Assembly (NCBI GenBank): GCA_019359375.1
Contig: JAHHHL010000009.1
Location: 1 to 64,000 of the forward strand
DNA from: Lyngbya sp. HA4199-MV5
GTDB taxonomy: Bacteria > Cyanobacteriota > Cyanobacteriia > Leptolyngbyales > Leptolyngbyaceae
Direction of reading: 5' to 3'
DNA: 64,000 bases
The notes below the pieces were generated by a model. It made no database searches. It was not told the DNA's origin and saw nothing but the letters and a program-made list of their open reading frames with translations. The position numbers were made by a program, and so were the translations under genes. Positions 1 through 64,000 of the stretch are shown in pieces; position 1 is the first letter of the stretch, and each line of letters starts with the position of its first letter.

Positions 1-112
1 CCATCAAGACCCCGAACCAGCCTACATACAGGCGGTTGTCGGTGCTGGTCACCCAGTTGCAAAACTGTTCCCACACGTTGACGCTCTCGCGTCGCTGTAA
101 AGTGGTCGTCAT
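1..112 (-). CDS. psbA: Photosystem II D1 protein, N-terminal part (partial)
   Basis: The first 37 codons of a leftward gene that runs off the window edge. The translation begins [20 protein letters not shown] and continues [17 protein letters not shown], the invariant stromal N-terminus and first-helix entry of the D1 reaction-centre protein. D1 binds the primary photosystem II cofactors in the thylakoid membrane and is turned over rapidly under light. The start ATG is at 112-110. The residues seen are ordinary; the isoform (low-light or high-light D1) cannot be decided because the diagnostic residue near position 130 lies outside. A strong promoter lies about 60 bp upstream. Confidence 0.97.
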
Positions 113-168
113 GGTAGTTATAAGTGCTTGGTTTAACGTGTTTGGGCGGTTTTATCCACTTGTGTATG

Positions 169-197
169 AGTATAAACCGAACGTTTATTTTTGTAAA
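169..197 (-). promoter_or_regulatory. psbA promoter (-35/-10)
   Basis: Read leftward, TTTACA (197-192) is followed after exactly 17 bp by TATACT (174-169), close to the sigma70/SigA consensus. A start site near 162 would give a 5' untranslated leader of about 50 nt before the psbA ATG, as is usual for psbA. No Shine-Dalgarno sequence is obvious before the ATG. The rest of the region up to 411 holds no recognisable gene. Confidence 0.8.
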
Positions 198-411
198 GCA
201 ATCGCAACAAACGCTACGATCGCCCGCTGCTCTGAGGAAGCAAGAATGCTGTAGCGTAAGAGCTTGAGGGCTGTAAACATAACTTAAGGATTTGTTTATT
301 TTTATGAGAATATGCTGGCATGACGATCGAAGGGGGAGATTACCACCTTCGTCAATCGCCCACTGTCGTTAAGTTTTAGCTGCTTCATCTTTGTGAGCCT
401 TGAGGGCGTTC

Positions 412-1503
412 TCACTTGATCAGGCTCTGTTTCATTCTGCTGAGTGCCTGTTTGATGTCGAGTTCTAAAAAGCGATCGAGGGCAAGGTAAACCCAGTGAT
501 AAGACCGCTGGGTGTCTTGAAACGTCTTTTGAAAACCCAACGCCAGCCGCAAATCTTCATATAGAGGATGCAGAATGAGCGAGTAGATGTCGCACAAGTT
601 AGGAAAGTCTTGCTGCATCTGGATGAGCGCTGCGCGGCTGTCTTCTAATAAAAGGCAAATGTTCTCAGCTTGAAGATAGGGCGTATCAATGACCCACGAT
701 CGAATATAGACAGAGGTGCAGGTCTCGTCCCCAGCGATCGCCATTTGGAAGGGATCAATGTCGGTGTCAGAAGATAGGTAAAAGCTCTTACTCGGCGGCT
801 GAAAGAAGTGCATTTCAGATTCACTCGTCACCGGGAAAAGCACGCTGATGCCCACTGGGTTGAGATTATCCGCACGACGCAGGACTCGTAACCCTTTGGG
901 ATATTGCTGCGCCCAACTGCGTAACGCTTTGGCAATCTTGTGAGACGCTTTGGCAACATCCTTCATCAATTCTGCATAGGTGCGCGCGATGAGATTAGCG
1001 ATCGGAATCGTATCCGTCCGAGGGTTGAACGCATCTGGAAACAGCGTTACTGCCACTTCTGGCTGAATCGGAGTTTCTAATTCTGGAAGGGAACGAATCT
1101 GAAGACAAAGGGTTTGCCCATCAAACTGTTTTTCGAGCAAGCCCAGTGCCACAAACCGATCGATCATCATGCCAGCCGCACGATCGCTCCCCCGCTCTTG
1201 ATCCCCATAAAACAGCTCCGCCGCTTCTCGGTGGGTGCAGGCAATGAGTCCATCGGTTGAGTGCAGTTGGGTCAAAGGCTGTGTAAGTTTCACCCCCAAC
1301 ATTTGCCGTTGTTTCAGCAGAAGGTAAGCCCAAAGACGCACAAAGTACTCTGCTCGACGACGAGTGAGTCCACCCCGCCCCATCAGCATCGACATGTAGA
1401 CACGCTGCTGGGTAGGGGGAAAGAAACGATCGAGCAGTTCTGGGGCTAAGCGCTCATTGAATTGGGACACGGGCTTCAGAGAACTCACGAAGGTGCTGGA
1501 CAT
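412..1503 (-). CDS. Conserved hypothetical protein, unknown function
   Basis: A 363-residue protein if started at the ATG at 1503; an upstream TTG at 1548 would add 15 residues, but that extension (rich in Ser, Phe and Cys) overlaps a tandem repeat and looks non-coding. The N-terminal 150 residues are helical and basic (a GRGGLTRRRAEYFVRLWAYLL stretch near residues 42-62), the sort of region that could be a winged-helix or replication-initiator-like fold, with an AAELFYG segment suggesting a helix-turn-helix. The C-terminal half has no motif I recognise. No signal peptide or membrane segment is visible. It stands alone between psbA and a LuxR-type regulator. The gene looks real from codon use and length; the function is not known to me. 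Confidence 0.7.
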   Translation of the reverse strand: MSSTFVSSLKPVSQFNERLAPELLDRFFPPTQQRVYMSMLMGRGGLTRRRAEYFVRLWAYLLLKQRQMLGVKLTQPLTQLHSTDGLIACTHREAAELFYGDQERGSDRAAGMMIDRFVALGLLEKQFDGQTLCLQIRSLPELETPIQPEVAVTLFPDAFNPRTDTIPIANLIARTYAELMKDVAKASHKIAKALRSWAQQYPKGLRVLRRADNLNPVGISVLFPVTSESEMHFFQPPSKSFYLSSDTDIDPFQMAIAGDETCTSVYIRSWVIDTPYLQAENICLLLEDSRAALIQMQQDFPNLCDIYSLILHPLYEDLRLALGFQKTFQDTQRSYHWVYLALDRFLELDIKQALSRMKQSLIK

Positions 1504-1543
1504 GAAGGAAGCGGTGGAGGAACAGTAGAAATTTTCTGGCGAG

Positions 1544-1577
1544 AGCAACAGACTTTACGGAGCAACAGACTTTACGG
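1544..1577. repeat. Exact 17-bp tandem duplication
   Basis: The 17-mer AGCAACAGACTTTACGG occurs twice head to tail (1544-1560 and 1561-1577), just upstream of the ATG of the leftward gene ending at 412. It explains why an artificial upstream TTG extension of that gene is open. Confidence 0.9.
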
Positions 1578-2101
1578 CGGAAGCGTGGCGAAAAGTACCC
1601 AAATGGGTGAGCACGTTTACAAATGTTAGACCGACAATAAGGGACATCAGCAATGCCATTTTGCGGAATCTGGAACCATTCGATGAAGCTAGAGAGTTTG
1701 AGTCATGAGAACGGGTTACAACGTTTGAGTTCACCCGACCATTGAATTCACCCGACCGTTAAGTTCACCCGATCATGTTCAAGCGAGGCTGCCAATAAAC
1801 GCTCATGTATCTGGATAATGGGCGCTATTTGCTGATTAAGCTGTGCCAAGGCGCTTCTGTGTCGCAAGGATTGCGGCTTTGGCTGCGATCGCTAAGCGCT
1901 TCAAATTGAGTCCATTATTAAACAACTGGATGCGTCTTACAATCCGGATCCGGAAAAAACTTCACCTCACTTCAGGTTGGTTCACCCTTGTTCAATCAAC
2001 GCGACCGCTCTTCAACAATCTGGTGCTGATTACAGACTGCTCATTGTGTCTTCACAAAGACAGCCATCACAATGACTGCATCGTTTGTGGAGTCCTGATT
2101 T
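1578..2101. other. Gene-free stretch upstream of the LuxR-type gene
   Basis: No convincing gene. It carries a three-fold imperfect 17-bp repeat (1727-1777) and, around 1960-1995, several further TTCACC-like words. It separates two divergent genes, so promoters for both probably lie here, but I cannot point to a convincing -35/-10 pair. Confidence 0.5.
1727..1777. repeat. Three imperfect 17-bp direct repeats (TTCACCCGA core)
   Basis: Units at 1727-1743, 1744-1760 and 1761-1777 share the core TTCACCCGAYC. Regular spacing and upstream position would suit a multi-site regulator binding region (inference), or simple slippage duplication as for the neighbouring 17-bp repeat. Confidence 0.75.
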
Positions 2102-2827
2102 ATGACAGCCCCCCTCCTGGTTTCTTCACTAGAACCAACTGCGCTCGGTTCTTTGTTTAGCTCCTGTGCTGCTGAAAGAACGAATAAACCTTCTGCACGT
2201 CGCGCCAAACAACCCTCTCATCATCAACCGAAACCTACCAGCACCTCACTAAGCGAAGCATCCACGCTAAATCTCATTCGGAGTAGTTTACTGGAATCCC
2301 TTAGTCAGGGTGTGATTGTGACTTCTCGCGGTCTTAACCCGCTTTACTGGAACGCGAAGGCGCGGACGCTTTGCCAACACTTATCGGGTAATGATTTTCC
2401 CCCGCTCGAGCTACCCGCAGAGGTTTCGGAAGTGTGTCATCGCCTGATGCGGGAGAATCGCCTGAGCGATCGCCCGTTTGTGATGGAGTGTCAGGCACCG
2501 ACTGGGCAGACGATTCGCATTAGCGCTCGATGGCTCGAACTAGCTGGTGCTCAAGCGAGCGATCGCGGGCAGCAGCAGGCGTTCATTTTGGTACTGCTGG
2601 AAAACTGCAACGATCTCCTGTACGAAGAAATCCAGATTGAGCGCAAGAAGTATGATTTGACAGAGCGCGAGGCAGAAGTCTGGATGCTGCTGCGGCAAGA
2701 GTACTCGTATCAGGAAATTGCCAAAATGTTGCAGATTAGCTTGAACACCGTCAAAACTCACATCAAGAATGTTTACGCAAAAAAACGCAGTTGCCAGGGG
2801 CGTGAAAAGTTCTGGTGCTGTGATTGA
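2102..2827 (+). CDS. LuxR/NarL-type transcriptional regulator with PAS-like N-terminus
   Basis: A 241-residue protein. The first 55 residues are low-complexity and polar. Residues about 58-160 read as a PAS-like sensor (LLESLSQGVIVTSRGLNPLYWN and later residues). Residues about 172-225 are a LuxR-type helix-turn-helix: LTEREAEVWMLLRQEYSYQE then IAKMLQISLNTVKTHIKN. The family binds DNA as dimers through the second helix of this motif. There is no receiver domain, so any signal would act through the PAS-like part. The last residues (QGREKFWCCD) do not resemble the family and follow a run of seven A residues at about 2779, so a small frameshift at the 3' end is possible. A heptamer repeat tract follows directly. 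Confidence 0.82.
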   Translation: MTAPLLVSSLEPTALGSLFSSCAAERTNKPSARRAKQPSHHQPKPTSTSLSEASTLNLIRSSLLESLSQGVIVTSRGLNPLYWNAKARTLCQHLSGNDFPPLELPAEVSEVCHRLMRENRLSDRPFVMECQAPTGQTIRISARWLELAGAQASDRGQQQAFILVLLENCNDLLYEEIQIERKKYDLTEREAEVWMLLRQEYSYQEIAKMLQISLNTVKTHIKNVYAKKRSCQGREKFWCCD

Positions 2828-2842
2828 GGCGGCAGGAAGAAC

Positions 2843-2870
2843 GATGAGGGATGAGGGATAAGGGATGGGT
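2843..2870. repeat. STRR heptamer tract (GATGAGG type)
   Basis: Head-to-tail copies of GATGAGG/GATAAGG/GATGGGT. This is the short tandemly repeated repetitive (STRR) class known from many cyanobacteria. Confidence 0.75.
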
Positions 2871-3022
2871 ATTTTCCTCGTTGCTTGAGCAGGATGGGGC
2901 GTGACAGGTTTGATTACCGTTAACTTAAATAGAGATGGTAAACTCATCAGAGTGCTTCGTTGAATGGCTGATTGCTTTCTAATGAGGTTTACATCCAGAG
3001 TGCTTCGTCTCAAGCCTGACGC

Positions 3023-4018
3023 ATGGTGTTTATGAAACTGGCGACGTATAGCCCTGCCTATACGCTGGTGCCAACCTATGAGTGCTTTAACCGCTGTACC
3101 TACTGTAATTTTCGGACGGATCCGGGTAAAAGTCCCTGGATGACGCTGGCTGATGCCGAGGCGTGTCTGCGATCGCTACAAGACCAGGGCATCATTGAAA
3201 TTTTGATTTTGAGCGGCGAAGTGCATCCCCAGAGCGATCGGCGATCGTCCTGGCTACAGCACATCTACGACCTGTGTGAGTTGGCGTTGTCGCTAGGTTT
3301 TTTGCCCCACACAAATGCGGGTCCCCTGAGCTTCGACGAAGTGGCGCGTCTGAAGACCGTGAACGTTTCGATGGGTCTAATGGTGGAACAAGTCACCCCA
3401 GACCTGTTACAAACCGTTCATCGTCATGCGCCCAGTAAGCAACCAGCCTTACGCCTACAGCAGCTTGAGCAGGCGGGTGAACTGCACATTCCCTTCACCA
3501 CTGGGTTGCTGCTGGGTCTTGGTGAAACTGAGGACGATCGACGAGACACGTTGGACGCGATCGCGCAAGTACACCAGCGCTGGGGGCACATCCAGGAAGT
3601 GATTCTGCAGCCCTACAGCCCTGGTCAGACGGAAGCATGGTCAGGTGAGGCGTTCTCATCCCAGCAGTTGCTCGAAACGATTGCGATCGCGCGACGTATT
3701 CTGCCCACCGACATCGCGCTCCAGATTCCGCCTAACCTGGTGCCGCGATCGCACTTAGCTGCATGTCTGGAAGCGGGCGTAAGCGATCTCGGTGGCATTG
3801 GTCCGCGAGATGAAGTGAATCCTGATTATCCCCATCCGATCGATGCTGAGTTAGTCAAAGACCTTGCTTCAGCAGATTGGGCACTAGCGCCTCGCCTGCC
3901 GATCTATCCCCAATACGATCACTGGCTGTCCACAGGCTTAAGAAACGCGGTCGAGCGTTGGCGAGGGACGATTCGAGGGGGAGTGGGGAGTGTGGAAAGG
4001 CAGAGGGATGAGGGCTAA
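3023..4018 (+). CDS. cofG: 7,8-didemethyl-8-hydroxy-5-deazariboflavin (FO) synthase subunit CofG
   Basis: A radical S-adenosylmethionine enzyme that, with CofH, makes FO, the deazaflavin chromophore of coenzyme F420 and of the antenna of many cyanobacterial photolyases. The iron-sulfur cysteines are Cys21, Cys25 and Cys28 in YECFNRCTYC, the CX3CX2C spacing expected. Further CofG hallmarks are GLLLGLGET and SDLGGIGPRDEVNPDYPHP near residues 255-275. An ATG at codon 4 (3032) is an equally good start. The last dozen residues (GGVGSVERQRDEG) are translated from a repeat tract and are not family sequence. No cofH is next to it; in cyanobacteria the two subunits are often unlinked. F420-dependent metabolism itself cannot be judged from this window. 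Confidence 0.92.
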   Translation: MVFMKLATYSPAYTLVPTYECFNRCTYCNFRTDPGKSPWMTLADAEACLRSLQDQGIIEILILSGEVHPQSDRRSSWLQHIYDLCELALSLGFLPHTNAGPLSFDEVARLKTVNVSMGLMVEQVTPDLLQTVHRHAPSKQPALRLQQLEQAGELHIPFTTGLLLGLGETEDDRRDTLDAIAQVHQRWGHIQEVILQPYSPGQTEAWSGEAFSSQQLLETIAIARRILPTDIALQIPPNLVPRSHLAACLEAGVSDLGGIGPRDEVNPDYPHPIDAELVKDLASADWALAPRLPIYPQYDHWLSTGLRNAVERWRGTIRGGVGSVERQRDEG

Positions 4019-4120
4019 AGGCTAAAAGCTGACTCCTGACTCCTGACTTCTCACTCCTTCTAAACCAACAACCAACAACTCCCTTGACTCCTCACTCCTC
4101 ACCCCTCGCCCCTTTCTGAT
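3975..4120. repeat. STRR-type heptamer repeats between converging genes
   Basis: Degenerate heptamers of the CTCCTGA/CTCCTCA type and their complements fill the space between cofG and the leftward GAF gene. Both genes end inside the repeat, giving short Arg/Glu/Gly-rich tails to each protein. Confidence 0.75.
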
Positions 4121-6899
4121 TGGCACGATCGCCTACCGCTAGCGGCAACACCAAACGGCTGAGAATGCGGTTGTCATCGAGTTTATAGAGATTAAATTCG
4201 CCGCCAATTTGCTTCATGAGTGATTGGCAGATGTAGAGATGTTGTCCTGGAGGGTGATTCAGGGTTGAGGGTGCCAGTAGATCGGTGGTTCGCCCGACTT
4301 CTAGCTCGGTAAGTAGACGTGGCTCAACTTTGCCGCTGTCTGTAATCGAAAGTTCAAACCAGTGGCTATCGATCTGGCGGCACCAGAGGTCGATGCGTCC
4401 ACCAATATTGGAACGTTGGCAGGCAGTCAGCAACAGTTCGTGCAGCACCAATTCAATCTTGAGAATATCCCCGCTGATGGTGAGATTGGTTTCATCATGA
4501 ACCTGCGACCAGAGCTGCTGTTGCTTCATTAAGCCTTCGACTCGCCCCAGCGATCGCTTGAGCAAACTGACCAGCGACAGGGTACGGGCGTTTGTTCGCA
4601 GTTGCCATTGCTCGGTTTGGATGAGTGGGGCAAGGGGGCTGATAGCATCGTTTAGCTGCCGCACAAGCTGCTGATAGCGGGTGCTAAAGAGCGGATCTTT
4701 CGGGTTGCCCAAGTCTTGCAGGCGCTTCAGGTTTGGGAGGAGCGATCGCTGCAATTCTTCAAGCGATCGATGCTTGTACCAATTCAACCGCTCTACCGCT
4801 TCGTACTGCGATGACAGCCGTTGCGTTAAGGTCAGGTAGCGGTGAGACCAGGCTAATTGGCTAACCAGGGCACCCAGCGCGCTCAGGTGTTGTTCTGACC
4901 ACTGGCGATCGCTCCCATCAGCCACCAGCACAATCCCTAACGGCTCGTGCGCTGGGGCGGTACGTAGCACCATTGCCAGGATTTGATCGATCGCGCTACC
5001 GCTAAGCCATTGTCGGGTTTCAGGAGGAATGTCTGCAATGGCTAAAGGCAGTAAACCATCACTGTCCAGCACCCATTGAATCAAGGCATCCGAGCGAACT
5101 GGAATCACCGCGTTGGCATTGATGGCGAAGCGATCGCTGCTGAAAATGGGACTAACCACTCGCCCCTTTGCGTCACCGGGCGACCAGGTAATGAGCGTCG
5201 CCAAAGGCACCTGAAGCACCTGGGCAATTTGTTGCAGCGCGGCTTGCTCCAGTGCTGCCAACTGATGCGTCTGCTGCATCATGGTCAAGCCCCACTGGAT
5301 AGTTTGGTTGATCTTCTGCTGTTGTTCGTTTTGTTTTTGCAGTTGCCACTGGTGCAGAATCAACCCAAGCTGCTGGCTGACGACTCGCACCAGATCATGC
5401 TCAGTCCGGCTCCAGGTGCGTGGGCTTTCGTGGCAAATGACGACAAGACCTTCAAGCGGACGACCCAGCGACACATTGCAAAGAATGAGCGATCGCACGC
5501 CCAGTTCCAGCAGGCGATCGCGCCATGCCAGTAAGCGTAAATCGCCATCCAAATTTTCAATGCTGATGGTATCGGTGCTTTTTGCCAGCAGTTGCCAGTC
5601 GGCTTGGCTAAGGGTGCTGAGGGGTGTCGTGAGCGGACGACGGTTTGCAGGTTGGCTCTGGTAGGAAAGGTCAAACGTGCCTTGTTCTGAGTCATACAGC
5701 AAGACCAAAAAGCGATCGGCTCGTAGCCGCTTACAGACTTGTTCGGCGGCTAGTTTGAGTGTGGCTTTCCAGTCGTCTTCACCGTAGATAGAATGGGCAA
5801 TTTCAGCCGTGAGCACCCGATCGCGCTGAATCTGGTCGATCGTATTTTCCATGTCGTCGAGCGGGGCGATCAGGGCAATAATCTGCGCGGCTCCACGCAG
5901 GTAGCTTTTCTCTTCGTCTTCCCAAATGCGGGGATCGTTCCCTTCAACGGCTAAAAAGCCGAGTAGCTCGTTCTGAAACAGAATGGGTGCTGCCAGCAGC
6001 GATCGCGCTCGAATTTGCTGCATGAGCCGACTGGTGGTATCGGCTTTGAGTGAACTGTGTGCCTCGCCGATCGCCACCAGTTGATCGGTCAGAAGCGCCT
6101 GGTAAAAGCTGCTAACTTCCTGAGCGGTAATGCCTGAAGCAGGCTGGTTTGCCTCACTAAAGCCCGTTGCCTTTTGCCGATTGCTGATGCGTCGCCAAAA
6201 ATAGCGGCGTTCGCGCTCAAACCAGTACACGCTAGTGCGGGTCGGCTGCACAAATTTATGCGTTTCTTCCACAATGGCTTCTAGTCGCGCGCCCAAGCCC
6301 GTGAGCGATCGCAGCTTGGTCAAGAGAGCCAGGAGCGGCTGATCGGGGCGCTTTGTTTGTTGCCGCAGCCATTCTGCTTCAATTTGGTAGAGTGCCGTTG
6401 CCAAACCGCCCAGCACCATGGACAGTCGAGCTTTTTCGTCCGATCGAGGCGATGCGCCCCACAACGGCGAGCCTAACAGCGTCACCCCAAAACATCGATC
6501 TTTATAACGAAGTGGAAAAATGACCGTGCCCTGAACATCGAACATTTGCGCGGTCTTCCGCCATTCACCCGCCCGCAACTCCTGCCGCAAATCTGGTACA
6601 GCAAGTGGACGCTGCTGAATGACCACCTGCTCAAACAGATCGCCAGGAGTCAGCAAAAGCCGCTGCTTGAGGAGCGAGATTTTGCCAGATGGCGTGGTGC
6701 CCCCCTTGCCATGTAGACGATGATCGAGGTGATCGTATAGCCCAATCCAGACGAGACTGTACTCAAATTCAGTTTCTAAGTAATGCAGCGCCGTATCAAT
6801 AAGAACGTCAGCATTCTCTTCTTCCCGCAAAATTTGCAGGACTCGCCCCAGGGCAACCAACTGTTTATCGTTGGCGTTTGGCTCTTTTGGTTGAACCAT
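4092..6899 (-). CDS. Multi-GAF sensor protein with degenerate histidine-kinase C-terminus
   Basis: A 935-residue soluble protein. Four GAF-like domains can be traced at about residues 12-170, 200-350, 375-535 and 550-700, then a helical dimerisation-like segment (about 715-790, with YKHRSLEELQRSLLPNLKRL) and a GHKL ATPase-like domain (about 810-920). The ATPase is degenerate: the N-box reads ELLLTACQ, lacking the usual Asn, and the G1 box is ITDSGK. The G2 region GQHLYICQSLMKQIGGEF is well kept. None of the GAF domains shows a Cys-His bilin attachment motif, so I read them as small-molecule or protein-binding. No membrane segment and no adjacent response regulator. It may be a pseudokinase signalling scaffold. 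The final residues QKGARGEE come from an STRR tract. Confidence 0.82.
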   Translation of the reverse strand: MVQPKEPNANDKQLVALGRVLQILREEENADVLIDTALHYLETEFEYSLVWIGLYDHLDHRLHGKGGTTPSGKISLLKQRLLLTPGDLFEQVVIQQRPLAVPDLRQELRAGEWRKTAQMFDVQGTVIFPLRYKDRCFGVTLLGSPLWGASPRSDEKARLSMVLGGLATALYQIEAEWLRQQTKRPDQPLLALLTKLRSLTGLGARLEAIVEETHKFVQPTRTSVYWFERERRYFWRRISNRQKATGFSEANQPASGITAQEVSSFYQALLTDQLVAIGEAHSSLKADTTSRLMQQIRARSLLAAPILFQNELLGFLAVEGNDPRIWEDEEKSYLRGAAQIIALIAPLDDMENTIDQIQRDRVLTAEIAHSIYGEDDWKATLKLAAEQVCKRLRADRFLVLLYDSEQGTFDLSYQSQPANRRPLTTPLSTLSQADWQLLAKSTDTISIENLDGDLRLLAWRDRLLELGVRSLILCNVSLGRPLEGLVVICHESPRTWSRTEHDLVRVVSQQLGLILHQWQLQKQNEQQQKINQTIQWGLTMMQQTHQLAALEQAALQQIAQVLQVPLATLITWSPGDAKGRVVSPIFSSDRFAINANAVIPVRSDALIQWVLDSDGLLPLAIADIPPETRQWLSGSAIDQILAMVLRTAPAHEPLGIVLVADGSDRQWSEQHLSALGALVSQLAWSHRYLTLTQRLSSQYEAVERLNWYKHRSLEELQRSLLPNLKRLQDLGNPKDPLFSTRYQQLVRQLNDAISPLAPLIQTEQWQLRTNARTLSLVSLLKRSLGRVEGLMKQQQLWSQVHDETNLTISGDILKIELVLHELLLTACQRSNIGGRIDLWCRQIDSHWFELSITDSGKVEPRLLTELEVGRTTDLLAPSTLNHPPGQHLYICQSLMKQIGGEFNLYKLDDNRILSRLVLPLAVGDRANQKGARGEE

Positions 6900-7336
6900 T
6901 TAGTGCAGAATGAATACGCCAATACAACGACTGTAAGCGGAGCGGTGTGCGATGTGCAAATGGATATTGAACACCGAAGTTCAGGTAAAAAATTATACCG
7001 AATCCAGGTGCGCCATCCGTTAAAAGGAGTCTGCCACACCTGTGGGCATGTTGTACTCATCCTAGTTGTTTTCGAGGGTTCCGTCCAAACGCACAGGCTC
7101 AAATCGCCAGCGACGCTTGAGGTATGTTAATGCCTGCGATCGCGCAGCACAACGGGCTGACATACCGCTATGGGGGCAGGAGCGATCGCAACGCTTAAAC
7201 CTGTACCATGAAGCCCGGTTAGCAACCGCCAAGGAGCAAAGGTTGAAAAGCAATGTTCTCTGACTATGCCGTTTTTCCCAAATAAGCCAGGTATGCTGGA
7301 TAGGGTTTACGTCATCTTCTCCAGACTGCTGTGGCG
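6900..7336. other. Gene-free divergent intergenic region
   Basis: Lies between the leftward GAF gene and rightward pyrD, so it should hold both promoters. Two HIP1-like sites are present (about 7138 and 7182). I see no other structure. Confidence 0.5.
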
Positions 7337-8590
7337 ATGTATCGGTCTCTTATCCGTCCCGTGCTCTTTTCCGGGCTGAAGGCAGATCCAGAATGGCTGC
7401 ATCAGCAAACGCTCAGTGCGCTGGGTTGGCTGGATCAACAGCATCGTTATTCACCTGGGCGCTGGTTGCAAGAACGACTCGCCGCTGCCTATTGTGTGAC
7501 GGACGATCGCCTCTCCCAAGCACTGTGGGGGCTGCATTTTAGTAACCCGATTGGGCTGGCAGCAGGCTTTGATAAAGATGGGGTCGCCTCTGGTGTCTGG
7601 TCAAGTTTTGGCTTTGGCTTTGCTGAGCTTGGGACTGTAACCTTTAACGCCCAACCGGGCAATCCACCACCACGTTTGTTTCGCCTTCCTCTGGATCAGG
7701 CGGCGCTTAACCGCATGGGGTTTAACAATGAGGGGGCAGCAAGAATGGCAGCAGTGTTGCGAGAGCGATGGGGGGATGAAGGCAGGAGGCAGGAGGTAAC
7801 GTTGTTGACTCCACAAGCGAAGCAGGAGTCAATGACGTTAGAGGGAGGCAGAAGGCAGGAGGCAGAGGGCAGAAGGCAGGAGTTGGATGCTGGAAGAACT
7901 CAATATCCCCCTGTTGCCTTTCCCATTGGCATCAATCTGGGTAAGTCGAAAAGCACGCCGTTGGAGGAAGCTGCGGCTGATTACCTGGGTAGTTTTCGGT
8001 TGCTGAAGGAGTGGGGCGATTATTTTGTGGTGAATGTTAGTTCGCCCAATACGCCGGGGTTGCGATCGCTCCAGGCTGCTGACCAGCTTGACCCCATTCT
8101 GTTAGCGCTTCAGCACGAAAATCAGGGACAAAAGCCATTGCTGATCAAGATTGCACCCGATTTAGAATGGGACGCGATCGCGGCTGTTTTAGACGCAGCT
8201 CAAAAACACCAGTTAGCGGGCATTATTGCAACGAACACGACCATTCGACGGGATGGTTTGGCGACACAGGTGATCACAGAGACAGGCAACGCGGTGCAGG
8301 AAGAAGCGGGCGGTATCAGCGGTGTTCCGTTACGACAGCGATCGACGGAGGTAATCCGGTTCATCTATCAGGAAACGCAGGGCACGCTACCCATTATTGG
8401 CGTGGGTGGTGTGTTTACGCCAGAGGATGCGTGGGAAAAAATTACGGCAGGAGCCAGTTTAGTGCAGGTTTACACCGGGTGGATTTATGAAGGACCCGGT
8501 ATGGTGCGCCGTATTCTGGAAGGCTTGCTGCAACGACTGGACGATCGCGGACTCACGTCACTCTCTCAGGCGATCGGGCTAAAAGAGTAG
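7337..8590 (+). CDS. pyrD: Dihydroorotate dehydrogenase (quinone), with a repeat-encoded insertion
   Basis: Class 2 dihydroorotate dehydrogenase, the membrane-associated fourth step of pyrimidine synthesis; it oxidises dihydroorotate with FMN and passes electrons to quinone. Family signatures: [52 protein letters not shown] with the catalytic serine region, and [13 protein letters not shown] at 7337 ([13 protein letters not shown]) matches the family start better than the GTG at 7331. Between ERWG and [16 protein letters not shown] there are about 43 extra residues translated from heptamer repeat DNA (7775-7903). The insert keeps the frame and sits at a loop where the family length varies, so the enzyme may well still work. 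Confidence 0.95.
7775..7903. repeat. STRR heptamer tract inside the pyrD coding frame
   Basis: Purine-rich heptamers such as GGCAGGA, GGCAGAA and GGCAGAG repeat on both sides of a short unrelated segment. The same word family appears at 18,266-18,358 and 21,406-21,458 between genes. Here it is translated as Gly-Arg-Arg-Gln-Glu blocks. Confidence 0.85.
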
Positions 8591-8661
8591 CATCCTTGCT
8601 TTGCGTCCGTAGTCCATTGGCTGCTCCTCATATCGATTTGTTGGAGTGTGGGGCAGATTTG

Positions 8662-8735
8662 AAACGGTGAAAGGGGAAGGGGGAAGGGCGAAAGGTTGAT
8701 CGATCAGCGCTTTCGCCTTTGCCCTTTCACCGTTT
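8662..8735. repeat. Repeat-derived long hairpin downstream of pyrD
   Basis: AAACGGTGAAAGGG at 8662-8675 is the exact complement of CCCTTTCACCGTTT at 8722-8735, and AAGGGCGAAAG versus CTTTCGCC extends the stem inward. The arms are made of AAGGGG-type heptamers, so this is an inverted STRR pair. It could act as a transcription barrier after pyrD, but no T-run follows. The remainder of 8591-8920 shows nothing else. Confidence 0.75.
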
Positions 8736-8920
8736 GCCCCTGATTGAGCGGCAACTTCTTCCAATTGAATTGGTATCAGTTACGAGTTACGGCACTGAAC
8801 CAAACCGATCACGCTTTCATAAAAGTCGATCCAATAGAAGTCGATCCAACAGGAGGAAGGCACGCGAAGGCAACGTTCGTTAATGTGAAAGAGCTTACAG
8901 GCTTCAAGTGGTGAACGCAA

Positions 8921-9250
8921 ATGAACCGTAAGATTTATACCGTCTTAATCACGTTGGGAACAGCACCGTTGCTGACTTTTGCGGTTACAACTACGGTGTT
9001 GGCGCAATCTGTACCGCAGGTCAATCGCCTCACGCCCCTGCAACGTCAGCAATTTGCGCGCGATCTGGTGCCTTCTGGCTCACAAGATTTCTTCGACGCG
9101 GGTAATGCCAACCTGGAGCAAGAAATTCGGCGCTTGGCACAGCAGCGATCGCGCCTCAACGAGAATCTGCTGAAGGTGCAGGATGAGCCGCCCCAGCCAA
9201 ACGACCATGTGAAGCCGTCCGATCCTTTGCGGCGCGATCGTGGGAAGTAG
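8921..9250 (+). CDS. Small secreted protein, unknown function
   Basis: A 109-residue protein with a clear Sec signal peptide: basic start MNRK, hydrophobic core to about residue 26, and cleavage likely after VLA (TTTVLAQS). The mature part of about 80 residues is polar and helical, with LTPLQRQQFARDLVPSGSQDF and a heptad-like EQEIRRLAQQRSRLNENLL, and ends in a Pro/Arg-rich tail. Such short periplasmic proteins are common in cyanobacteria; I know no function. It is followed by the sugar kinase on the same strand after 48 bp, so the two may be co-transcribed. Confidence 0.75.
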   Translation: MNRKIYTVLITLGTAPLLTFAVTTTVLAQSVPQVNRLTPLQRQQFARDLVPSGSQDFFDAGNANLEQEIRRLAQQRSRLNENLLKVQDEPPQPNDHVKPSDPLRRDRGK

Positions 9251-9298
9251 AGGACAATAAGCCTGTTGAATGACCAGGCGAGGCAAGTGTGCCATTCC

Positions 9299-10597
9299 AT
9301 GACATTTTACGCAGGCATTGACTTTGGCACCTCAGGCGCACGGATTGCAGTGATTGATGCCCACGCCACCCTTTGCTATCAATCAAGCCGCACGTTTGGC
9401 ACCGTTGCAGACACCGCGCTAGCCGATGGTTGGCGGGAAACGTTGTTCTCTTTGCTTGGGGATATCGATCGTCCACTGCGGCAAGGGTTAAGCGCAATCG
9501 CCGTCAACGGCACATCTGCCACAGTTTTGTTGTGTGACAGTGCAGGCAACCCGGTTCTGCCACCGCTACTTTACAATGATGCCCGTGCTGCCTCCGCTCT
9601 GGAGACCTTGCGGCAGTGGTTGGCACAAGAGCGTTACCTTAATGCTCCCAGTTCGCAAACGGTGCTGAGCGCCACTTCTAGCCTGGTGAAACTGCTGTGG
9701 TGGAGTCAGCAGCCAGCCTTTGAGCAAGCACGTTATTTCATGCATCAAGCCGATTGGTTAAGCTTTCTGCTGCACGGTCAACCTGGTATCAGCGACTATC
9801 ACAACAGTTTGAAGTTGGGCTACGACGTGGTGCAACTACGCTACCCGGAATGGCTGACGGAACTGTCGATCGCCCCCGTACTGCCCGATGTCGTCGCCCC
9901 TGGAACGCCGATCGGATACGTGCAGCCAGCAGTCGCAACGCACCTCGGCATCCCTGCTCATTGCCAGGTGTGTGCAGGCACGACCGATAGCATTGCGGCA
10001 TTGCTGGCGAGTGGGGCAATGGTGCCAGGAGATGCTGTCACGTCGTTAGGGTCAACCTTGGTGCTGAAGCTACTGAGTCAAACGCGGGTTGAAAACAATA
10101 CCTACGGCATTTACAGCCATCGGTTGGGCGATCGCTGGCTAGTAGGTGGTGCTTCGAATACGGGTGGGGCTGTCTTACAGCAGTTCTTTAGTCCGGCAGA
10201 GTTGGCGGCGTTGAGCGATCGTATCCCTACGGAGCAACCCAGCACGTTGGATTACTACCCGCTGCTACAGCCTGGAGAACGCTTTCCCACAAACGATCCA
10301 CAGTTATTGCCACGGTTAGAGCCACGACCAGCCGATCGCGTCGCTTTTCTGCATGGCTTGCTAGAAAGCATGTCGCGGATTGAGGCGGAAGGTTACCGAC
10401 TGTTGCAAACGCTGGGTGCCACACCTTTAACGCGAGTGTTTACAGCGGGTGGTGGTGCCCAAAATGCTGCCTGGACGACCCTGCGATCGCGCCATCTGGG
10501 GGTGCCCGTCGAGCGATCGCAGCAGCCAGAAGCCGCCTATGGGACAGCATTGCTGACGTTAGGAACATTGCCCCTCAACTGTTCTTCAAATTTGTGA
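9299..10597 (+). CDS. FGGY-family sugar kinase, likely D-ribulokinase
   Basis: A 432-residue carbohydrate kinase of the cyanobacterial/plant type whose Synechococcus and Arabidopsis members phosphorylate D-ribulose. The N-terminal phosphate loop GIDFGTSGAR is at residues 5-14; the adenosine-binding GGGAQNAAW lies near residue 387; GTTDSIAALLASGA and SLGSTLVLKLLS are characteristic central motifs. ATG at 9299 is preferred over the in-frame TTG at 9266, since homology starts at MTFYAGIDFG. It would feed free ribulose into the pentose phosphate/Calvin pool in the cytosol. The substrate assignment is from family resemblance and could be D-xylulose instead. Confidence 0.85.
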   Translation: MTFYAGIDFGTSGARIAVIDAHATLCYQSSRTFGTVADTALADGWRETLFSLLGDIDRPLRQGLSAIAVNGTSATVLLCDSAGNPVLPPLLYNDARAASALETLRQWLAQERYLNAPSSQTVLSATSSLVKLLWWSQQPAFEQARYFMHQADWLSFLLHGQPGISDYHNSLKLGYDVVQLRYPEWLTELSIAPVLPDVVAPGTPIGYVQPAVATHLGIPAHCQVCAGTTDSIAALLASGAMVPGDAVTSLGSTLVLKLLSQTRVENNTYGIYSHRLGDRWLVGGASNTGGAVLQQFFSPAELAALSDRIPTEQPSTLDYYPLLQPGERFPTNDPQLLPRLEPRPADRVAFLHGLLESMSRIEAEGYRLLQTLGATPLTRVFTAGGGAQNAAWTTLRSRHLGVPVERSQQPEAAYGTALLTLGTLPLNCSSNL

Positions 10598-10613
10598 AAC
10601 CTGTAGGACACAT

Positions 10614-10745
10614 CTAGGGCGCGTCATCAATTCAGCTCCGAGACCTTGCGCGATCATGCTGATAGCGCCCGTCTTAACACACCAAGCTAGGGGCTGAAAC
10701 TCTTGCTGCAAGCGATGTGTAGTCGTAATTGATGACAGCCCCTAG
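10614..10745. mobile_element. MITE-like element, copy 1
   Basis: Both ends read CTAGGG..GTCATCAATT inward: the left end is CTAGGGCGCGTCATCAATT and the right end, complemented, is CTAGGGGCTGTCATCAATT. CTAG at both edges may be a 4-bp target duplication, as made by IS5-group elements (inference). No transposase fits in 132 bp. A second copy in the opposite orientation lies at 36,044-36,162. Confidence 0.75.
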
Positions 10746-10788
10746 GGCAGGCATCTTGCCCGGGGTCTGAGCGTCTCGCTCACACTAC
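10746..10788. repeat. Double-hairpin repeat, copy 1
   Basis: GGGCAGGCATCTTGCCC forms one small hairpin and GAGCGTCTCGCTC a second, ending in ACTAC. It matches the copy at 11,161-11,205 in inverse orientation. Repeats of this form are widespread in cyanobacterial intergenic DNA. Confidence 0.8.
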
Positions 10789-11160
10789 GGTGTTGCAAAA
10801 CCTTTGTTTCGGTCTACTAGAGAAATCATCCTATTTTTTACGTTCACCAGAGCTGAATAAAGCTTCGGTAAGTCCAGCGTAAGAGTACCTATAATTTGCC
10901 GTTGTCTAGGGTACACTGCTAAAAATATCAGCAATTATGCCGAGAAACCTACGCACTTTTCTGGTTGAAGTTGAGTAGATTTACGCATGGTTTCCAAGCA
11001 GGACATCTCATAACCTGAACACATGTATGACGGTCGCGCGTCAGGGGGGATGTTGGCTGATGGTGTTTCCTGAAGGTTCGTCTTGGTGGCTGAAGCAGTC
11101 TTCTCAGTGCATCATGAACAAGCGCCTGAACTTAGGTGATTTCTAGATCAGAATTTACCT

Positions 11161-11205
11161 GTAGTGCGAGCGTTTCGCTCGTGTCGCGGGCAAGATGCCC
11201 GCACC
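11161..11205. repeat. Double-hairpin repeat, copy 2 (inverted)
   Basis: Reads GTAGTGCGAGCGTTTCGCTC then GCGGGCAAGATGCCCGC; complemented, it has the same order of elements as the copy at 10,746. It lies just before the truncated PAS gene. Confidence 0.8.
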
Positions 11206-11276
11206 ATAAAGATCATTTAAATGCTGGAATCTTCTTAGAACCTGTTAACCAAGTAAACTTTCCCCACAGACTGCTG

Positions 11277-12128
11277 ATGACTAGCAAATCAATGACGTTC
11301 CGTTTTCCAGCCCCGTTGGCACAGGCGATCGAAGCTCAGGCAAGGGCAACAGGGAGAGATCGGACCACGGTCGTTGCTGAGGCATTGGCACAATCGTTTG
11401 GGCTAGCCTTACCCGCAAAAGCGTCGATTACCATTGAAATGCTACAACAGCAGCTACAGCAGGTTGAAGGCACCGTCACAATCCTTGCAGAACGGCTGAA
11501 AAATCTACAGCAATCGACGCTGACAGATAGCAACACCCTCTATCGGCTCGAATTACTGGAACAGTTTGGTCATTCACTCAAAGCGTTGCTCTCTACAACA
11601 CTCAGTGAAATTAGCAGTGATTTGGTTTCTCAGAAGACGATCGACCTCATACGCTCCACTCACTATGGCAGCGCTCTACTGCAAGATACGGTAGCTGAAC
11701 GGTTGCAGTTAACGGCAGAGCTAGAATCCGCTCCTGGTTTGCCAGCGCGCATTTTAGCGATGATGCCAGATCCCGTTTTTGTCTGCGATCGCGCTCATCG
11801 GTTGCTTTACATCAACCCTTTGGGCGAGCGCTCACTAGGTTTAGAGCCACGTCACGCGCTTCAGCAGACCATTCAGGCATTTGATTTGCCCGTGGATCTA
11901 AAAGCACAGCTTACGATGCAGTTTGAAATGGTGTTTATGACCGGGCGATCGATTACCAGTGACATTAGTTTTACAACGCCGCTGTATGGGCTACGCGATT
12001 ACGAATACACCCTTAGCCCGATTCAAGGCTCCATAGAACATATTGACGCAGTTCTTTTTAGTACCAAAGATGTGACTGAGCGTAAGCGGCTAGAAGCGAC
12101 TCTGAGGGTGACAGAAGCTAACTACTAG
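11277..12128 (+). CDS. RHH-like/coiled-coil/PAS protein, probably a truncated sensor
   Basis: A 283-residue protein from the ATG at 11,277 (in-frame sequence upstream to 11,136 overlaps a hairpin repeat and is not coding). Residues 6-46 (MTFRFPAPLAQAIEAQARAT and on) look like a ribbon-helix-helix DNA-binding domain. A coiled coil follows (about 55-100), then a PAS domain at about 165-270 (MMPDPVFVCDRAHRLLYINP) with its C-cap TKDVTERKRLEATLRVTEANY. In relatives that last motif leads directly into another PAS domain and a kinase or cyclase. Here a stop codon comes at exactly that point, so this looks like the remaining front end of a larger sensor. No C-terminal remnant is visible before the next gene. 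Confidence 0.7.
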   Translation: MTSKSMTFRFPAPLAQAIEAQARATGRDRTTVVAEALAQSFGLALPAKASITIEMLQQQLQQVEGTVTILAERLKNLQQSTLTDSNTLYRLELLEQFGHSLKALLSTTLSEISSDLVSQKTIDLIRSTHYGSALLQDTVAERLQLTAELESAPGLPARILAMMPDPVFVCDRAHRLLYINPLGERSLGLEPRHALQQTIQAFDLPVDLKAQLTMQFEMVFMTGRSITSDISFTTPLYGLRDYEYTLSPIQGSIEHIDAVLFSTKDVTERKRLEATLRVTEANY

Positions 12129-12268
12129 CCAGGATGCAACGCTGTAAAGGAAGTAGTTCTACCTCACGACGGTCAGCTTTCAGCGTTAAGGGATAAGCGG
12201 CACGCCTTTAGCCAGGTTGAACTGATCGTTGTGTTTGAGCATGTGCCCGGTACGATGCCTTTACCTCC

Positions 12269-14944
12269 TTAATCTGGCATTTCAATCTTGAAAGTACTTA
12301 CCGATCGCTGCAATGCTTGAGAAATGTCCACCGTGGCGTGCAGCGAATTTGTCACCTGCTGAGAGGTCTGAGCTGACTGCTGCGATCGTTGGGCAAGTTG
12401 TTGCATGAGCTGTGTGACAATTTGAGAAATCTGCGTTTGAGCAATGGTTGCCTCCGAAATGGATTGCACTAGCTGATCGGTTTCCTGAGAGAGGTGGCGC
12501 AATTGCCCCAGATTTTGCTTGGCATCTTCAACCAGTCGCGTGCCTTCTACCATTTGCACGGTGCTTTGCTCCATTGCCTCAAGCACCTGACGAGTTTCGC
12601 GCTGGATGTCGTCTACCAGTTGCTCAATTTCTTGCGTCGCGGCTGACGATTGCGTTGCCAGTTCCCCCACCTCTTCAGCAACCACGGCAAACCCTAAGCC
12701 GCCTTCGCCCGCGCGTGCGGCTTCAATGCTGGCATTCAGTGCCAACATATTGGTCTTCAGCGCGATTTGATTGATGAGCGAAATCACTTTTGAGATCGAT
12801 TGCGATGATTCGCCCAGTCGCTTCATCTTGTGAGCCGTTTCAGACATGGTTTCGCGCAAGGCAAAGATGCTTTGCACAGTGATGTTAATCGCCTCCTGGC
12901 TTGCCTCTGCTGTCACTGAAGCAGTATTGGTTACCATTGCTGCCTGATGCGCGCTTTCTGCCACTGCCTGAATGGAAGTCGTCATGCGATCGACCGAGTT
13001 CAGCGTTTGGGTAATGTCTTTCGACTGCTGAAGCGCTTCGGTCACGAGTTTTTGAATGGTGGTTTCGCTTTCGCCCAACGCCGTGTTGACCTGGGTTGCC
13101 GATTGCTTCACCCGCACCACAATTTGGCGCAGACTTTCGACAATGGCGTTAAAGAAATCCGCGACAGTCCCGATTTCACCAACGGTTACGTCTGCTCGCA
13201 CGGTCAGGTTGCCCGACGCTGCCCCTTCTACCTGAGAGAGTAAGTCAACTAATTGCCGTTGCAATACTTCTCGCTGCTGGCGTTGCTCTTCTGCCAAATG
13301 CTCGGCTTGCTGGCTCGATCGCTCAAGCTGCTGCAACACTTCACTCCGATCGATCGCTAAGCCAACTTGAGCCGCCACTTCTTGAAAGAACGTTACCTCT
13401 GGAGCTTCCCAGGCGCGCGTCCGTGAGCACTGATGCACAACCAACAGCCCATGCAGGGTGCCCCTTGCCAGAATCGGCGCGACCAGATTGGCTCTGACTT
13501 TAAAGGGTTCTAGCTGTGCCAGGTGGCATTCTGTCAGCCCAGCTTTATAAATATCTTCCAACGCCTGTACGCGACCCTGCTTATACTTTTCGACATAGTT
13601 CTCGGCAAAACAAGGGTCAGCGATGGCAGTGCCCAACGCCGTAGGAAACTGATGTTCCACAGCCTCGGCAACAATCGTACCCTGCCATTTTTCGTCAAAC
13701 AGGTAGACGATCGCTCGATCGGTTTTGAGGGTTTCCCTCACGCCACGCACCGTCACGTTATAAATCTCTTGAAGGCTAAGCGCATCTCGAACGCGGGAGC
13801 TAATTTGATGAAGCTGTCGCGCACGCTCCGTTTCAGCCTCTTTCTGCTCTAGAAAGGTGACGCGATCGAGCGATAGCCCAACCTGAATCGCTAGCTCTTT
13901 CAGGAAGTCAATTTCACCCGCGTCCCAGGGATGAGGAGCCGTGCAATGATGGGCAATGAGTAAGCCATAGAGCTGATCATCTTTCAGAATCGGTGTAACC
14001 AGGTTCGCCTTAATGTTCAGTTTCATCATTAGCTTCAAGTGTTCTGGATGAAACCCGGCGTTAAAGACATCATTGGTGGCAACCACTCGTCCCTGCCGAT
14101 AGGCTTCAATCAAGGTTTCACTAATGCAGGCATCTTCAATCGTATCTGCCAGCGCGATCGGTAAGCCCGGTACCACCGCTTCGGTCGAAATATAGCCGCT
14201 CCAATCAGCATAAAAGCGATAGATCACCACGCGATCGACCATTAAAGCAGCCTTAGCTCCCTGCACTGCCTGCTCAAAGATAGTCTCTAAGTCTTGCTCT
14301 GTGCGCGCACGCGAACTCGCAATTTGACCAATGAAGTGAGTTCTTTTTACGCGACCTTCTCGTTGGCGAGTTTGGTCAGTGAGCAGGGAATCAGACGTAA
14401 CGGCACTGTCGGCTAACTGATTAAACACCTGAGCAATTTTGCCGATTTCGTCGGTTGTTGTGCTAGCCGCGCGGATCTCACGAGCGCCCAGTGCAAACAT
14501 CTGGGTATCTTGCTGGAGTTGCTTGATGGGCTTAGCGATCGCCCGATACAGCAAAATCATCACACCAGTTTGCGTTGCCAACATAAAGGCGAGCGTCAAA
14601 AGCTGTTGCTGCAAAGCAAGTTGCTTCAAGGTTTCTTGTTGCTGCTTGGTGAGCGCTTTTGTGCCAGTCTGAGCAGCCTGCATTTGGTTGACAGATGCCG
14701 TAAACCAGAGGGTAGCACCTGCAATTGCCGTCACCGAAAAGACTCCCGATGTGATCCAGCCCAGAAGATACTTGCGTCGTACCGATTGGGCGCTAAACCA
14801 TCGTGGCACCCGCGATTGCTGCTGAGGCGTTGGCTCACTGGCGGTCAAGCTTAATCCAGACCGCGATCGCTCAGACACCTCAGCATGACTAGGTTCATCG
14901 ATTGCAGGCAGTGGTTGAACTTGGTTTGCCAATTGATTCGTCAT
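12269..14944 (-). CDS. PixJ-like methyl-accepting chemotaxis protein with a predicted cyanobacteriochrome GAF
   Basis: An 891-residue photoreceptor-type chemoreceptor. Order: polar N-terminus; membrane helices at about 58-84 and 113-135; HAMP about 135-185; GAF1 about 215-365; GAF2 about 385-540; second HAMP about 570-620; signalling domain to the end, with the hairpin tip [23 protein letters not shown]2 has DPCF (Cys445) and ECH (Cys473), the two bilin-attachment cysteines of a DXCF cyanobacteriochrome, 28 residues apart as in the blue/green receptor TePixJ. GAF1 lacks the Cys-His motif (HPEHL) and probably binds no bilin. It should sit in the cytoplasmic membrane and signal to CheA/CheW-type proteins that steer type IV pili; none of those is encoded nearby. 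Confidence 0.92.
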
Positions 14945-15193
14945 AGAAGCGAGACCTTAAAATCATTGAATAATTAAGCGACGTGCGTTCTGGCACGTTT
15001 ACAGACAAAAGCCATGCCAGACCTGGTGAATACCCATGATTCTCCTAATCCTTGGCAGCAACCATTAAACGTGAAGCGCTTTTGCAAAGTACCTCAGCAG
15101 ATGCCAAACCTTTTTGCCAGATCTGTCTTTGCCAGATCCAGTGGTCAGATCGGCACAGTCAAACCTGATGGTTAACCCTCATGGCAAGCCACC

Positions 15194-15535
15194 CTAGTTG
15201 CGATCGCTAAGCACCCGCTTACACACAGCGCGAGCCGCCGCAGAACCGCCGCCAGTCAAAATTTCTAGCCCTACAGGACCACCCACAGCCCTGGCTGCGA
15301 TCGCCAACTCGGTGGTGACGGCTAAGATGCATTGGTTCACGTCATCCTCCAAATCGGCGCTGGCATGGGGATGATCGTCTTTCCAGGCTTGTGCCAGGAA
15401 CAGTGCCAACGTCTCAAGGTGAGGGCTGAAATCAAACGATGGTATCGCTTTGCAAGACAACTGCTCAGCGTTGCTTGAGTTAAATTCGCTGAGCGATCGG
15501 TTCTCAAAGTTTGTGTTCAAATCAAAAAAGCTCAT
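15194..15535 (-). CDS. Small hypothetical protein
   Basis: A 113-residue acidic protein with no family I recognise. The start is at MSFFDLNTNFENRS. The C-terminal 35 residues are glycine- and alanine-rich (AARAVGGPVG, LTGGGSAAARAV) and end in a basic tail with one of three cysteines. The Gly-Gly within a helical run faintly recalls the leader/core border of secreted peptides, but there is no processing or export gene nearby, so I do not call it a precursor. It is leftward, 249 bp upstream of the chemoreceptor gene. Confidence 0.5.
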   Translation of the reverse strand: MSFFDLNTNFENRSLSEFNSSNAEQLSCKAIPSFDFSPHLETLALFLAQAWKDDHPHASADLEDDVNQCILAVTTELAIAARAVGGPVGLEILTGGGSAAARAVCKRVLSDRN

Positions 15536-15912
15536 GCGACCAGCATCCGAAACAACACCACGGGATATGCCAAAAAATGATGCGAAAGGTAGATAACCCT
15601 GGTGATGCCAACTTAATCAAACCTAAAAAGCGCTTGCTTTCTTGGAGCATGGCTAAACCCAAGGAAGCCACGTTGAAAGACGCGTATTACAGACCCATAC
15701 CTTAGAATTTACAACGACACAGAAATAATTAGCAATTCTGTAAGACAATCTTTATAAGATCTTCATAGAGGTAACTCTATTGAAACTAAAGGTTAAACCC
15801 AATCAAATGCTATTTCGCGTACAAATCAAGGTGAAAATAGTTAAATCAGGGCAAAAACGAAGGGTCTAGTCAATGCAGACACGCCATAAAAGCCAGGTAT
15901 CAAGGATGGAAA
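15536..15912. other. Gene-free AT-rich stretch
   Basis: No open frame of quality, no hairpin or repeat noticed. It separates two leftward small genes and presumably holds the promoter of the 15,194 gene. Confidence 0.4.
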
Positions 15913-16188
15913 TTATTCAAATAAAACATCAACCTTGCCTGAGCTAGAAAAATACTCCCATATAGTCAATGCTAAATCTCCTTCAAACTCTAATTTTTCG
16001 ATACTTCCATAAACTCCATTTCTCGGCTCTACTTGACCATCAATCGAGCCTTCAGGCAGCATCAGGCAAATGTTTACGATGGGAATATCCGCCTCTTTAT
16101 CGTTGGCGGTATAAGTGCTAAATTTGACTGTTGCAATACAATTCACATTAACAATCAAGTCCGAAAAGCGAATTAAAGGTACTGACAT
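15913..16188 (-). CDS. Small conserved-looking protein, unknown function
   Basis: About 91 residues from an internal ATG (MSVPLIRFSDLIVNVNCIAT); a start 15 bp further upstream is also possible. The sequence alternates short hydrophobic beta-like strands (ATVKFST, VNICLMLPEGS, KLEFEGDLALTIWEYF), as in small cyanobacterial proteins I have seen but cannot name. No signal peptide or helix-turn-helix. It is not close to its neighbours. Confidence 0.5.
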   Translation of the reverse strand: MSVPLIRFSDLIVNVNCIATVKFSTYTANDKEADIPIVNICLMLPEGSIDGQVEPRNGVYGSIEKLEFEGDLALTIWEYFSSSGKVDVLFE

Positions 16189-16203
16189 ACCGTTATCAAG
16201 CAT

Positions 16204-16755
16204 CTAAAGACAGCCCATGAGTAGCAGGTGGAAAAAGCAAAACGCATAAACACAAACAACTGTGCGAAAGCTTTTCAACACACGGCTAACTTGGCGAGTA
16301 TAGCACTTGAAGATCACAGAACGTTACCGTAATACGCGTATTACCTCATTCATTGTTTGCGGAGAGCAATTTTCTGTGGAAAGTGGCATCGGTGCTGAGT
16401 GTAGAGCGGCGATCGCATGGCGCAATCCAGTTGTTTGTTGTTTGAATCTACAGCTAGGGCTTAAAACGTGTTCAACCGTGTTAATGCTGGCTTCGTAAGC
16501 TTTATGCCTTAACGTTCAAGCTCAATGCACCCACTTAGCTTGAGCAATAACGATTCGATTGACCAAGCCCTAAAAAGCTCACTCGAAGAAGCCTGCCCAC
16601 GGTAAGACTTACTTGTTGTGAACCGCATCGCACAGTACTGCAAACAGCGTCCCAAGCATAACGTTGCCTCAAGGTGAGTTCCTCTGGCACAAAGCTGAAG
16701 TTTCTCAGGCATTATGCTGAGTCTTTTTAAGTGTGTTTGGTGCCAGCACAGAGAA
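16204..16755. other. Gene-free stretch
   Basis: Short open frames here have no protein-like composition. No repeat or RNA gene seen. It marks the left border of the toxin-antitoxin/NACHT island. Confidence 0.4.
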
Positions 16756-17175
16756 TCACGATCGCCAGTTATCGAGCCTTAACTCATAGCCGCGTGACTG
16801 AACGCGTTGATAGTGAGCTTGATTGCCAGTAACTAAGGTTAGATCGTTTTGTAGGGCAGTGGCAGCAATGATGGAATCTGCAATACCAATCATCTGACCT
16901 GAGCGCTGGAGATCAGCGTAAATTCGTCCTGCTAACACGGCTACAGGTGTATCAACGGTTAAAACCTCTGCGGTAGACAACGAGGCTAGAAAACGTTGAA
17001 TGTGATCGTTCCGCTGGAGTCGATGCCATCCTCGAACAATTTCCATGACGGTGATCACGGAGAGCGTGTAGCGATCGTATGCTTCAAGGTAAACGTTAGC
17101 GCGTACAAGGACTTGTGGATTAATCCCTTTCAGCACCTCTGACAGGCTATCGGTGTCTAAAAGTGCTTTATCCAA
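16756..17175 (-). CDS. PIN-domain toxin, VapC-like
   Basis: A 139-residue PIN-domain ribonuclease of the VapC kind. The first acidic motif is LLDTDSLSEVLKG near the start, and GIADSIIAATAL supplies the later catalytic aspartate, followed by LVTGNQAHYQRV. Such toxins cleave tRNA or rRNA when the antitoxin is lost. I set the start at the TTG at 17,175, which overlaps the antitoxin stop (17,168-17,170) and fits the family start DKALLDTD; an upstream TTG at 17,211 would overlap much more. Translational coupling with the antitoxin is likely. Confidence 0.82.
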   Translation of the reverse strand: MDKALLDTDSLSEVLKGINPQVLVRANVYLEAYDRYTLSVITVMEIVRGWHRLQRNDHIQRFLASLSTAEVLTVDTPVAVLAGRIYADLQRSGQMIGIADSIIAATALQNDLTLVTGNQAHYQRVQSRGYELRLDNWRS

Positions 17176-17410
17176 GATTTTGCTGGCGATCGTACTCGCG
17201 ATCGTGCCCAATCGACTGCATGACCTGCTCCATCAGTTCCGGCTCGTCAGCAAAGAGTCCTGTGAGTTGGCTGCTGGCGATGATCGGCTGATGCTCCGCT
17301 TCCTGACTCATGACGCTAATCTTGTCCAGAATCAAAGTGGCGATCGTATCCTGCTCCGATTCTGATAGTTGAGAAACGGCGGCGATCGCGGCTTCCAGGC
17401 GGTTTGTCAT
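17168..17410 (-). CDS. Antitoxin of the VapC-like toxin
   Basis: An 80-residue acidic protein directly upstream of, and overlapping by eight bases, the PIN-domain toxin gene. It begins MTNRLEAAIAAVSQLSESEQ, an amphipathic helical pattern common in cyanobacterial antitoxins paired with PIN toxins. A DNA-binding fold is not obvious, so assignment rests on gene order. Confidence 0.72.
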   Translation of the reverse strand: MTNRLEAAIAAVSQLSESEQDTIATLILDKISVMSQEAEHQPIIASSQLTGLFADEPELMEQVMQSIGHDREYDRQQNLG

Positions 17411-17460
17411 GGCGAAGCTCGAAATGTTGCTATTCAGAAATTCTAGCTAAACCAGTGACC

Positions 17461-17682
17461 TTAGGATGCAATTTGGTAGATGGCGGGGCGATATTTGGGC
17501 AACGGGATAGGTTTTCCCTCTGCCTTTGCCGTTTCCAACCAAGACGCTTTTGCTTGCAGGACTTCGTGAACAGCCTCTTCAACCGTTTCACCAAAGGCAG
17601 AGCAGTATTTCAAATCGGGAATATCGGCGATGTAGCCTTCATCTTCTTCGCTGTAAAAGATGTTGATGTGATAGTCTTTCAT
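17461..17682 (-). CDS. HicB-like antitoxin, apparently orphan
   Basis: A 73-residue protein with the partial RNase H-like fold of HicB: MKDYHINIFYSEEDEGYIAD, then IPDLKYCSAFGETVEEAVHE and LQAKASWLETA. HicB proteins neutralise the mRNA-cutting toxin HicA. No HicA (a roughly 60-residue dsRBD-like protein with a catalytic His) is adjacent. The gene upstream ends 2 bp before it and is not HicA. Confidence 0.78.
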   Translation of the reverse strand: MKDYHINIFYSEEDEGYIADIPDLKYCSAFGETVEEAVHEVLQAKASWLETAKAEGKPIPLPKYRPAIYQIAS

Positions 17683-17684
17683 AA

Positions 17685-17888
17685 CTATTTGCCAGCTTTA
17701 ATCAGCAGTACCGTTTGCACACTGTTCATCCAATCTTCCCAGGCGGCAGGATCAGCAGTTTCGTTTGTGTCAGCAATGAGTAGATCGGAAAGCAATGCCC
17801 CAATGTCATCAGATTGGGTGCGATCGTACACACCTTCTAGAAAGCGCACCATTGCCTCAAATGCTTGCCGTTCGGTTAGTTTTGCCAT
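17685..17888 (-). CDS. Small protein upstream of hicB-like gene, unknown
   Basis: A 67-residue acidic helical protein (MAKLTERQAFEAMVRFLEGV) that stops 2 bp before the HicB-like gene, so the two are almost certainly co-translated. I recognise no family. It may be an accessory of the same small module. Confidence 0.6.
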   Translation of the reverse strand: MAKLTERQAFEAMVRFLEGVYDRTQSDDIGALLSDLLIADTNETADPAAWEDWMNSVQTVLLIKAGK

Positions 17889-17927
17889 TGGTCTACCTCT
17901 GTAAACGATTCCAGTTTCTCAATCCGG

Positions 17928-18236
17928 TTAAAGAGAACCTGCAAGTCCCGTTTCTGCTGTCCGACGTTTGGGAAGCTGGTTTTTGCCTGCGTTTCTGATT
18001 TCACCCTTCCTGACTTGCACCCAAAGTTGCTCACCGCTTGGTAAGGTTTTGGCATACCAATCAGTGCCGTATTTGTCAGCGCCAAGATAATAAGCAGATG
18101 ACATTACGACATCAACGAAAAGCTGCCTATTTTCTGGCGTGTCCTCGGCTAAATGCCCTTCAGCATCACGAAAGATATGTCTGGAATGCTTGGCAATCCC
18201 CTGTTCTAATCTCGCTCTCGTTTCTGCCTCTGACAT
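17928..18236 (-). CDS. Small conserved hypothetical protein
   Basis: A 102-residue protein beginning MSEAETRARLEQGIAKHSRH. The middle (NRQLFVDVVMSSAYYLGADK) and LPSGEQLWVQVRKGEIRNAG look like a small cyanobacterial family whose members carry the pattern of Trp and Tyr residues around KYGTDWYAK. It lies upstream of the HicB-like pair on the same strand, with a 39-bp gap. Function unknown. Confidence 0.6.
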   Translation of the reverse strand: MSEAETRARLEQGIAKHSRHIFRDAEGHLAEDTPENRQLFVDVVMSSAYYLGADKYGTDWYAKTLPSGEQLWVQVRKGEIRNAGKNQLPKRRTAETGLAGSL

Positions 18237-18265
18237 TCCTCTAGTCTAGTTGTAGTTCCCTCACC

Positions 18266-18358
18266 TTTCATCCCTCATCCCTCATCCCTCATCCCTTCCC
18301 CGCTTCCTCCGCTCCCCCAGCCTTCTGCCTTCTGCCTCCTGCCCTCTGCCTTCCCCTC
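18266..18358. repeat. STRR heptamer tract touching the NACHT gene stop codon
   Basis: Two blocks: CTCATCC repeated three to four times, then CTTCTGC/CTCCTGC/CCTCTGC units. The TGA of the leftward NACHT gene lies at the very edge of the second block. Confidence 0.85.
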
Positions 18359-21275
18359 ACTCCATCCCCAACTGCCGCTTCAGCGCCTCCGGCACATTCA
18401 CCGCTGTCTCTAACCCTTGCACACCCTCCCAGTTTGTCTTCTCATCCCAGGAGATATCTCTAAGATCGGTATCACTTAAATCAGCTCCTCTAAAATTAGC
18501 TCCTTTAAAATCAGCGCGGAAGAGATTGGCGCGGAAAAGATTGGCGTTGACGAGGATGGCATTTTCGAGATTAGCGTTGACGAGGATGGCATTATCGATA
18601 TCGGCACGGGAAAGGTTTGTGTTGACGAGGTTGACGCGAAAGAGGCTAGCGTTGACGAGGCTAGCGCTGTCAAGGTTAGCGTTGGCAAGATTAGCCTTGT
18701 CGAGGTCAGCGCTGGTGAGGTCAGCGCTAGTGAGGTCAGCGCTAGCAAGGTTTGCGCTGGCAAGGTAGGCATTGGCGAGGTAGGCACTGGCGAGGTAGGC
18801 GCGGCAGAGAAAAGAGCCAGCAATGTTGGTAAAGGTTGCATGACACAGGCAATCGCTGTAGTGAATGACTGTCGATAATTGATGGGTGTAAGGTTTTCCC
18901 TCAGCAGCCTGTCCACTAGGGTAAAAGATGATTTGATCCTTCAAGTCGTCACGGTCTTGAGCATACCGATTCAATTCCAGCAGCAGAATCATCACGTTGA
19001 GTCCAGTGTAGACATCAACCTGGCGCTGTCCGAGTGGTTTTTCCTGGTCTGATAATTGCTCCTTCAACAACCGCATTTTCTTTTGAGGCAGGTTCTCCGG
19101 TGGTGCATCAATAAATTCGCCATCGCACCAGCGGAGATAGAAATCTTCCAGTCGTTGAAATAGACGCACCGGATTAAATTCATCGCTCTTATCTAGCAAT
19201 GCCATCAGGTACTCAACAATCTCAGGGGTGAGTCCGCCGTAGCCCAGTAGATCATAAATTTGCCTATCCATTTTGTCGGTTGAAACCTGATCTTTCTCGC
19301 TTCGACGTTCCTGAATGCGATTTGTCCAGTCAAGCATTGCTTCTTTGAGACGTTCGGCGCAGAGAAATTCACCAAAACTCTTGTGGGCAAACTCCACCGA
19401 GCCGCTGCCTGCGCGTCCGGGCTGGAGATAAAACGCGGCTAAGGCATTGCGGAGCGGATCACCGGAATCACCTTTAAGACGATCGCGTGCGTCCTTGAGC
19501 AGGTTTTTTGCCTCCTCATCCCCCTCCAGACGGTCTTCAATCATTTTGATGGGAGCGCACTCACCGCCAGACTGCACGACGCACAATCCCGCTTCTGCCA
19601 GAATGCGGCGCAGGCTCTCCGGTTGGAATTCAGTGATTTTCTGATTTAGCCCATCGGCGCGCTGAGTGTTTAACACCCAATCCAGAGTGCGCTCATAGAT
19701 GAGGACTTTTGCCTGTCCACCGCTGACACCCTCAAACATCTCCAGCCTGAATTCCCCATCGCGGTGCATGGCGGCAAGCAGGTAGAGCAGCAACGGTTCC
19801 CGCGCCAGTTCCCGCACCCGATCGGGCAACCGCTCATCCTGCAAAATCGCCTTGAGATGCACCGGATCGACGTTGTTCAGTTTGCCCCATTGGGTAAACC
19901 ACCGTTCCTGAAGCTCGTCATCCATCGGCAGCAGTTCGACCCGCTCCAGATTGGCAGGCATGAGGCGTTCGATGCTCTGGAGGGAGAGCGATCGCCCCGT
20001 GATCAGCACCCGATGTCCCTTCTCGGCATTGTCCTTGCAGCTTTCCTGAAAGCGTCTCACCTGTTTGAGAAACTCTTCTAACCCACCGCTGGTTCTGCCT
20101 TCCATCAGCAGTTCATCAAAGCCGTCCAGCAGAAACAGAAAGCGAATGTTGCGATCGGTCAACCAGCCGGGATCGGTGCGGGCAAAGTCGCGATCGACGG
20201 CTTTCCGCAAGGTTTCCTCAAAGTCTTTTTCCAGTGTGCGGAGGTCGCGCAGGCGAATGAGAATAGGAGTCCAGCGGGGATGCTCGTGTTGCCGTACCCA
20301 ATCGGCGAACATGCGGCAAAACACACTTTTCCCCCGTCCGGGACCACCCTGAATGAACATGACGCGATCGCGCCTCTGGTCATCATTCAGCAGATCCTTT
20401 GCCCACTGCTCCAGCTCAATGGATTCCTTGTCCTCATCCACCTCGCCATCGGTTTGCATGAACTGCGCCTTCAGCGGCACGTAGATATCCCGAAAGGTGA
20501 AGTTCTCTGCAAAGACCTTTTCGAGCGGACGAGTCTGAATCTGCTGCGCCAAATAATCATCAACGCTGGTGTATTTCTCCAGCACTTCCCGCCCACCGAC
20601 GCGATACCATTCCACCAGTCGCTTGACCCCATCGCCCACCTGAGCCAGCGCGGGCGGCATATATTCGTCGGTCTTGCGAGCCACGCGATCGACCAGCGTT
20701 TGCGCGTCGGTGGTTTCCAGCCCTGCCTGCACCAGTCGGGCGTGCAGCACCTCGTTAAACGCCGCCGCCAGCTTCGATTCATGGAAGTAAAGAATGGCTT
20801 TGCGGGCATCGCGATCGTCAATTTCCAGATCGCCCAATTTCTTGATTTGCTGAGCGATCGCATCTGAAACAGGCACGTTATCCAGGCGATTCAGCACATC
20901 CGGGGTTTCTTTTAAGATGACCTGTAAACTTTCCAGGTAGGCAACCTGACTCACCAGGGCAACGCATTGTTCTAGACTCGGTTCCTTGTGGGTGTAGTCG
21001 CACACCAATTTCAGAATGGTGATGGCAAGCGGCGCAAAGGGAATGGTGTCTTTGACAATCTGAGCAAAGGGTGCATTCAGCACATCCAGCAACGACGAAA
21101 TCTGCCCGATGTAGGGTTTCAGCGTTTCCACCTTTGGCTGCTGCTCTTTGACTGTTTTTGCCAGATCAAACACGGCTTTGGCGGCATCCGTCCCGGTTTT
21201 TGTCACCTCAGCCGTTTGTTTCCAGTTTAAATCCTGAATGTCGGTGTTGAGAAATGCCCAGAGCTTCGTCAGCAT
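18357..21275 (-). CDS. NACHT NTPase with C-terminal pentapeptide repeats
   Basis: A 972-residue STAND-class ATPase. Residues 1-290 are a helical N-terminal region of unknown effector role. The NACHT core follows: Walker A GGPGRGKS at about 310-317, Walker B LFLLDGFDE at about 380-388, then winged-helix and helical regions. Residues about 830-945 are pentapeptide repeats (ANLASADLTSADLTSADLDK) that would form a right-handed quadrilateral beta-helix, ending with a WDEKTNWEGV cap. Bacterial NACHT proteins include anti-phage NLR-like systems in which the C-terminal part senses and the N-terminal part kills; others are uncharacterised. No recognisable nuclease or protease motif is present in the N-terminal part. 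Two toxin-antitoxin-type modules lie just downstream. Confidence 0.88.
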   Translation of the reverse strand: MLTKLWAFLNTDIQDLNWKQTAEVTKTGTDAAKAVFDLAKTVKEQQPKVETLKPYIGQISSLLDVLNAPFAQIVKDTIPFAPLAITILKLVCDYTHKEPSLEQCVALVSQVAYLESLQVILKETPDVLNRLDNVPVSDAIAQQIKKLGDLEIDDRDARKAILYFHESKLAAAFNEVLHARLVQAGLETTDAQTLVDRVARKTDEYMPPALAQVGDGVKRLVEWYRVGGREVLEKYTSVDDYLAQQIQTRPLEKVFAENFTFRDIYVPLKAQFMQTDGEVDEDKESIELEQWAKDLLNDDQRRDRVMFIQGGPGRGKSVFCRMFADWVRQHEHPRWTPILIRLRDLRTLEKDFEETLRKAVDRDFARTDPGWLTDRNIRFLFLLDGFDELLMEGRTSGGLEEFLKQVRRFQESCKDNAEKGHRVLITGRSLSLQSIERLMPANLERVELLPMDDELQERWFTQWGKLNNVDPVHLKAILQDERLPDRVRELAREPLLLYLLAAMHRDGEFRLEMFEGVSGGQAKVLIYERTLDWVLNTQRADGLNQKITEFQPESLRRILAEAGLCVVQSGGECAPIKMIEDRLEGDEEAKNLLKDARDRLKGDSGDPLRNALAAFYLQPGRAGSGSVEFAHKSFGEFLCAERLKEAMLDWTNRIQERRSEKDQVSTDKMDRQIYDLLGYGGLTPEIVEYLMALLDKSDEFNPVRLFQRLEDFYLRWCDGEFIDAPPENLPQKKMRLLKEQLSDQEKPLGQRQVDVYTGLNVMILLLELNRYAQDRDDLKDQIIFYPSGQAAEGKPYTHQLSTVIHYSDCLCHATFTNIAGSFLCRAYLASAYLANAYLASANLASADLTSADLTSADLDKANLANANLDSASLVNASLFRVNLVNTNLSRADIDNAILVNANLENAILVNANLFRANLFRADFKGANFRGADLSDTDLRDISWDEKTNWEGVQGLETAVNVPEALKRQLGME

Positions 21276-21405
21276 GGTCTGTTTTCCTGCGATCGCTGCC
21301 TCGAAACTAGCTCAAAAATTTATTGGTGCAAAGGTAAAGCAGCGAAGGCAGATGAGCCAGAAGGCTGCGGCAGGTGTTGGTGTTAATTGAATTAGGTGCG
21401 CGATC

Positions 21406-21458
21406 GCCCTCTGCCCTCTACCGTTACACCTTCTGCCCTCTGCCCTCTGCCCTTTGCC
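21406..21458. repeat. STRR heptamer tract (CCCTCTG type)
   Basis: Copies of GCCCTCT/GCCCTTT in the gap between the divergent NACHT gene and the secreted-protein gene. It belongs to the same word family as 18,266-18,358, so the NACHT gene is flanked by it on both sides. Confidence 0.85.
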
Positions 21459-21533
21459 ACCAATTCGACGGTCTGTCTTTTGACAGTCAATGCAGCATTC
21501 GCAAGAATAATCAGGCTGTTGTGATGTAGTTTT

Positions 21534-21974
21534 ATGGTTTGCGTCGGAGCGTTTCGTCGGGCGATCGGCTGGGTGGTGCTACCTGTGCTGATGGCAGTGC
21601 CAGTGCTGGCACATACGGTCAAGGTTGCGGGAGATGTGGCAGCGACGTTTCATATTGAACCAAACCACAACCCAAAGGCGGGTGTGCCGTCTCAAGCGTG
21701 GTTTGGACTCACGCGTAAGGGGGGCAGCACGATTCCCCTGTCGCAGTGCAATTGTCGGCTGGGTGTGTATACAGTGCCCCATGCGAGTAAGGCATCCCCC
21801 GTGCTGCAGCCCACCCTCAAGGCTGTGAATGCTGCCTCGTTCAAAGGAATTCCGGGTGCCGATATTGTGTTCCCCAAAGCGGGAGAGTATGAATTGCGGC
21901 TCAGCGGTACGGCAAAAGCGCCTGCAACGTTTCGACCCTTCCAACTGACGTATAGCGTGGTCGTTGGGCGGTAG
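21534..21974 (+). CDS. Secreted beta-sandwich-like protein, unknown
   Basis: A 146-residue protein with a Sec signal (VVLPVLMAVPVLA then HTVKVAG; cleavage probably after VLA). The mature part is rich in beta strands, with AATFHIEPNHNPKAG and a Cys-X-Cys (QCNCRL). The conserved His and Cys positions could bind a metal, but I cannot show this. It is similar in style to periplasmic cyanobacterial proteins of unknown role. Divergent from the NACHT gene. Confidence 0.72.
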   Translation: MVCVGAFRRAIGWVVLPVLMAVPVLAHTVKVAGDVAATFHIEPNHNPKAGVPSQAWFGLTRKGGSTIPLSQCNCRLGVYTVPHASKASPVLQPTLKAVNAASFKGIPGADIVFPKAGEYELRLSGTAKAPATFRPFQLTYSVVVGR

Positions 21975-22101
21975 ACGTAGAACAAGGGCTTGTCGTCGAT
22001 CGGGGGTCTCAGTGGCGATGTAGGCAAAGCATGGGGAGCAGGCAGGAGGACGGCTACCGCGTCATTTTTCAAAGCGCTGGAGCGGTTGAATCCGCCAACT
22101 G

Positions 22102-23052
22102 CTACGATCGCTTATGGTCATACATCCGTGCATCCGCTGCTTGTAAAAGGTCGTTTAATGACAGTGGTTGCTGCGGGTCGGTCATTACAAGCCCCACGCT
22201 GTAGGCAAGGGTATAGCCACGAGCCGCGATCGCGTTTGACTCTGCCAGCGCTTGTTCAAATCGTCTTAAGCTCTGGGTACTGGTAATCGCGTTGGTCTGG
22301 CTGAGTAGTACCACAAACTCGTCACCTCCCAGTCTGCCAATCACATCCGACTCTCGAAAGGTGTCTCGCAGTAGTTGACTAAACGTGACGAGTGCCCGAT
22401 CGCCTTCCGCATGACCATAGGAATCATTAATTGCCTTAAAGTCGTTGAGATCGAACAATAGGAGAGTAGCTGGTTGCTGCCATCGCTGGCACAGTTTCAG
22501 GGTATGGCACCCCAAGGCGAGAAAGCCACGTCGATTGGAGAGCAGCGTCAAGTCGTCGAGTGTTGCTAACTGCACGGCGGCGAGTTCTTGCTCTGCCAGG
22601 TGCCCCAGGTCTACCAGTAGCGCCTGATCTTCTGCACTCATCACCCGTGGGTCGCGGTCAATCAAACACAGGGTTCCTAGCTTATTGCCATGCACCCGCA
22701 AGGGTACGCCAGCATAGAAGCGGATGTGTGGCTCGGAGATGACCAGTGGGTTGTCGTGAAAGCGATCGTCCAGCAAGGTGTCAGGCACGATAAAAAGAGA
22801 GTCCCCTAAAATCGCATGACCACAGAAAGACACGTCTCGCGGCGTTTCACTGGCTGCTAACCCCTGGCAAGACTTAAACCATTGGCGGTTCCCATCTACC
22901 AGACTGACGAGGGCGATCGGCACCCCAAAGAGGCGCTTGGCAAGACGGGTAAGGCGGTCAAAGCGTTCTTCTGGCGGCGTATCAAGGAGGTGCAGTGCTC
23001 TAAGGGTCTGAAGGCGTGCGGCTTCATTTTCTGGATTGTTTGGTACTTGCAT
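22102..23052 (-). CDS. GAF-GGDEF diguanylate cyclase
   Basis: A 316-residue protein from the ATG at 23,052 (an upstream in-frame GTG/ATG-free extension to 23,130 lacks homology). Residues about 5-160 are a GAF domain of the NPENEAARLQTLRALHLLDT type; residues about 170-312 are a GGDEF domain that makes cyclic di-GMP from two GTP. The active site reads GRLGGDEFVVLL, intact, and RESD five residues upstream is a product-inhibition I-site. Soluble, cytoplasmic. In cyanobacteria, c-di-GMP controls the choice between motility and aggregation. No partner gene adjoins it. Confidence 0.92.
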   Translation of the reverse strand: MQVPNNPENEAARLQTLRALHLLDTPPEERFDRLTRLAKRLFGVPIALVSLVDGNRQWFKSCQGLAASETPRDVSFCGHAILGDSLFIVPDTLLDDRFHDNPLVISEPHIRFYAGVPLRVHGNKLGTLCLIDRDPRVMSAEDQALLVDLGHLAEQELAAVQLATLDDLTLLSNRRGFLALGCHTLKLCQRWQQPATLLLFDLNDFKAINDSYGHAEGDRALVTFSQLLRDTFRESDVIGRLGGDEFVVLLSQTNAITSTQSLRRFEQALAESNAIAARGYTLAYSVGLVMTDPQQPLSLNDLLQAADARMYDHKRS

Positions 23053-23289
23053 AACAACGGCGCAGTCAATGCCAAGGCGCGGAGAGACAACTCTATAGAC
23101 CCTTTTAGAGTGCCCTAATTTTTGCCTCACTCAGCACCTTAAACGCACCAGCACCTGACCACAGACCCTTTTAACAGAGAAAAAAGAAGGGTACAGAACG
23201 GTGTCATCTTGCCAGAGACGATCGCTAGTCATCTCGGCGAGAACAGTGGCAACAGTATATGAATAGACCTCAACCATTTGTGCGACGTA

Positions 23290-23685
23290 ATGTTGAAAGT
23301 AACAATCAAATCTGCCAACACAGATGCAAAACTGGAATTTTCAGAAGTTGGAAATGAATACTTTACAGTCACGTTTTCAAGCGTCTCTCTGAGTGCATCA
23401 CATCGAGTTTGGGGTTACACCGGGGACTGTGAACGGTTAGTCAGTTTATTTGTGGAGATGGCGGAAAACTGGACAGGTTGGGAAGGTATCAAAAACTGGG
23501 ATGCTATTGAGGATGACTTTAGTCTCTCTTGCACTTCAGACAAACTAGGGCATATTACGCTTGAAGTCGAGTTAGTAGGGCGTGATACTCCTGAGTTATG
23601 GTCTGCAAAGTTCAATGTAGAGGTCGAAGCTGGACAACTTGAAAAAATAGCAAACGAAATGAAGGCATTGTTTAGCAGGTGCTAG
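23290..23685 (+). CDS. DUF6228-like protein
   Basis: A 131-residue protein from ATG 23,290 (an in-frame TTG lies 12 bp upstream). Conserved features include the tryptophan pair in NWTGWEGIKNW, GHITLEVEL, and the C-terminal EVEAGQLEKIANEMKALF, which fits the DUF6228 pattern. The fold is likely a beta-sandwich. Function unknown; some relatives are found beside contact-dependent toxins as possible immunity proteins, but no toxin is present here. Confidence 0.6.
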   Translation: MLKVTIKSANTDAKLEFSEVGNEYFTVTFSSVSLSASHRVWGYTGDCERLVSLFVEMAENWTGWEGIKNWDAIEDDFSLSCTSDKLGHITLEVELVGRDTPELWSAKFNVEVEAGQLEKIANEMKALFSRC

Positions 23686-23698
23686 ATTTGCCCCATGC

Positions 23699-23768
23699 GG
23701 CAGCATACCAGTCGGTTGCAGCGGACATTCAAAAGCCCTGATTCTGAGTTCAAGTCCCCTTGCTGCCA
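23699..23768 (+). tRNA. tRNA-like remnant (possible pseudo-tRNA, CAA loop)
   Basis: GGCAGCA (23,699-23,705) pairs perfectly with TGCTGCC (23,761-23,767) as a 7-bp acceptor stem, followed by a discriminator A. GAGTTCAAGTCC has the T-loop signature and TTCAAAA could be an anticodon loop with CAA (Leu). The D, anticodon and T stems do not pair properly, and there is no long variable arm as tRNA-Leu requires. I read it as a decayed or highly divergent tRNA rather than a working one. Confidence 0.35.
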
Positions 23769-23790
23769 CTGAACCGAATCGTTGTGTGCC

Positions 23791-25032
23791 TTACGGCTTC
23801 CTACACGGTGGTGGGGTGTAAAACGGCTTCAAAAAAGGGAGCAACCATAGCCACGGTAGGCGTACCGCGAGGACGACCAGCGTGGCAGCAATGACGCTAC
23901 CCGAAAGCACTTTGTTGGCAGTTGTCCATTCGGTTGCGCCGAGATAGTGTGAGCCAACCAGCACGGTATGAACCACCCCCAGGATGAGAGCAGGCACGCC
24001 CAGCAGGTGAATGGTGCGCCATCGATCGCCCAGTGTTTTGACCATCCAATCAAAACTGGTCAGGGCGGCGGGAGTCATCAGCCCAATCGCCACCACGCCT
24101 GCCCAGATGCCGACTTGCTGTTCGATCGGCAAAAAGGGCAGACCTTGGAGATCCCATTCAAAGGTGTGATCCAGCATGTGTCCCGTATGTGCCAGCGAGA
24201 GAATGTAGGCTCCCACACCGAAAGCACGACGATAGCGTAACGGAAACGACCAGAAACCGCTGATCGGACGAGCCAGCAGCGCCAGCATCAAGCACAGAAT
24301 TGCGGCGTGCCCGGTATAATCCACCATTTCGTCGGTGCGAAGGAGGGTGAGAATGCCGATCGTCAGCGTCACCCAGCCGCCCATGCGAAACAACTGACTG
24401 CGGCGATCGCGGCTCAGCAGCGAGGTTGAAACTCCAATGCCCAGCATCGATGGCACCGTGCCCAACCCAAACGCCAGCATCGTCGCCGTGCCGTGCCACA
24501 GATCGCCTGTTTCCGCCGCTTTCACCTGTGCCGTGTACAAAAAGCCACAGGGGATCAGTCCCCACAGCATGCCCAGTAAAGCAGGTGTCCACCAACGCGC
24601 ACCGTTGGCAAGCTTCATCATGCCTGCACTCAGACGATCGTGAAAGTGCCCTTGCAGGATGGGATGCAGCAGTGGGATACCGGGCAGCAGTTTGGGGTTA
24701 ATTTGCGTGAGTCCCATCCAGATCAGCAGCAGTCCAGTGGCGATCGACAGCCCTTGTCGCAACCCACTCCCAATGCCTGCTAACTGTCCTCCCGCAACCA
24801 GCACCGAACTCAACGCTCCAATGCCAGCACCCACTAGCGCATAGCTCGTAATGCGCCCCAGGTTCAGCAATCCATGAAACGCAAGACGCTGTTGCCAGGT
24901 TGGAAGCTGCGAAGATCGCTGAGACCCTGGTTGCGAAAGGGCAAACGCAGCGGTGAGCGGTCCGCACATTCCCACACAATGCCCAAAGCTGCCCAGCAGT
25001 CCCAGCAACATGACCAGCAACCAATCCGTCAT
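23791..25032 (-). CDS. SafE/TauE-type membrane protein fused to a ferric-reductase-like domain
   Basis: A 413-residue polytopic membrane protein. The first 240 residues are a sulfite exporter SafE/DsbD-like transmembrane domain with the HCVGMCGPL motif near residue 18 and WGLIPCGFLYT near residue 155, each carrying a cysteine typical of metal- or thiol-handling members. Residues about 255-400 form a second bundle with histidines in LSLAHTGHMLDH and RTIHLLGVPALILGVVHTVL, placed like the haem-binding histidines of ferric-reductase-like domains. The start codon lies 4 bp after the petJ stop, so the two form an operon. A role in copper or haem delivery to the lumen is an inference from this context. 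Confidence 0.82.
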   Translation of the reverse strand: MTDWLLVMLLGLLGSFGHCVGMCGPLTAAFALSQPGSQRSSQLPTWQQRLAFHGLLNLGRITSYALVGAGIGALSSVLVAGGQLAGIGSGLRQGLSIATGLLLIWMGLTQINPKLLPGIPLLHPILQGHFHDRLSAGMMKLANGARWWTPALLGMLWGLIPCGFLYTAQVKAAETGDLWHGTATMLAFGLGTVPSMLGIGVSTSLLSRDRRSQLFRMGGWVTLTIGILTLLRTDEMVDYTGHAAILCLMLALLARPISGFWSFPLRYRRAFGVGAYILSLAHTGHMLDHTFEWDLQGLPFLPIEQQVGIWAGVVAIGLMTPAALTSFDWMVKTLGDRWRTIHLLGVPALILGVVHTVLVGSHYLGATEWTTANKVLSGSVIAATLVVLAVRLPWLWLLPFLKPFYTPPPCRKP

Positions 25033-25036
25033 GGCA

Positions 25037-25384
25037 TCACTTCTTCCAATCCTTTGCTGACTGGTCTAACACATAAGCGGCAACGGCTTTAATCTCCTCG
25101 TCCTTCAGGCGACCTTTAAAGGCGGGCATGGCACCTTTACCATTCGTGACTTGGGTAATAATTGCGTCGGTAGAATCCATCCCATACTGCTTCAGAGCCG
25201 CCGCTTTCAGGTTTTTGTTGGCAGAGACAACGTTATTTCCCCCTTGATGGCAGGCAGCACAGTTGGCGCTAAAGATCTTCGCCCCCTGAGCCGTGAGATC
25301 GGTTGAGGCATCTGCCAGCGCTGGGCGGACAGAGAGTAAGGCATAGATGACGATCGCAAACACCGCATAAATTAATTTTTTCAC
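25037..25384 (-). CDS. petJ: Cytochrome c6 precursor
   Basis: A 115-residue precursor of the soluble lumenal carrier that replaces plastocyanin between cytochrome b6f and photosystem I when copper is short. The start is GTG at 25,384, preceded by GAAGGGG as ribosome binding site; a longer open frame upstream is non-coding. Signal peptide [18 protein letters not shown] ending in ALA. Haem attachment is CAACH; the Met ligand lies in AMPAFKGRL; the C-terminus [13 protein letters not shown] is typical. It is the first gene of a pair with the membrane protein downstream. Confidence 0.95.
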
Positions 25385-25472
25385 AGTCGTTCCCCTTCTA
25401 TAGAAGTATCGGCAAGCCCCATTGTTCATCTGATGGTTCCCGTCGTCAAAAGACAGGGTGTCGAAGTGCGGT

Positions 25473-25503
25473 GTAGGGGGAAGGGGGAAGGGAGAAGGGG
25501 TAG
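25473..25503. repeat. Short STRR tract between petJ and mnmA
   Basis: AGGGGGA repeated (GGGGGAAGGGGGAAGGGAGA). It lies in the divergent gap between petJ and mnmA and creates a spurious in-frame extension of mnmA. Confidence 0.7.
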
Positions 25504-25618
25504 ACCTGGGAAGATTGAAGATATCCTGCAAGGCGAACGAAAGAGCCACAGCCGTCAAGCCTATGTGAGTGTTAGCCTAGAGGGGCAATCTTTTGCAAGC
25601 ATCTTGGGTTTGCTGTCC

Positions 25619-26668
25619 ATGAAAAATGTTGTGGTAGGACTCTCCGGCGGAGTCGATAGTTCAACTGCCGCTGCGATGCTGCACGACCAGGGCTACTCGG
25701 TTGTGGGGCTAACCCTTTGGTTGATGAAGGGCAAAGGGCAGTGTTGCTCAGAAGGCATGGTGGATGCGGCTCAGCTCTGTGAGCAATTGGGCATTCCGCA
25801 CCACATCGTAGATACCCGCGAGGCATTTCAAGAAAACATTGTGGACTACCTGGTGGCGGGGTACGGCACTGGCATTACGCCCCTGCCTTGTTCGCAGTGC
25901 AACAAAGCGGTCAAGTTTAGCCCGATGCTGCGCTATGCCCAGGAAACGCTGGGGATCGATCGCATTGCCACAGGTCACTATGCGCGCACTCGCTACGATG
26001 AGGCAACCGGGTGCTACCAGCTTCTACGGGCGATTGATCGGACGAAAGACCAGTCCTATTTTCTCTATGATCTCTCGCAAGACGTGTTGGCGCGGGTGCT
26101 GTTTCCGCTAGGTGAACAGCCCAAAACCGAAACTCGTCGTGTGGCGGCTGCCTTTGGCTTGCAGACCGCTGAGAAGCCCGAAAGTCAGGATCTTTGTCTA
26201 GTAGAAGCGAACGGCTCCATGCGGGCATTCCTGGACAAATACATCACGCCACAGCAAGGGGAAATTGTCGATCAAGCCGGTCGCGTACTGGGTCTGCATG
26301 AAGGCGTGCATCACTATACGATCGGTCAGCGCAAAGGGCTGGGGGTTGCCCATAGCGAACCGCTGTATGTCGTAGCGCTGGATGCGGCAAAGAATCGGGT
26401 GATTGTGGGCGATCGGGATGCCACCCTCGCGTCAGATTGCACGGTGCAACGTCTCAACTGGGTTTCCATTGCGGCACCAACAGCACCTATTCGAGCAGAA
26501 GCGCAAATTCGCTATCGATCGCCTGCCGTACCCGCTACCATCATGCCGCTAGAGGGCGATCGAGTGCGTGTGGTTTTTGACGAACCGCAATCGAGCGTCA
26601 CGCCAGGACAAGCCGCCGTGTGGTACAACGGCGATGTGTTGTTGGGTGGCGGTATCATCGATCGTTAG
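25619..26668 (+). CDS. mnmA: tRNA-specific 2-thiouridylase MnmA
   Basis: A 349-residue enzyme that places sulfur on U34 of tRNA-Lys, -Glu and -Gln. The ATP pyrophosphatase loop is GLSGGVDSS at residues 7-15. The catalytic cysteines sit in LPCSQCNK (about 96-103) and SQDLCLVE (about 197-204). The interface motif [12 protein letters not shown] is present. ATG at 25,619 begins exactly at the family start [11 protein letters not shown]. It stands alone, divergent from petJ. Confidence 0.96.
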
Positions 26669-26930
26669 CTTACTTCGTTTAGAGGTAGTGGTGGTAGTTT
26701 GAAGGCTATCATTTGGGTCCAAAAGCAAGCGAAAAAAGACAGATAGTGGGCAAGCTTAGAATGAGGTTTGTGGTTTAGAGACAGTGAGGTAATGAAGGGA
26801 AACTTAAGCGTCTCAGGCAACGCTCCCTTTAAGCTACCCCTATCTCATTCGAGATTCTTTCTATAGCAAGCCTTTCACGGCTTTTCTGCACCACTGAGCA
26901 AACACCCTCTTATCGCGCGCAGCACAGTTA

Positions 26931-28757
26931 TCACAATTGAGGCATATGATCTTTTAACACCACCGCTTGGTAGGTGCCGCTGTTTATAATCTGCCCCTGA
27001 TCCATCTCGTAGATACGATCGCAATATTCAACTGTTGTCAGCCTGTGAGCAATAATGATCATGGTTTTTGTGCCGCTCAACGACCGAATCGACTCACTAA
27101 TCAGTTGCTCTGTTTCGTTATCTAACGCAGAAGTTGCTTCATCCAGCACTAAAATTTCTCGCTCATGGTAGAGAGCTCGAGCAATCCCAATTCTCTGACG
27201 CTGACCTCCAGATAGCAGGGTGCCGCGTTCTCCAACCATCGTTTGAACACCTTCTGGTAGTTGCGACACCAGTTCTGAAAGTTGAGCGAGACGAATTGCG
27301 CTATCCAGCTTTTGCTGATCAATTTGATCGTATGGAACCCCAAAGGCAATATTTCCTGCAATCGTATCGTCAGTCAGAAAAATAGATTGCGGAATATAGC
27401 CAATTAAATTTTGCCAAGATCGCAGTTCGCTATACACCGAGCAACCATCGACCTGAATATCGCCTGATTGCGGAATCAATAGCCCTAAGAAAACATCCAC
27501 TAAACTGGTTTTTCCAGCACCCGATTTACCAATCAGGGCGATCGACTCGCCTTTGTGAATCGTTAATGAAACATCATTTAGAGCATTTGAGGCTGCTGCG
27601 GGGTAGCGATAGCTGACTTTATCAAAGGTTATTGTATTTCTAAAGGTTAGAGTTGTTTTAGGGCTTTTCAACCGACCAGAAGGGTTCTGAACAGAATTCT
27701 CCGAAAACGCTCTACGAGACTTTTTCACCAGCCCTTCAGTTTCCGACTGCTCCAGCTCTTTAAGATCCAGACAGAGTCTATCAAGAGTAGGTTCATTGTT
27801 TCGGAGCAAGCTCATGGAATTTATGAGCTGACTAGCAGATGGCATTAAGCGAATTGAGGCGATCGCGAAAATACCTAGTACAGAAACCAGGCTCTCTGCA
27901 CGTTGCTCGAAAAGCAAAGATAAAGATACAAAACCTACAACGAATGTAATTAAAAGGGTTTCAACCACGATACGTGGTAATAGCTGAAAAACATGGAAAC
28001 GGCTTGCGGCTCTCGCGTACTTGCTGGTCTGGTTACTGAGTTGAGCTTTAAAGAACTCCTCACATCCAATAACTTTTGTTTCCTTTAATCCTCCAATGGC
28101 GTGGTTAGTAATTCGCAACGTTTCTGTATTCGCTTCAAGCCCTTCTTTCCCCCAACGAGCCACACGGTGCCTGAAGTAATGAAATGGAATAATAGCAATC
28201 AGAAGAAGCCCTAAAATACTCACAGTCGCCAGCAAGTCTGTCTTCGCTAACAGCAATAGGAGAACCAGAAGAACAAAAGCATTCGCCACTGAGTTTAGGA
28301 GTGGGATTGCGATTGAATATATAAAATTTGCAGACTCATTGCCAATATTCTGAAGAATATGAGCAGAATTGGTTCTCAAATGAAATGTATAAGGAGCGGC
28401 AAGATAAGCATTCAGCAATCTGAGGCGCAACTTAACTTGCCGAGCATAACAAAATTTGTAAACATAATTCTGAATTTGGTAGTAAAAAAAAGATTTAAGA
28501 TAAAAAGTTATGATAATGATCAAGCCTAGTAGTGCAATGAATTTACCTGTATCCTGAAGCCCTACATAGCTGTAAAAGCCCGACAGTACATCATTTTGCT
28601 GAATCAGCCCTGGGTTTACCGCTAACCCAATAAATGGACCCACCAATCCAATCCCTATAGCGTCTAATAAAGAGATCGCGAGGAAAAGAAATACAATTAG
28701 AATTAGTTCAGTTTTCTTAATAGAAATAACGTACAGAAACTTTGCTAAATAGTTCAT
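26931..28757 (-). CDS. ABC exporter, fused permease and ATPase
   Basis: A 608-residue half-transporter. Residues 1-310 hold about six membrane helices; residues about 365-600 are the ATPase, with Walker A GKSGAGKTSL, signature LSGGQRQR and Walker B ILVLDEATSALD. It resembles MsbA-type exporters found in surface-polysaccharide loci, which flip lipid-linked saccharides or export peptides. It is the last of a leftward set of glycan genes, with a 190-bp gap from the glycosyltransferase. The substrate is unknown; linkage to the locus suggests a glycolipid (inference). Confidence 0.88.
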   Translation of the reverse strand: MNYLAKFLYVISIKKTELILIVFLFLAISLLDAIGIGLVGPFIGLAVNPGLIQQNDVLSGFYSYVGLQDTGKFIALLGLIIIITFYLKSFFYYQIQNYVYKFCYARQVKLRLRLLNAYLAAPYTFHLRTNSAHILQNIGNESANFIYSIAIPLLNSVANAFVLLVLLLLLAKTDLLATVSILGLLLIAIIPFHYFRHRVARWGKEGLEANTETLRITNHAIGGLKETKVIGCEEFFKAQLSNQTSKYARAASRFHVFQLLPRIVVETLLITFVVGFVSLSLLFEQRAESLVSVLGIFAIASIRLMPSASQLINSMSLLRNNEPTLDRLCLDLKELEQSETEGLVKKSRRAFSENSVQNPSGRLKSPKTTLTFRNTITFDKVSYRYPAAASNALNDVSLTIHKGESIALIGKSGAGKTSLVDVFLGLLIPQSGDIQVDGCSVYSELRSWQNLIGYIPQSIFLTDDTIAGNIAFGVPYDQIDQQKLDSAIRLAQLSELVSQLPEGVQTMVGERGTLLSGGQRQRIGIARALYHEREILVLDEATSALDNETEQLISESIRSLSGTKTMIIIAHRLTTVEYCDRIYEMDQGQIINSGTYQAVVLKDHMPQL

Positions 28758-28947
28758 GAATTAGTAATCTCTGTCTACACGCTTTAAAGAATACTAGGCT
28801 CAAATAAGCCTTCTTCAGATCAATCTGAAGTTCCGCCTGCAAATCATCATAATATAATTTGCTGAGTATACCTTACTCCCTTGACTCCTTGACTCCCTGC
28901 ATAGATCTGTACTTCACTTGATTAAAAATTGCTGCAAATCGAGTAAT
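28758..28947. repeat. Intergenic region with short CTTGACTC repeats
   Basis: TTGACTCCTTGACTCC (about 28,880) is a short heptamer/octamer repeat. No other feature; probable promoter region of the ABC exporter. Confidence 0.45.
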
Positions 28948-30198
28948 TCACTTAAATTCTTCTAAAATGCTTCTGTAGAGTGATAGATAGCGACTGGCTT
29001 GCACTTGAGAGGAAAATTCTTGTAAGCTCTTCTTCCGAGCGTGAATCTTAAGTTCATGATGCCGATCTTTGTCTTCCAATACCCAAATAATTCCTTTCTC
29101 TAAGTCTTCAATGTCAAATGGGGTTGCCAGGTAGCCATTTTTTTGATGATCAACAATATCTTTTAATCCTGTAGCATTGAAAGCCACCACTGGCGTACCG
29201 CAAGACAAGGCTTCTGAAGCAGTTTGACCAAATGCCTCTTGAATCGATGGCACTACCATAACATCAGAAGCTGAGTAAATTAGCGCAAGTACTAGATCGT
29301 CACGCACATGTCCCAAGTAATGGGTCTTGAACCCTAAATCAGTCGGGTTTTTAGGTTTAGAGGAGCCAAAAACAATTAGATCAACCTGCTCTCCCCAGCC
29401 ACGACTGCTGATTTTCTGGAGCGCGGGCAGCAAAAGTTGAAACCCCTTTCTGTGATCAGATGTTGCGTTGACGGCACCAAAAAGGATCAGTTGCTTATTC
29501 TGAGGCAGATTTAACAAGTCACGAGCAACTTGTTGATTAATCGGCTTATATTTGTCAGTATCCAATCCCAAGGGAATGACTTCAATGCGTCGGTCTTGAA
29601 AGAGAGAACTAGAACGTGCGCAATCCGCCATCCACGAAGACGTGGCAACAAGAGTCAAATCAATGTTTCTCCAGGCTTGCGCTTTTCGCTGCCAGATCCA
29701 GCGAGACAAATCCCAGGGAAGATTGCTATGTAGCTGGGGACAGGTTCCACAAGACTTTTTGTAATTCTCACAGTCCCGAATATAGTCACACCCGCCAGTA
29801 AACGGCCACATATCATGCAGCGTCCAGACTAGCGGTGGCTTGAATTTGGAAATCGTTTCAATTTGCAAAAAGCCGTTACAAACCCAGTGAAGGTTAATAA
29901 TATCTGGGTTGATCCGTTCTGCTCGAGAAGCGAGTACATCAGGCAACCACTGAGGCGAAAACATTCCAGCATTACGCTTTGGATATAGGCTCAATGGAAG
30001 ACCAGAAGCAGGTGGACCCAATTTAGTCAAAATCGATCGCTCTGCTATAACGGTGTTGTCGGAGCCAAATTTAGCTCTTACCATCATTTGAGAGGTGCAT
30101 CCCATAGCCTCCAATCCCAGATGCAACCGATGGGCAGCACGTGCCCCCCCGCTATCAGTATCAGACGTACTCAAGTGTAAAACATTGATGCCGCTCAT
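28948..30198 (-). CDS. Glycosyltransferase family 4
   Basis: A 416-residue GT-B retaining transferase. The N-terminal donor-free half starts INVLHLSTSDTDSGGARAAH; the C-terminal half has the family-4 sugar-nucleotide motif VVPSIQEAFGQTASEALSCG (E-X7-E). Four cysteines cluster in GGCDYIRDCENYKKSCGTC, which is typical of a WcaC-like subgroup. It should add a sugar to a growing surface glycan on the cytoplasmic face of the membrane. The upstream epimerase gene ends 10 bp before its start codon, so the two are an operon. Confidence 0.9.
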   Translation of the reverse strand: MSGINVLHLSTSDTDSGGARAAHRLHLGLEAMGCTSQMMVRAKFGSDNTVIAERSILTKLGPPASGLPLSLYPKRNAGMFSPQWLPDVLASRAERINPDIINLHWVCNGFLQIETISKFKPPLVWTLHDMWPFTGGCDYIRDCENYKKSCGTCPQLHSNLPWDLSRWIWQRKAQAWRNIDLTLVATSSWMADCARSSSLFQDRRIEVIPLGLDTDKYKPINQQVARDLLNLPQNKQLILFGAVNATSDHRKGFQLLLPALQKISSRGWGEQVDLIVFGSSKPKNPTDLGFKTHYLGHVRDDLVLALIYSASDVMVVPSIQEAFGQTASEALSCGTPVVAFNATGLKDIVDHQKNGYLATPFDIEDLEKGIIWVLEDKDRHHELKIHARKKSLQEFSSQVQASRYLSLYRSILEEFK

Positions 30199-30208
30199 TG
30201 CCTGATGC

Positions 30209-31336
30209 TTATCCCTGCTTGGTTAGCAATAGACCAGTTCGTTCCATCTCTTTAAAGGATGCCTGAAGAGCCGCTTGACTAAGTGGTTCCTGCCCGAGAT
30301 ACCAGTCCAAATATTGGGTTAACCCATCTTTGAGCGAGGTGGGTAACCATGACCCAAACACGGTTTTATAATGGCTCATATCTGCAACTGCATGACGAAT
30401 ATCTCCCACCCTAAAGCGCCCTGAAACAGTGTACTGTGCAGATTTGCCAACAATTTCTGAGATTGTTTGAATCACGTCTAGCAGCGTTACAGCCTGACCC
30501 ATGCCGATATTCATCACCGTGTCCAACGTTTCTTCGTGGGTTGCACATTTGACTACAGCCTCCGCCACATCCCCTACAAAGACAAAATCGCGGGTCATTA
30601 ACCCATCTTCAAAGACCTCTAAAGGATTTCCCTGGGCGATCGCATTGGTAAAGATACCGATGATGCCAGTGTAGGGATTACCCAGTTCTTGCTTAGGTCC
30701 GTAAACATTTTGAAAGCGCAATGTCACCAAATCAATCATTTGGCTTTCACAGTAGCTCTGTAACAACTGCTCTTGCCAGAGTTTGGTCAATCCATACACA
30801 GAAGTCGGCTTAGTGAGGTGCGTTTCCTGCATGGATACGGCAGTTAATGGCTCACCGCTGCTGCTACACACTTCCCAAAGCCCTTTTTGTAGAGTCTCTA
30901 GGCAACGCCCTTTGGGGTAGTAAATTGCTTTACCATCCGTGTAAGCGCCATCTCCATAAACTGCACGACTGGAAGAAAGAATAATGCGACGCGGCTTCTG
31001 CTCCAGCGTTGAAATGAGCTCTAACAGCTTAGCGGTTCCATTGGCATTGTGCTGGACATAGCGACTAATCTCATACATCGATTGTCCAGTACCTGTTTGG
31101 GATGCCAAGTGGATTACAACATCTGTTCCCTCAATAGCTGCTTTATGTGCCTCTATTTCCTGAACATCTGCCTGAATGCATGTCGCTCGTGCTTTAATTT
31201 CAGGTGCGAAGTCATGCGACTTTCGATGAACCTGCTTATCCAGCAGATCAACAACAATGATTTCTGCATCAGGTGGCAGCTTTTCAATTAGCCACTTGCC
31301 AATAAATCCAGCACCACCAGTGATCAGAACCTTCAT
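30209..31336 (-). CDS. NAD-dependent sugar-nucleotide epimerase/dehydratase
   Basis: A 375-residue short-chain dehydrogenase of the extended type. The NAD site is ITGGAGFIG near the start; the catalytic Ser-Tyr-Lys is partly visible as LSSSRAVYG and VYGLTKLWQE. It resembles GalE-like or dTDP-glucose dehydratase relatives but the substrate cannot be read. A roughly 60-residue segment around SSSGEPLTAVSMQETHLTKP separates the Ser and the Tyr, longer than in plain GalE. Lies between two glycosyltransferase genes and probably supplies an activated sugar to them. Confidence 0.88.
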   Translation of the reverse strand: MKVLITGGAGFIGKWLIEKLPPDAEIIVVDLLDKQVHRKSHDFAPEIKARATCIQADVQEIEAHKAAIEGTDVVIHLASQTGTGQSMYEISRYVQHNANGTAKLLELISTLEQKPRRIILSSSRAVYGDGAYTDGKAIYYPKGRCLETLQKGLWEVCSSSGEPLTAVSMQETHLTKPTSVYGLTKLWQEQLLQSYCESQMIDLVTLRFQNVYGPKQELGNPYTGIIGIFTNAIAQGNPLEVFEDGLMTRDFVFVGDVAEAVVKCATHEETLDTVMNIGMGQAVTLLDVIQTISEIVGKSAQYTVSGRFRVGDIRHAVADMSHYKTVFGSWLPTSLKDGLTQYLDWYLGQEPLSQAALQASFKEMERTGLLLTKQG

Positions 31337-31373
31337 AAAATTTTCACTCCTGCTAAACTTGGCGTTAAACCAA

Positions 31374-32249
31374 CTAATAATTTTTCAGTTGAAAGTGACT
31401 TATGTTTAATTCATTAAGCTTGTAATACTTGATTCTCAAGAAAACCCTTCTGAGAAAATAATAAGGGAAAAATAGTAGCGTGTTTACTTGCTCAATCAAG
31501 AAGGGAAAATTGGATTCTCTCTCACATTGCGTATCAGCTTTAATTGAAAACGCGTCCAATATTTTTCCCGCTGGCACTCTAAAACCTCTGCGATGTACAT
31601 TCATGTAGTTAGAGTCGTGAACGACCTCAACCCAAGCTGGCTTACACAGAACCTTTTTGGCAGATTGACAAACTTCATAAAGCTCCTTGTGTGGTCTACA
31701 AAGGCAGGTTTTGAAGGAGGCTGGGTTGTACCGTTCAATAAGACTAATAAAATGGCTGGCAACTTCAAAATCAAAATAGGTTTTACCATTACACAGCTGA
31801 TAGCCAAACATAAAGTTTACGGTTTCGCATTCTTGCTGGTTAAAGTTGTCTTGAATCATTTGAACGTAATCTTTAGCAATAGCATCGTCGTTGTCTAGCC
31901 AAGTTGTGATGAGGTATTCGCAATCATCAGCAACAACTGTACGAACCACATCTCTAGCTTGTTCGGGAAACTGACCGTAAGGTAGCGGAAAATCTAGATA
32001 CAACGGTACAAAGTTCTGCCATTGATCTGCATAGTTTGAAATCTTATGTTTGAACGCTTCAGGCGTGTCAGCATCAAAGAAAACCAGCCATTTAAAGTTC
32101 TGGTTTGTCTGATTGCGGACAGATGGATAGCAGAACTGATCAAATAACCTAAATCTGTTCTCAAGCCAGACAGGATCGCAACCAGGTCTAAGCTCTGGAA
32201 AGCTTCTCACGTTGAATTTGGTTAGAAAAAAATGATTAACCTGTCCCAT
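31374..32249 (-). CDS. Putative rhamnosyltransferase
   Basis: A 291-residue protein of the Rhamno_transf type. Indicators are FFLTKFNVRS at the N-terminus, FRLFDQFCYPSVRNQTNQNF, WLVFFDADTPEAF and TTWLDNDDAI; the DADT and DNDD runs serve as metal/nucleotide-sugar acids. It should transfer a deoxysugar in surface-glycan synthesis. The end is basic and aromatic (RRVFLRIKYYKL) and may touch the membrane. It is the first gene of the operon that continues into the epimerase. Confidence 0.8.
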   Translation of the reverse strand: MGQVNHFFLTKFNVRSFPELRPGCDPVWLENRFRLFDQFCYPSVRNQTNQNFKWLVFFDADTPEAFKHKISNYADQWQNFVPLYLDFPLPYGQFPEQARDVVRTVVADDCEYLITTWLDNDDAIAKDYVQMIQDNFNQQECETVNFMFGYQLCNGKTYFDFEVASHFISLIERYNPASFKTCLCRPHKELYEVCQSAKKVLCKPAWVEVVHDSNYMNVHRRGFRVPAGKILDAFSIKADTQCERESNFPFLIEQVNTLLFFPYYFLRRVFLRIKYYKLNELNISHFQLKNY

Positions 32250-32653
32250 GTTTCATTTCACCTGACGAATTTCCGACTTTAGAATTGCTGCTGAAATAGT
32301 TCCGGTAGAGCCAAATCGAGGCATTGAAGCTGCAGATGAAGGGCTAACAAACCTTTAGAAACAGATAGTGATGAATATTTATGACATTACAACTAAAACC
32401 TATCACATTTGTTTAAGCTTGTCGATTTTACAGTGCATACTTGTTGAGATCTTGACATTTCTCTTGTAGCAGAATGCTCAATGCCAGGATGGCTGTATTT
32501 TCCCTCTTAGTGTTGCTTGACTCTTCATTAGACTTGAAGGCTGCTAATGCCTTTACTTAAAAAGTGTAGAAATAAGCATTACATTAATCGAAATGGCTGC
32601 GTAGGGTAAAGCACTTGGTAGAGTTAATCACTATCAGATTAGTCGCTTAAGTT
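32250..32653. other. Gene-free AT-rich stretch inside the glycan locus
   Basis: No gene, repeat or hairpin that I can support. It must contain the promoter for the 31,374 operon. Confidence 0.4.
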
Positions 32654-33754
32654 TTAATTGGTTATGAGTGGTTGGAGGAGATCGCGACTAGCTAACCATT
32701 CAATCGATCGCCGACAGCCTTCGTGAAAAGAAACGATCGGTTTGTAGCCTAAGATTTTTTCTGCTTTTGTGAACGGTAGTTTGTATTGTGACTGCTGTAG
32801 AATAGCCATCATCTCAGTCACTACAGGCTGTCGTTCAAGGATGGAAGTTACTGCCATTAATTCGTCTGACTGTGGTCTTTGCTTAGACAGCGTTTGTTTA
32901 GTTGCCTGCTTGAAGTCACTTGGTATAGAGGCGATGAGCTTTTGCATAACAGCCGAGTTCCATACTGAGCCTAAAGCCTGCTGCTTCCAGCTATGGGTGA
33001 ATTGGGGTGCGTTAAGTAATGGGATCTGAGTGAGATCTATGCCGAGGTATTCAGCAAAGGGCTGATAAAAATCGAACCATGTTACCAGTTCTCGATCGCC
33101 AACAAAGAACGCCTCACCATCTGCACCTGGTTGTGTCAACGCTAAGCGTATAGCATGAATTAAATTATCTACATACACTGTGTTGCAGATACCTTTACCT
33201 TCATTAATAAAGTAGGCAGTGCAATGCATAAGGTGGTCAGCTAGTTCCGTAATCCAGCGAGAACGAGGTCCAAACACAATACCTGGTCTAAAAATGACAA
33301 CCTCAACCGACCCGCTCTGCCGTAATTGCAGTAGTTTTCGCTCGGCATAAATCTTTGCGATATGGGTTGGAAACGGTTGCTTTTCAATCAGTGGAGTAGA
33401 CTCGGTTGTTCCAGGAGCCGGGGCAGATGTGTGAACAATCATTGAACTCAAATAGATAAGGCGGCGCACCCCGGCTTTCTGTGCGGCTTTATAAGTAGGA
33501 ACAATGCTGCCACGAATGAGTCCAGCACTACCTAAAATTGAATGAATAACAACATCGCAGCCTTCAAAGGCCGCTTCTAGCGATGCTTGATCAAACGAAT
33601 TGGCAATACGGTAGTCTGTTTTGTGCGTTAATCGTTCAACACTAGCACTCGAATGAACGATCGGGCGGACTGCGATCGCCTCTTCGGCATGAAACAGCTC
33701 AACGGCTCGATTACCAACGAACCCACTTGCTCCCACAACTCCAATTCTCATCAT
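32654..33754 (-). CDS. NAD(P)-dependent epimerase/dehydratase family protein
   Basis: A 366-residue extended short-chain dehydrogenase with IGVVGASGFVGNRAVELF as nucleotide site. Residues about 105-150 (YLSSMIVHTSAPAPGTTEST then PTHIAKIYAERKLL) replace the usual catalytic YxxxK with a shifted AKIYAERK. VIFRPGIVFGPRSRW is typical. It lies 51 bp downstream of the GMC oxidoreductase gene on the same strand. The product is a sugar- or polyol-modifying enzyme of unknown substrate. Confidence 0.83.
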   Translation of the reverse strand: MMRIGVVGASGFVGNRAVELFHAEEAIAVRPIVHSSASVERLTHKTDYRIANSFDQASLEAAFEGCDVVIHSILGSAGLIRGSIVPTYKAAQKAGVRRLIYLSSMIVHTSAPAPGTTESTPLIEKQPFPTHIAKIYAERKLLQLRQSGSVEVVIFRPGIVFGPRSRWITELADHLMHCTAYFINEGKGICNTVYVDNLIHAIRLALTQPGADGEAFFVGDRELVTWFDFYQPFAEYLGIDLTQIPLLNAPQFTHSWKQQALGSVWNSAVMQKLIASIPSDFKQATKQTLSKQRPQSDELMAVTSILERQPVVTEMMAILQQSQYKLPFTKAEKILGYKPIVSFHEGCRRSIEWLASRDLLQPLITN

Positions 33755-33805
33755 TGTTAACCATAAAGTTAGTGTCTAAAAAAGAGCTCGCGTCCAGTCA
33801 AGTGG

Positions 33806-35443
33806 CTATTGCATCAGCATTTTGATGTGATCAGCTAACCTCAAAGAGAGGGCAATAATTGTGAGTGTTGGATTGGCATAGCCAGAGGTTGGAAAGACAG
33901 AACAACCCGCCACAAACAAATTTGTGAGGCTATGTACTTTACAATTTGCATCCACAACGCCTTGCTTCGAATCATGGTGCATCCGGGTTGCTCCCATATG
34001 GTGATGCATAGCCGATTTTTCAAACTTTAAATCTTCTTTCCTACGGGCAAACTGCAATGTACCGAATCCAGCACGAGCAAACTCCTCTGCCCAGATTTCT
34101 TGAACCCGGACAGCATGTTGCACATCGATTGAATTGAGTCTCCAATGGATTTCGGTCTTTTGCTGACCGAGGCAATCGCGCTCCTGGCTCAGTGTAATGC
34201 GATTATTAGGATCAGGTGCTTGCTCCGTTTGATAGAAAATTTCAAATTGTGAAAATCGCCGTTTTTCCAACGGAAGATATGACCAGTTACCACGCCGGAA
34301 AGCTGGCAAACGCCTAACCGCAGCCCAAAACGCTGCTGCAAAAATATAATCGCCACCACGCATGGCAATTTGGAATTGCTTGGATGCTTCTGGAGTGAGG
34401 TGCCCCTGTCGGATAGATGAGACTAATGTTTTAAGAGCATCAATCGCTGCACGCTGATGACCTAGAGGTCTAGGAAAGATCTGCGCCCCGTTATTCATTA
34501 AGTGCTCTTGACGCATCAGAGCCTCACTCAGCTTTACCCTTGCCATCACTGGCACACCGTTCACAGGATAAATGTCATATAAGGCTGTTTGATCGAAAAG
34601 TCGAGAATCAAAGGGTACTAGCCCCAGGCTCAGGATGGGTCGATCCATAAAAAAGCGACCAACCAGATCATTTTGATTACCCAGACCTGCTGGTTGCTGC
34701 TGGTTCGATAGAAGTAGTAACCGTGCATTCTCCATGCCTCCAGCCGCCAAGACAAAGATCTTTGCCGTTAGCCAAAACTGCTGCTTCTGTAGGTTGGCAA
34801 TCCGTAGGCGCGTGATTGATTGCGTCGTCTCATCAGCCTCAATCTCAACGACGTTGGCATACGTAATGGTAGTGATATTAGGAATGCGCTTAATCGCTTC
34901 TGGATATTCGTGAGTGAATGGGTCTCTCAGCCCATACTGGCTCATGGTCGTAGTGACCCGATCGCTTTTAAAGGGAAGCGGTACAGTTCGTCCTGTTGCC
35001 CAATCATCGGCACTATAAGTGAACGAACCGATTTGACAGACCTGATGCGCTCGCTCGTAGAACGGATTGAGATCAGCTTTAGTAAAAGGCCATCCACTAT
35101 AAGGGAGCCAATCACGCTGCTCAAAATCGATGTCATCTAGAGGTAAGCAGCGAAACCCTGATTGGTTGTAACCGTTTGGTCCTTCCCAACAATGTGATGT
35201 CCCACCAAACTGGCGGCGACGGGTTTCAGCAACTTCTGGATACGGATCACCAACAACAACCCCATCACAGAGCGTTTGAGTCTGTTGATCAAACTCAAAG
35301 CCGCCACTTTCTACCAGACAAACTTGAAAATTTTGATTGGCAAACTCCCGCGCCAACGTTATGCCTGCGGGACCAGCTCCGACGATACAAACATGAGTTT
35401 CAAGGATCTCACCTGGAGGTAATGATCTGGCATCAATAATCAT
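33806..35443 (-). CDS. GMC-family FAD oxidoreductase
   Basis: A 545-residue flavoenzyme. The N-terminal FAD motif is VCIVGAGPAGITLA followed by VESGG; RRQFGGTSHCWEGPNGYN is the second flavin contact. The C-terminal half has the catalytic region AMHHHMGATRMH and the closing CSVFPTSGYANPTLTIIAL of the family. GMC enzymes oxidise alcohols and sugars. It has no signal peptide. In this position, first in a leftward run of glycan genes, it may oxidise a sugar or polyol linked to the polysaccharide, which would be an unusual component (inference). Confidence 0.9.
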   Translation of the reverse strand: MIIDARSLPPGEILETHVCIVGAGPAGITLAREFANQNFQVCLVESGGFEFDQQTQTLCDGVVVGDPYPEVAETRRRQFGGTSHCWEGPNGYNQSGFRCLPLDDIDFEQRDWLPYSGWPFTKADLNPFYERAHQVCQIGSFTYSADDWATGRTVPLPFKSDRVTTTMSQYGLRDPFTHEYPEAIKRIPNITTITYANVVEIEADETTQSITRLRIANLQKQQFWLTAKIFVLAAGGMENARLLLLSNQQQPAGLGNQNDLVGRFFMDRPILSLGLVPFDSRLFDQTALYDIYPVNGVPVMARVKLSEALMRQEHLMNNGAQIFPRPLGHQRAAIDALKTLVSSIRQGHLTPEASKQFQIAMRGGDYIFAAAFWAAVRRLPAFRRGNWSYLPLEKRRFSQFEIFYQTEQAPDPNNRITLSQERDCLGQQKTEIHWRLNSIDVQHAVRVQEIWAEEFARAGFGTLQFARRKEDLKFEKSAMHHHMGATRMHHDSKQGVVDANCKVHSLTNLFVAGCSVFPTSGYANPTLTIIALSLRLADHIKMLMQ

Positions 35444-36294
35444 TCAGTTTCTTTGGAGACCTACGACTTAGAAACAGGACTTACGCAAACCTCGGCGCTT
35501 TTAACCAAACATAAGCATCGCAACCAACACTAGGGCTTAAACCTCGGCGGTTTTGATCACAATGCGAGAGCCCTGGAAACATACAGCAATAAAGCTCTTT
35601 GACTCCATGCTACTACCCTACCTAAGACAGGCTACGTTCAGTGATTACTAGCAGAGGGCTATCATACCTAGGTCACTGTCATATATTGCCCAGACCATTA
35701 CTTTCTACAGCAAGATGAAAAGTTATTTAAACCTCTCCAGGCTCATCTTTACTGTTTTTTTATATTCTATCCACTGAGTTTAAAGCTAGGTGATGCAGCT
35801 TCACTCACTATACGATCAGTGTGCGTAAGGATAAGTATCAGTATGAATAGGGCATAGACTGGATAAAGCTGGTACAAAGAAGAACGATTTTGCTTGTTTT
35901 TCTCTTAAGCTGACTACAAAGTAGTGATGTAGGTCAGTGGCAGTCTGCTGCAAAATGGCGTTGAGTCTACAGCAAGCCGCAGATTTGGGATAGGGATGGC
36001 TTCGTATGTTTGGAGTCAAGCCTATCTTGCTTAGGGCTGTCTACTAGGGGCTGTACTACACATTGACTGCAGCAAGAGTTCCAACTCTTGGTCTCGTATA
36101 TTGGGAGGGGTGCGGCAATGCTGAGACTGCAAGGTTTCGGAGCTAATTGATGACGCACCCTAAAATTTAATCTTACAATTTTGCCTCAAGGGCTGAAGCG
36201 TAAGCCTGTTATGCCAGCAAGCCAACACGGTCTTGGCAATGTGTAGCTTCACCGCAAGCGAATGATCGTAGAGTATTTCATGAAGGCTTGATCT
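35444..36294. other. Gene-free 0.85-kb stretch with a MITE copy
   Basis: Holds a MITE-like element (36,044-36,162) and, at about 35,488 and 35,538, two copies of AACCTCGGCGSTTTT. GGACTTACGCAA near 35,478 looks like an end often seen on cyanobacterial insertion sequences, but I find no partner end. No gene. The promoter of prs is expected at its right end. Confidence 0.5.
36044..36162. mobile_element. MITE-like element, copy 2
   Basis: In inverse orientation to copy 1 at 10,614, it shares CTAGGGGCTGT, ACTACACAT, GCAGCAAGAGTT, GCAAGGTYTCGGAGCT and AATTGATGACGCRCCCTA. Relative to copy 1 it lacks 12 bp of the left inverted end, so only one end is intact. This is a decayed non-autonomous element. 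Confidence 0.72.
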
Positions 36295-37287
36295 ATGCTT
36301 CCATGTGCGCCCGTTCTCTCATCTATAGAATCTGCAAAGATCACAAATCGCCAGCGTCTTCGCCTGATCGCTGGCACTGCTAATCCTTTACTAGCTCATG
36401 AAATCGCGCAATCCTTAGGAGTTGACCTGACTCCGATCGTGTGCAAACGGTTTGCTGACGGGGAGATTTATGTGCAAGTTCAGGAATCGATTCGTGGGTG
36501 CGACATTTTTCTGATCCAGCCCACTTGTAATCCGGTGAATGACCATTTGATGGAGTTGATGGTTCTGACGGATGCCTGTCGTCGGGCATCAGCTCGCCAG
36601 ATTACACCTGTTATTCCTTACTACGGCTATGCTAGAGCCGATCGCAAAACCGCAGGGCGAGAATCTATTACTGCGAAATTAGTTGCCAATTTGATCACTC
36701 AGGCTGGAGCCGATCGCGTCCTCGCTCTAGATCTGCATTCGGCTCAGGTGCAGGGCTTTTTCGATATTTCGTTGGATCATTTGCACGGTGTTCCGATTTT
36801 GGTCGATTACATCCAAAAGAAGCAACTCTGCGACGTTGTGGTGGTTTCTCCCGATATTGGCGGAGTGGCTCGTGCTCGTGCCTTTGCAAAACGACTCGAC
36901 GATGCTCCATTAGCGATTGTGGACAAGCGCCGTCAGGGACACAACCAGGCAGAAGTCATGAATGTGATTGGGGATGTGCAGGGCAAGACAGCCATTCTTG
37001 TAGACGATATGATTGATACGGCGGGTACTATCAGCGAGGCAGCAAAGATGCTCCAGCGGAAAGGAGCCAGTCAAGTTTATGCCTGCGCAACCCATGCCCT
37101 CTTCTCGCCTCCAGCGGTTGAACGATTGCTAGCAAGTGGCTTAAAAGAGGTGATTGTCACCAATACGATTCCCATCTCAGCAGACAAAACCTTTCCTCAA
37201 CTGAAAATTTTGTCTGTGGCGACCTTGTTAGGTGAAGCCATTTTTCGCATTCACACTGAGAGTTCTGTCAGCAGCTTGGTGAATTGA
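36295..37287 (+). CDS. prs: Ribose-phosphate pyrophosphokinase
   Basis: A 330-residue enzyme making PRPP from ribose 5-phosphate and ATP for purines, pyrimidines, His, Trp and NAD. Signatures: CKRFADGEIYVQVQESIRGC, IPYYGYARADRKTAGRESIT (ATP-binding), DLHSAQVQGFF, and the PRPP loop VDDMIDTAGT. The N-terminal 17 residues precede the family core, which is usual for cyanobacterial members. Stands alone between repeats and the leftward kinase gene. Confidence 0.96.
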   Translation: MLPCAPVLSSIESAKITNRQRLRLIAGTANPLLAHEIAQSLGVDLTPIVCKRFADGEIYVQVQESIRGCDIFLIQPTCNPVNDHLMELMVLTDACRRASARQITPVIPYYGYARADRKTAGRESITAKLVANLITQAGADRVLALDLHSAQVQGFFDISLDHLHGVPILVDYIQKKQLCDVVVVSPDIGGVARARAFAKRLDDAPLAIVDKRRQGHNQAEVMNVIGDVQGKTAILVDDMIDTAGTISEAAKMLQRKGASQVYACATHALFSPPAVERLLASGLKEVIVTNTIPISADKTFPQLKILSVATLLGEAIFRIHTESSVSSLVN

Positions 37288-37492
37288 TTCCTTTATGCCC
37301 CTTTGAATTAAAGGCTCAAAAGGGTGTAAGGGCATTAATTTCTAGAGTTACAGAGGATTTGGGGATTAAACCTTGAGTGCGATCGAGTCGCCCAGTGTTA
37401 CAGCAATTTTCACCTAAATAGAGGTGCATCATTGGGTCTGAAAGCTAGTATGGAAGCCTTCTTTGCTTCTGACTCTTGAATTCCGTTGTAAT

Positions 37493-39244
37493 TCAAGGCT
37501 TAATAAGATAGCGCTCAGTCTTGCGGTGGGCAAAAAGCATATTGGTACGTCTTAAGTAAAGGTGACTCACTAAAGTCCCTAAAGCAAGGCTGCTGCTGAG
37601 CAGGACTGTGAAGATGGCTAAGTTCATAAACCCGATCGCGAAGCCTAGACCAATGCTGGAGCCTACGGTTGCAATCAACAAAGCTGTTGCGATAGCGGTG
37701 GCTTTGGGGCTATCGCTCACAATGAGCTTTTCTGCAGTCATACCCGTCATCACTCCAATGACAGCACCATTAACGACTCCCGCTCCTGCCCCCAAAACTA
37801 CCACGAATCCTGCTGTCGTGAGATCACTGGCAAGTGCCCCTATCAGCGCAGCAACACCGACCCCTATGGCTGCTAGTGTGCAAGTTGTAGAGCCAGTGCG
37901 TCCGCCTGCTGATCGCATTAACCAGGCTGCAAATTCAAGACCGATCGCAGTACCAACCACCGCCCCAAAGCCAGCGGTGGACGCTGATTTATCAACTGTG
38001 CCTAGACTCAAAACGACTGAAGCAACCAGCCAGTTCACGATGAGAGCAACCGCTCCCAGAAGCAGCAAAAGTCCTTTGGGCAGAGGGGAAGATGCCGCAG
38101 GCACCGCTGCTGTCCGAATCTGGAGATTGAGTGAGTAGGTTTTTGCTAGGGTGTTGGTGTAGAGAAGTAGCTTGCGATGGTAGGTTTTCCCAGTCATAAG
38201 CTTACGTGTATCCACAGTTACCTGGCATTCCACCTGATTGTCGGCGAATGTGGCGGGGGTAATAGAAATCCAACAATAGCGATCAGTTGGTGGATCATGT
38301 GGATGTGGTGAAATCTCCCACGTCCCCTCTAAAAGCGTGTCTGGAATGGGGTTGGTGAGTGTGACTGCTTGAGTCAGACGATCGCCCAGACGAGCTGCAT
38401 GAAACTCTAGGGTTGCCTGACTAAATTGGGCATCGGGAGGACGTAGAGGGGATGTAGGCACAGCAGCTAATGCTGCTAATGCATTGGGGAAACGCTCCTT
38501 TAAGCGTGGCTCTACCATCTTCTCTAACCAATTTACCCACTTTAGGTTAAATGTTGGCACCAGGTGCTTAAAGCTAACGCGATAGCTAATATCAACGAGA
38601 TCTCCAATTCGGTCAGATTTTGTACCAGTTAAGAGACAAATCAATGTCATTCCCAGTCCATAGAGATCTGAGGCTTCTGTAAGTTGACGGTTAAAGAGTT
38701 GTTCAGGTGGCATGAACCCTAGCGTTCCTTTGACCACACTACTCACACCGACATCTTCTCCACCGATGCGTGCAAAGCCAAAATCGACTAAGTAAACGGT
38801 GCCGTTTTCGTCGAGGAGGATGTTTTCGGGTTTAAGATCGCGGTGAATAATAGCAGGAATGCGATTCTGAAGATAAACCAGAATCTCTAGCACCGCGATC
38901 GCAATCCGTCGAATGTCTTCTGGGTTAAAGCTACGATTTTCTGATAAAGACGTAGCATGTTTATACTCCTGCACCATACAAAAGCCATCAGGAGTTTGGA
39001 ATGAATCGATGTAATGAGGGATACCAGGATGATCAAGTTGCTTTAGAAATTGAATTTCGCGATCGTACGCATCGTATTCCGCCCAGCTTGCCCCTGTTTT
39101 TGCGAACTGAAACTGCTTGATGACAACTTTCTTCTGAGTGCGTGTATCACTTGCCAGATAAGTCACTCGACCACCGGCACGATTATGACCCAGCTCTTTC
39201 TCAAATTGATAGAAGCTGTTAGGAAAGTCTGGAAAGTCACTCAT
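37493..39244 (-). CDS. Ser/Thr protein kinase with beta-sandwich and glycine-rich membrane domain
   Basis: A 583-residue Hanks-type kinase from ATG 39,244 (the TTG at 39,256 is less likely). Residues about 10-270: a kinase with VVIKQFQF, catalytic HRDLKPENILLD and VDFGFARIGG. Residues about 280-390: a beta-rich domain (LLEGTWEISP, CWISITPATF, VECQVTVDTRKL) seen in other cyanobacterial kinases. Residues about 395-575: at least five hydrophobic helices dense in Gly and Ala. The start of the kinase reads GHNRAGGRVTYLAS, a glycine-rich loop with an unusual order. It would sit in a membrane with the kinase in the cytoplasm. No substrate gene adjoins it. Confidence 0.9.
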   Translation of the reverse strand: MSDFPDFPNSFYQFEKELGHNRAGGRVTYLASDTRTQKKVVIKQFQFAKTGASWAEYDAYDREIQFLKQLDHPGIPHYIDSFQTPDGFCMVQEYKHATSLSENRSFNPEDIRRIAIAVLEILVYLQNRIPAIIHRDLKPENILLDENGTVYLVDFGFARIGGEDVGVSSVVKGTLGFMPPEQLFNRQLTEASDLYGLGMTLICLLTGTKSDRIGDLVDISYRVSFKHLVPTFNLKWVNWLEKMVEPRLKERFPNALAALAAVPTSPLRPPDAQFSQATLEFHAARLGDRLTQAVTLTNPIPDTLLEGTWEISPHPHDPPTDRYCWISITPATFADNQVECQVTVDTRKLMTGKTYHRKLLLYTNTLAKTYSLNLQIRTAAVPAASSPLPKGLLLLLGAVALIVNWLVASVVLSLGTVDKSASTAGFGAVVGTAIGLEFAAWLMRSAGGRTGSTTCTLAAIGVGVAALIGALASDLTTAGFVVVLGAGAGVVNGAVIGVMTGMTAEKLIVSDSPKATAIATALLIATVGSSIGLGFAIGFMNLAIFTVLLSSSLALGTLVSHLYLRRTNMLFAHRKTERYLIKP

Positions 39245-39399
39245 GCGTGTTGCCAAGGTATACTAAGTAAATTGAACTTACTGTGTTGCATAGAGTCTAC
39301 GTGAAATTTTGAAAAATGCACATTTTCTCTAATTCTTCGTCAAGAGTAATTCCTTTTTAAAAGTTTGGCAGACTTTCCCATCCAGCTACAGCTTGCAGT

Positions 39400-40104
39400 T
39401 CACAGCTTGCAGTTCCAAGTCTTTAGTTTCGTCGTCACATCAATGGGTGGGTGCTCTAGCTCAGAAGGACTTCGCTGCCGAAACCGATTAGTAATAGCAT
39501 AGGAAATGAGCCCAGTGTACTCTCGCAACAAAACTGGAACATTGCGCTCAGACTCCCAAGAGGACGGCAAAGGGCTTGCGTGAGGAATGACGGTGAATCT
39601 AGAGGCTCGAAATGAGAGTACCGATCGCAGCATGTGTGGTGGATCAGTAATCAGCAAAATCTTCTGTACATTTTGAGGATGTAGTACAGCGGCTGTAAAC
39701 AAGGCGTTCTCTTCAGTTGTTTGGGAACATCGCTCACCACTGATTGCTTGAGTCTCAACACCATTATTTTTTAGTTGCTCAACCATGAACTCGGCATCTA
39801 ACATACCGCTGGCAAAAATCTTGAGAGACCGCTTTTCACGCCAGAGTTGTTCCGCAATCTCAACCCGGCGGTTACGAACGTCATCGCCACGACCTAAAAT
39901 AACAATTGCGTCTACAGGCTCTCCAGAGTCAGGCGGTAAAGGCGCGGTCAAGCCTTGAGTTGCTAGTGACACACCAAGGGGAGATGTCACGGCTAGATAG
40001 ATCGCAAGTAGAAGGGCGATCGGTTTTAGAAAACGGTTTCTCCAACGGCGCGAGCTGACGAGCCAAAGTACCCCAATTAATGTCAAAAGTATCAGTACTT
40101 TCAT
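39400..40104 (-). CDS. YdcF/SanA-like DUF218 protein
   Basis: A 234-residue protein with an N-terminal membrane anchor or signal (KVLILLTLIGVLWLVSSRRW and a second hydrophobic run at about 28-48). The DUF218 core starts at VDAIVILGRGDDVRNRRVEI, with SQTTEENALFTA and KILLITDPPHMLRS, as in SanA/YdcF proteins linked to envelope integrity. It is just upstream of the kinase gene, with 155 bp between. The last residues (TKLKTWNCKL) are coded by a duplicated CAGCTTGCAGTT segment. Confidence 0.85.
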   Translation of the reverse strand: MKVLILLTLIGVLWLVSSRRWRNRFLKPIALLLAIYLAVTSPLGVSLATQGLTAPLPPDSGEPVDAIVILGRGDDVRNRRVEIAEQLWREKRSLKIFASGMLDAEFMVEQLKNNGVETQAISGERCSQTTEENALFTAAVLHPQNVQKILLITDPPHMLRSVLSFRASRFTVIPHASPLPSSWESERNVPVLLREYTGLISYAITNRFRQRSPSELEHPPIDVTTKLKTWNCKL

Positions 40105-40195
40105 AGAGGATACGGTTAATCATTCTTTCACGCTTATTTCGCTCATACCTTCTTTAGATTAATAAATTTAAAGCTTTACTCATGCTGACCAGGCT

Positions 40196-42481
40196 TTAAT
40201 CTCCTGCTGATTTTACCGTTGTTTCAGTGACCTCATCAATCTGCTTTGCTGCCTCTGGAGAGCCGTAACGATGGTATGAATTGTACACAGTTGGAACAGG
40301 TTCTTTTGACCCGTTTGCCACAATTCCAAGTATCTGAATAGAGGTTGGTTTGAGCGCTTCTAATGCCTGCGTTACTACGGATGTCTTCGCTTTATCTAAG
40401 CCAACAACCATCACTACACCATCGGTTTTAAGCGCAAGCAGCTTGACATCCGCCAGCCCTAGAATCGGTGGCATATCATAAATAATCAGGTCGTACGCTG
40501 TTTTGAACTGTTCCATTAAGCTCTGCATTTTTTTAGACGAGAGCAATTTTGTGGGGTCAGGGGGCACTTGACCAGACGGTAGAATGGAAAGGTTACTATC
40601 CAGAAGCGATTTCTGAACAACGCGCTCAAAATCCAGGTCTGATGCAATGATTGTGCTGAGTCCGGTAACATTCTCTAGCTCTAAGCGGCTATGAAGCTGA
40701 GGCAAACGCAAGTCAGCATCGACTAGCAGTACACGCCGCCCCAAAGCCGCAGCAGCTTGCGCAAGATAAATAGCTGTCGTGGATTTACCTTCACCAGGGG
40801 TAGCAGAGCTAACAACGAATGAGCGAATACGTTCATCAGGGTTGAGCAGAAGCAGATTGGCATAGAGCGATCGAAATGCCTCTTGAAAGGGAGAAGCCGC
40901 GTAGTGATGGGAGCTTTTGCTGTTGTTGAACCCCAAACGTTGCCGCATTTGTTGCACTAAACCACTCATATCTACTAGAGAACCGACTTTGTCTAGAGGA
41001 ATCAATGTCTCTAACTCGGTCAGCTCTGGATTAAACGGAATAATGCCCAAAATGGGTAATTTCGTTGTCGTTTTAATGTCTTCTGGTGTATGAAGTACGT
41101 TGCTCAGCTTGTCTAGAAGTAAGGCAATGCCAATGCCTACCAGGAGACCGAGAATTGCCCCTAACAGAGCAGTGCGCTTTACATTTGCTGAAGAAGGAAT
41201 TGGCTCAGTGGGCGGTGTTAAGAGCTGCCAGGGAGTCTTTCGCTGTCCAGCATCAATGCGAAGTGCTTCTCGCTTGGTTAAAAACTGGTTCAGGTTGTCA
41301 GTGGCGATCGTGAGTTCCCGTTGGATATCTACGTACTGGCGAGAAATGGCTGATAGCTGCTTCACTTGCTGATTTAGACCGATCGAAGTTTGAGCTAAAA
41401 TTTGGCTTCGGGCTTCTAAATCTCGGATTTTGCTTGCGACTTCTTCTTGCACCCGCCGCCCTTCTCGTTGTAATAAAGGAAGCAGGTTTTTTTCTTGAGT
41501 TTGCAGCACTTGCACGTTTGGGCTTTTGTCTAAGTACAACGAAGATTCCGCTGCTCGCTGACTCTCTACTTCTAAAATTTGGTTCAGCAGTTTTTGGTAG
41601 CGGGTATTGTCACTCAGAGCAGTGGAAGCCGCAGAATCATCTGTTTGCTGTTCTAAGGCTCGACTCAAGTTAAGGTAAAGCGCACGCGCTTCATTTAATT
41701 TAATCTGCGTCTCAAGCCGCTGCTGGCTGATGGTTGTTGTTTGATCTGTAAGCTGTTTCCCTTTGGACTCTGGATCGATGAGATTGTACTGCTGGCGAAA
41801 ACCTTGGAGCTGATCTTGAATCGCTTCGACGCGCTTCTGAAGTTGTGGAAGCTGAGCGTTGACAAAATCAATCCCCTGTCGAACATCTGCTAGACGTTCT
41901 TCCAGACTGTATTTCAAATAGGCTTCTGCAACGAGAGACAAGATTGCGTTGACTTTATCGGGATTGGTATCTTGATAGCTCACACTCAGAATTTCGCTAG
42001 TAGTCGTTCCTGTGACTACCAGCCCTCCAGCCAAAGAGTCCACATTAATGTCTGGATATTTGAGTTGAAGTTGCTTGGCGATCGGAGTCAAAATAATCGG
42101 ACTTTTTAATAGCTTTAATTTTGTTTCGTCAATTCCTTTTGCTACAGCCGACTGCTGTTGCTGTTGTTGTTCTTTGCTCAGGCTTTGAGGAACAGACGAA
42201 ATCACCTGATTTTCCACTGTTACAGGCTTGGTTAAAATCTCAAAGCTAGACTGATAGAGCGGTTTACTGGTCAAAGCCTTCAGTAAGGCAAGTGACGTAA
42301 CAACGGTTGCTACGCCAGCGATGATAAGAATTCTGCGGCGCAAAGTAGCGATCACTTGCCCCAGATTTAATCCCCCTTCGTCCGCATCATCCGCACGGGA
42401 TGAATTGGTTGACGGCAACCATTGAAAGCGCCTGCCATTCTCTGCGGATACTATTAATTGAGAAGTTTGTTCATGCTCCAT
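40196..42481 (-). CDS. Polysaccharide co-polymerase/tyrosine autokinase (Wzc-like)
   Basis: A 761-residue inner-membrane protein for capsule or exopolysaccharide assembly. Wzz-type domain: membrane helices at about 50-70 and 440-460 around a long coiled coil (about 195-420). The kinase part (about 525-740) has Walker A SSATPGEGKST, A' VLLVDADLRLPQ and B LIIYDMPP. The C-terminal tyrosine cluster is short (YNSYHRYGSPEA, three tyrosines). It pairs with the outer-membrane export protein encoded upstream at 42,640; together they control chain length and export. Confidence 0.92.
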   Translation of the reverse strand: MEHEQTSQLIVSAENGRRFQWLPSTNSSRADDADEGGLNLGQVIATLRRRILIIAGVATVVTSLALLKALTSKPLYQSSFEILTKPVTVENQVISSVPQSLSKEQQQQQQSAVAKGIDETKLKLLKSPIILTPIAKQLQLKYPDINVDSLAGGLVVTGTTTSEILSVSYQDTNPDKVNAILSLVAEAYLKYSLEERLADVRQGIDFVNAQLPQLQKRVEAIQDQLQGFRQQYNLIDPESKGKQLTDQTTTISQQRLETQIKLNEARALYLNLSRALEQQTDDSAASTALSDNTRYQKLLNQILEVESQRAAESSLYLDKSPNVQVLQTQEKNLLPLLQREGRRVQEEVASKIRDLEARSQILAQTSIGLNQQVKQLSAISRQYVDIQRELTIATDNLNQFLTKREALRIDAGQRKTPWQLLTPPTEPIPSSANVKRTALLGAILGLLVGIGIALLLDKLSNVLHTPEDIKTTTKLPILGIIPFNPELTELETLIPLDKVGSLVDMSGLVQQMRQRLGFNNSKSSHHYAASPFQEAFRSLYANLLLLNPDERIRSFVVSSATPGEGKSTTAIYLAQAAAALGRRVLLVDADLRLPQLHSRLELENVTGLSTIIASDLDFERVVQKSLLDSNLSILPSGQVPPDPTKLLSSKKMQSLMEQFKTAYDLIIYDMPPILGLADVKLLALKTDGVVMVVGLDKAKTSVVTQALEALKPTSIQILGIVANGSKEPVPTVYNSYHRYGSPEAAKQIDEVTETTVKSAGD

Positions 42482-42639
42482 TTTGATGATCTCTACACAC
42501 TTGCTAACCGATAATGCTGCAAGAGATTGCTTTCTTGCTGAATGGTAATTTGGCTGTGATTATCTTGCGAATGAAAGGTAACTTTGATGCAAATATGACA
42601 CAGATTGACTCCTTAACAACTCTGTTGAGTGAGATTGTT

Positions 42640-44136
42640 CTATTGAGTAAAAATCCTAAAGATGCTGAACACAGAAAGAAAGCCATTCACAGGATTCAGC
42701 ACCGAGCCTAAGTTGTCAGAGAAGACCGTCAGTGCAGAACGGTTGACGACCACGATATCATCGTTACGGAGTGCGGGATTGCCTTGCTCGTCTAACCCTC
42801 GAGCAAAATCTACGGCGATCGTTCGCCGAGTCACAGTGCCATCTGTATTGAGCCGAATTAAGTCAACATTTTTTTGTCTGGCACGAATATTAAAACCACC
42901 TGCCGCCAGTAAGGCTTGATTGAGGGGCGTATTGGGAGGTACCTTAACCACACCTGGCTGTTTGACCTCGCCCACGACATTCACGCGGATACTGTCGGGC
43001 GAAAAACTAGCCGCCGCAATTTGGGTTGATTCTGCGGCGGAGAGTGCTGTAGCTGTTGGAATGACAACCGTATCCCGGTCTTGCAAAATCAGATCTTGGC
43101 TAAGATCACCCGACTGCAAAAGCTGCCAAAGGTTGATGCTGATGATTTGTTCAGCCCCATTGCGGGCAAGTCGGCGCACTTGAATCCGACGAACATCGGC
43201 TTGGGGTTTGATACCACCCGCCACCTGAATGGCGCGTGTAATAGTTGGGGGGCGTTCACCTCCACCCCCACCTGATTGACCAGTTTCACCAGCCGCACCA
43301 GTTTTGGCAGAGGCTGTTACAGTATAGGGCCCAGGGCGATAGACTTCTCCGACGATCGCAATATTGAGCGGTACGCTTTTGTCAGCGGCAAAACTCGCGG
43401 CTGACAGTTGAACAGACTCTGCCAAATTGGTCTGCGTGACGGTGGGGATATAAATGCTGTCACCGCTACGGAGGGTAATATCGCGCCGAAGGTTGCCTGT
43501 TTGAAGAAAGTCCCACAGATCGACCTTAATGACGCGACTGTCCCCTGAGCGCAAGGAGCGACGCACCTCTACTTTACGTAGATCGGCGATTTGCGTAATG
43601 CCGCCTGCCAGTTGAATGGCACGCGTGACGGTTGGCAATTGTGATGATGACTGAGAGCCGCCATCGCTAGATGGAATGGTATAAGAACCGGGACGGTTAA
43701 CTTCGCCCGCAATACCCACTTTGACGGCTGCGGGCGCGAGCAAACTAACCGTGACAAACGGGTATCTGAGGATGCTGGCGTACTGTGCTGAGACGGCTTG
43801 TGCGGCTTCCTTTAAAGTCAACCCTTGAACGGATACGTACCCTACTTGGGGTAGGTTTAAAGTGCCATCCACTAAAACCTGGTTTTCACCACTGTACTGA
43901 GTCACTTTGAAGACATCAATGCGAATCCGATCGCCCGGAGCCAGCGTGTAAGCATCGTTGAACTCAACAGCGTTAGTAGCGTCAGTATTTGAGTTGACTG
44001 AAGCAGACGTTGGACGACTATTCACCTGTGCAGTTGCTGTGCAAGGAGCCATAACCAGCATCAACGACAGCATGGCAAGACCGGCCAGCGGCTGAAGTAG
44101 GTGGTTGCATTGCTTGTGAGGAACCGTGTGTCCCAT
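42640..44136 (-). CDS. Polysaccharide export protein with SLBB domains (Wza-like)
   Basis: A 498-residue periplasmic/outer-membrane exporter from ATG 44,136 (upstream in-frame sequence to 44,235 is not family). Signal peptide LAGLAMLSLMLVMAPCTATA; there is no obvious lipobox. The Poly_export domain begins DAYTLAPGDRIRIDVFKV. Three SLBB repeats follow, each with VGEVxRPGxYxV and a TRAIQLAGGI-type segment (about residues 150-260, 270-400, 405-490). A glycine-rich linker (SGGGGGE) lies in the second. It is co-oriented with wzc-like, 158 bp upstream. Confidence 0.92.
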   Translation of the reverse strand: MGHTVPHKQCNHLLQPLAGLAMLSLMLVMAPCTATAQVNSRPTSASVNSNTDATNAVEFNDAYTLAPGDRIRIDVFKVTQYSGENQVLVDGTLNLPQVGYVSVQGLTLKEAAQAVSAQYASILRYPFVTVSLLAPAAVKVGIAGEVNRPGSYTIPSSDGGSQSSSQLPTVTRAIQLAGGITQIADLRKVEVRRSLRSGDSRVIKVDLWDFLQTGNLRRDITLRSGDSIYIPTVTQTNLAESVQLSAASFAADKSVPLNIAIVGEVYRPGPYTVTASAKTGAAGETGQSGGGGGERPPTITRAIQVAGGIKPQADVRRIQVRRLARNGAEQIISINLWQLLQSGDLSQDLILQDRDTVVIPTATALSAAESTQIAAASFSPDSIRVNVVGEVKQPGVVKVPPNTPLNQALLAAGGFNIRARQKNVDLIRLNTDGTVTRRTIAVDFARGLDEQGNPALRNDDIVVVNRSALTVFSDNLGSVLNPVNGFLSVFSIFRIFTQ

Positions 44137-44267
44137 ACTTTTCAAGTGTCCAGGTAAGAAAAACCGCTCTTGCCACTCACCGCTCATGGTGCTTGCTGTG
44201 CTTGTTACGTGCTTATTGCACTTACTTTTTGCCACTTATCTTTCTGCTGCTCACCCTTTGCTACTTA

Positions 44268-44389
44268 GGCTCGTGGATTAAATAATTTCCGAAAACTGAC
44301 GGACGGGTTTAACAGCAACCCCTCAATGGAGCAGGCAACTCCGGTCAACCCGCCGTACCAAAGCTCGATTTTATTTAATTCTCACTCCT
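44268..44389. mobile_element. Possible decayed relative of the 62,206 MITE
   Basis: The left end carries TCGTGGATTAAATAA, identical over 15 bp to the left end of the element at 62,206. A matching inverted end, TTATTTAATTCTCACTCCT, is at about 44,371-44,389 but agrees at only about 16 of 22 bases. The 122-bp interior is unrelated. Weak evidence. Confidence 0.35.
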
Positions 44390-44416
44390 GAGGTGATTTC
44401 CGGCAAAAATCTTACC

Positions 44417-44460
44417 CTTTGACTTCGCTCAGGGTGCAAGCTGACTGAGAGGAGTCAAAG
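44417..44460. repeat. Imperfect hairpin (CTTTGACT...AGTCAAAG)
   Basis: An 8-bp outer stem and an inner CTCAG/CTGAG stem around about 15 unpaired bases. It resembles dispersed GACTTCGCTCAGGG repeats of cyanobacteria. No T-run, so not a terminator. Confidence 0.55.
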
Positions 44461-44651
44461 CTAGCGGGTAGATTCTTTTCTAGAAATCTCCTCACACTTT
44501 GTCAGTTAATAGAGGGGTGTCAAACTGAACAGTCTCGTGGCTTGTCTTGCGTCAGTCTCCTATGGGTGAGTTGGTAATGCACAGGTCAAACTCGATCTCC
44601 GTAATCATAGACGCAGGTTCACTTTATCGCCTGAGTCTCCACCGTATCTTC

Positions 44652-44684
44652 ACAAAAAAAAAGACCTTTTGCTTTTGCTAAAGG
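44652..44684 (-). terminator. Intrinsic terminator on the minus strand
   Basis: Read leftward: CCTTTAGC, loop AAAA, GCAAAAGG, then GTC and nine T residues. No recognised gene ends just before it, so either it ends a non-coding transcript starting somewhere before 45,046 or it is fortuitous. Confidence 0.45.
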
Positions 44685-45046
44685 CTAACCTATCAATGAG
44701 CCATCCGCAAAACTTCGCGTGGCGATCGCCGTAGTCAGTATCTTTAGAGCCTGGGCACCCCAAAAGCATTCTAGTCAACTTGCCTATTGCAAGAGAGTCG
44801 AGCGTTATGAGTATGGAGCCGCAAGAAAAGGGAAGCAAAGGTCTGGGTACTGAACTTTATGAGCATTGCTGTGGTAGTTGTATGCAGTATGGAGAGCTTG
44901 AGGGTGTATTGTTTTATGAGCAGGATAAGCTGCTGGAAATGGATCAGGACTGACGTATTTCGGCTAAAACAATGGCTTATGCCCCTGTTGCTCTACAGCC
45001 TCTCCTGGGCATATTGAGCATAAGAAATCATTGAGATACTGGACTT

Positions 45047-45871
45047 ATGAGCCACGTTCAGGATGTGGAAGCTGCCTTCTTTTTCCAGAAAGGGCTTTAT
45101 CTGAATAAGCAGAAGGATTTTGGCGCTGCTGTTGCCAGCTACGATCGCACGCTCCAACTCCAGCCCGACAACCCCGATGCCTGGTATAACCGAGGTAATG
45201 CGCTGTATCATTTGGGGCGCTACGAAGCCGCGATCGCCAGTTATGACCAAGCGCTTGACTATGAACCGGGTTTTCCAGAAGCCTGGAATAACCGAGGCAG
45301 CGCTTTGGACGACTTGCAGCGCTACGACGAGGCGATCGCCAGCTACGATCTGGCCATCAAATTTAGACCGAGCTATTACTGGGCCTGGTATAACCGGGGC
45401 ATCTCCCTGCGCAATCTGGGTCAGTACGACGATGCTGTGCTGAGCTACGATCGTGCGATCGAGTTTAAGCCCGATTACTACTGGGCATGGTATAACCGTG
45501 CCTTAGCGTTACGGAAACTCGATCGCATTGAAAAAGTGGTCGCCAGCTATGACAAAGCGCTGGAGTTTAGACCCGATTTTGAGGAAGCCTGGACGAATCG
45601 AGGGAATGCGCTCTACCACTTAGGGCATTTAGAGGCGGCACTCACAAGTTACGACAAAGCCCTGCAACTGAGACCCAACAGTCCGCATACGCTCTACAAC
45701 AAAGCTTGCTGTTACGCACTTCAAGGGAACCTTGATCTGGCGCTTGAACATTTGCAGCTTGCCGTAGAGCTAAACCCAGACGAGTATCGCGAAATTGCTC
45801 GCACCAACTCCGATTTTGATGCCCTGCGGCAAGATAAGCGGTTTTCTGCCTTGCTAAACGAGCGCGTGTAG
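45047..45871 (+). CDS. TPR-repeat protein
   Basis: A 274-residue protein made of about seven tetratricopeptide repeats of 34 residues, each with the PDxxxAWYNRGNALYxLGRYEAAIASYDQAL pattern in parts (for example GYNNRGSALDDLQRYDEAIA-like units). Repeats three and four are nearly identical (YYWAWYNRG and YYWAWYNRA), pointing to recent internal duplication. It forms a protein-binding superhelix; the partner is unknown. No signal peptide. The C-terminal unit ends with EIARTNSDFDALRQDKRFSA, a cap common in cyanobacterial TPR proteins. Confidence 0.92.
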   Translation: MSHVQDVEAAFFFQKGLYLNKQKDFGAAVASYDRTLQLQPDNPDAWYNRGNALYHLGRYEAAIASYDQALDYEPGFPEAWNNRGSALDDLQRYDEAIASYDLAIKFRPSYYWAWYNRGISLRNLGQYDDAVLSYDRAIEFKPDYYWAWYNRALALRKLDRIEKVVASYDKALEFRPDFEEAWTNRGNALYHLGHLEAALTSYDKALQLRPNSPHTLYNKACCYALQGNLDLALEHLQLAVELNPDEYREIARTNSDFDALRQDKRFSALLNERV

Positions 45872-46364
45872 GCAAACTGGGCTTCTAAAGAGATTGTGCG
45901 GCAGTCATTGTCAGGTATGCCCTTCACAAAATGCTGGCTACCTCACGCTTTTTTGGGTTAAGCGCTGAAACGACTGAGCCGCTTAGATTGTTGCGCTGCT
46001 ACGATGCGTTTGAAATTGGTGGCGCGATCGACTACTGTGCCGCAAGCGATCGCGCTCAGCCTGTATCTATATCTATGTTGCATAGGGCTGTGTTGCATAG
46101 GGTGCTGGGTACCTGTCTGTCAGAGGCTCATGGTGAGAGAGTCGCAGGCAGCGTTGTGCAATCGACTGTGATAGGGTTTGGTGCTGTCATGAAGTTGTCA
46201 GCATAAGGGAACGATTCAGACACCTGAGTCCGGCATTCACAGCATCGGACTTCAGTAGGAGTCGTGAGGCAGTCGATCGGACTTAAGTAAGTGTTCCAAC
46301 TCTGGAGTAAAGTCGCTGGTTGAACCTTGGCTTTGGTAATAGAGTCTAAGAGAGATATGAATGG
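45872..46364. other. Gene-free stretch upstream of the efflux operon
   Basis: Contains two HIP1-type sites and a direct repeat TGTTGCATAGGG (about 46,076 and 46,091). No gene. The promoter for the adaptor gene should be here. Confidence 0.45.
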
Positions 46365-47849
46365 TTGCTGAAGCTGCGATCGCTCGTCGGTTGGCTGTCT
46401 GAGACGATTGACTTCAGCCTCTTAAGTTTTGAGCAGCGCGCACAACGGCTAGATGGGGAGAGCAAACTTGTGAAAGATCTGGTCAAACGTGGAATACCAA
46501 AATGGGCGGCAGGATTGGTGGTGGTGGCTCTCATCCTGGGTGGTGGGTACGTTGCCTTTAATCAAATGGCGGCGGCGCAACGACGGGAACTGAGACGACA
46601 AGTCCAAACCGCTACGGTAGAGCGTCAAACGTTACCCGTGACCATTTCAGCCAATGGCTCTGTGCTACCAGAGCGATCGGCGAATGTGAGTCCTAAATCA
46701 TCAGGCATTTTGAAGCAACTGTTGGTTCAAGAGGGCGATCGAGTGCGGGAAGGGCAGATTCTTGCCTATATGGACGCGTCTAACCTGCAAGGGCAATACA
46801 CCCAGGCGAGAGGGCAACTGGCGCAGGCACAGGCAAACCTCGCTAAGATCATCGCTGGGAATCGCCCTCAAGATATTGCCCAGGCTGCCGCGCAAGTGGC
46901 AAACGATAGAGCAGCGTTAGCCTCAGCAGAATCGACATTTGAGCAAAACCAGCAGCTTTTTAAGGATGGAGCACTGGCGCAGCGAGATCTCATTACGTCT
47001 CGTGCAAGCCGTGATCAAGCAGCGGCACAGGTGCGGAAATCGCAGCAGGCGTTGGATTTACAGAAGGTAGGGTCTCGCTCGGAAGATGTTGCGACCGCTC
47101 GTGCCCAGGTTCTGAGCGCGCAAGGGGCGGTAGAAACCATTCAAGCAGACATCAACGACACCATTATTCGCGCGCCTTTTAGTGGCGTTGTGACCAAAAA
47201 ATACGCTGATCCCGGTGCCTTTGTCACTCCTTCAACAGCGGGTAGTTCTGCGTCTTCTGCGTCTGCTTCGATCGTGGCTCTGGCTTCGACCAATCAAATT
47301 TCAGCAAACGTGGCTGAGGCAAACATTGCTCAAATCAAGGTGGGGCAGTCGGTCGAAATTACGGTGGATGCTTACCCCGGTAAGACGTTTGCAGGCAAAG
47401 TGATTCAGGTGGCAGCTCAGTCAACGGTGACGCAGAATGTGACCAGTTTTGAAGTGAAATCGTCTGTTTCTGATTCTGAAAACCTTCTGCGCTCTGGGAT
47501 GAATGCCAGCGTCAATTTCAAGGTCGGCACGTTGAGCGATGTCGTGGTTGTACCGACGGTGGCGATCGTTCGTCAAGATGGCACAAGCGGGGTACAGGTC
47601 ATTAGCGGTCAACAGGGGAATCGTCGTCCTGAGTTTCGCCCCATTACAACAAGCATATCAACGGATGATGGTAAAACGGTGGTGCTTTCTGGGCTACAAG
47701 AAGGAGACCGGGTTTTGACGAGTTTCCCACAGGGCGATCGTCCTCAATCGAGAACGCCTTCTCTCTTCCCTGGGATGGGTGGTGGTGGACGTGGTGGCGG
47801 CGGTACAGGTGGTCCCGGTGGTGCTGGTGGTGGCGCACCTCAGCGTTAG
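46365..47849 (+). CDS. HlyD/MacA-like efflux adaptor
   Basis: A 494-residue periplasmic adaptor. Start is TTG at 46,365; an internal GTG at 46,470 just before the hydrophobic segment is an alternative. One N-terminal membrane anchor (WAAGLVVVALILGGGYVAF, about residues 48-66). Then barrel-sandwich halves with VSPKSSGILKQLLVQEGDRVREGQ and a coiled-coil hairpin (about 130-250), and IIRAPFSGVVTKKYADPGAFV. The C-terminus is a glycine-rich tail (GGGGRGGGGTGG). It joins the permease and ATPase encoded downstream to an outer-membrane channel, likely TolC, to export peptides or small compounds. Confidence 0.9.
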   Translation: MLKLRSLVGWLSETIDFSLLSFEQRAQRLDGESKLVKDLVKRGIPKWAAGLVVVALILGGGYVAFNQMAAAQRRELRRQVQTATVERQTLPVTISANGSVLPERSANVSPKSSGILKQLLVQEGDRVREGQILAYMDASNLQGQYTQARGQLAQAQANLAKIIAGNRPQDIAQAAAQVANDRAALASAESTFEQNQQLFKDGALAQRDLITSRASRDQAAAQVRKSQQALDLQKVGSRSEDVATARAQVLSAQGAVETIQADINDTIIRAPFSGVVTKKYADPGAFVTPSTAGSSASSASASIVALASTNQISANVAEANIAQIKVGQSVEITVDAYPGKTFAGKVIQVAAQSTVTQNVTSFEVKSSVSDSENLLRSGMNASVNFKVGTLSDVVVVPTVAIVRQDGTSGVQVISGQQGNRRPEFRPITTSISTDDGKTVVLSGLQEGDRVLTSFPQGDRPQSRTPSLFPGMGGGGRGGGGTGGPGGAGGGAPQR

Positions 47850-47859
47850 GAGAAGTTTT

Positions 47860-49125
47860 ATGGCACAGCTTACGCGTATTCATCCCACCAGCGTTTCGTT
47901 GCTGGAAGTGCTCACCATGTCGTTGGAGGCGCTGTGGAGTAATCGGCTTCGCACCGGACTGACGATGCTAGGCGTGATTATTGGCATTGCTTCGGTGATC
48001 ACAGTTACTTCGGTTGGGCAGGGGGTGCAAAAAGCGACAGAGCAGCAAATCCAGGCGCTGGGTACAAACGTGATTCTGGTTCTAACAGGGGTGGCACGCA
48101 CAGGCGGCATCAGCCAGGGGACAGGAACCGCTTCGACCGTGACCTGGGAAGATGCAAAGGCGATCGCCAAACAGGCTCCAGCCGCGCAGGGTGTCACTGC
48201 CTATTTGCAGCGCGGTGTACAGATTGTCTATGAAGGGCAAAACGACTCAACAACGCTTCTGGGCACAGATTTGAGCTATCCCGATGTTAAGAATGTTCAT
48301 CCGCAAGAGGGACAGTTTTTTAGCCAAGCAGACCTGGACAGTGCCAGACCCGTTGCTGTGATCGGCAGTACCATTCGAAACGATTTTTTTGGCGCTAACG
48401 GGAATGCGATCGGTGCTCAGATTCGTGTACAGAACGAGCTTTACAACGTCATTGGCGTGATGGAGTCAAAAGGCTCTGTGGGTGGGCAAGACCAGGACGA
48501 TCGCATCTACATTCCCCTCACCAATATGTCGGCTCGGATTGTGGGCAATAACTCTCTCAATGGTACGGCAGTGAGTGGCTTTTGGGTACAGGCAAAAGAT
48601 GCAGCGACACTGGATGCTGCCCAGTTTCAAGTCACGAACCTCTTGCGGATTCGGCACAACATTTACCCACCCCAACAGGACGATTTTCGCATTACCAATC
48701 AAGCGGATATCATCAATGCCTTCAGCAATATTGTGGGGTTGTTTACCGTGATGGTGAGCGCGATCGCCGGCATTTCTCTCGTCGTCGGTGGCATCGGCAT
48801 TGCCAATATCATGCTCGTTTCTGTGGTGGAACGCACCCGCGAAATCGGTGTCCGCAAAGCTGTTGGAGCAACCAATAACGCGATCTTGAGCCAGTTTTTG
48901 ACCGAAGCTGTGATGGTGTCGATCGCAGGCGGCGCGATCGGCGTTGGCTTAGGCGTTAGCATCGCTTTCAGTGCCTCCACCCTCTTCAAATTTCCCTTTG
49001 TCATCTCCGTTTTGTCGATCGTCGCAGGTTTTGGGCTTTCCTTCGCCATCGGACTTGTTGCAGGCGTAATCCCCGCTCGAAATGCTGCACAACTTGACCC
49101 GATCGCAGCGCTAAGAAGTGAGTAA
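47860..49125 (+). CDS. MacB-like ABC transporter permease
   Basis: A 421-residue permease of the FtsX/MacB kind, from the ATG at 47,860 preceded by AGGAGA. One membrane helix at about 20-45 (GLTMLGVIIGIASVITVTSV), a large periplasmic domain (about 50-280) and three C-terminal helices; VGGIGIANIMLVSVVERTRE is the family hallmark and ARNAAQLDPIAALRSE is the typical end. No ATPase domain is fused. It is 10 bp after the adaptor gene. The matching ATPase gene is 950 bp further on, beyond a MNT-HEPN pair. Confidence 0.92.
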   Translation: MAQLTRIHPTSVSLLEVLTMSLEALWSNRLRTGLTMLGVIIGIASVITVTSVGQGVQKATEQQIQALGTNVILVLTGVARTGGISQGTGTASTVTWEDAKAIAKQAPAAQGVTAYLQRGVQIVYEGQNDSTTLLGTDLSYPDVKNVHPQEGQFFSQADLDSARPVAVIGSTIRNDFFGANGNAIGAQIRVQNELYNVIGVMESKGSVGGQDQDDRIYIPLTNMSARIVGNNSLNGTAVSGFWVQAKDAATLDAAQFQVTNLLRIRHNIYPPQQDDFRITNQADIINAFSNIVGLFTVMVSAIAGISLVVGGIGIANIMLVSVVERTREIGVRKAVGATNNAILSQFLTEAVMVSIAGGAIGVGLGVSIAFSASTLFKFPFVISVLSIVAGFGLSFAIGLVAGVIPARNAAQLDPIAALRSE

Positions 49126-49245
49126 GAGAGTTGTTAGGTTGCCTAGAATCGAGGATGAGTGGTGCTTTAAGAGCTTGTAACCACAGAGAATGAACGCAAT
49201 CGCCCCGCTACCAATCGAACCAATATTTGAGCGCAATCTTCTCCC

Positions 49246-49566
49246 ATGAACTCCACCCTCCAACCCATCTTGATCCAGCTCAAACAGTCTCTCGCTGAAC
49301 TTTACGGCGATCGTCTGCTTCACCTTACACTCTTCGGCTCTCAGGCTCGTGGTGATGCTGAACCAGACTCGGACATTGATGTGCTGGTGGTGCTCAAGTC
49401 TCCCGTCAATCCTGGTGAAGAAATTAAACGGACTGGTCAAGCGATCGCCGCCCTCTCCCTTCGCTATGAAGTAGTGATTAGCTGCCTCTTCATGGACGAA
49501 ACTCACTACCAAACCCGCAACGGCTCCCTCCTCCGCAATATTCGTAGGGAAGGCGTTCCCATATGA
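49246..49566 (+). CDS. MNT-family nucleotidyltransferase (antitoxin-type)
   Basis: A 106-residue minimal nucleotidyltransferase. Motif FGSQARGDAEPDSDIDVLVV has the GS-X10-DXD pattern of this family. In MNT-HEPN pairs the MNT protein AMPylates or otherwise silences the HEPN RNase. Its stop overlaps the start of the HEPN gene (ATGA). It lies inside a MacAB-like operon, in the same direction. Confidence 0.88.
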   Translation: MNSTLQPILIQLKQSLAELYGDRLLHLTLFGSQARGDAEPDSDIDVLVVLKSPVNPGEEIKRTGQAIAALSLRYEVVISCLFMDETHYQTRNGSLLRNIRREGVPI

Positions 49567-49943
49567 CCGACGAACAACGAGAACTTCTCCTTAAAGCCCA
49601 ACAAAGTTTAGACGCTGCAAACCTGTTACTCAGCAACAATTATCCAGACTATGCCACGTCTCGCGCCTATTACAGCATGTTCTACATCGCCGAAGCCTTT
49701 CTAGAAGGTGAAGAACTGTCATTTTCCAAGCATTCAGCCGTCATTGCCGCTTTCGGACGGGAATTTGCAAAGACGCAGCGAGTTCCTCCTGACTTTCACC
49801 GCTTTCTGATTGAGGCGCAAGAACTCCGCACTACTGGTGACTGTGGACAACTGAACGCCGTCACAATTGACCAAGCCACAGAACAGATTGATCGCGCAAA
49901 GCAGTTTTTAACGCTGGCAATTCAAGCGATCGGCACAATATAA
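49563..49943 (+). CDS. HEPN-domain protein
   Basis: A 126-residue all-helical HEPN protein. The Arg of the catalytic R-X4-6-H motif is in SRAYYSMFYIAEAF, but the expected His is Tyr. FSKHSAVIAAFGREFAKT is the second conserved block. Many members of this subfamily have Tyr at this position, so RNase activity is uncertain. Overlaps the MNT gene by four bases and is surely translated with it. Confidence 0.88.
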   Translation: MTDEQRELLLKAQQSLDAANLLLSNNYPDYATSRAYYSMFYIAEAFLEGEELSFSKHSAVIAAFGREFAKTQRVPPDFHRFLIEAQELRTTGDCGQLNAVTIDQATEQIDRAKQFLTLAIQAIGTI

Positions 49944-50077
49944 ATCTGGTTGGTAGCCCAGACAGTCCTACAAACCGTTGCAAGGGCGGAATAAAGATAG
50001 TTGTTAGAAAGTAGAAAGCAGAATTTAACTCGCAACTCAAAACTCAAAACTTTTACTCCTCCCCCCTCTCTTCCCCT

Positions 50078-50749
50078 ATGGCAACGATGATCTGGATGGA
50101 AAACATCACTAAAACCTACCGATTAGGTGATATTGATGTGCCTGTATTGAAGGGCATTGATTTGACGATTGAAGAAGGGGAATACGTTGCCATCATGGGC
50201 GTTTCGGGTTCTGGCAAATCCACGTTGATGAATATCATTGGGTGTCTCGATCGCCCCAGCGGTGGGCATTACCTTTTGGAAGGTCGAAACCTCACGACAT
50301 TGAACAACGATGAACTGGCATTTATTCGCAATCAACGGATTGGCTTTGTGTTTCAGCAATTTAACCTGCTGCCGCGATCGACCGCACTAGATAATGTGAT
50401 GCTGCCGATGGTGTATGCTAGCGTCTCAAAACCACAACGCCAAAAGCGGGCAATGGAAGCGCTGACCAGAGTGGGATTAGCGGAACGATTGTCAAACCGT
50501 CCCAATCAACTATCGGGTGGGCAACAGCAGCGAGTGGCGATCGCCCGTGCGCTGGTGAACCGTCCAGCACTCGTATTGGCAGACGAACCAACAGGAGCGC
50601 TCGATAGCCGCACTTCTCAAGAAGTGATGGATTTGATGACGGATTTGAATCAACAGGGGATCACGATCGTCATCGTTACTCATGAACCCGATATTGCCGC
50701 ACAGACAAACCGTACCATTCACGTCAAGGATGGGTTAATTGTTTCGTGA
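50078..50749 (+). CDS. MacB/LolD-like ABC transporter ATPase
   Basis: A 223-residue ATPase. Walker [29 protein letters not shown] (Q-loop neighbourhood); signature [15 protein letters not shown]; Walker [14 protein letters not shown]. It is the ATPase for the permease at 47,860. The gap upstream (49,944-50,077) has short AACTCAAA and CTCCCCTC repeats. The operon would be adaptor, permease, ATPase with an MNT-HEPN insertion. Confidence 0.93.
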
Positions 50750-50818
50750 AGAAAAGGAATAGCGAGGCAGTCAGTCGGTTAAGCTGATGTGGCATGATCC
50801 CCTTCATCGATCGCATTC

Positions 50819-51334
50819 ATGAGCCGCCGCCGTCCCGCAAGTGTTTGGATAACGCAAATCCTTCTACTTTTCACGGTGTTATTGAGTTTAAGAGCAGTTG
50901 TTATCTCCTTCCAGCTTTGTCCAATCTCTGCCTCTGAAGCGTGCCCAATTGGTCTAACTCAAAGACTTCTTGAGCTAATCTTTGCGGTTGTTTACTTAAC
51001 ATTGGCAATCGTTGGTTTGTGGGGATTACAGCGACGGAAAAAATATGGACGGTGGCTTGGCATTCTTTTTTGGGCTGGCTTTGTAGCGGTTTTACTTAGT
51101 AGTGATGGCTCAAGAATGGTCTACCATTTCATACTTCACGGTAGCCATGATTTACCAAAATTATATCCGAGAGAATATTACAAAGACTTTCCTATGAATC
51201 GGTTTTACCCAACCCATTCTGGATTGGTAATTGATGCCTTTTCAACTATTTTTGTTAATCTACTGTTTGTCGCTCTGGCTGCCCATTTCTCGTTGGCAAA
51301 AACTGTTCGGCAGTTTTTTAGTAAGCAGGAATAA
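50819..51334 (+). CDS. Small integral membrane protein, unknown
   Basis: A 171-residue protein with about four hydrophobic helices (about residues 8-30, 48-68, 78-96, 140-160). ARG-rich start MSRRRPASVWITQ. A loop with HGSHDLPKLYPREYYKDFPM lies between helices three and four. No family recognised. It lies 69 bp after the ATPase gene on the same strand and may be part of that transcript. Confidence 0.6.
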   Translation: MSRRRPASVWITQILLLFTVLLSLRAVVISFQLCPISASEACPIGLTQRLLELIFAVVYLTLAIVGLWGLQRRKKYGRWLGILFWAGFVAVLLSSDGSRMVYHFILHGSHDLPKLYPREYYKDFPMNRFYPTHSGLVIDAFSTIFVNLLFVALAAHFSLAKTVRQFFSKQE

Positions 51335-51539
51335 CAGGGATATTTCATTCTGCTGCTAAAATGCTGGCAACGGATAGCAAATGAATGAAATAGATGTCTT
51401 CCTTCGCTATTCACAGATCATTCGTCCGCTTCAGCCGCTATAAAGCCGTTGCCAATTACACTCGCTCCCTAGAATGAAACAGCCCTTATAAATAACGCTA
51501 GCGAAAACAGTTTAGATGGTTGACTTACTCAGGCAGTCA

Positions 51540-52430
51540 TCAACGAATGAATGTCTGTTGTGCTATCAAAGCCACCTGCTTCAAGGCGTTCAAATCAGGA
51601 ATAAGTATCTGATCTTGAGCGGTTTGAGCGGCGATCGCCCCATCAAAATCATGCTGTTCTTCCAATTTGGATGTCGGTGACGATCGCTCAACATCCTTCA
51701 GCCACAGCAAATATTCAATATTACCAGCGGGACCCAGCAAAGGCGACCAGGTGACACCGTGATAATACCAGCCCAGTGCTTGTGCCGCTTCCAGAACTTG
51801 TAAAATTGCCATCGCCTGATCTTGAGGATCGCGGACTACGCCGTTTTTGCCTACGAGCGATCGTCCCACTTCAAACTGAGGCTTGACCAGCAAGACGACC
51901 TCACGGGGCGATCGAAGCAGGTGCCACAGGGCAGACACCACTTTTGCCAGTGAGATAAACGACACATCAACCACGCCCAGATCAGGTACGGGATCTTCAA
52001 CGTGATACAGATCTTCTGGGGTAAGGTGGCGCAAATTTGTGCGTTCTCTCAATGTGACTCGCGGATCTTGCCGCAAACTCCAGGCAACCTGTCCATAACC
52101 CACATCGATTCCGTAGACGTGCTTTGCCCCTGCTTGCAGCAAACAATCTGTAAAGCCACCCGTCGAAATCCCGCCATCCAAACAGACGCGATCGGTGACT
52201 GGAATCGCAAAGTGCGCGATCGCCTTTGCCAACTTCTCACCACCCCTGGAAACGTAGGGCGATCGTTGCTTGACCTGAATCGTTGCCTGCACATCAATTT
52301 CTGTCCCAGGCTTATCCACCACTTGCTGATTTACCATCACCTCACCCGCCCGAATCAAACTCTGTGCCTTCTGCCGCGTATCGCAAAGGTCACGTTCGAC
52401 GAGTAAGAGATCGAGGCGTTGCTTAGACAT
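51540..52430 (-). CDS. tlyA: TlyA-family rRNA methyltransferase
   Basis: A 296-residue protein with an N-terminal S4 RNA-binding domain (QRLDLLLVERDLCDTRQKAQ) and a Rossmann methyltransferase domain (DGGISTGGFTDCLLQAGAKH, then YGIDVGYGQ). TlyA enzymes put 2'-O-methyl on rRNA; the haemolysin name is historical. The substrate was not shown for cyanobacteria. The C-terminal 50 residues are an extra linker (RSSPTSKLEEQHDF) common in this lineage. Confidence 0.9.
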   Translation of the reverse strand: MSKQRLDLLLVERDLCDTRQKAQSLIRAGEVMVNQQVVDKPGTEIDVQATIQVKQRSPYVSRGGEKLAKAIAHFAIPVTDRVCLDGGISTGGFTDCLLQAGAKHVYGIDVGYGQVAWSLRQDPRVTLRERTNLRHLTPEDLYHVEDPVPDLGVVDVSFISLAKVVSALWHLLRSPREVVLLVKPQFEVGRSLVGKNGVVRDPQDQAMAILQVLEAAQALGWYYHGVTWSPLLGPAGNIEYLLWLKDVERSSPTSKLEEQHDFDGAIAAQTAQDQILIPDLNALKQVALIAQQTFIR

Positions 52431-52505
52431 AGGGGAAAGGGGAAAAGGGAAACGAATCTTGCATTGCTCAGTCTGGTTCCCTTGCCTCCCTTGCTTGCCC
52501 TCTCA
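52430..52505. repeat. STRR-like tract between tlyA and mazG
   Basis: GGGGAAA-type repeats then CTTGCCT/CCTTGCTTGCCC units. The mazG 3' end lies within it, producing the tail GQAREAREPD. Confidence 0.6.
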
Positions 52506-53334
52506 ACCGCGCTTTCGCCTGCTGCCAAAGTTGTTCTAACTGCTCCAAGCTGTAATCAGCAAGAGGACGATCGGCAATCGCTTCCATTTGCTCAAGGCGT
52601 TGGATAAAGCGTTGATTGGTGCCTTGTAGGGCAGCACTGGGGTCTAAATCATACCAGCGGGCAAGGTTGATGATGGTGAACAGGAGATCGCCCAGTTCTG
52701 CTTCCTGATTCGCTTTGTCGTGTTCAGCCAGTGCTTCCTTAAATTCAGCGAGTTCTTCTTGAAACTTTGCCCACACGCCGTCGATCGCCTCCCATTCAAA
52801 GCCCGCTTCTGCTGCTTTACGCGAGATTTTCATGCCTGCCATTAAAGGCGGGAGCGATCGGGCATAACGGCTCAGCTTCTGGCTCAACGGTGGTGTAGTA
52901 GTGGGATCTTCGCCCTTCTCGATCGCCTTGATTTGCTCCCAGTTGCGATGCACGTCATCCACTGTCTCGACCGTGACATCCCCAAACACATGCGGATGGC
53001 GACGAATGAGCTTCTCGCTAATGCCTTGAGCCACTTCTGTGAGGCTAAACTGCCTGGTTTCGCTGGCAATCTGAGCCTGAAGCACAACCTGCAACAGCAA
53101 GTCGCCCAGTTCTTCACACACCGCTTTCGTGTCACCCGTTTGAATGGCATCCACTGTCTCGTATGCCTCCTCGATCACATAGGGAATCAGGCTGGTGGGC
53201 GTTTGGGCTAAATCCCACGGACAACCGCCATCGGGCGATCGCAACTGTGCCACCACAGCGATTAACTGCTGCACGGCTTCCAGCATGGCGGCTTGCGGCT
53301 CTAACGGCTCAGAAGATGGCTCAGAAATAGACAT
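52468..53334 (-). CDS. mazG: Nucleoside triphosphate pyrophosphohydrolase MazG
   Basis: A 288-residue two-domain MazG that hydrolyses NTPs to NMPs and removes aberrant nucleotides. Each half has the EExxE-type metal motifs: IPYVIEEAYETVDAI with VCEELGDLLLQVVL, and AKFQEELAEFKEAL with AELGDLLFTIINLA. CPWDLAQTPTSLIPYV is the standard beginning. The first 20 residues (SEPSSEPLEPQAAM) are non-conserved. Leftward, 37 bp upstream of tlyA. Confidence 0.92.
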   Translation of the reverse strand: MSISEPSSEPLEPQAAMLEAVQQLIAVVAQLRSPDGGCPWDLAQTPTSLIPYVIEEAYETVDAIQTGDTKAVCEELGDLLLQVVLQAQIASETRQFSLTEVAQGISEKLIRRHPHVFGDVTVETVDDVHRNWEQIKAIEKGEDPTTTPPLSQKLSRYARSLPPLMAGMKISRKAAEAGFEWEAIDGVWAKFQEELAEFKEALAEHDKANQEAELGDLLFTIINLARWYDLDPSAALQGTNQRFIQRLEQMEAIADRPLADYSLEQLEQLWQQAKARLRGQAREAREPD

Positions 53335-53417
53335 GCAACACCAGAACTAATTGACCTTGCTTTACTTTAGCGATCAGCGGACAAAGGCGTTGTTCATCAC
53401 TAAAAGTTCAAGCTCAT

Positions 53418-53475
53418 TCCCCCACTTTTCCCGATCCCTTACTTCTCACTCCTCTCTCCTCTCCCCTTACCTCCA
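53418..53475. repeat. STRR-type tract overlapping the end of the DUF2227 gene
   Basis: CTCCTCT/CTCTCCT/CTCCCCT units. The last residues of the leftward gene (GGKGRGERSEK) are its translation. Confidence 0.7.
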
Positions 53476-54167
53476 AAAGGTGGCAGTTGAGCTTCGCGGC
53501 GAACCTGTGGTTGCGGTGGAGGGGACGATCGCCCTAAGAAAGGAGGATGTTGTGCTGCCGTGTTCTCTGATGGTGATGCAAGGTTGGGTGGTAGTATCTG
53601 TTTGATTGACGGAGAGACTTTTTTAACGCGTCGGTTCATAGCGCGTCGGTAGGTTGATACCAGCCAATCACTCAACGAATGGCTGAGTGCGCCAAGTTCA
53701 AGCCCCAGAGCGATCGCGATCGTTTCAGTTGGATGTTGCAAAGGCAACTGTCCCAAAACCATAAGACTATGGCTCCACCATTGCTGGGCGAGAACGAACC
53801 AATCATTCGTTTTGCCTGCAAGTTGAACGACAACCGCACCTACAACAATGCCCCCACTACTGAATAGCACAACCCAAATGAGCAGGTAAGCCACTCGCAC
53901 GATCGTGCCTGCGATCGGACCATGTGACCAGAACGATCGATGACGCAGACTACGCCGATAGGGCAACCAGATCCAGCGCAACAGCCCCCAGCGTTTGTAC
54001 TGGTGCGAATATACATCCAAATCAGGACCAAACATCAGCCCACTAAAGAGGTAGCTGCCAGAGACACAAAGCGTCAGGCTACTGCTTTGGGTGCTGGCGA
54101 AGGTTAACCCAGCAAGCAGCGGCAAACTCCAAAGGGTAATACTGTCGTGCGTCCGACCAGAAGGCAT
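53439..54167 (-). CDS. DUF2227 metal-binding membrane protein
   Basis: A 242-residue protein starting MPSGRTHDSITLWSLPLLAG, a conserved opening of this family, with four hydrophobic helices. The conserved His/Asp set is seen in GRTHD, GPDLDVYSHQYKRWG and HRSFWSHGPIAG, suggesting a metal site near the membrane face as in YdjM/LexA-repressed hydrolases. The region after residue 195 is Pro-rich and ends in an STRR-coded tail. Confidence 0.82.
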   Translation of the reverse strand: MPSGRTHDSITLWSLPLLAGLTFASTQSSSLTLCVSGSYLFSGLMFGPDLDVYSHQYKRWGLLRWIWLPYRRSLRHRSFWSHGPIAGTIVRVAYLLIWVVLFSSGGIVVGAVVVQLAGKTNDWFVLAQQWWSHSLMVLGQLPLQHPTETIAIALGLELGALSHSLSDWLVSTYRRAMNRRVKKVSPSIKQILPPNLASPSENTAAQHPPFLGRSSPPPQPQVRREAQLPPFGGKGRGERSEK

Positions 54168-54347
54168 GATAGAGACAGGCAGACAACGCTATCAGCATCG
54201 TAGCAGGTACAAATGCACTGGCTGAAGGTTTTGGAGCAAATTCATCGTCTAGTGGTTTTAAAAATGTTTGATACGGTTGGGGAAGGATAGCCATTAAAGG
54301 TGCGGTATCTGTTACTATAAATAACTGTGCCCAAAGCACACCCCTTC

Positions 54348-54419
54348 GGGCGGTTAGCTCAACGGTAGAGCGCCTGCCTTACAAGCAGGATGTTACAAGT
54401 TCGAATCTTGTACTGCCCA
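54348..54419 (+). tRNA. tRNA-Val (TAC)
   Basis: A 72-nt tRNA: acceptor GGGCGGT pairs with ACTGCCC, discriminator A; D arm AGCTCAACGGTAGAGCG; anticodon arm CTGCCTTACAAGCAG with anticodon TAC; T arm ACAAGTTCGAATCTTGT. No CCA is encoded. A TACTATAAAT at about 54,313-54,322 may hold the -10 box. It converges with ureF, whose stop is 7 bp beyond. Confidence 0.97.
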
Positions 54420-54425
54420 TTGATA

Positions 54426-55109
54426 TTACGTCGCAAACTGCCTGCTGCTGAGGCGTTGGTGCGACATTTGAGCGATGTCGATCGCAGGCGTACACGACCA
54501 CATTTCCTCTAAGGGCGCTGGCGTTTGGGTAGCAATGGCTTCGATTTCTGCTGCCATCCTGACGAGAAGAACCTGTGCGCCCAGGTGCCCCAAAATGCCC
54601 AGGCGAATGGCGGCTCCCACGACTCCTGTGACAAAACTGTGGAGAAAGGCAAGGCTGGTGTCACTCTCGCTCAAGTGGACAGCACGCCCCACCACAGCAA
54701 AGACGATCGGATGTAAGCCGACCATTTGCTGGGCATCAATGGCGTTCTGTAATGCCTCTAGTTGTGGATCTTGCCAGGTCGATCGCGCCACCATCAATAG
54801 CGCCTGTCCGCTGCGACGTTGGGCTTCACGGGTGGTTTGAATGAGGGTTTGAGCATAGAGGTAGGCATCGGCTCGGCAGATTTCGTTGAAGTCGTTGGCG
54901 ACACTGGCGCGATACACATGGATTAGAGCCACCAGATCGGAGCTACCAACTTTGTTGTGTAAGAGCAGGTGCAGAAACGTTTCCACATCCTGAACCGTGC
55001 GAATTTGGTGCGTTTGTACGAGGCTTTCTAACCCATGAGACAGCGTAAAGGAGCCTGATGGAAAAAAGGAGTCAGACAGTTGCATCAGGGCAAGCCGAGA
55101 ATCAATCAT
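54426..55109 (-). CDS. ureF: Urease accessory protein UreF
   Basis: A 227-residue all-helical accessory protein that joins UreD and UreG on apo-urease to control nickel insertion. Features: LALMQLSDSFFPSGSFTLSH at the N-terminus, LLHNKVGSSDLVALIHV, and GVVGAAIRLGILGHLGAQ. Begins at ATG 55,109, 15 bp after the ureE stop. Last gene of the leftward urease operon. Confidence 0.93.
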   Translation of the reverse strand: MIDSRLALMQLSDSFFPSGSFTLSHGLESLVQTHQIRTVQDVETFLHLLLHNKVGSSDLVALIHVYRASVANDFNEICRADAYLYAQTLIQTTREAQRRSGQALLMVARSTWQDPQLEALQNAIDAQQMVGLHPIVFAVVGRAVHLSESDTSLAFLHSFVTGVVGAAIRLGILGHLGAQVLLVRMAAEIEAIATQTPAPLEEMWSCTPAIDIAQMSHQRLSSRQFAT

Positions 55110-55124
55110 GGTAGGTCATTTGCC

Positions 55125-55637
55125 TCAATGATGAGAATGGGACGAAAACTGCATGGGTGCATTTGGCGATCGCACCTCATAATCAATGCACAACCCTGGA
55201 ATAGGAACGGCTCTTACAGTAGCTTCCATCAACGCTCGATCAGCCGCCATTTCCACATAGATGCGATCGTCCTGCATCAGAATTGACCAATGATGATTTC
55301 CCAACACATGACCCAGATAAATGAGATCGATCGCATGACCCGTTGCATCACCTTGAAAGCTCAGAACCATCACGGTCTGGGCATGAAGATGGATTAACAA
55401 CAGTTGGTTTGATTGAGTGACAAACACATCGCCTGCACTCAAGGCACGATCGCGGCTTTTCAAGATGCCAAGCTCAATGCCATCGGTGGAATGGGCATGA
55501 ATGCGACCTTTGGCGCGATCGTCTGGCTGTAGATAAACCTCTAACAAGTCTCCTGCGTGTCGCGCTTGCATCACTTGCTGCTGCAACTCAGGGTCAGTCT
55601 CGTGATTGCCTAAATAAGTTTCTGCCAGGATGGTCAT
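55125..55637 (-). CDS. ureE: Urease accessory protein UreE (nickel chaperone)
   Basis: A 170-residue nickel-binding chaperone. The N-terminal RARKRG-type peptide-binding domain covers residues 1-75 (DRAKGRIHAHSTDGIELGIL) and the metal domain reads HAIDLIYLGHVLGNHHWSIL. The C-terminus FSSHSHH is a short histidine tail. The start ATG overlaps the ureD stop as ATGA, so ureD and ureE are coupled. Confidence 0.93.
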   Translation of the reverse strand: MTILAETYLGNHETDPELQQQVMQARHAGDLLEVYLQPDDRAKGRIHAHSTDGIELGILKSRDRALSAGDVFVTQSNQLLLIHLHAQTVMVLSFQGDATGHAIDLIYLGHVLGNHHWSILMQDDRIYVEMAADRALMEATVRAVPIPGLCIDYEVRSPNAPMQFSSHSHH

Positions 55638-56548
55638 TTGGGCACCTCTGGTAAAGCAGGCTGACCGTTTAGCTGACGCATTTTCGTGAGTGCATGGTTG
55701 ATGTAAGCCTTGGCGATCGGCACATTTGATGCCATCACTCGTACCAGAAAGCCATTACAGTTCGGTAAGAGAGAACTGGCAACCATCACATCGGTTTGTG
55801 TCTGAGCAAACTGCTCTAACTCCAGACTTAGCGTGTGTAAATCTCCATCAGGCAACACCAGAATGATGCTGGCAAGAATGGGTTGAGACGCAAAAAGAGG
55901 GCTTAGATGCTGCTGACCATTTCCCTTTAGCTGCATCGCATCAGCAAAAATCAGATTTCCATCGGGTGTATAGACATTTAAGCGATTGATATAATGATGG
56001 AAGTGAAAGCACTCGCCTCTCGCTAACCGACCCGGAACCATCATGTCGCTGAGAAAAAGGCTTCCTGTCGGTGCCAGTGTCACTCGCATCGTTTGTTTCA
56101 AATTTGCATCGCGGTACAGAATGATGGGTTCTGGAGCGTACTCCAGACTGGCACCCGAACCAATTTCAACCTCGTAGTGAATACGGGCACAGTAATCCGC
56201 TGCCATCTGATGCACCTTGGTTGCCGACTGGTCGGTGAGATAAAGAGCCGTACGATCGAGCAATCGCACACTAATCTGAAACACATCACCCGCCAGCAGA
56301 CCTGGTGAGGAATTCATGATGTAAAGGTAGGTGCGATGAGGATCAGTAGGATCAAGCCGCAGCGCCCGTGAGAGTCTGAAGGGATAGGTAGCATACTGAC
56401 GCTGCACAAAGGATTGATGGTTACGATCCAGCCCAATTCGTACAGAAAGTTGATGGGAGGATGCACGATCGAGCGCAACCAGGGATGGATTCATGGATGG
56501 ATTGATCAGTTCAGCAACCATGCCTACCGCCGTTTTTAGTCTTCTCAA
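55634..56548 (-). CDS. ureD: Urease accessory protein UreD
   Basis: A 304-residue accessory protein of the UreDFG complex. Indicators: YIMNSSPGLLAGDVFQISVR, TDQSATKVHQM, LEYAPEPIILYRDANLKQ, and DMMVPGRLARGECFHFHHY. The ORF opens with a TTG at 56,548; an ATG at 56,521 (codon 10) or 56,494 (codon 19) may be the true start. It follows the DNA methyltransferase gene by only 45 bp, so the boundary of the inserted restriction-modification segment is directly upstream. Confidence 0.92.
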   Translation of the reverse strand: MRRLKTAVGMVAELINPSMNPSLVALDRASSHQLSVRIGLDRNHQSFVQRQYATYPFRLSRALRLDPTDPHRTYLYIMNSSPGLLAGDVFQISVRLLDRTALYLTDQSATKVHQMAADYCARIHYEVEIGSGASLEYAPEPIILYRDANLKQTMRVTLAPTGSLFLSDMMVPGRLARGECFHFHHYINRLNVYTPDGNLIFADAMQLKGNGQQHLSPLFASQPILASIILVLPDGDLHTLSLELEQFAQTQTDVMVASSLLPNCNGFLVRVMASNVPIAKAYINHALTKMRQLNGQPALPEVPK

Positions 56549-56593
56549 AAAATTTATATATTTATCTCATAATTATCAAATTTACTTGGAGTT

Positions 56594-57544
56594 TCATGTA
56601 TGCATCATTTCAAAAAGCTCTAACTGTTTCTTGACGATGCCTCTTTTCTCACTACTGCCATCTCTCATATACTGAAAGATGCAGTCTGCAATATATTGTC
56701 CAAGTTTAACAGGCACCGCGTTACCAATCATCTGTTCTATAGATGTTTTCGTCCCAGACCATTTGAAACTTTCTGGAAAAGTCTGGAGATAGCTTCTTTC
56801 TTTCGTCGTCAAAGGACGAGCCTCTTTTGGATCACAAGGGTCTCCTTCATGCCTCTTGTAATTTTTGGGAATTGGTCTATTTACACCTCGAATCGTTGGA
56901 CTAGGTTCATAAATACTGAAAATCCCCCTTCTTGCATAGCTTCTCGGATGCCGATAATAGAACTCACAGCCTAACTTTGCGCCTAAATAGTCGTAAACCG
57001 TCATTGGAATATCAGCTTGATTCTTAGCGCAGTACTCATCAATAAATCCATCATTTGAATATAAATGCCCTATAAGGATAAATCTCTTTCGAGTTTGAGG
57101 AACACCGCAATAGCTAGCATCTAAAACAACAGAACTCAATCCATAGCCGCTTTTTTTAAGTATTGAAAAAGCTTCTTGCAGTACTCGACTTTTTCGTATC
57201 CGCTCAACATTCTCCATCAAAAACCATTCAGGCTTTACTGTAGAAACTATTTTTGCGTACGCAATTGTTAAATCTGCGTGCCCAAGAGATTCGTCTCTTT
57301 TCCCCGCACTTGAAAAGTCTTGACAGGGGGGACTACCGATAATTATCTCTGGCTTCCATTCTTTGAACTTTCCTACATCTTCAACGTGTGACAGATCAAC
57401 TTGAAAAACAGGATGAGTAAAGTTAGCCGTGTAAACATCACAGGCATCTTTCCATTTATCAAAAGCTGAAACAACTTCAAACCCTGCTGTTTCAAACCCT
57501 AATGAAAGTCCTCCACATCCAGAAAATAAATCAATCGCTCTCAT
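56594..57544 (-). CDS. DNA cytosine-5 methyltransferase of a type II RM system
   Basis: A 316-residue C5-methyltransferase. Motif I DLFSGCGGLSLGFETAGFE; motif IV GSPPCQDFSS with catalytic Cys74; motif VI MENVERIRKS; motif VIII QTRKRFILIG; motif X IGNAVPVKLGQYI. Start ATG is 2 bp after the endonuclease stop. The pair is more AT-rich than the flanking urease genes and has no HIP1 site. Target specificity would follow the endonuclease, probably GRCGYC (inference from the HindVP family). Confidence 0.92.
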   Translation of the reverse strand: MRAIDLFSGCGGLSLGFETAGFEVVSAFDKWKDACDVYTANFTHPVFQVDLSHVEDVGKFKEWKPEIIIGSPPCQDFSSAGKRDESLGHADLTIAYAKIVSTVKPEWFLMENVERIRKSRVLQEAFSILKKSGYGLSSVVLDASYCGVPQTRKRFILIGHLYSNDGFIDEYCAKNQADIPMTVYDYLGAKLGCEFYYRHPRSYARRGIFSIYEPSPTIRGVNRPIPKNYKRHEGDPCDPKEARPLTTKERSYLQTFPESFKWSGTKTSIEQMIGNAVPVKLGQYIADCIFQYMRDGSSEKRGIVKKQLELFEMMHT

Positions 57545-57546
57545 AG

Positions 57547-58623
57547 TTACTCAAAAAGATCAGGCGAATTAAAAATGATTGCATCAAATCGTCTTTCAGG
57601 ACTTAATAAATTTTGTCCTCCACCAAGAATAATTTCTTTTATTTGCGTTTTGGTAATTCTTGGACGTGTCAAGATGTCGCTCTTCATGTACTTATGTGTT
57701 AACCTTCCACTCACAGCAAAAGCTTTATCATTATCATTGTCGTATGATAGTCCATCAATGACTACACTATGATTTATTTGACCATTTAAGCTAAAGTCGT
57801 AGAGCATCTTAAAAAGCCAAACAACGGTTCTTACTTGACGACTTATCTTTTTCTGTATGGTTATTTCTCTCCTCGCAACATTCAAGAACAGTTGAGCAAA
57901 AGCTAGATTGCTCCATACAAAAACATCTAGGCAATTCTCTGCAAGTTTAGGGCTTTTACCTTCTGTTTTCCACACTGGTTGCATTACTAAAGGTTCTTGC
58001 TCATCAAGAATAGAAAGCATTATCCTGTCAATGGCAGCACTTATTTTGGACACAGAAGAAAGAATGTTTACCCCTTCCTTCCAATCTTCAATTGCATCAA
58101 AGCCATCTCCAATTAAAGCAACCAAGTTCTCTAAACTGTCTTGAAAGTGTTTGGCGATACTGCAAGCCAAATAAACAATTGTGTCGGGTCTAATAACTAG
58201 CTCGCTGCCAAATTTCTCATCTCCTAGATTGCAGGTTGTGTGGTCTGGAAGTGCTGTTAACTTAATCTCAATTCCTTTCAAACAAGACTTGTCTATTCTA
58301 CTTAGTGTTACCAAATCAATTCTTGGAAAATCGCCTGTTACTAGCTGCTGAAATGGTGAATATTGACTTTCAAATGCATAAAAAATATTTTCAGAGGCTA
58401 CATCAAGTCCATAGAGAACTGTAGTGCTAACGCTGCTGTGATAAGTTTCAAGGTTCCGATCAAGCTTGAGATAAACGTTCTCAAATCCTTGGCACTCTAA
58501 AAATACTGCCAAAGCTGCCGGAAACGATGAATTAAATTGGTTCTTACCCCAAACCTCTTTTTGGGTAAAATCTCGGTTTGAGTAATTAATTCCAAAGAGA
58601 CCAGGTTTCTGGCTATCAGTCAT
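57547..58623 (-). CDS. HindVP-family type II restriction endonuclease
   Basis: A 358-residue protein from the ATG at 58,623 (an upstream ATG at 58,662 adds 13 unlikely residues). The N-terminus KPGLFGINYSNRDFTQKEVW and GKNQFNSSFPAALAVFLE is the hallmark of the HindVP family, whose founding members cut GRCGYC. Possible metal-binding acids are in PRIDLVTLSRID and KGIEIKLTALPD (an E-X-K arrangement). Paired with the C5-methyltransferase 2 bp downstream. The pair is inserted between ureG and ureD, in the operon direction. Confidence 0.85.
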   Translation of the reverse strand: MTDSQKPGLFGINYSNRDFTQKEVWGKNQFNSSFPAALAVFLECQGFENVYLKLDRNLETYHSSVSTTVLYGLDVASENIFYAFESQYSPFQQLVTGDFPRIDLVTLSRIDKSCLKGIEIKLTALPDHTTCNLGDEKFGSELVIRPDTIVYLACSIAKHFQDSLENLVALIGDGFDAIEDWKEGVNILSSVSKISAAIDRIMLSILDEQEPLVMQPVWKTEGKSPKLAENCLDVFVWSNLAFAQLFLNVARREITIQKKISRQVRTVVWLFKMLYDFSLNGQINHSVVIDGLSYDNDNDKAFAVSGRLTHKYMKSDILTRPRITKTQIKEIILGGGQNLLSPERRFDAIIFNSPDLFE

Positions 58624-58669
58624 TAGCGGCTTCAAAGCGTAACACTTAAAATTTAAGCACAAAACTAAG

Positions 58670-58691
58670 ACATTTTTACTACATTTTTACT
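58670..58691. repeat. Tandem ACATTTTTACT duplication at the ureG/RM junction
   Basis: ACATTTTTACT occurs twice in direct contact (58,670-58,680 and 58,681-58,691); the ureG stop codon lies at their boundary. It may be a scar of the insertion. Confidence 0.7.
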
Positions 58692-59314
58692 AAAGTGGTG
58701 ACTGGTCGAAACAATAACTTGTCAAAAATGAACTGCATCACCTGATCCAACCCTTCACCCGTTTTGCAGTTGGTATAGGCGATCGGTTTACCCTGTCGGC
58801 GTTCGGTGGCTTCACGATGAATCAGGTCTAGATCGGCTTCCACATAGGGAGCAAGATCAATTTTGTTGATTACCACTAAATCTGCTTGCATAAAACCCGG
58901 ACCGTTTTTACGGGGAATGTCATCACCTGCACCCACATCCAGCACAAAGATATAGGCATCGATTAAGTCATAGCTGAAGGTTGAGGCGAGATTATCACCA
59001 CCACTTTCCACAAATACGAGGTCGAGTTCAGGGAACGATCGCTCCAGGTTGCGAATTGCCAGCAAGTTCATGGTGGGATCTTCACGAATGGCGGTATGAG
59101 GGCAACTGCCCGTTTCCACACCAATGATGCGATCGCTAGGCAAAAAGCCTTTCCGCTTGAGGCGATCGGCATCTTCCTGTGTTAATAAATCATTGGTGAC
59201 AACGGCAACTTCAATGCCCTGCTGCATCAACAATGGCACTAACCGTTCGAGCAGCGCTGTTTTACCACTGCCAACGGGACCGCCTACCCCCAAACGCGCC
59301 ACTGATTTTTGCAT
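58679..59314 (-). CDS. ureG: Urease accessory GTPase UreG
   Basis: A 211-residue SIMIBI GTPase that powers nickel delivery. P-loop GGPVGSGKT at residues 11-19; VVTNDLLTQEDA; GVETGSCPHTAIREDPTMN; ESGGDNLASTFS; and the guanine motif INKIDLAP. Started at ATG 59,314; the longer frame is non-coding. After EGLDQVMQFI the C-terminus (FDKLLFRPVTTLVKM) is longer than I expect for cyanobacterial UreG and its final codons coincide with the junction repeat, so the tail may have been changed by the insertion. The start follows the ureC stop by 22 bp. Confidence 0.93.
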   Translation of the reverse strand: MQKSVARLGVGGPVGSGKTALLERLVPLLMQQGIEVAVVTNDLLTQEDADRLKRKGFLPSDRIIGVETGSCPHTAIREDPTMNLLAIRNLERSFPELDLVFVESGGDNLASTFSYDLIDAYIFVLDVGAGDDIPRKNGPGFMQADLVVINKIDLAPYVEADLDLIHREATERRQGKPIAYTNCKTGEGLDQVMQFIFDKLLFRPVTTLVKM

Positions 59315-59336
59315 CGTTTTTGCCTGCAATCTAGGT

Positions 59337-61043
59337 TTACCGAAACATATACAGCCGACCGAGTGGTACTCGTGAAACGGGTTCACAGGTGGCAATCTCA
59401 CCATCCACCCGCACCTGAAACGTGTCTGGATCCACTTCAATCTCAGGGCAGGCGTTGTTATGGAGCATATCGGCTTTACTGAGCGATCGCGTCCCTTCCA
59501 CAGGCAGCAGTTGCTTACGTAGCTTCAACTTGTCGGGCAACCCATGCTCCAATGCTGTTTGAGTGACAAAGCAAAAGGAAGTGGATTGCTTCGCACTGCC
59601 AAAACTGCCCCATTGAGGGCGATAGAGAATGGGTTCACAGGTCATCAGCGAGGCGTTGGATTCACCCATCGGCGACCAGGCAATGAAACCACCTTTGATA
59701 ATGAGTTCTGGCTTGATGCCAAAAAAGCCTGGTTGCCACAGCACAATGTCTGCCACTTTGCCCGGTTCAATGGAACCGACATGAGCATCAATGCCACAGG
59801 TTTTTGCTGGGTTGATGGTATATTTTGCCAGATACCGTAGAATGCGCTGGTTATCGTTGCGCTCATGATCTTCTGGCAATGTTCCCCGTTGGTCTTTCAT
59901 CTTGGATGCCAACTGCCAGGTGCGACAGATGACTTCACCAATGCGACCCATCCCCTGACTATCGGAACCCATCATGCTGATGGCACCCATGTCGTGCAGG
60001 ATATCTTCCGCGGCGATCGTTTCAGCCCGAATGCGTGATTCGGCAAAGGCCACATCTTCTGGCACTTTCGGATTCAAGTGATGACAAACCATCACCATAT
60101 CCAGGTGTTCATCAAAGGTGTTGACGGTGTAAGGATTGGTGGGATTGGTGGATGATGGCAGGCAATGGGAATAACCAGCCACTTTGATAATGTCTGGGGC
60201 GTGCCCACCGCCTGCGCCTTCGGTGTGATACATATGAATGGTACGACCTCGAATCGCTGCCATCGTATCTTCCACATAGCCCGACTCGTTCAACGTATCG
60301 GTGTGGATCTGTACCTGAAGGTCATACTCATCGGCTACAGACAGGCAGGTATCGATGACCGCAGGCATGGCACCCCAGTCTTCGTGGATCTTGAGTCCGA
60401 TCGCGCCTCCTTCCACCTGTTCTACTAAACTGGCAGGCAGGCTGGAACTCCCTTTGCCGAGAAACCCAAAGTTCATCGCAAAGCCTTCGGAGGCTTGCAG
60501 CATCAAGCCCATGTTGTATGCCCCGCCGGAACAGATACCTACCGTCACGGGACCTAAGCCGCCGCCAATCATTGTAGTGAGTCCGCTAGAAAGCGCTTCG
60601 GCACAAAGTCCAGCGCTGTCAAAATGAACATGACAATCAATGCCGCCGGGAGTTGCAATCAACCCTTCCGCCGATCGCACATCGGTATTAGCGCTAATCA
60701 CCAGGTTGGGCTGCACACCATCCATCACGCCCGGATTACCCGCTTTGCCAATGCCGATAATTCGACCATCCTTAATGCCAATGTCAGTCTTAACAATGCC
60801 CTGCACCGGATCCATCAGCACGACATTGGTGATGACCAGATCCAAGGCACCCTCGGCGGCGGTTACACCAGGAGCCAACCCCAACCCATCGCGCAAGGTT
60901 TTGCCACCGCCAAAGACGCATTCGTCACCGTAAACAGTCGTGTCTCGCTCGACTTCCGCGATTAAAGACGTGTCTCCTAACCGAATCCGATCGCCCGTTG
61001 TGGGACCAAATAACTCGGCGTAGCGCTCTCGACTAATTTCCAT
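59337..61043 (-). CDS. ureC: Urease subunit alpha
   Basis: A 568-residue catalytic subunit that hydrolyses urea to ammonia and carbamate. All nickel ligands are visible: His138 and His140 (GIDCHVHF), the carbamylated Lys218 (GLKIHEDWG), His247 (VQIHTDT), His273 ([14 protein letters not shown]) and Asp361 ([10 protein letters not shown]). Cys320-His321 (MVCHHLNP) form the mobile flap. Started at ATG 61,043 ([15 protein letters not shown]); it overlaps the end of ureB by 11 bases. Confidence 0.98.
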
Positions 61044-61455
61044 GACCGTTCTCCCCTGACTCGTTCTCTGTGCGGGTGCTATAGCCCAGTGATCGCACCC
61101 GCTCCATCGCCGCTGCTTTTGCCTCAGGCGCATCTAACGACTGATTCACCAGGCTATTAAGTCCATGCATAGAGCGAGTACCACCGATCGCCACCAGAGC
61201 CACGGTTTTGGTATCGCCCGGTTCAAACCGTACCGCTGTCCCTGCCGGAATATCTAGCCGAAAGCCATAGGCTTCAGCACGATCGAACTGCAAGGTACGA
61301 TTCACTTCAAAAAAGTGGTAGTGAGAACCGACTTGAATGGGACGATCGCCCAAATTCGCGACGGTTAACGTTTTGGCTGCGCGTCCAGCATTGAGTTGCA
61401 GAGTTCCGGGGGCACACAACACTTCACCTGGAAACGAGTTTGAACCATTGGTCAT
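61033..61455 (-). CDS. ureB: Urease subunit beta
   Basis: A 140-residue beta-rich subunit that clamps the alpha subunit. It has [37 protein letters not shown] and [18 protein letters not shown], all standard. I start it at ATG 61,455 ([12 protein letters not shown]), 4 bp after the ureA stop; an upstream frame to 61,518 overlaps ureA and is less likely. The last 15 residues ([12 protein letters not shown]) overlap the ureC start. Confidence 0.95.
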
Positions 61456-61459
61456 CGCA

Positions 61460-61774
61460 TCAAACTCCAGCGCTACGAATGGGATGGTGAATGCTGATGA
61501 GCTTGGTGCCATCGGCAAAATGCGCTTCCACCTGAATCAGCGGAATCAATTCAGTCACACCGGGCAGCACATCGTCGATCGTCAGCAACATTGCCCCTTC
61601 AGACATGAGCTGTGCCACGCTTTTGTCTTCGCGTGCGCCTTCAATCATGGCATCGGTAATGTAGGCGATCGCTTCTGGCACATTCAGCTTCAGACCTTTT
61701 TCCTTCCGGCGACGAGCAATTTCTGCTGCTGTAAAAATTGTTAACCGCTCCATTTCTCTGGGAGTTAAGTACAC
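61460..61774 (-). CDS. ureA: Urease subunit gamma
   Basis: A 104-residue subunit with [40 protein letters not shown] and a C-terminal [20 protein letters not shown]. The start is GTG at 61,774, giving the family opening [10 protein letters not shown]; an out-of-frame ATG overlaps it by two bases. First gene of the operon, about 26 bp from the predicted transcription start. Confidence 0.95.
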
Positions 61775-61806
61775 ATCAACTCTCCACGACCTTTGACAAC
61801 TCCCGC

Positions 61807-61848
61807 ATTACACTGCTTCTATTGAGATGAATGAGTAGCAAAAGTTAC
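61807..61848 (-). promoter_or_regulatory. NtcA-type promoter of the urease operon
   Basis: Read leftward, GTAACTTTTGCTAC (61,848-61,835) is a perfect GTA-N8-TAC site for the nitrogen-control activator NtcA. After exactly 22 bp comes TGTAAT (61,812-61,807), one mismatch from TATAAT. This is the class II NtcA architecture, which replaces the -35 box. The start would be near 61,800, 26 bp before the ureA GTG. Confidence 0.75.
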
Positions 61849-61945
61849 AAAACTCATCAAGTCTGTCTCAAGGCATTTGCTTTGAGCATGGTCTACAGCA
61901 TTGCCTAACAGTTAGAATAAGCGCGACACTGTACGAGGTTCAACC

Positions 61946-62206
61946 ATGCCCCGGCTTAATCCGTTTACGCTCCAGATGGAAATCACCCGCATGTTTGAGC
62001 AGGGGCAGTCGTTTTTTGCCACGCTGAAGGTGCAGGACTGGCTGAAGGAACGGAATGAGAATCCTGCTACCTATGACATTTTGTTTCACCAAAAACCTGC
62101 ACTGCCTGGATCGGGACAGGTCATGGTCATAGACATTGAACTTCGCCGTAAAGATGGACAGCCTGTAGACACTTGGTTGCAGGAAGAAGTGAATCGTCAC
62201 GGTTAA
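61946..62206 (+). CDS. Small conserved cyanobacterial protein, unknown
   Basis: An 86-residue protein beginning MPRLNPFTLQMEITRMFEQG, with a compact alpha/beta pattern (TYDILFHQKPALPGSGQVMV and VIDIELRRKDGQPVDTWL). No known function. Its TAA stop uses the TA of the target site and the first A of a MITE; without the MITE the frame would stop at TAG in the same place, so the protein is unchanged. Divergent from ureA. Confidence 0.65.
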   Translation: MPRLNPFTLQMEITRMFEQGQSFFATLKVQDWLKERNENPATYDILFHQKPALPGSGQVMVIDIELRRKDGQPVDTWLQEEVNRHG

Positions 62207-62483
62207 GGATCGTGGATTAAATAAGTTCAACAACCTCAACCGTTGACCTGTAAGGGCGCGTCATGCGGTCAACCGTCGTTGCCATTGACCGAATTCCTTC
62301 TCCCAACAAATGTTCCGCTGCTTTACCCGCAAAGAATGGCTCAAACAGATACAGGGGTGCAGACACAAGCCCTAATCCTTCAAAGGGCGCAATATCGGCA
62401 CCAAACACTGCGCCCAGCGATCGATGCTGCTCACTCTAACTGGCTTTGCCTTCCTTCTCCGGTCTTGTTTAATCCACTATCCT
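62206..62483. mobile_element. MITE with 20-bp inverted ends and TA target duplication
   Basis: The left end reads AGGATCGTGGATTAAATAAG and the right end, complemented, AGGATAGTGGATTAAACAAG: 18 of 20 identical. TA is present on both outer sides (62,204-62,205 and 62,484-62,485). A 2-bp TA duplication is characteristic of IS630/Tc1-mariner relatives. No transposase domain fits in 278 bp; the leftward frame inside (62,217-62,408) is not a transposase I recognise. Confidence 0.85.
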
Positions 62484-62877
62484 TAGCACTCAATAGAGCT
62501 TGAGCCGTTCGTAAGATCTCATCTAACCCGCAATCTTTGGGCATGACGATATCTGCCTGCATACTCAACGTGTGATCCAGGGTGAGATCGCTACGACTGA
62601 TAAAGGCTGAGGTGAGAATGGCAAGGGGTGGGTGCTTGAGTTGCGTTTTTAACTGGTGAATGATTTCGATGCCGTTGGTCGCCGTTTCATGACGATGGTT
62701 AGGCGCGATCGTAAAATCGATCATGACCAGATCGTAGGATTCAAGCGGAGAATTCAAAAAACTCTGGACATCCGTAAAGGTCGTAACATCAAAACTCGCC
62801 CTAAAAAAGCGCTGGATGGCAAGGCACCAGTTTTCGTCATCGTCCAGTACAGCTACTTTGGGTTTTGAATCAGTCAT
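62431..62877 (-). CDS. Stand-alone receiver-domain protein with MITE-coded tail
   Basis: A 148-residue protein with a response-regulator receiver domain: acidic pocket VLDDDENW, phosphorylation site in YDLVMIDFTIAP, Ser/Thr in LAILTSAF and Lys in VMPKDCG. There is no output domain. Residues 133-148 (DSGLNKTGEGRQSQLE) and the stop codon come from the right inverted end and interior of the MITE. A CheY-like or phosphorelay role is possible; no kinase is adjacent. Confidence 0.8.
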   Translation of the reverse strand: MTDSKPKVAVLDDDENWCLAIQRFFRASFDVTTFTDVQSFLNSPLESYDLVMIDFTIAPNHRHETATNGIEIIHQLKTQLKHPPLAILTSAFISRSDLTLDHTLSMQADIVMPKDCGLDEILRTAQALLSAKDSGLNKTGEGRQSQLE

Positions 62878-63198
62878 CGTTGCGATGTATAACTTAGCTT
62901 GCGATCGAGACGGTTGAGCGCATCAACACATCTCACGCGAAGCGATGATGTGCTGTCATCACAGGAAGCAAGCCACCGCATCGCACTAAAAGACTACCAG
63001 CCCAGTAATGACTCAGCGCACTGTATCTACGCACTGTACCTGTAGATTGGTAGGCTGCAACGGCGTGTGTCTACACGCAATGGCTCACGTTGCTATCGTA
63101 CTGCGATCGAGTCGCCACAAACTTCAGCTTTTATTAATCAGCATCTTGATCAACGTTTGCTAGCATCTTGACGAACAGCAACCTGAGGCACGTTTGAT
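62878..63198. other. Gene-free divergent region
   Basis: Includes a hairpin GCGTGTGTCTACACGC (about 63,063-63,078) and a direct repeat AGCATCTTGAYSAAC (about 63,140 and 63,161) just upstream of the Nif11-like gene. No gene. Confidence 0.45.
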
Positions 63199-63585
63199 AT
63201 GGCACCTGCAACTGTATTGCGATTCATGCAAAAGACTGCCCAAGACGAAGCGCTCCGTCAACAGCTTGAAACCTTGCTTGGGGTTGGTGATGGCAACATT
63301 AGCAGTGAAGCTGAGCTAGATGCCGATGAAACCGAAGTGCTGAAAGGCGAACGCGCTCCCGTCGTTGCGGCTTTTGCGACTCAGCATGGCTTTGCCTTCT
63401 CTGCCGATGATCTCGTCACCGTGGTGGAAGCCTTCCAGAAGCACCAGTTCGGTGAGTTATCTGATGCTGAGTTTGCGACCTTAGTAGGTGTAGCAACGCC
63501 TGAGGACGTAACGCTCAAAGCAACGGCAAACCCGCTCAAGCGTTTATCACGCTATTTGGGTGAAACCTATCTCGGCATTCGGTAG
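63199..63585 (+). CDS. Nif11-like protein
   Basis: A 128-residue helical protein. VLRFMQKTAQDEALRQQLE and VAAFATQHGFAFSADDLVTV match the two halves of the Nif11 domain, separated here by an acidic segment (EAELDADETEVLKGE). Nif11 proteins are common in cyanobacteria; some serve as leaders of secreted modified peptides. There is no double-Gly core here; the C-terminus ends LSRYLGETYLGIR. Function unknown. Confidence 0.6.
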   Translation: MAPATVLRFMQKTAQDEALRQQLETLLGVGDGNISSEAELDADETEVLKGERAPVVAAFATQHGFAFSADDLVTVVEAFQKHQFGELSDAEFATLVGVATPEDVTLKATANPLKRLSRYLGETYLGIR

Positions 63586-63604
63586 GTCGCGATCGCTGTG
63601 TGAG

Positions 63605-64000
63605 TCACGACACCCGATCTTCGGTTAAAACTTCCGAGGTTTGCGTAAATTCTATGACACTGTTTGCCTGCGGAAACTTAGTGTTGCTGGTCTCTGCGCC
63701 AGCAAGGTTAACCCCAATCAGTACCGCATCGGTGAGGTTGGCTCCGCTGAGAATGGCATCGGTCAAGTCAGCGTTGGTCAAATTGGCACGCTGTAGGTTT
63801 GCGTACCGTAGATTGGCGCTGCGTAGAACGGCGTTGGTGAGGTTAGCATCGCTCAAATCAATGCCGATGAGGTTTGCGCCAATGAGGTTAGCATCGGTGA
63901 GGTCAGCTCCACGGAGATTCGCGCCAATGAGGTTAGCTCCACGGAGTTCGGCATCGGTGAGGTCGTCACCCGTCATCTGAACGCCAGTGAGGTTGCTACC
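63605..64000 (-). CDS. Pentapeptide-repeat protein (partial, 5' end outside window)
   Basis: At least 131 residues. Repeats of the A(D/N)LXX type, such as GANLIGANLRGADLTDANL, fill most of it, then a non-repeat tail (FTQTSEVLTEDRVS). The frame stays open to the window edge and the last bases still encode a repeat (GSNLTGVQ), so the ATG at 63,976 is probably internal. It would be a quadrilateral beta-helix. Converges with the Nif11-like gene, with 19 bp between. Confidence 0.85.
   Translation of the reverse strand, partial: GSNLTGVQMTGDDLTDAELRGANLIGANLRGADLTDANLIGANLIGIDLSDANLTNAVLRSANLRYANLQRANLTNADLTDAILSGANLTDAVLIGVNLAGAETSNTKFPQANSVIEFTQTSEVLTEDRVS

Follow-up and report, generated by a model that had tools for sequence, protein, structure and literature searches.

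Architecture of the protein encoded at the locus

The window analysed here is a 64,000-nucleotide stretch of DNA from the cyanobacterium Lyngbya sp. HA4199-MV5, and its relevant features are listed in Table 1. The NACHT gene is real and intact, running from ATG to stop without internal stop codons. The original prediction, which divided its product into an N-terminal part, a NACHT ATPase and a pentapeptide end, holds with corrections. The AlphaFold2 model of the whole protein has a mean pLDDT of 81 and a pTM of 0.72.

Table 1. The NACHT gene, its parts and its neighbours in the window, with NACHT-less relatives at other loci.
Feature	Position	Strand	Remarks
NNH3-NACHT-HD1-WHD-HD2-pentapeptide protein	18357..21275	-	972 aa; relatives in 42 loci
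Conserved 5' leader, ~65 bp, AGGAA-type ribosome-binding region and GCGATCGC site	21276..21340	-	
N-terminal peptide, res 1-27, conserved Trp6 motif (MLTKLWAFLNTDI)	21195..21275	-	low model confidence
NNH3 domain, res 50-261, all-helical	20493..21128	-	Pfam PF22735, E 5.6e-60
NACHT NTPase domain, res 304-463	19887..20366	-	Pfam PF05729
Walker A, res 310-317, GGPGRGKS	20325..20348	-	Lys316 in 32/33 full-length relatives
Walker B, res 378-392, RFLFLLDGFDELLME	20100..20144	-	Asp384, Asp387, Glu388 in 33/33
TGR motif (sensor 1), res 426-428	19992..20000	-	33/33 full-length relatives
Winged-helix His631 (VEFAHKSFGEFL)	19383..19385	-	33/33; also 75/75 in wider set
HD2 module, res ~641-815 (RWCDGEFIDA...YTGLNVMILLLEL)	18831..19355	-	no Pfam match
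Pentapeptide beta-helix, res 819-945	18441..18821	-	hypervariable candidate sensor; 15/30-bp in-frame tandem duplications
C-terminal cap, res 946-972, conserved	18360..18440	-	85-96% in nearest relatives
STRR heptamer arrays directly 3' of NACHT gene	18257..18353	.	
STRR heptamer array 5' of NACHT gene	21406..21458	.	
VapC-like PIN toxin (16756-17211) and small overlapping upstream ORF (17168-17410)	16756..17410	-	neighbours, outside system
HicB-like antitoxin ORF	17461..17682	-	neighbour
NACHT-less HD2 + pentapeptide protein	L065:7077-8801		
NACHT-less HD2 + pentapeptide protein	L069:7980-9077		
NACHT-less HD2 + pentapeptide protein	L071:7884-9647		
NACHT-less HD2 + pentapeptide protein	L149:4253-5956		
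NACHT-less HD2 + pentapeptide protein	L150:9004-10773		
NACHT-less HD2 + pentapeptide protein	L153:6120-7838		

The NACHT domain matched its Pfam profile with an E-value of 5.7e-10 (39.7 bits against a cut-off of 26.7), and the Walker A, Walker B (FLFLLDGFDEL) and TGR motifs are all intact and conserved, in agreement with the predicted ATPase domain. The residue counts in Table 1 were taken from an alignment of 33 full-length proteins, and the wider set contains 75 sequences. The winged-helix histidine, located in the motif VEFxHKSF, is invariant in both. In NLR proteins this histidine holds ADP in the resting state; by analogy, His631 may do the same in the cyanobacterial protein. Residues 229-777 of the predicted model aligned with NOD2 (5irn; Z 18.7, 386 residues, rmsd 4.9), NLRC4 (4kxf; Z 17.2) and NLRP3 (7vtp; Z 16.7). 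The model and the histidine together point to an NBD-HD1-WHD-HD2 module like that of the NLRs, and this domain order and the histidine motif are common to the three animal proteins and the cyanobacterial one. However, no N-terminal CARD or PYD was detected in the latter, and the C-terminal leucine-rich repeats of an NLR in the strict sense are absent; Pfam places pentapeptide repeats there. Against the nearest relatives, dN/dS was 0.05-0.14 in the NNH3, NACHT and HD1/WHD parts. In one NNH3 subgroup (L185-L193), the Walker A motif starts with Ser rather than Gly in 10 of 16, and Lys-Thr is kept.

The N-terminal 290 residues had been predicted to be helical and uncharacterised. The NNH3-only AlphaFold2 model is indeed all-helical (pLDDT 77), and no described function of NNH3 was found in a literature search; the region is not family-less, since NNH3 matched with 203 bits (cut-off 27) over positions 2-213 of 213. 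The profile search and structure prediction proposed for this part thus gave a Pfam family but not a PDB fold. The fold search of the PDB with the NNH3-only model returned no match (best Foldseek E 0.11), and the best VIA match (Z 4.0) was to unrelated helical proteins. A HeLo/MLKL-like four-helix bundle, suspected from the IPFAPLAITILKL hairpin, is neither supported nor excluded at a best VIA Z of only 4.0. The hairpin must be inessential to the family as a whole, because NNH3 subgroup C lacks it. Comparison of the NNH3 alignment profile with PDB sequences retrieved nothing but WD40 proteins, none of which had a stretch that passed by itself; the result was discarded as an artefact.

An enzymatic NNH3 was set aside as improbable, as a conserved catalytic-type constellation is absent across the 75 sequences. 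The peptide that precedes NNH3, modelled with low confidence, has a Trp near residue 6 in 86% of the aligned sequences, which makes this segment a candidate functional peptide. NNH3 is probably a non-enzymatic effector acting on the membrane or by partner recruitment; this is the most likely role, at low confidence, and the mode of action is a guess because a fold match is absent. NNH3 would then be an effector class without a fold match in the present search. Other cyanobacterial NACHT proteins of this family share the NACHT-pentapeptide architecture; within the family, the HA4199-MV5 protein belongs to the subgroup with a strong HD2-module match, and two other subgroups exist.

Sequence turnover in the pentapeptide block

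The C-terminal part consists of pentapeptide repeats, as predicted. The best stretch of the Pfam match covers residues 896-935 (E 4.1e-21), and register analysis resolved residues 821-945 into about 23 clean A(D/N)LXX units. In the model, the C-terminus aligned with pentapeptide solenoids at Z values of about 19-22, including HetL (3du1). The NCBIfam similarity to HetL (E 9e-17) is below the cut-off of the HetL model. The beta-helix predicted here is thus shared with HetL, NP275/276 and other pentapeptide repeat proteins; those proteins stand alone, whereas the present helix forms the end of an NLR-like receptor and changes at a much higher rate.

The four nearest relatives are 93-96% identical to the protein in NACHT, 88-93% in NNH3 and 85-96% in the C-terminal cap. 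The pentapeptide block is only 44-58% identical, with gaps in five-residue steps. Set against the L036 genome as a control, 13 other orthologous pentapeptide proteins of the HA4199-MV5 genome are 67-96% identical in their repeat blocks (median 89%), and the same measure gave 45% for the NACHT gene. Within the block, the buried i positions are 72-86% identical and the exposed i+1/i+2 positions 5-44%, and dS is raised together with dN (for example, dN 0.42 and dS 1.66, versus 0.02 and 0.31 in NACHT), with an uncertain alignment register in the repeats. The joint rise argues for replacement or turnover of repeat units, not clean codon-by-codon positive selection. Such variability supports the beta-helix as the probable sensor named in the original prediction.

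The C-terminal part ranges from 101 to 401 aa across the relatives, and the tandem arrays in 15-bp phase differ between lineages; for example, L050 contains 31.5 copies at 88%, and L053 short patches only. The array scores are above those of the other pentapeptide genes of the genome (median 192 versus 60), where the p-value of 1e-4 is indicative only, as related genes were counted as if independent and array length raises the score. Most other pentapeptide proteins in the same genomes also carry some 15-bp repeats. No donor copy for gene conversion of the sensor was found: the genome has no other copy, and the genus holds the ortholog only (68-71% DNA identity). The sensor has likely been rewritten by repeat turnover through lineage-specific in-frame 15-bp tandem duplications, a simplest mechanism that we infer from the arrays rather than observe.

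Distribution and genomic context

NNH3 was found in 47 of the 386 sampled cyanobacterial genomes (about 12%), and in 18 of 42 of the order. Of the NNH3 proteins above 780 aa in the loci examined, all 75 end in pentapeptides, so the NNH3-NACHT-pentapeptide architecture is a family trait. The genome of HA4199-MV5 itself contains 22 NACHT matches over the cut-off. A second NNH3-NACHT gene (C86:153855; L085:5996-8563) belongs to another subgroup, with a short pentapeptide tail and no HD2-module match. In the same genome, seven NACHT-domain genes are located within about 36 kb (G000:C20:23811-59486).

About 15 Nostocaceae loci share one conserved chromosomal site, where a WD40 gene precedes the receptor gene and genes for Uma2, FtsH and a transporter follow it. 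The WD40 protein directly upstream (for example, L038:5665-7428) has a conserved N-terminus (MDWISLLKAQQSDFLQRV). This was the only conserved partner gene, and it is absent beside the NACHT gene in the window. In Leptolyngbya-type relatives, the gene is in a different place each time. This is how an accessory gene behaves that stays in place in one order but is acquired, relocated and lost in another. Receptor-gene copies are located on four plasmids, and truncated or internally deleted relatives are common. The 5' leader is 79-98% identical over the last 39-136 bp before the ATG in six relatives from different neighbourhoods; in most pairs the homology does not extend beyond about 65 bp before the ATG. 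Despite different neighbours, identity to L057 is 95% over the 58 bp that follow the stop. The C-terminal cap occurs on its own only in L034 (10996-11067, a second copy 3' of the receptor gene) and L065 (13481-13564).

STRR tracts bracket the gene as predicted: the window contains four heptamer arrays, and three of them (18257-18296, 18320-18353 and 21406-21458) flank the gene. The prediction that it adjoins toxin-antitoxin genes was partly borne out. The VapC/PIN (E 3.9e-12) and HicB-like (E 1e-6) ORFs are located 0.7-1.6 kb downstream, but the nearest ORFs (17685-17888 and 17928-18236) matched no family. A relative of the small ORF overlapping the PIN gene was found near the receptor gene in L036, and the 146-aa gene adjoining here was found without the NACHT gene in genomes of the same genus. 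The STRR and toxin-antitoxin surroundings add little to the receptor interpretation. PADLOC, including its Avs models, gave no match for the NACHT protein (E up to 1) or its neighbours in the window. Among 144 neighbour proteins of 27 loci, read without a random-locus control, no recurrent defence family was found; only scattered Uma2, PIN and generic ATPase/kinase matches occurred. Viral contigs contained no close relative, with weak NACHT-level matches only. Elsewhere in the window, a Ser/Thr kinase-like protein (37493-39256) had its best NCBIfam match to MAD6 of a methylation-associated defence system (E 1.1e-27, far below the MAD6 cut-off), and a DUF6228 protein (23278-23685; Pfam E 4.9e-24) is located a few genes from the receptor.

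Possible function and alternative explanations

We consider it somewhat probable that the gene encodes a single-gene NLR-type receptor (STAND NTPase) with a diversifying sensor and an NNH3 effector, for which phage is the leading ligand candidate. In the resting state, the ADP-bound NACHT module would be held shut by the winged helix via His631. The pentapeptide beta-helix, sitting on HD2 and capped C-terminally, might bind a foreign or stress-derived ligand by its outward-facing side chains; binding would then allow ADP/ATP exchange and ring-like oligomerisation, and so cluster the NNH3 domains and the N-terminal Trp peptides. These would act, probably non-enzymatically, through membrane damage or recruitment of a host partner, leading to growth arrest or cell death. 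The sensor would be rewritten by in-frame 15-bp duplication and loss while switch and effector are conserved, a pattern that a changing ligand, most likely phage, would be expected to produce.

Phage defence is suggested by the architecture, the hypervariable sensor and the known activity of bNACHT proteins against phage (PMC12169576) rather than by the context, and is plausible by this analogy. Of the "defence NLR" predicted earlier, the NLR-like receptor with a pentapeptide sensor finds good support in the switch residues, the structural matches to NOD2, NLRC4 and NLRP3 and the variable sensor. The patchy distribution, truncations, deletions and plasmid copies also count for the receptor. 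The defence part fared less well: the PADLOC, defence-island and viral-contig negatives count against it, as does the conserved Nostocaceae site, which is more like that of a resident gene.

This fixed site, between housekeeping-type genes (FtsH and an AI-2E-type transporter) and behind the WD40 gene, would suit a STAND-type signalling or developmental regulator, in which the ATP switch would respond to a metabolite or protein of the cell itself and control a host process such as differentiation or programmed cell death instead of phage defence. The lack of defence neighbours and the resemblance of the pentapeptide end to the heterocyst-differentiation protein HetL (Z 19.3) agree with such a regulator, which we nevertheless consider unlikely: a self ligand should conserve the sensor, yet this is the fastest-changing part, and the gene is patchily distributed, repeatedly truncated and found at changing sites in Leptolyngbya-type genomes. 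The host belongs to that group, in which, to our knowledge, heterocysts are not expected.

The variability might also be neutral repeat slippage in a relaxed spacer or oligomerisation scaffold. The widely varying array length, the joint rise of dN and dS and the slippage-prone nature of 15-bp arrays are consistent with this; however, other pentapeptide proteins, most of them with some 15-bp repeats, stay well conserved, and the buried positions, the reading frame and the cap beyond the block are kept, which makes a mere spacer quite improbable. Least credible, and indeed very improbable, is a selfish or accessory cassette (leader-ORF-STRR) that was inserted recently, is now decaying and no longer has a function. 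The block of the 146-aa neighbour does exist without the NACHT gene, 5' homology does stop shortly before the ATG and relatives are often truncated, but the ORF is intact, the switch residues are invariant and dN/dS is low in NNH3, NACHT and HD1/WHD.

The individual parts of the proposed receptor are known; what is new is their combination, together with an HD2 module that is not listed in Pfam and a sensor with rapid turnover. Variable C-termini are believed to let bacterial relatives of NLRs recognise invaders, and the sensing logic is known for few. The candidate sensor here is a simple solenoid, the faces of which are legible in the sequence, and it varies sharply between close relatives on a near-constant chassis; sensor swaps would therefore directly test how a bacterial NLR gains specificity. 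Antiphage bNACHT proteins such as bNACHT25 likewise combine a central NACHT, an N-terminal candidate effector and a C-terminal candidate sensor in one protein. In bNACHT25/32 the effector is a PD-(D/E)XK nuclease and the C-terminus is NCH1 (PMC12169576), whereas the cyanobacterial protein has NNH3 and a pentapeptide beta-helix, and its protective role is putative. Conflict systems of multicellular prokaryotes (TRADD-N, EACC1-type) also include STAND NTPases and pentapeptide repeats among their domains (PMC8195603, PMC7159879); unlike these cyanobacterial systems, the NACHT-pentapeptide protein gave no match to a TRADD-N, EAD or caspase domain.

The segment that follows the winged helix corresponds to HD2 in the structural alignment of the predicted model. 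This module was present in 36 of the 386 cyanobacterial genomes, and also in pentapeptide proteins of 530-625 aa without NNH3 or NACHT. In three genomes (L149, L150 and L151), such a short form is located near a long form. Many short forms share an N-terminal LSQ(V/I)W motif with the long forms, and therefore look like internal-deletion derivatives. It is possible, though doubtful, that this is a bacterial NLR family diversifying its recognition surface without a retroelement, by recurrent in-frame 15-bp duplication and loss that would alter the exposed helix faces on an otherwise constant switch, effector and cap, with the NACHT-less proteins as decoys or co-receptors. In an in-frame internal-deletion derivative of 238 aa (L172:7225-7941), a portion of NNH3 runs straight into the C-terminal cap.
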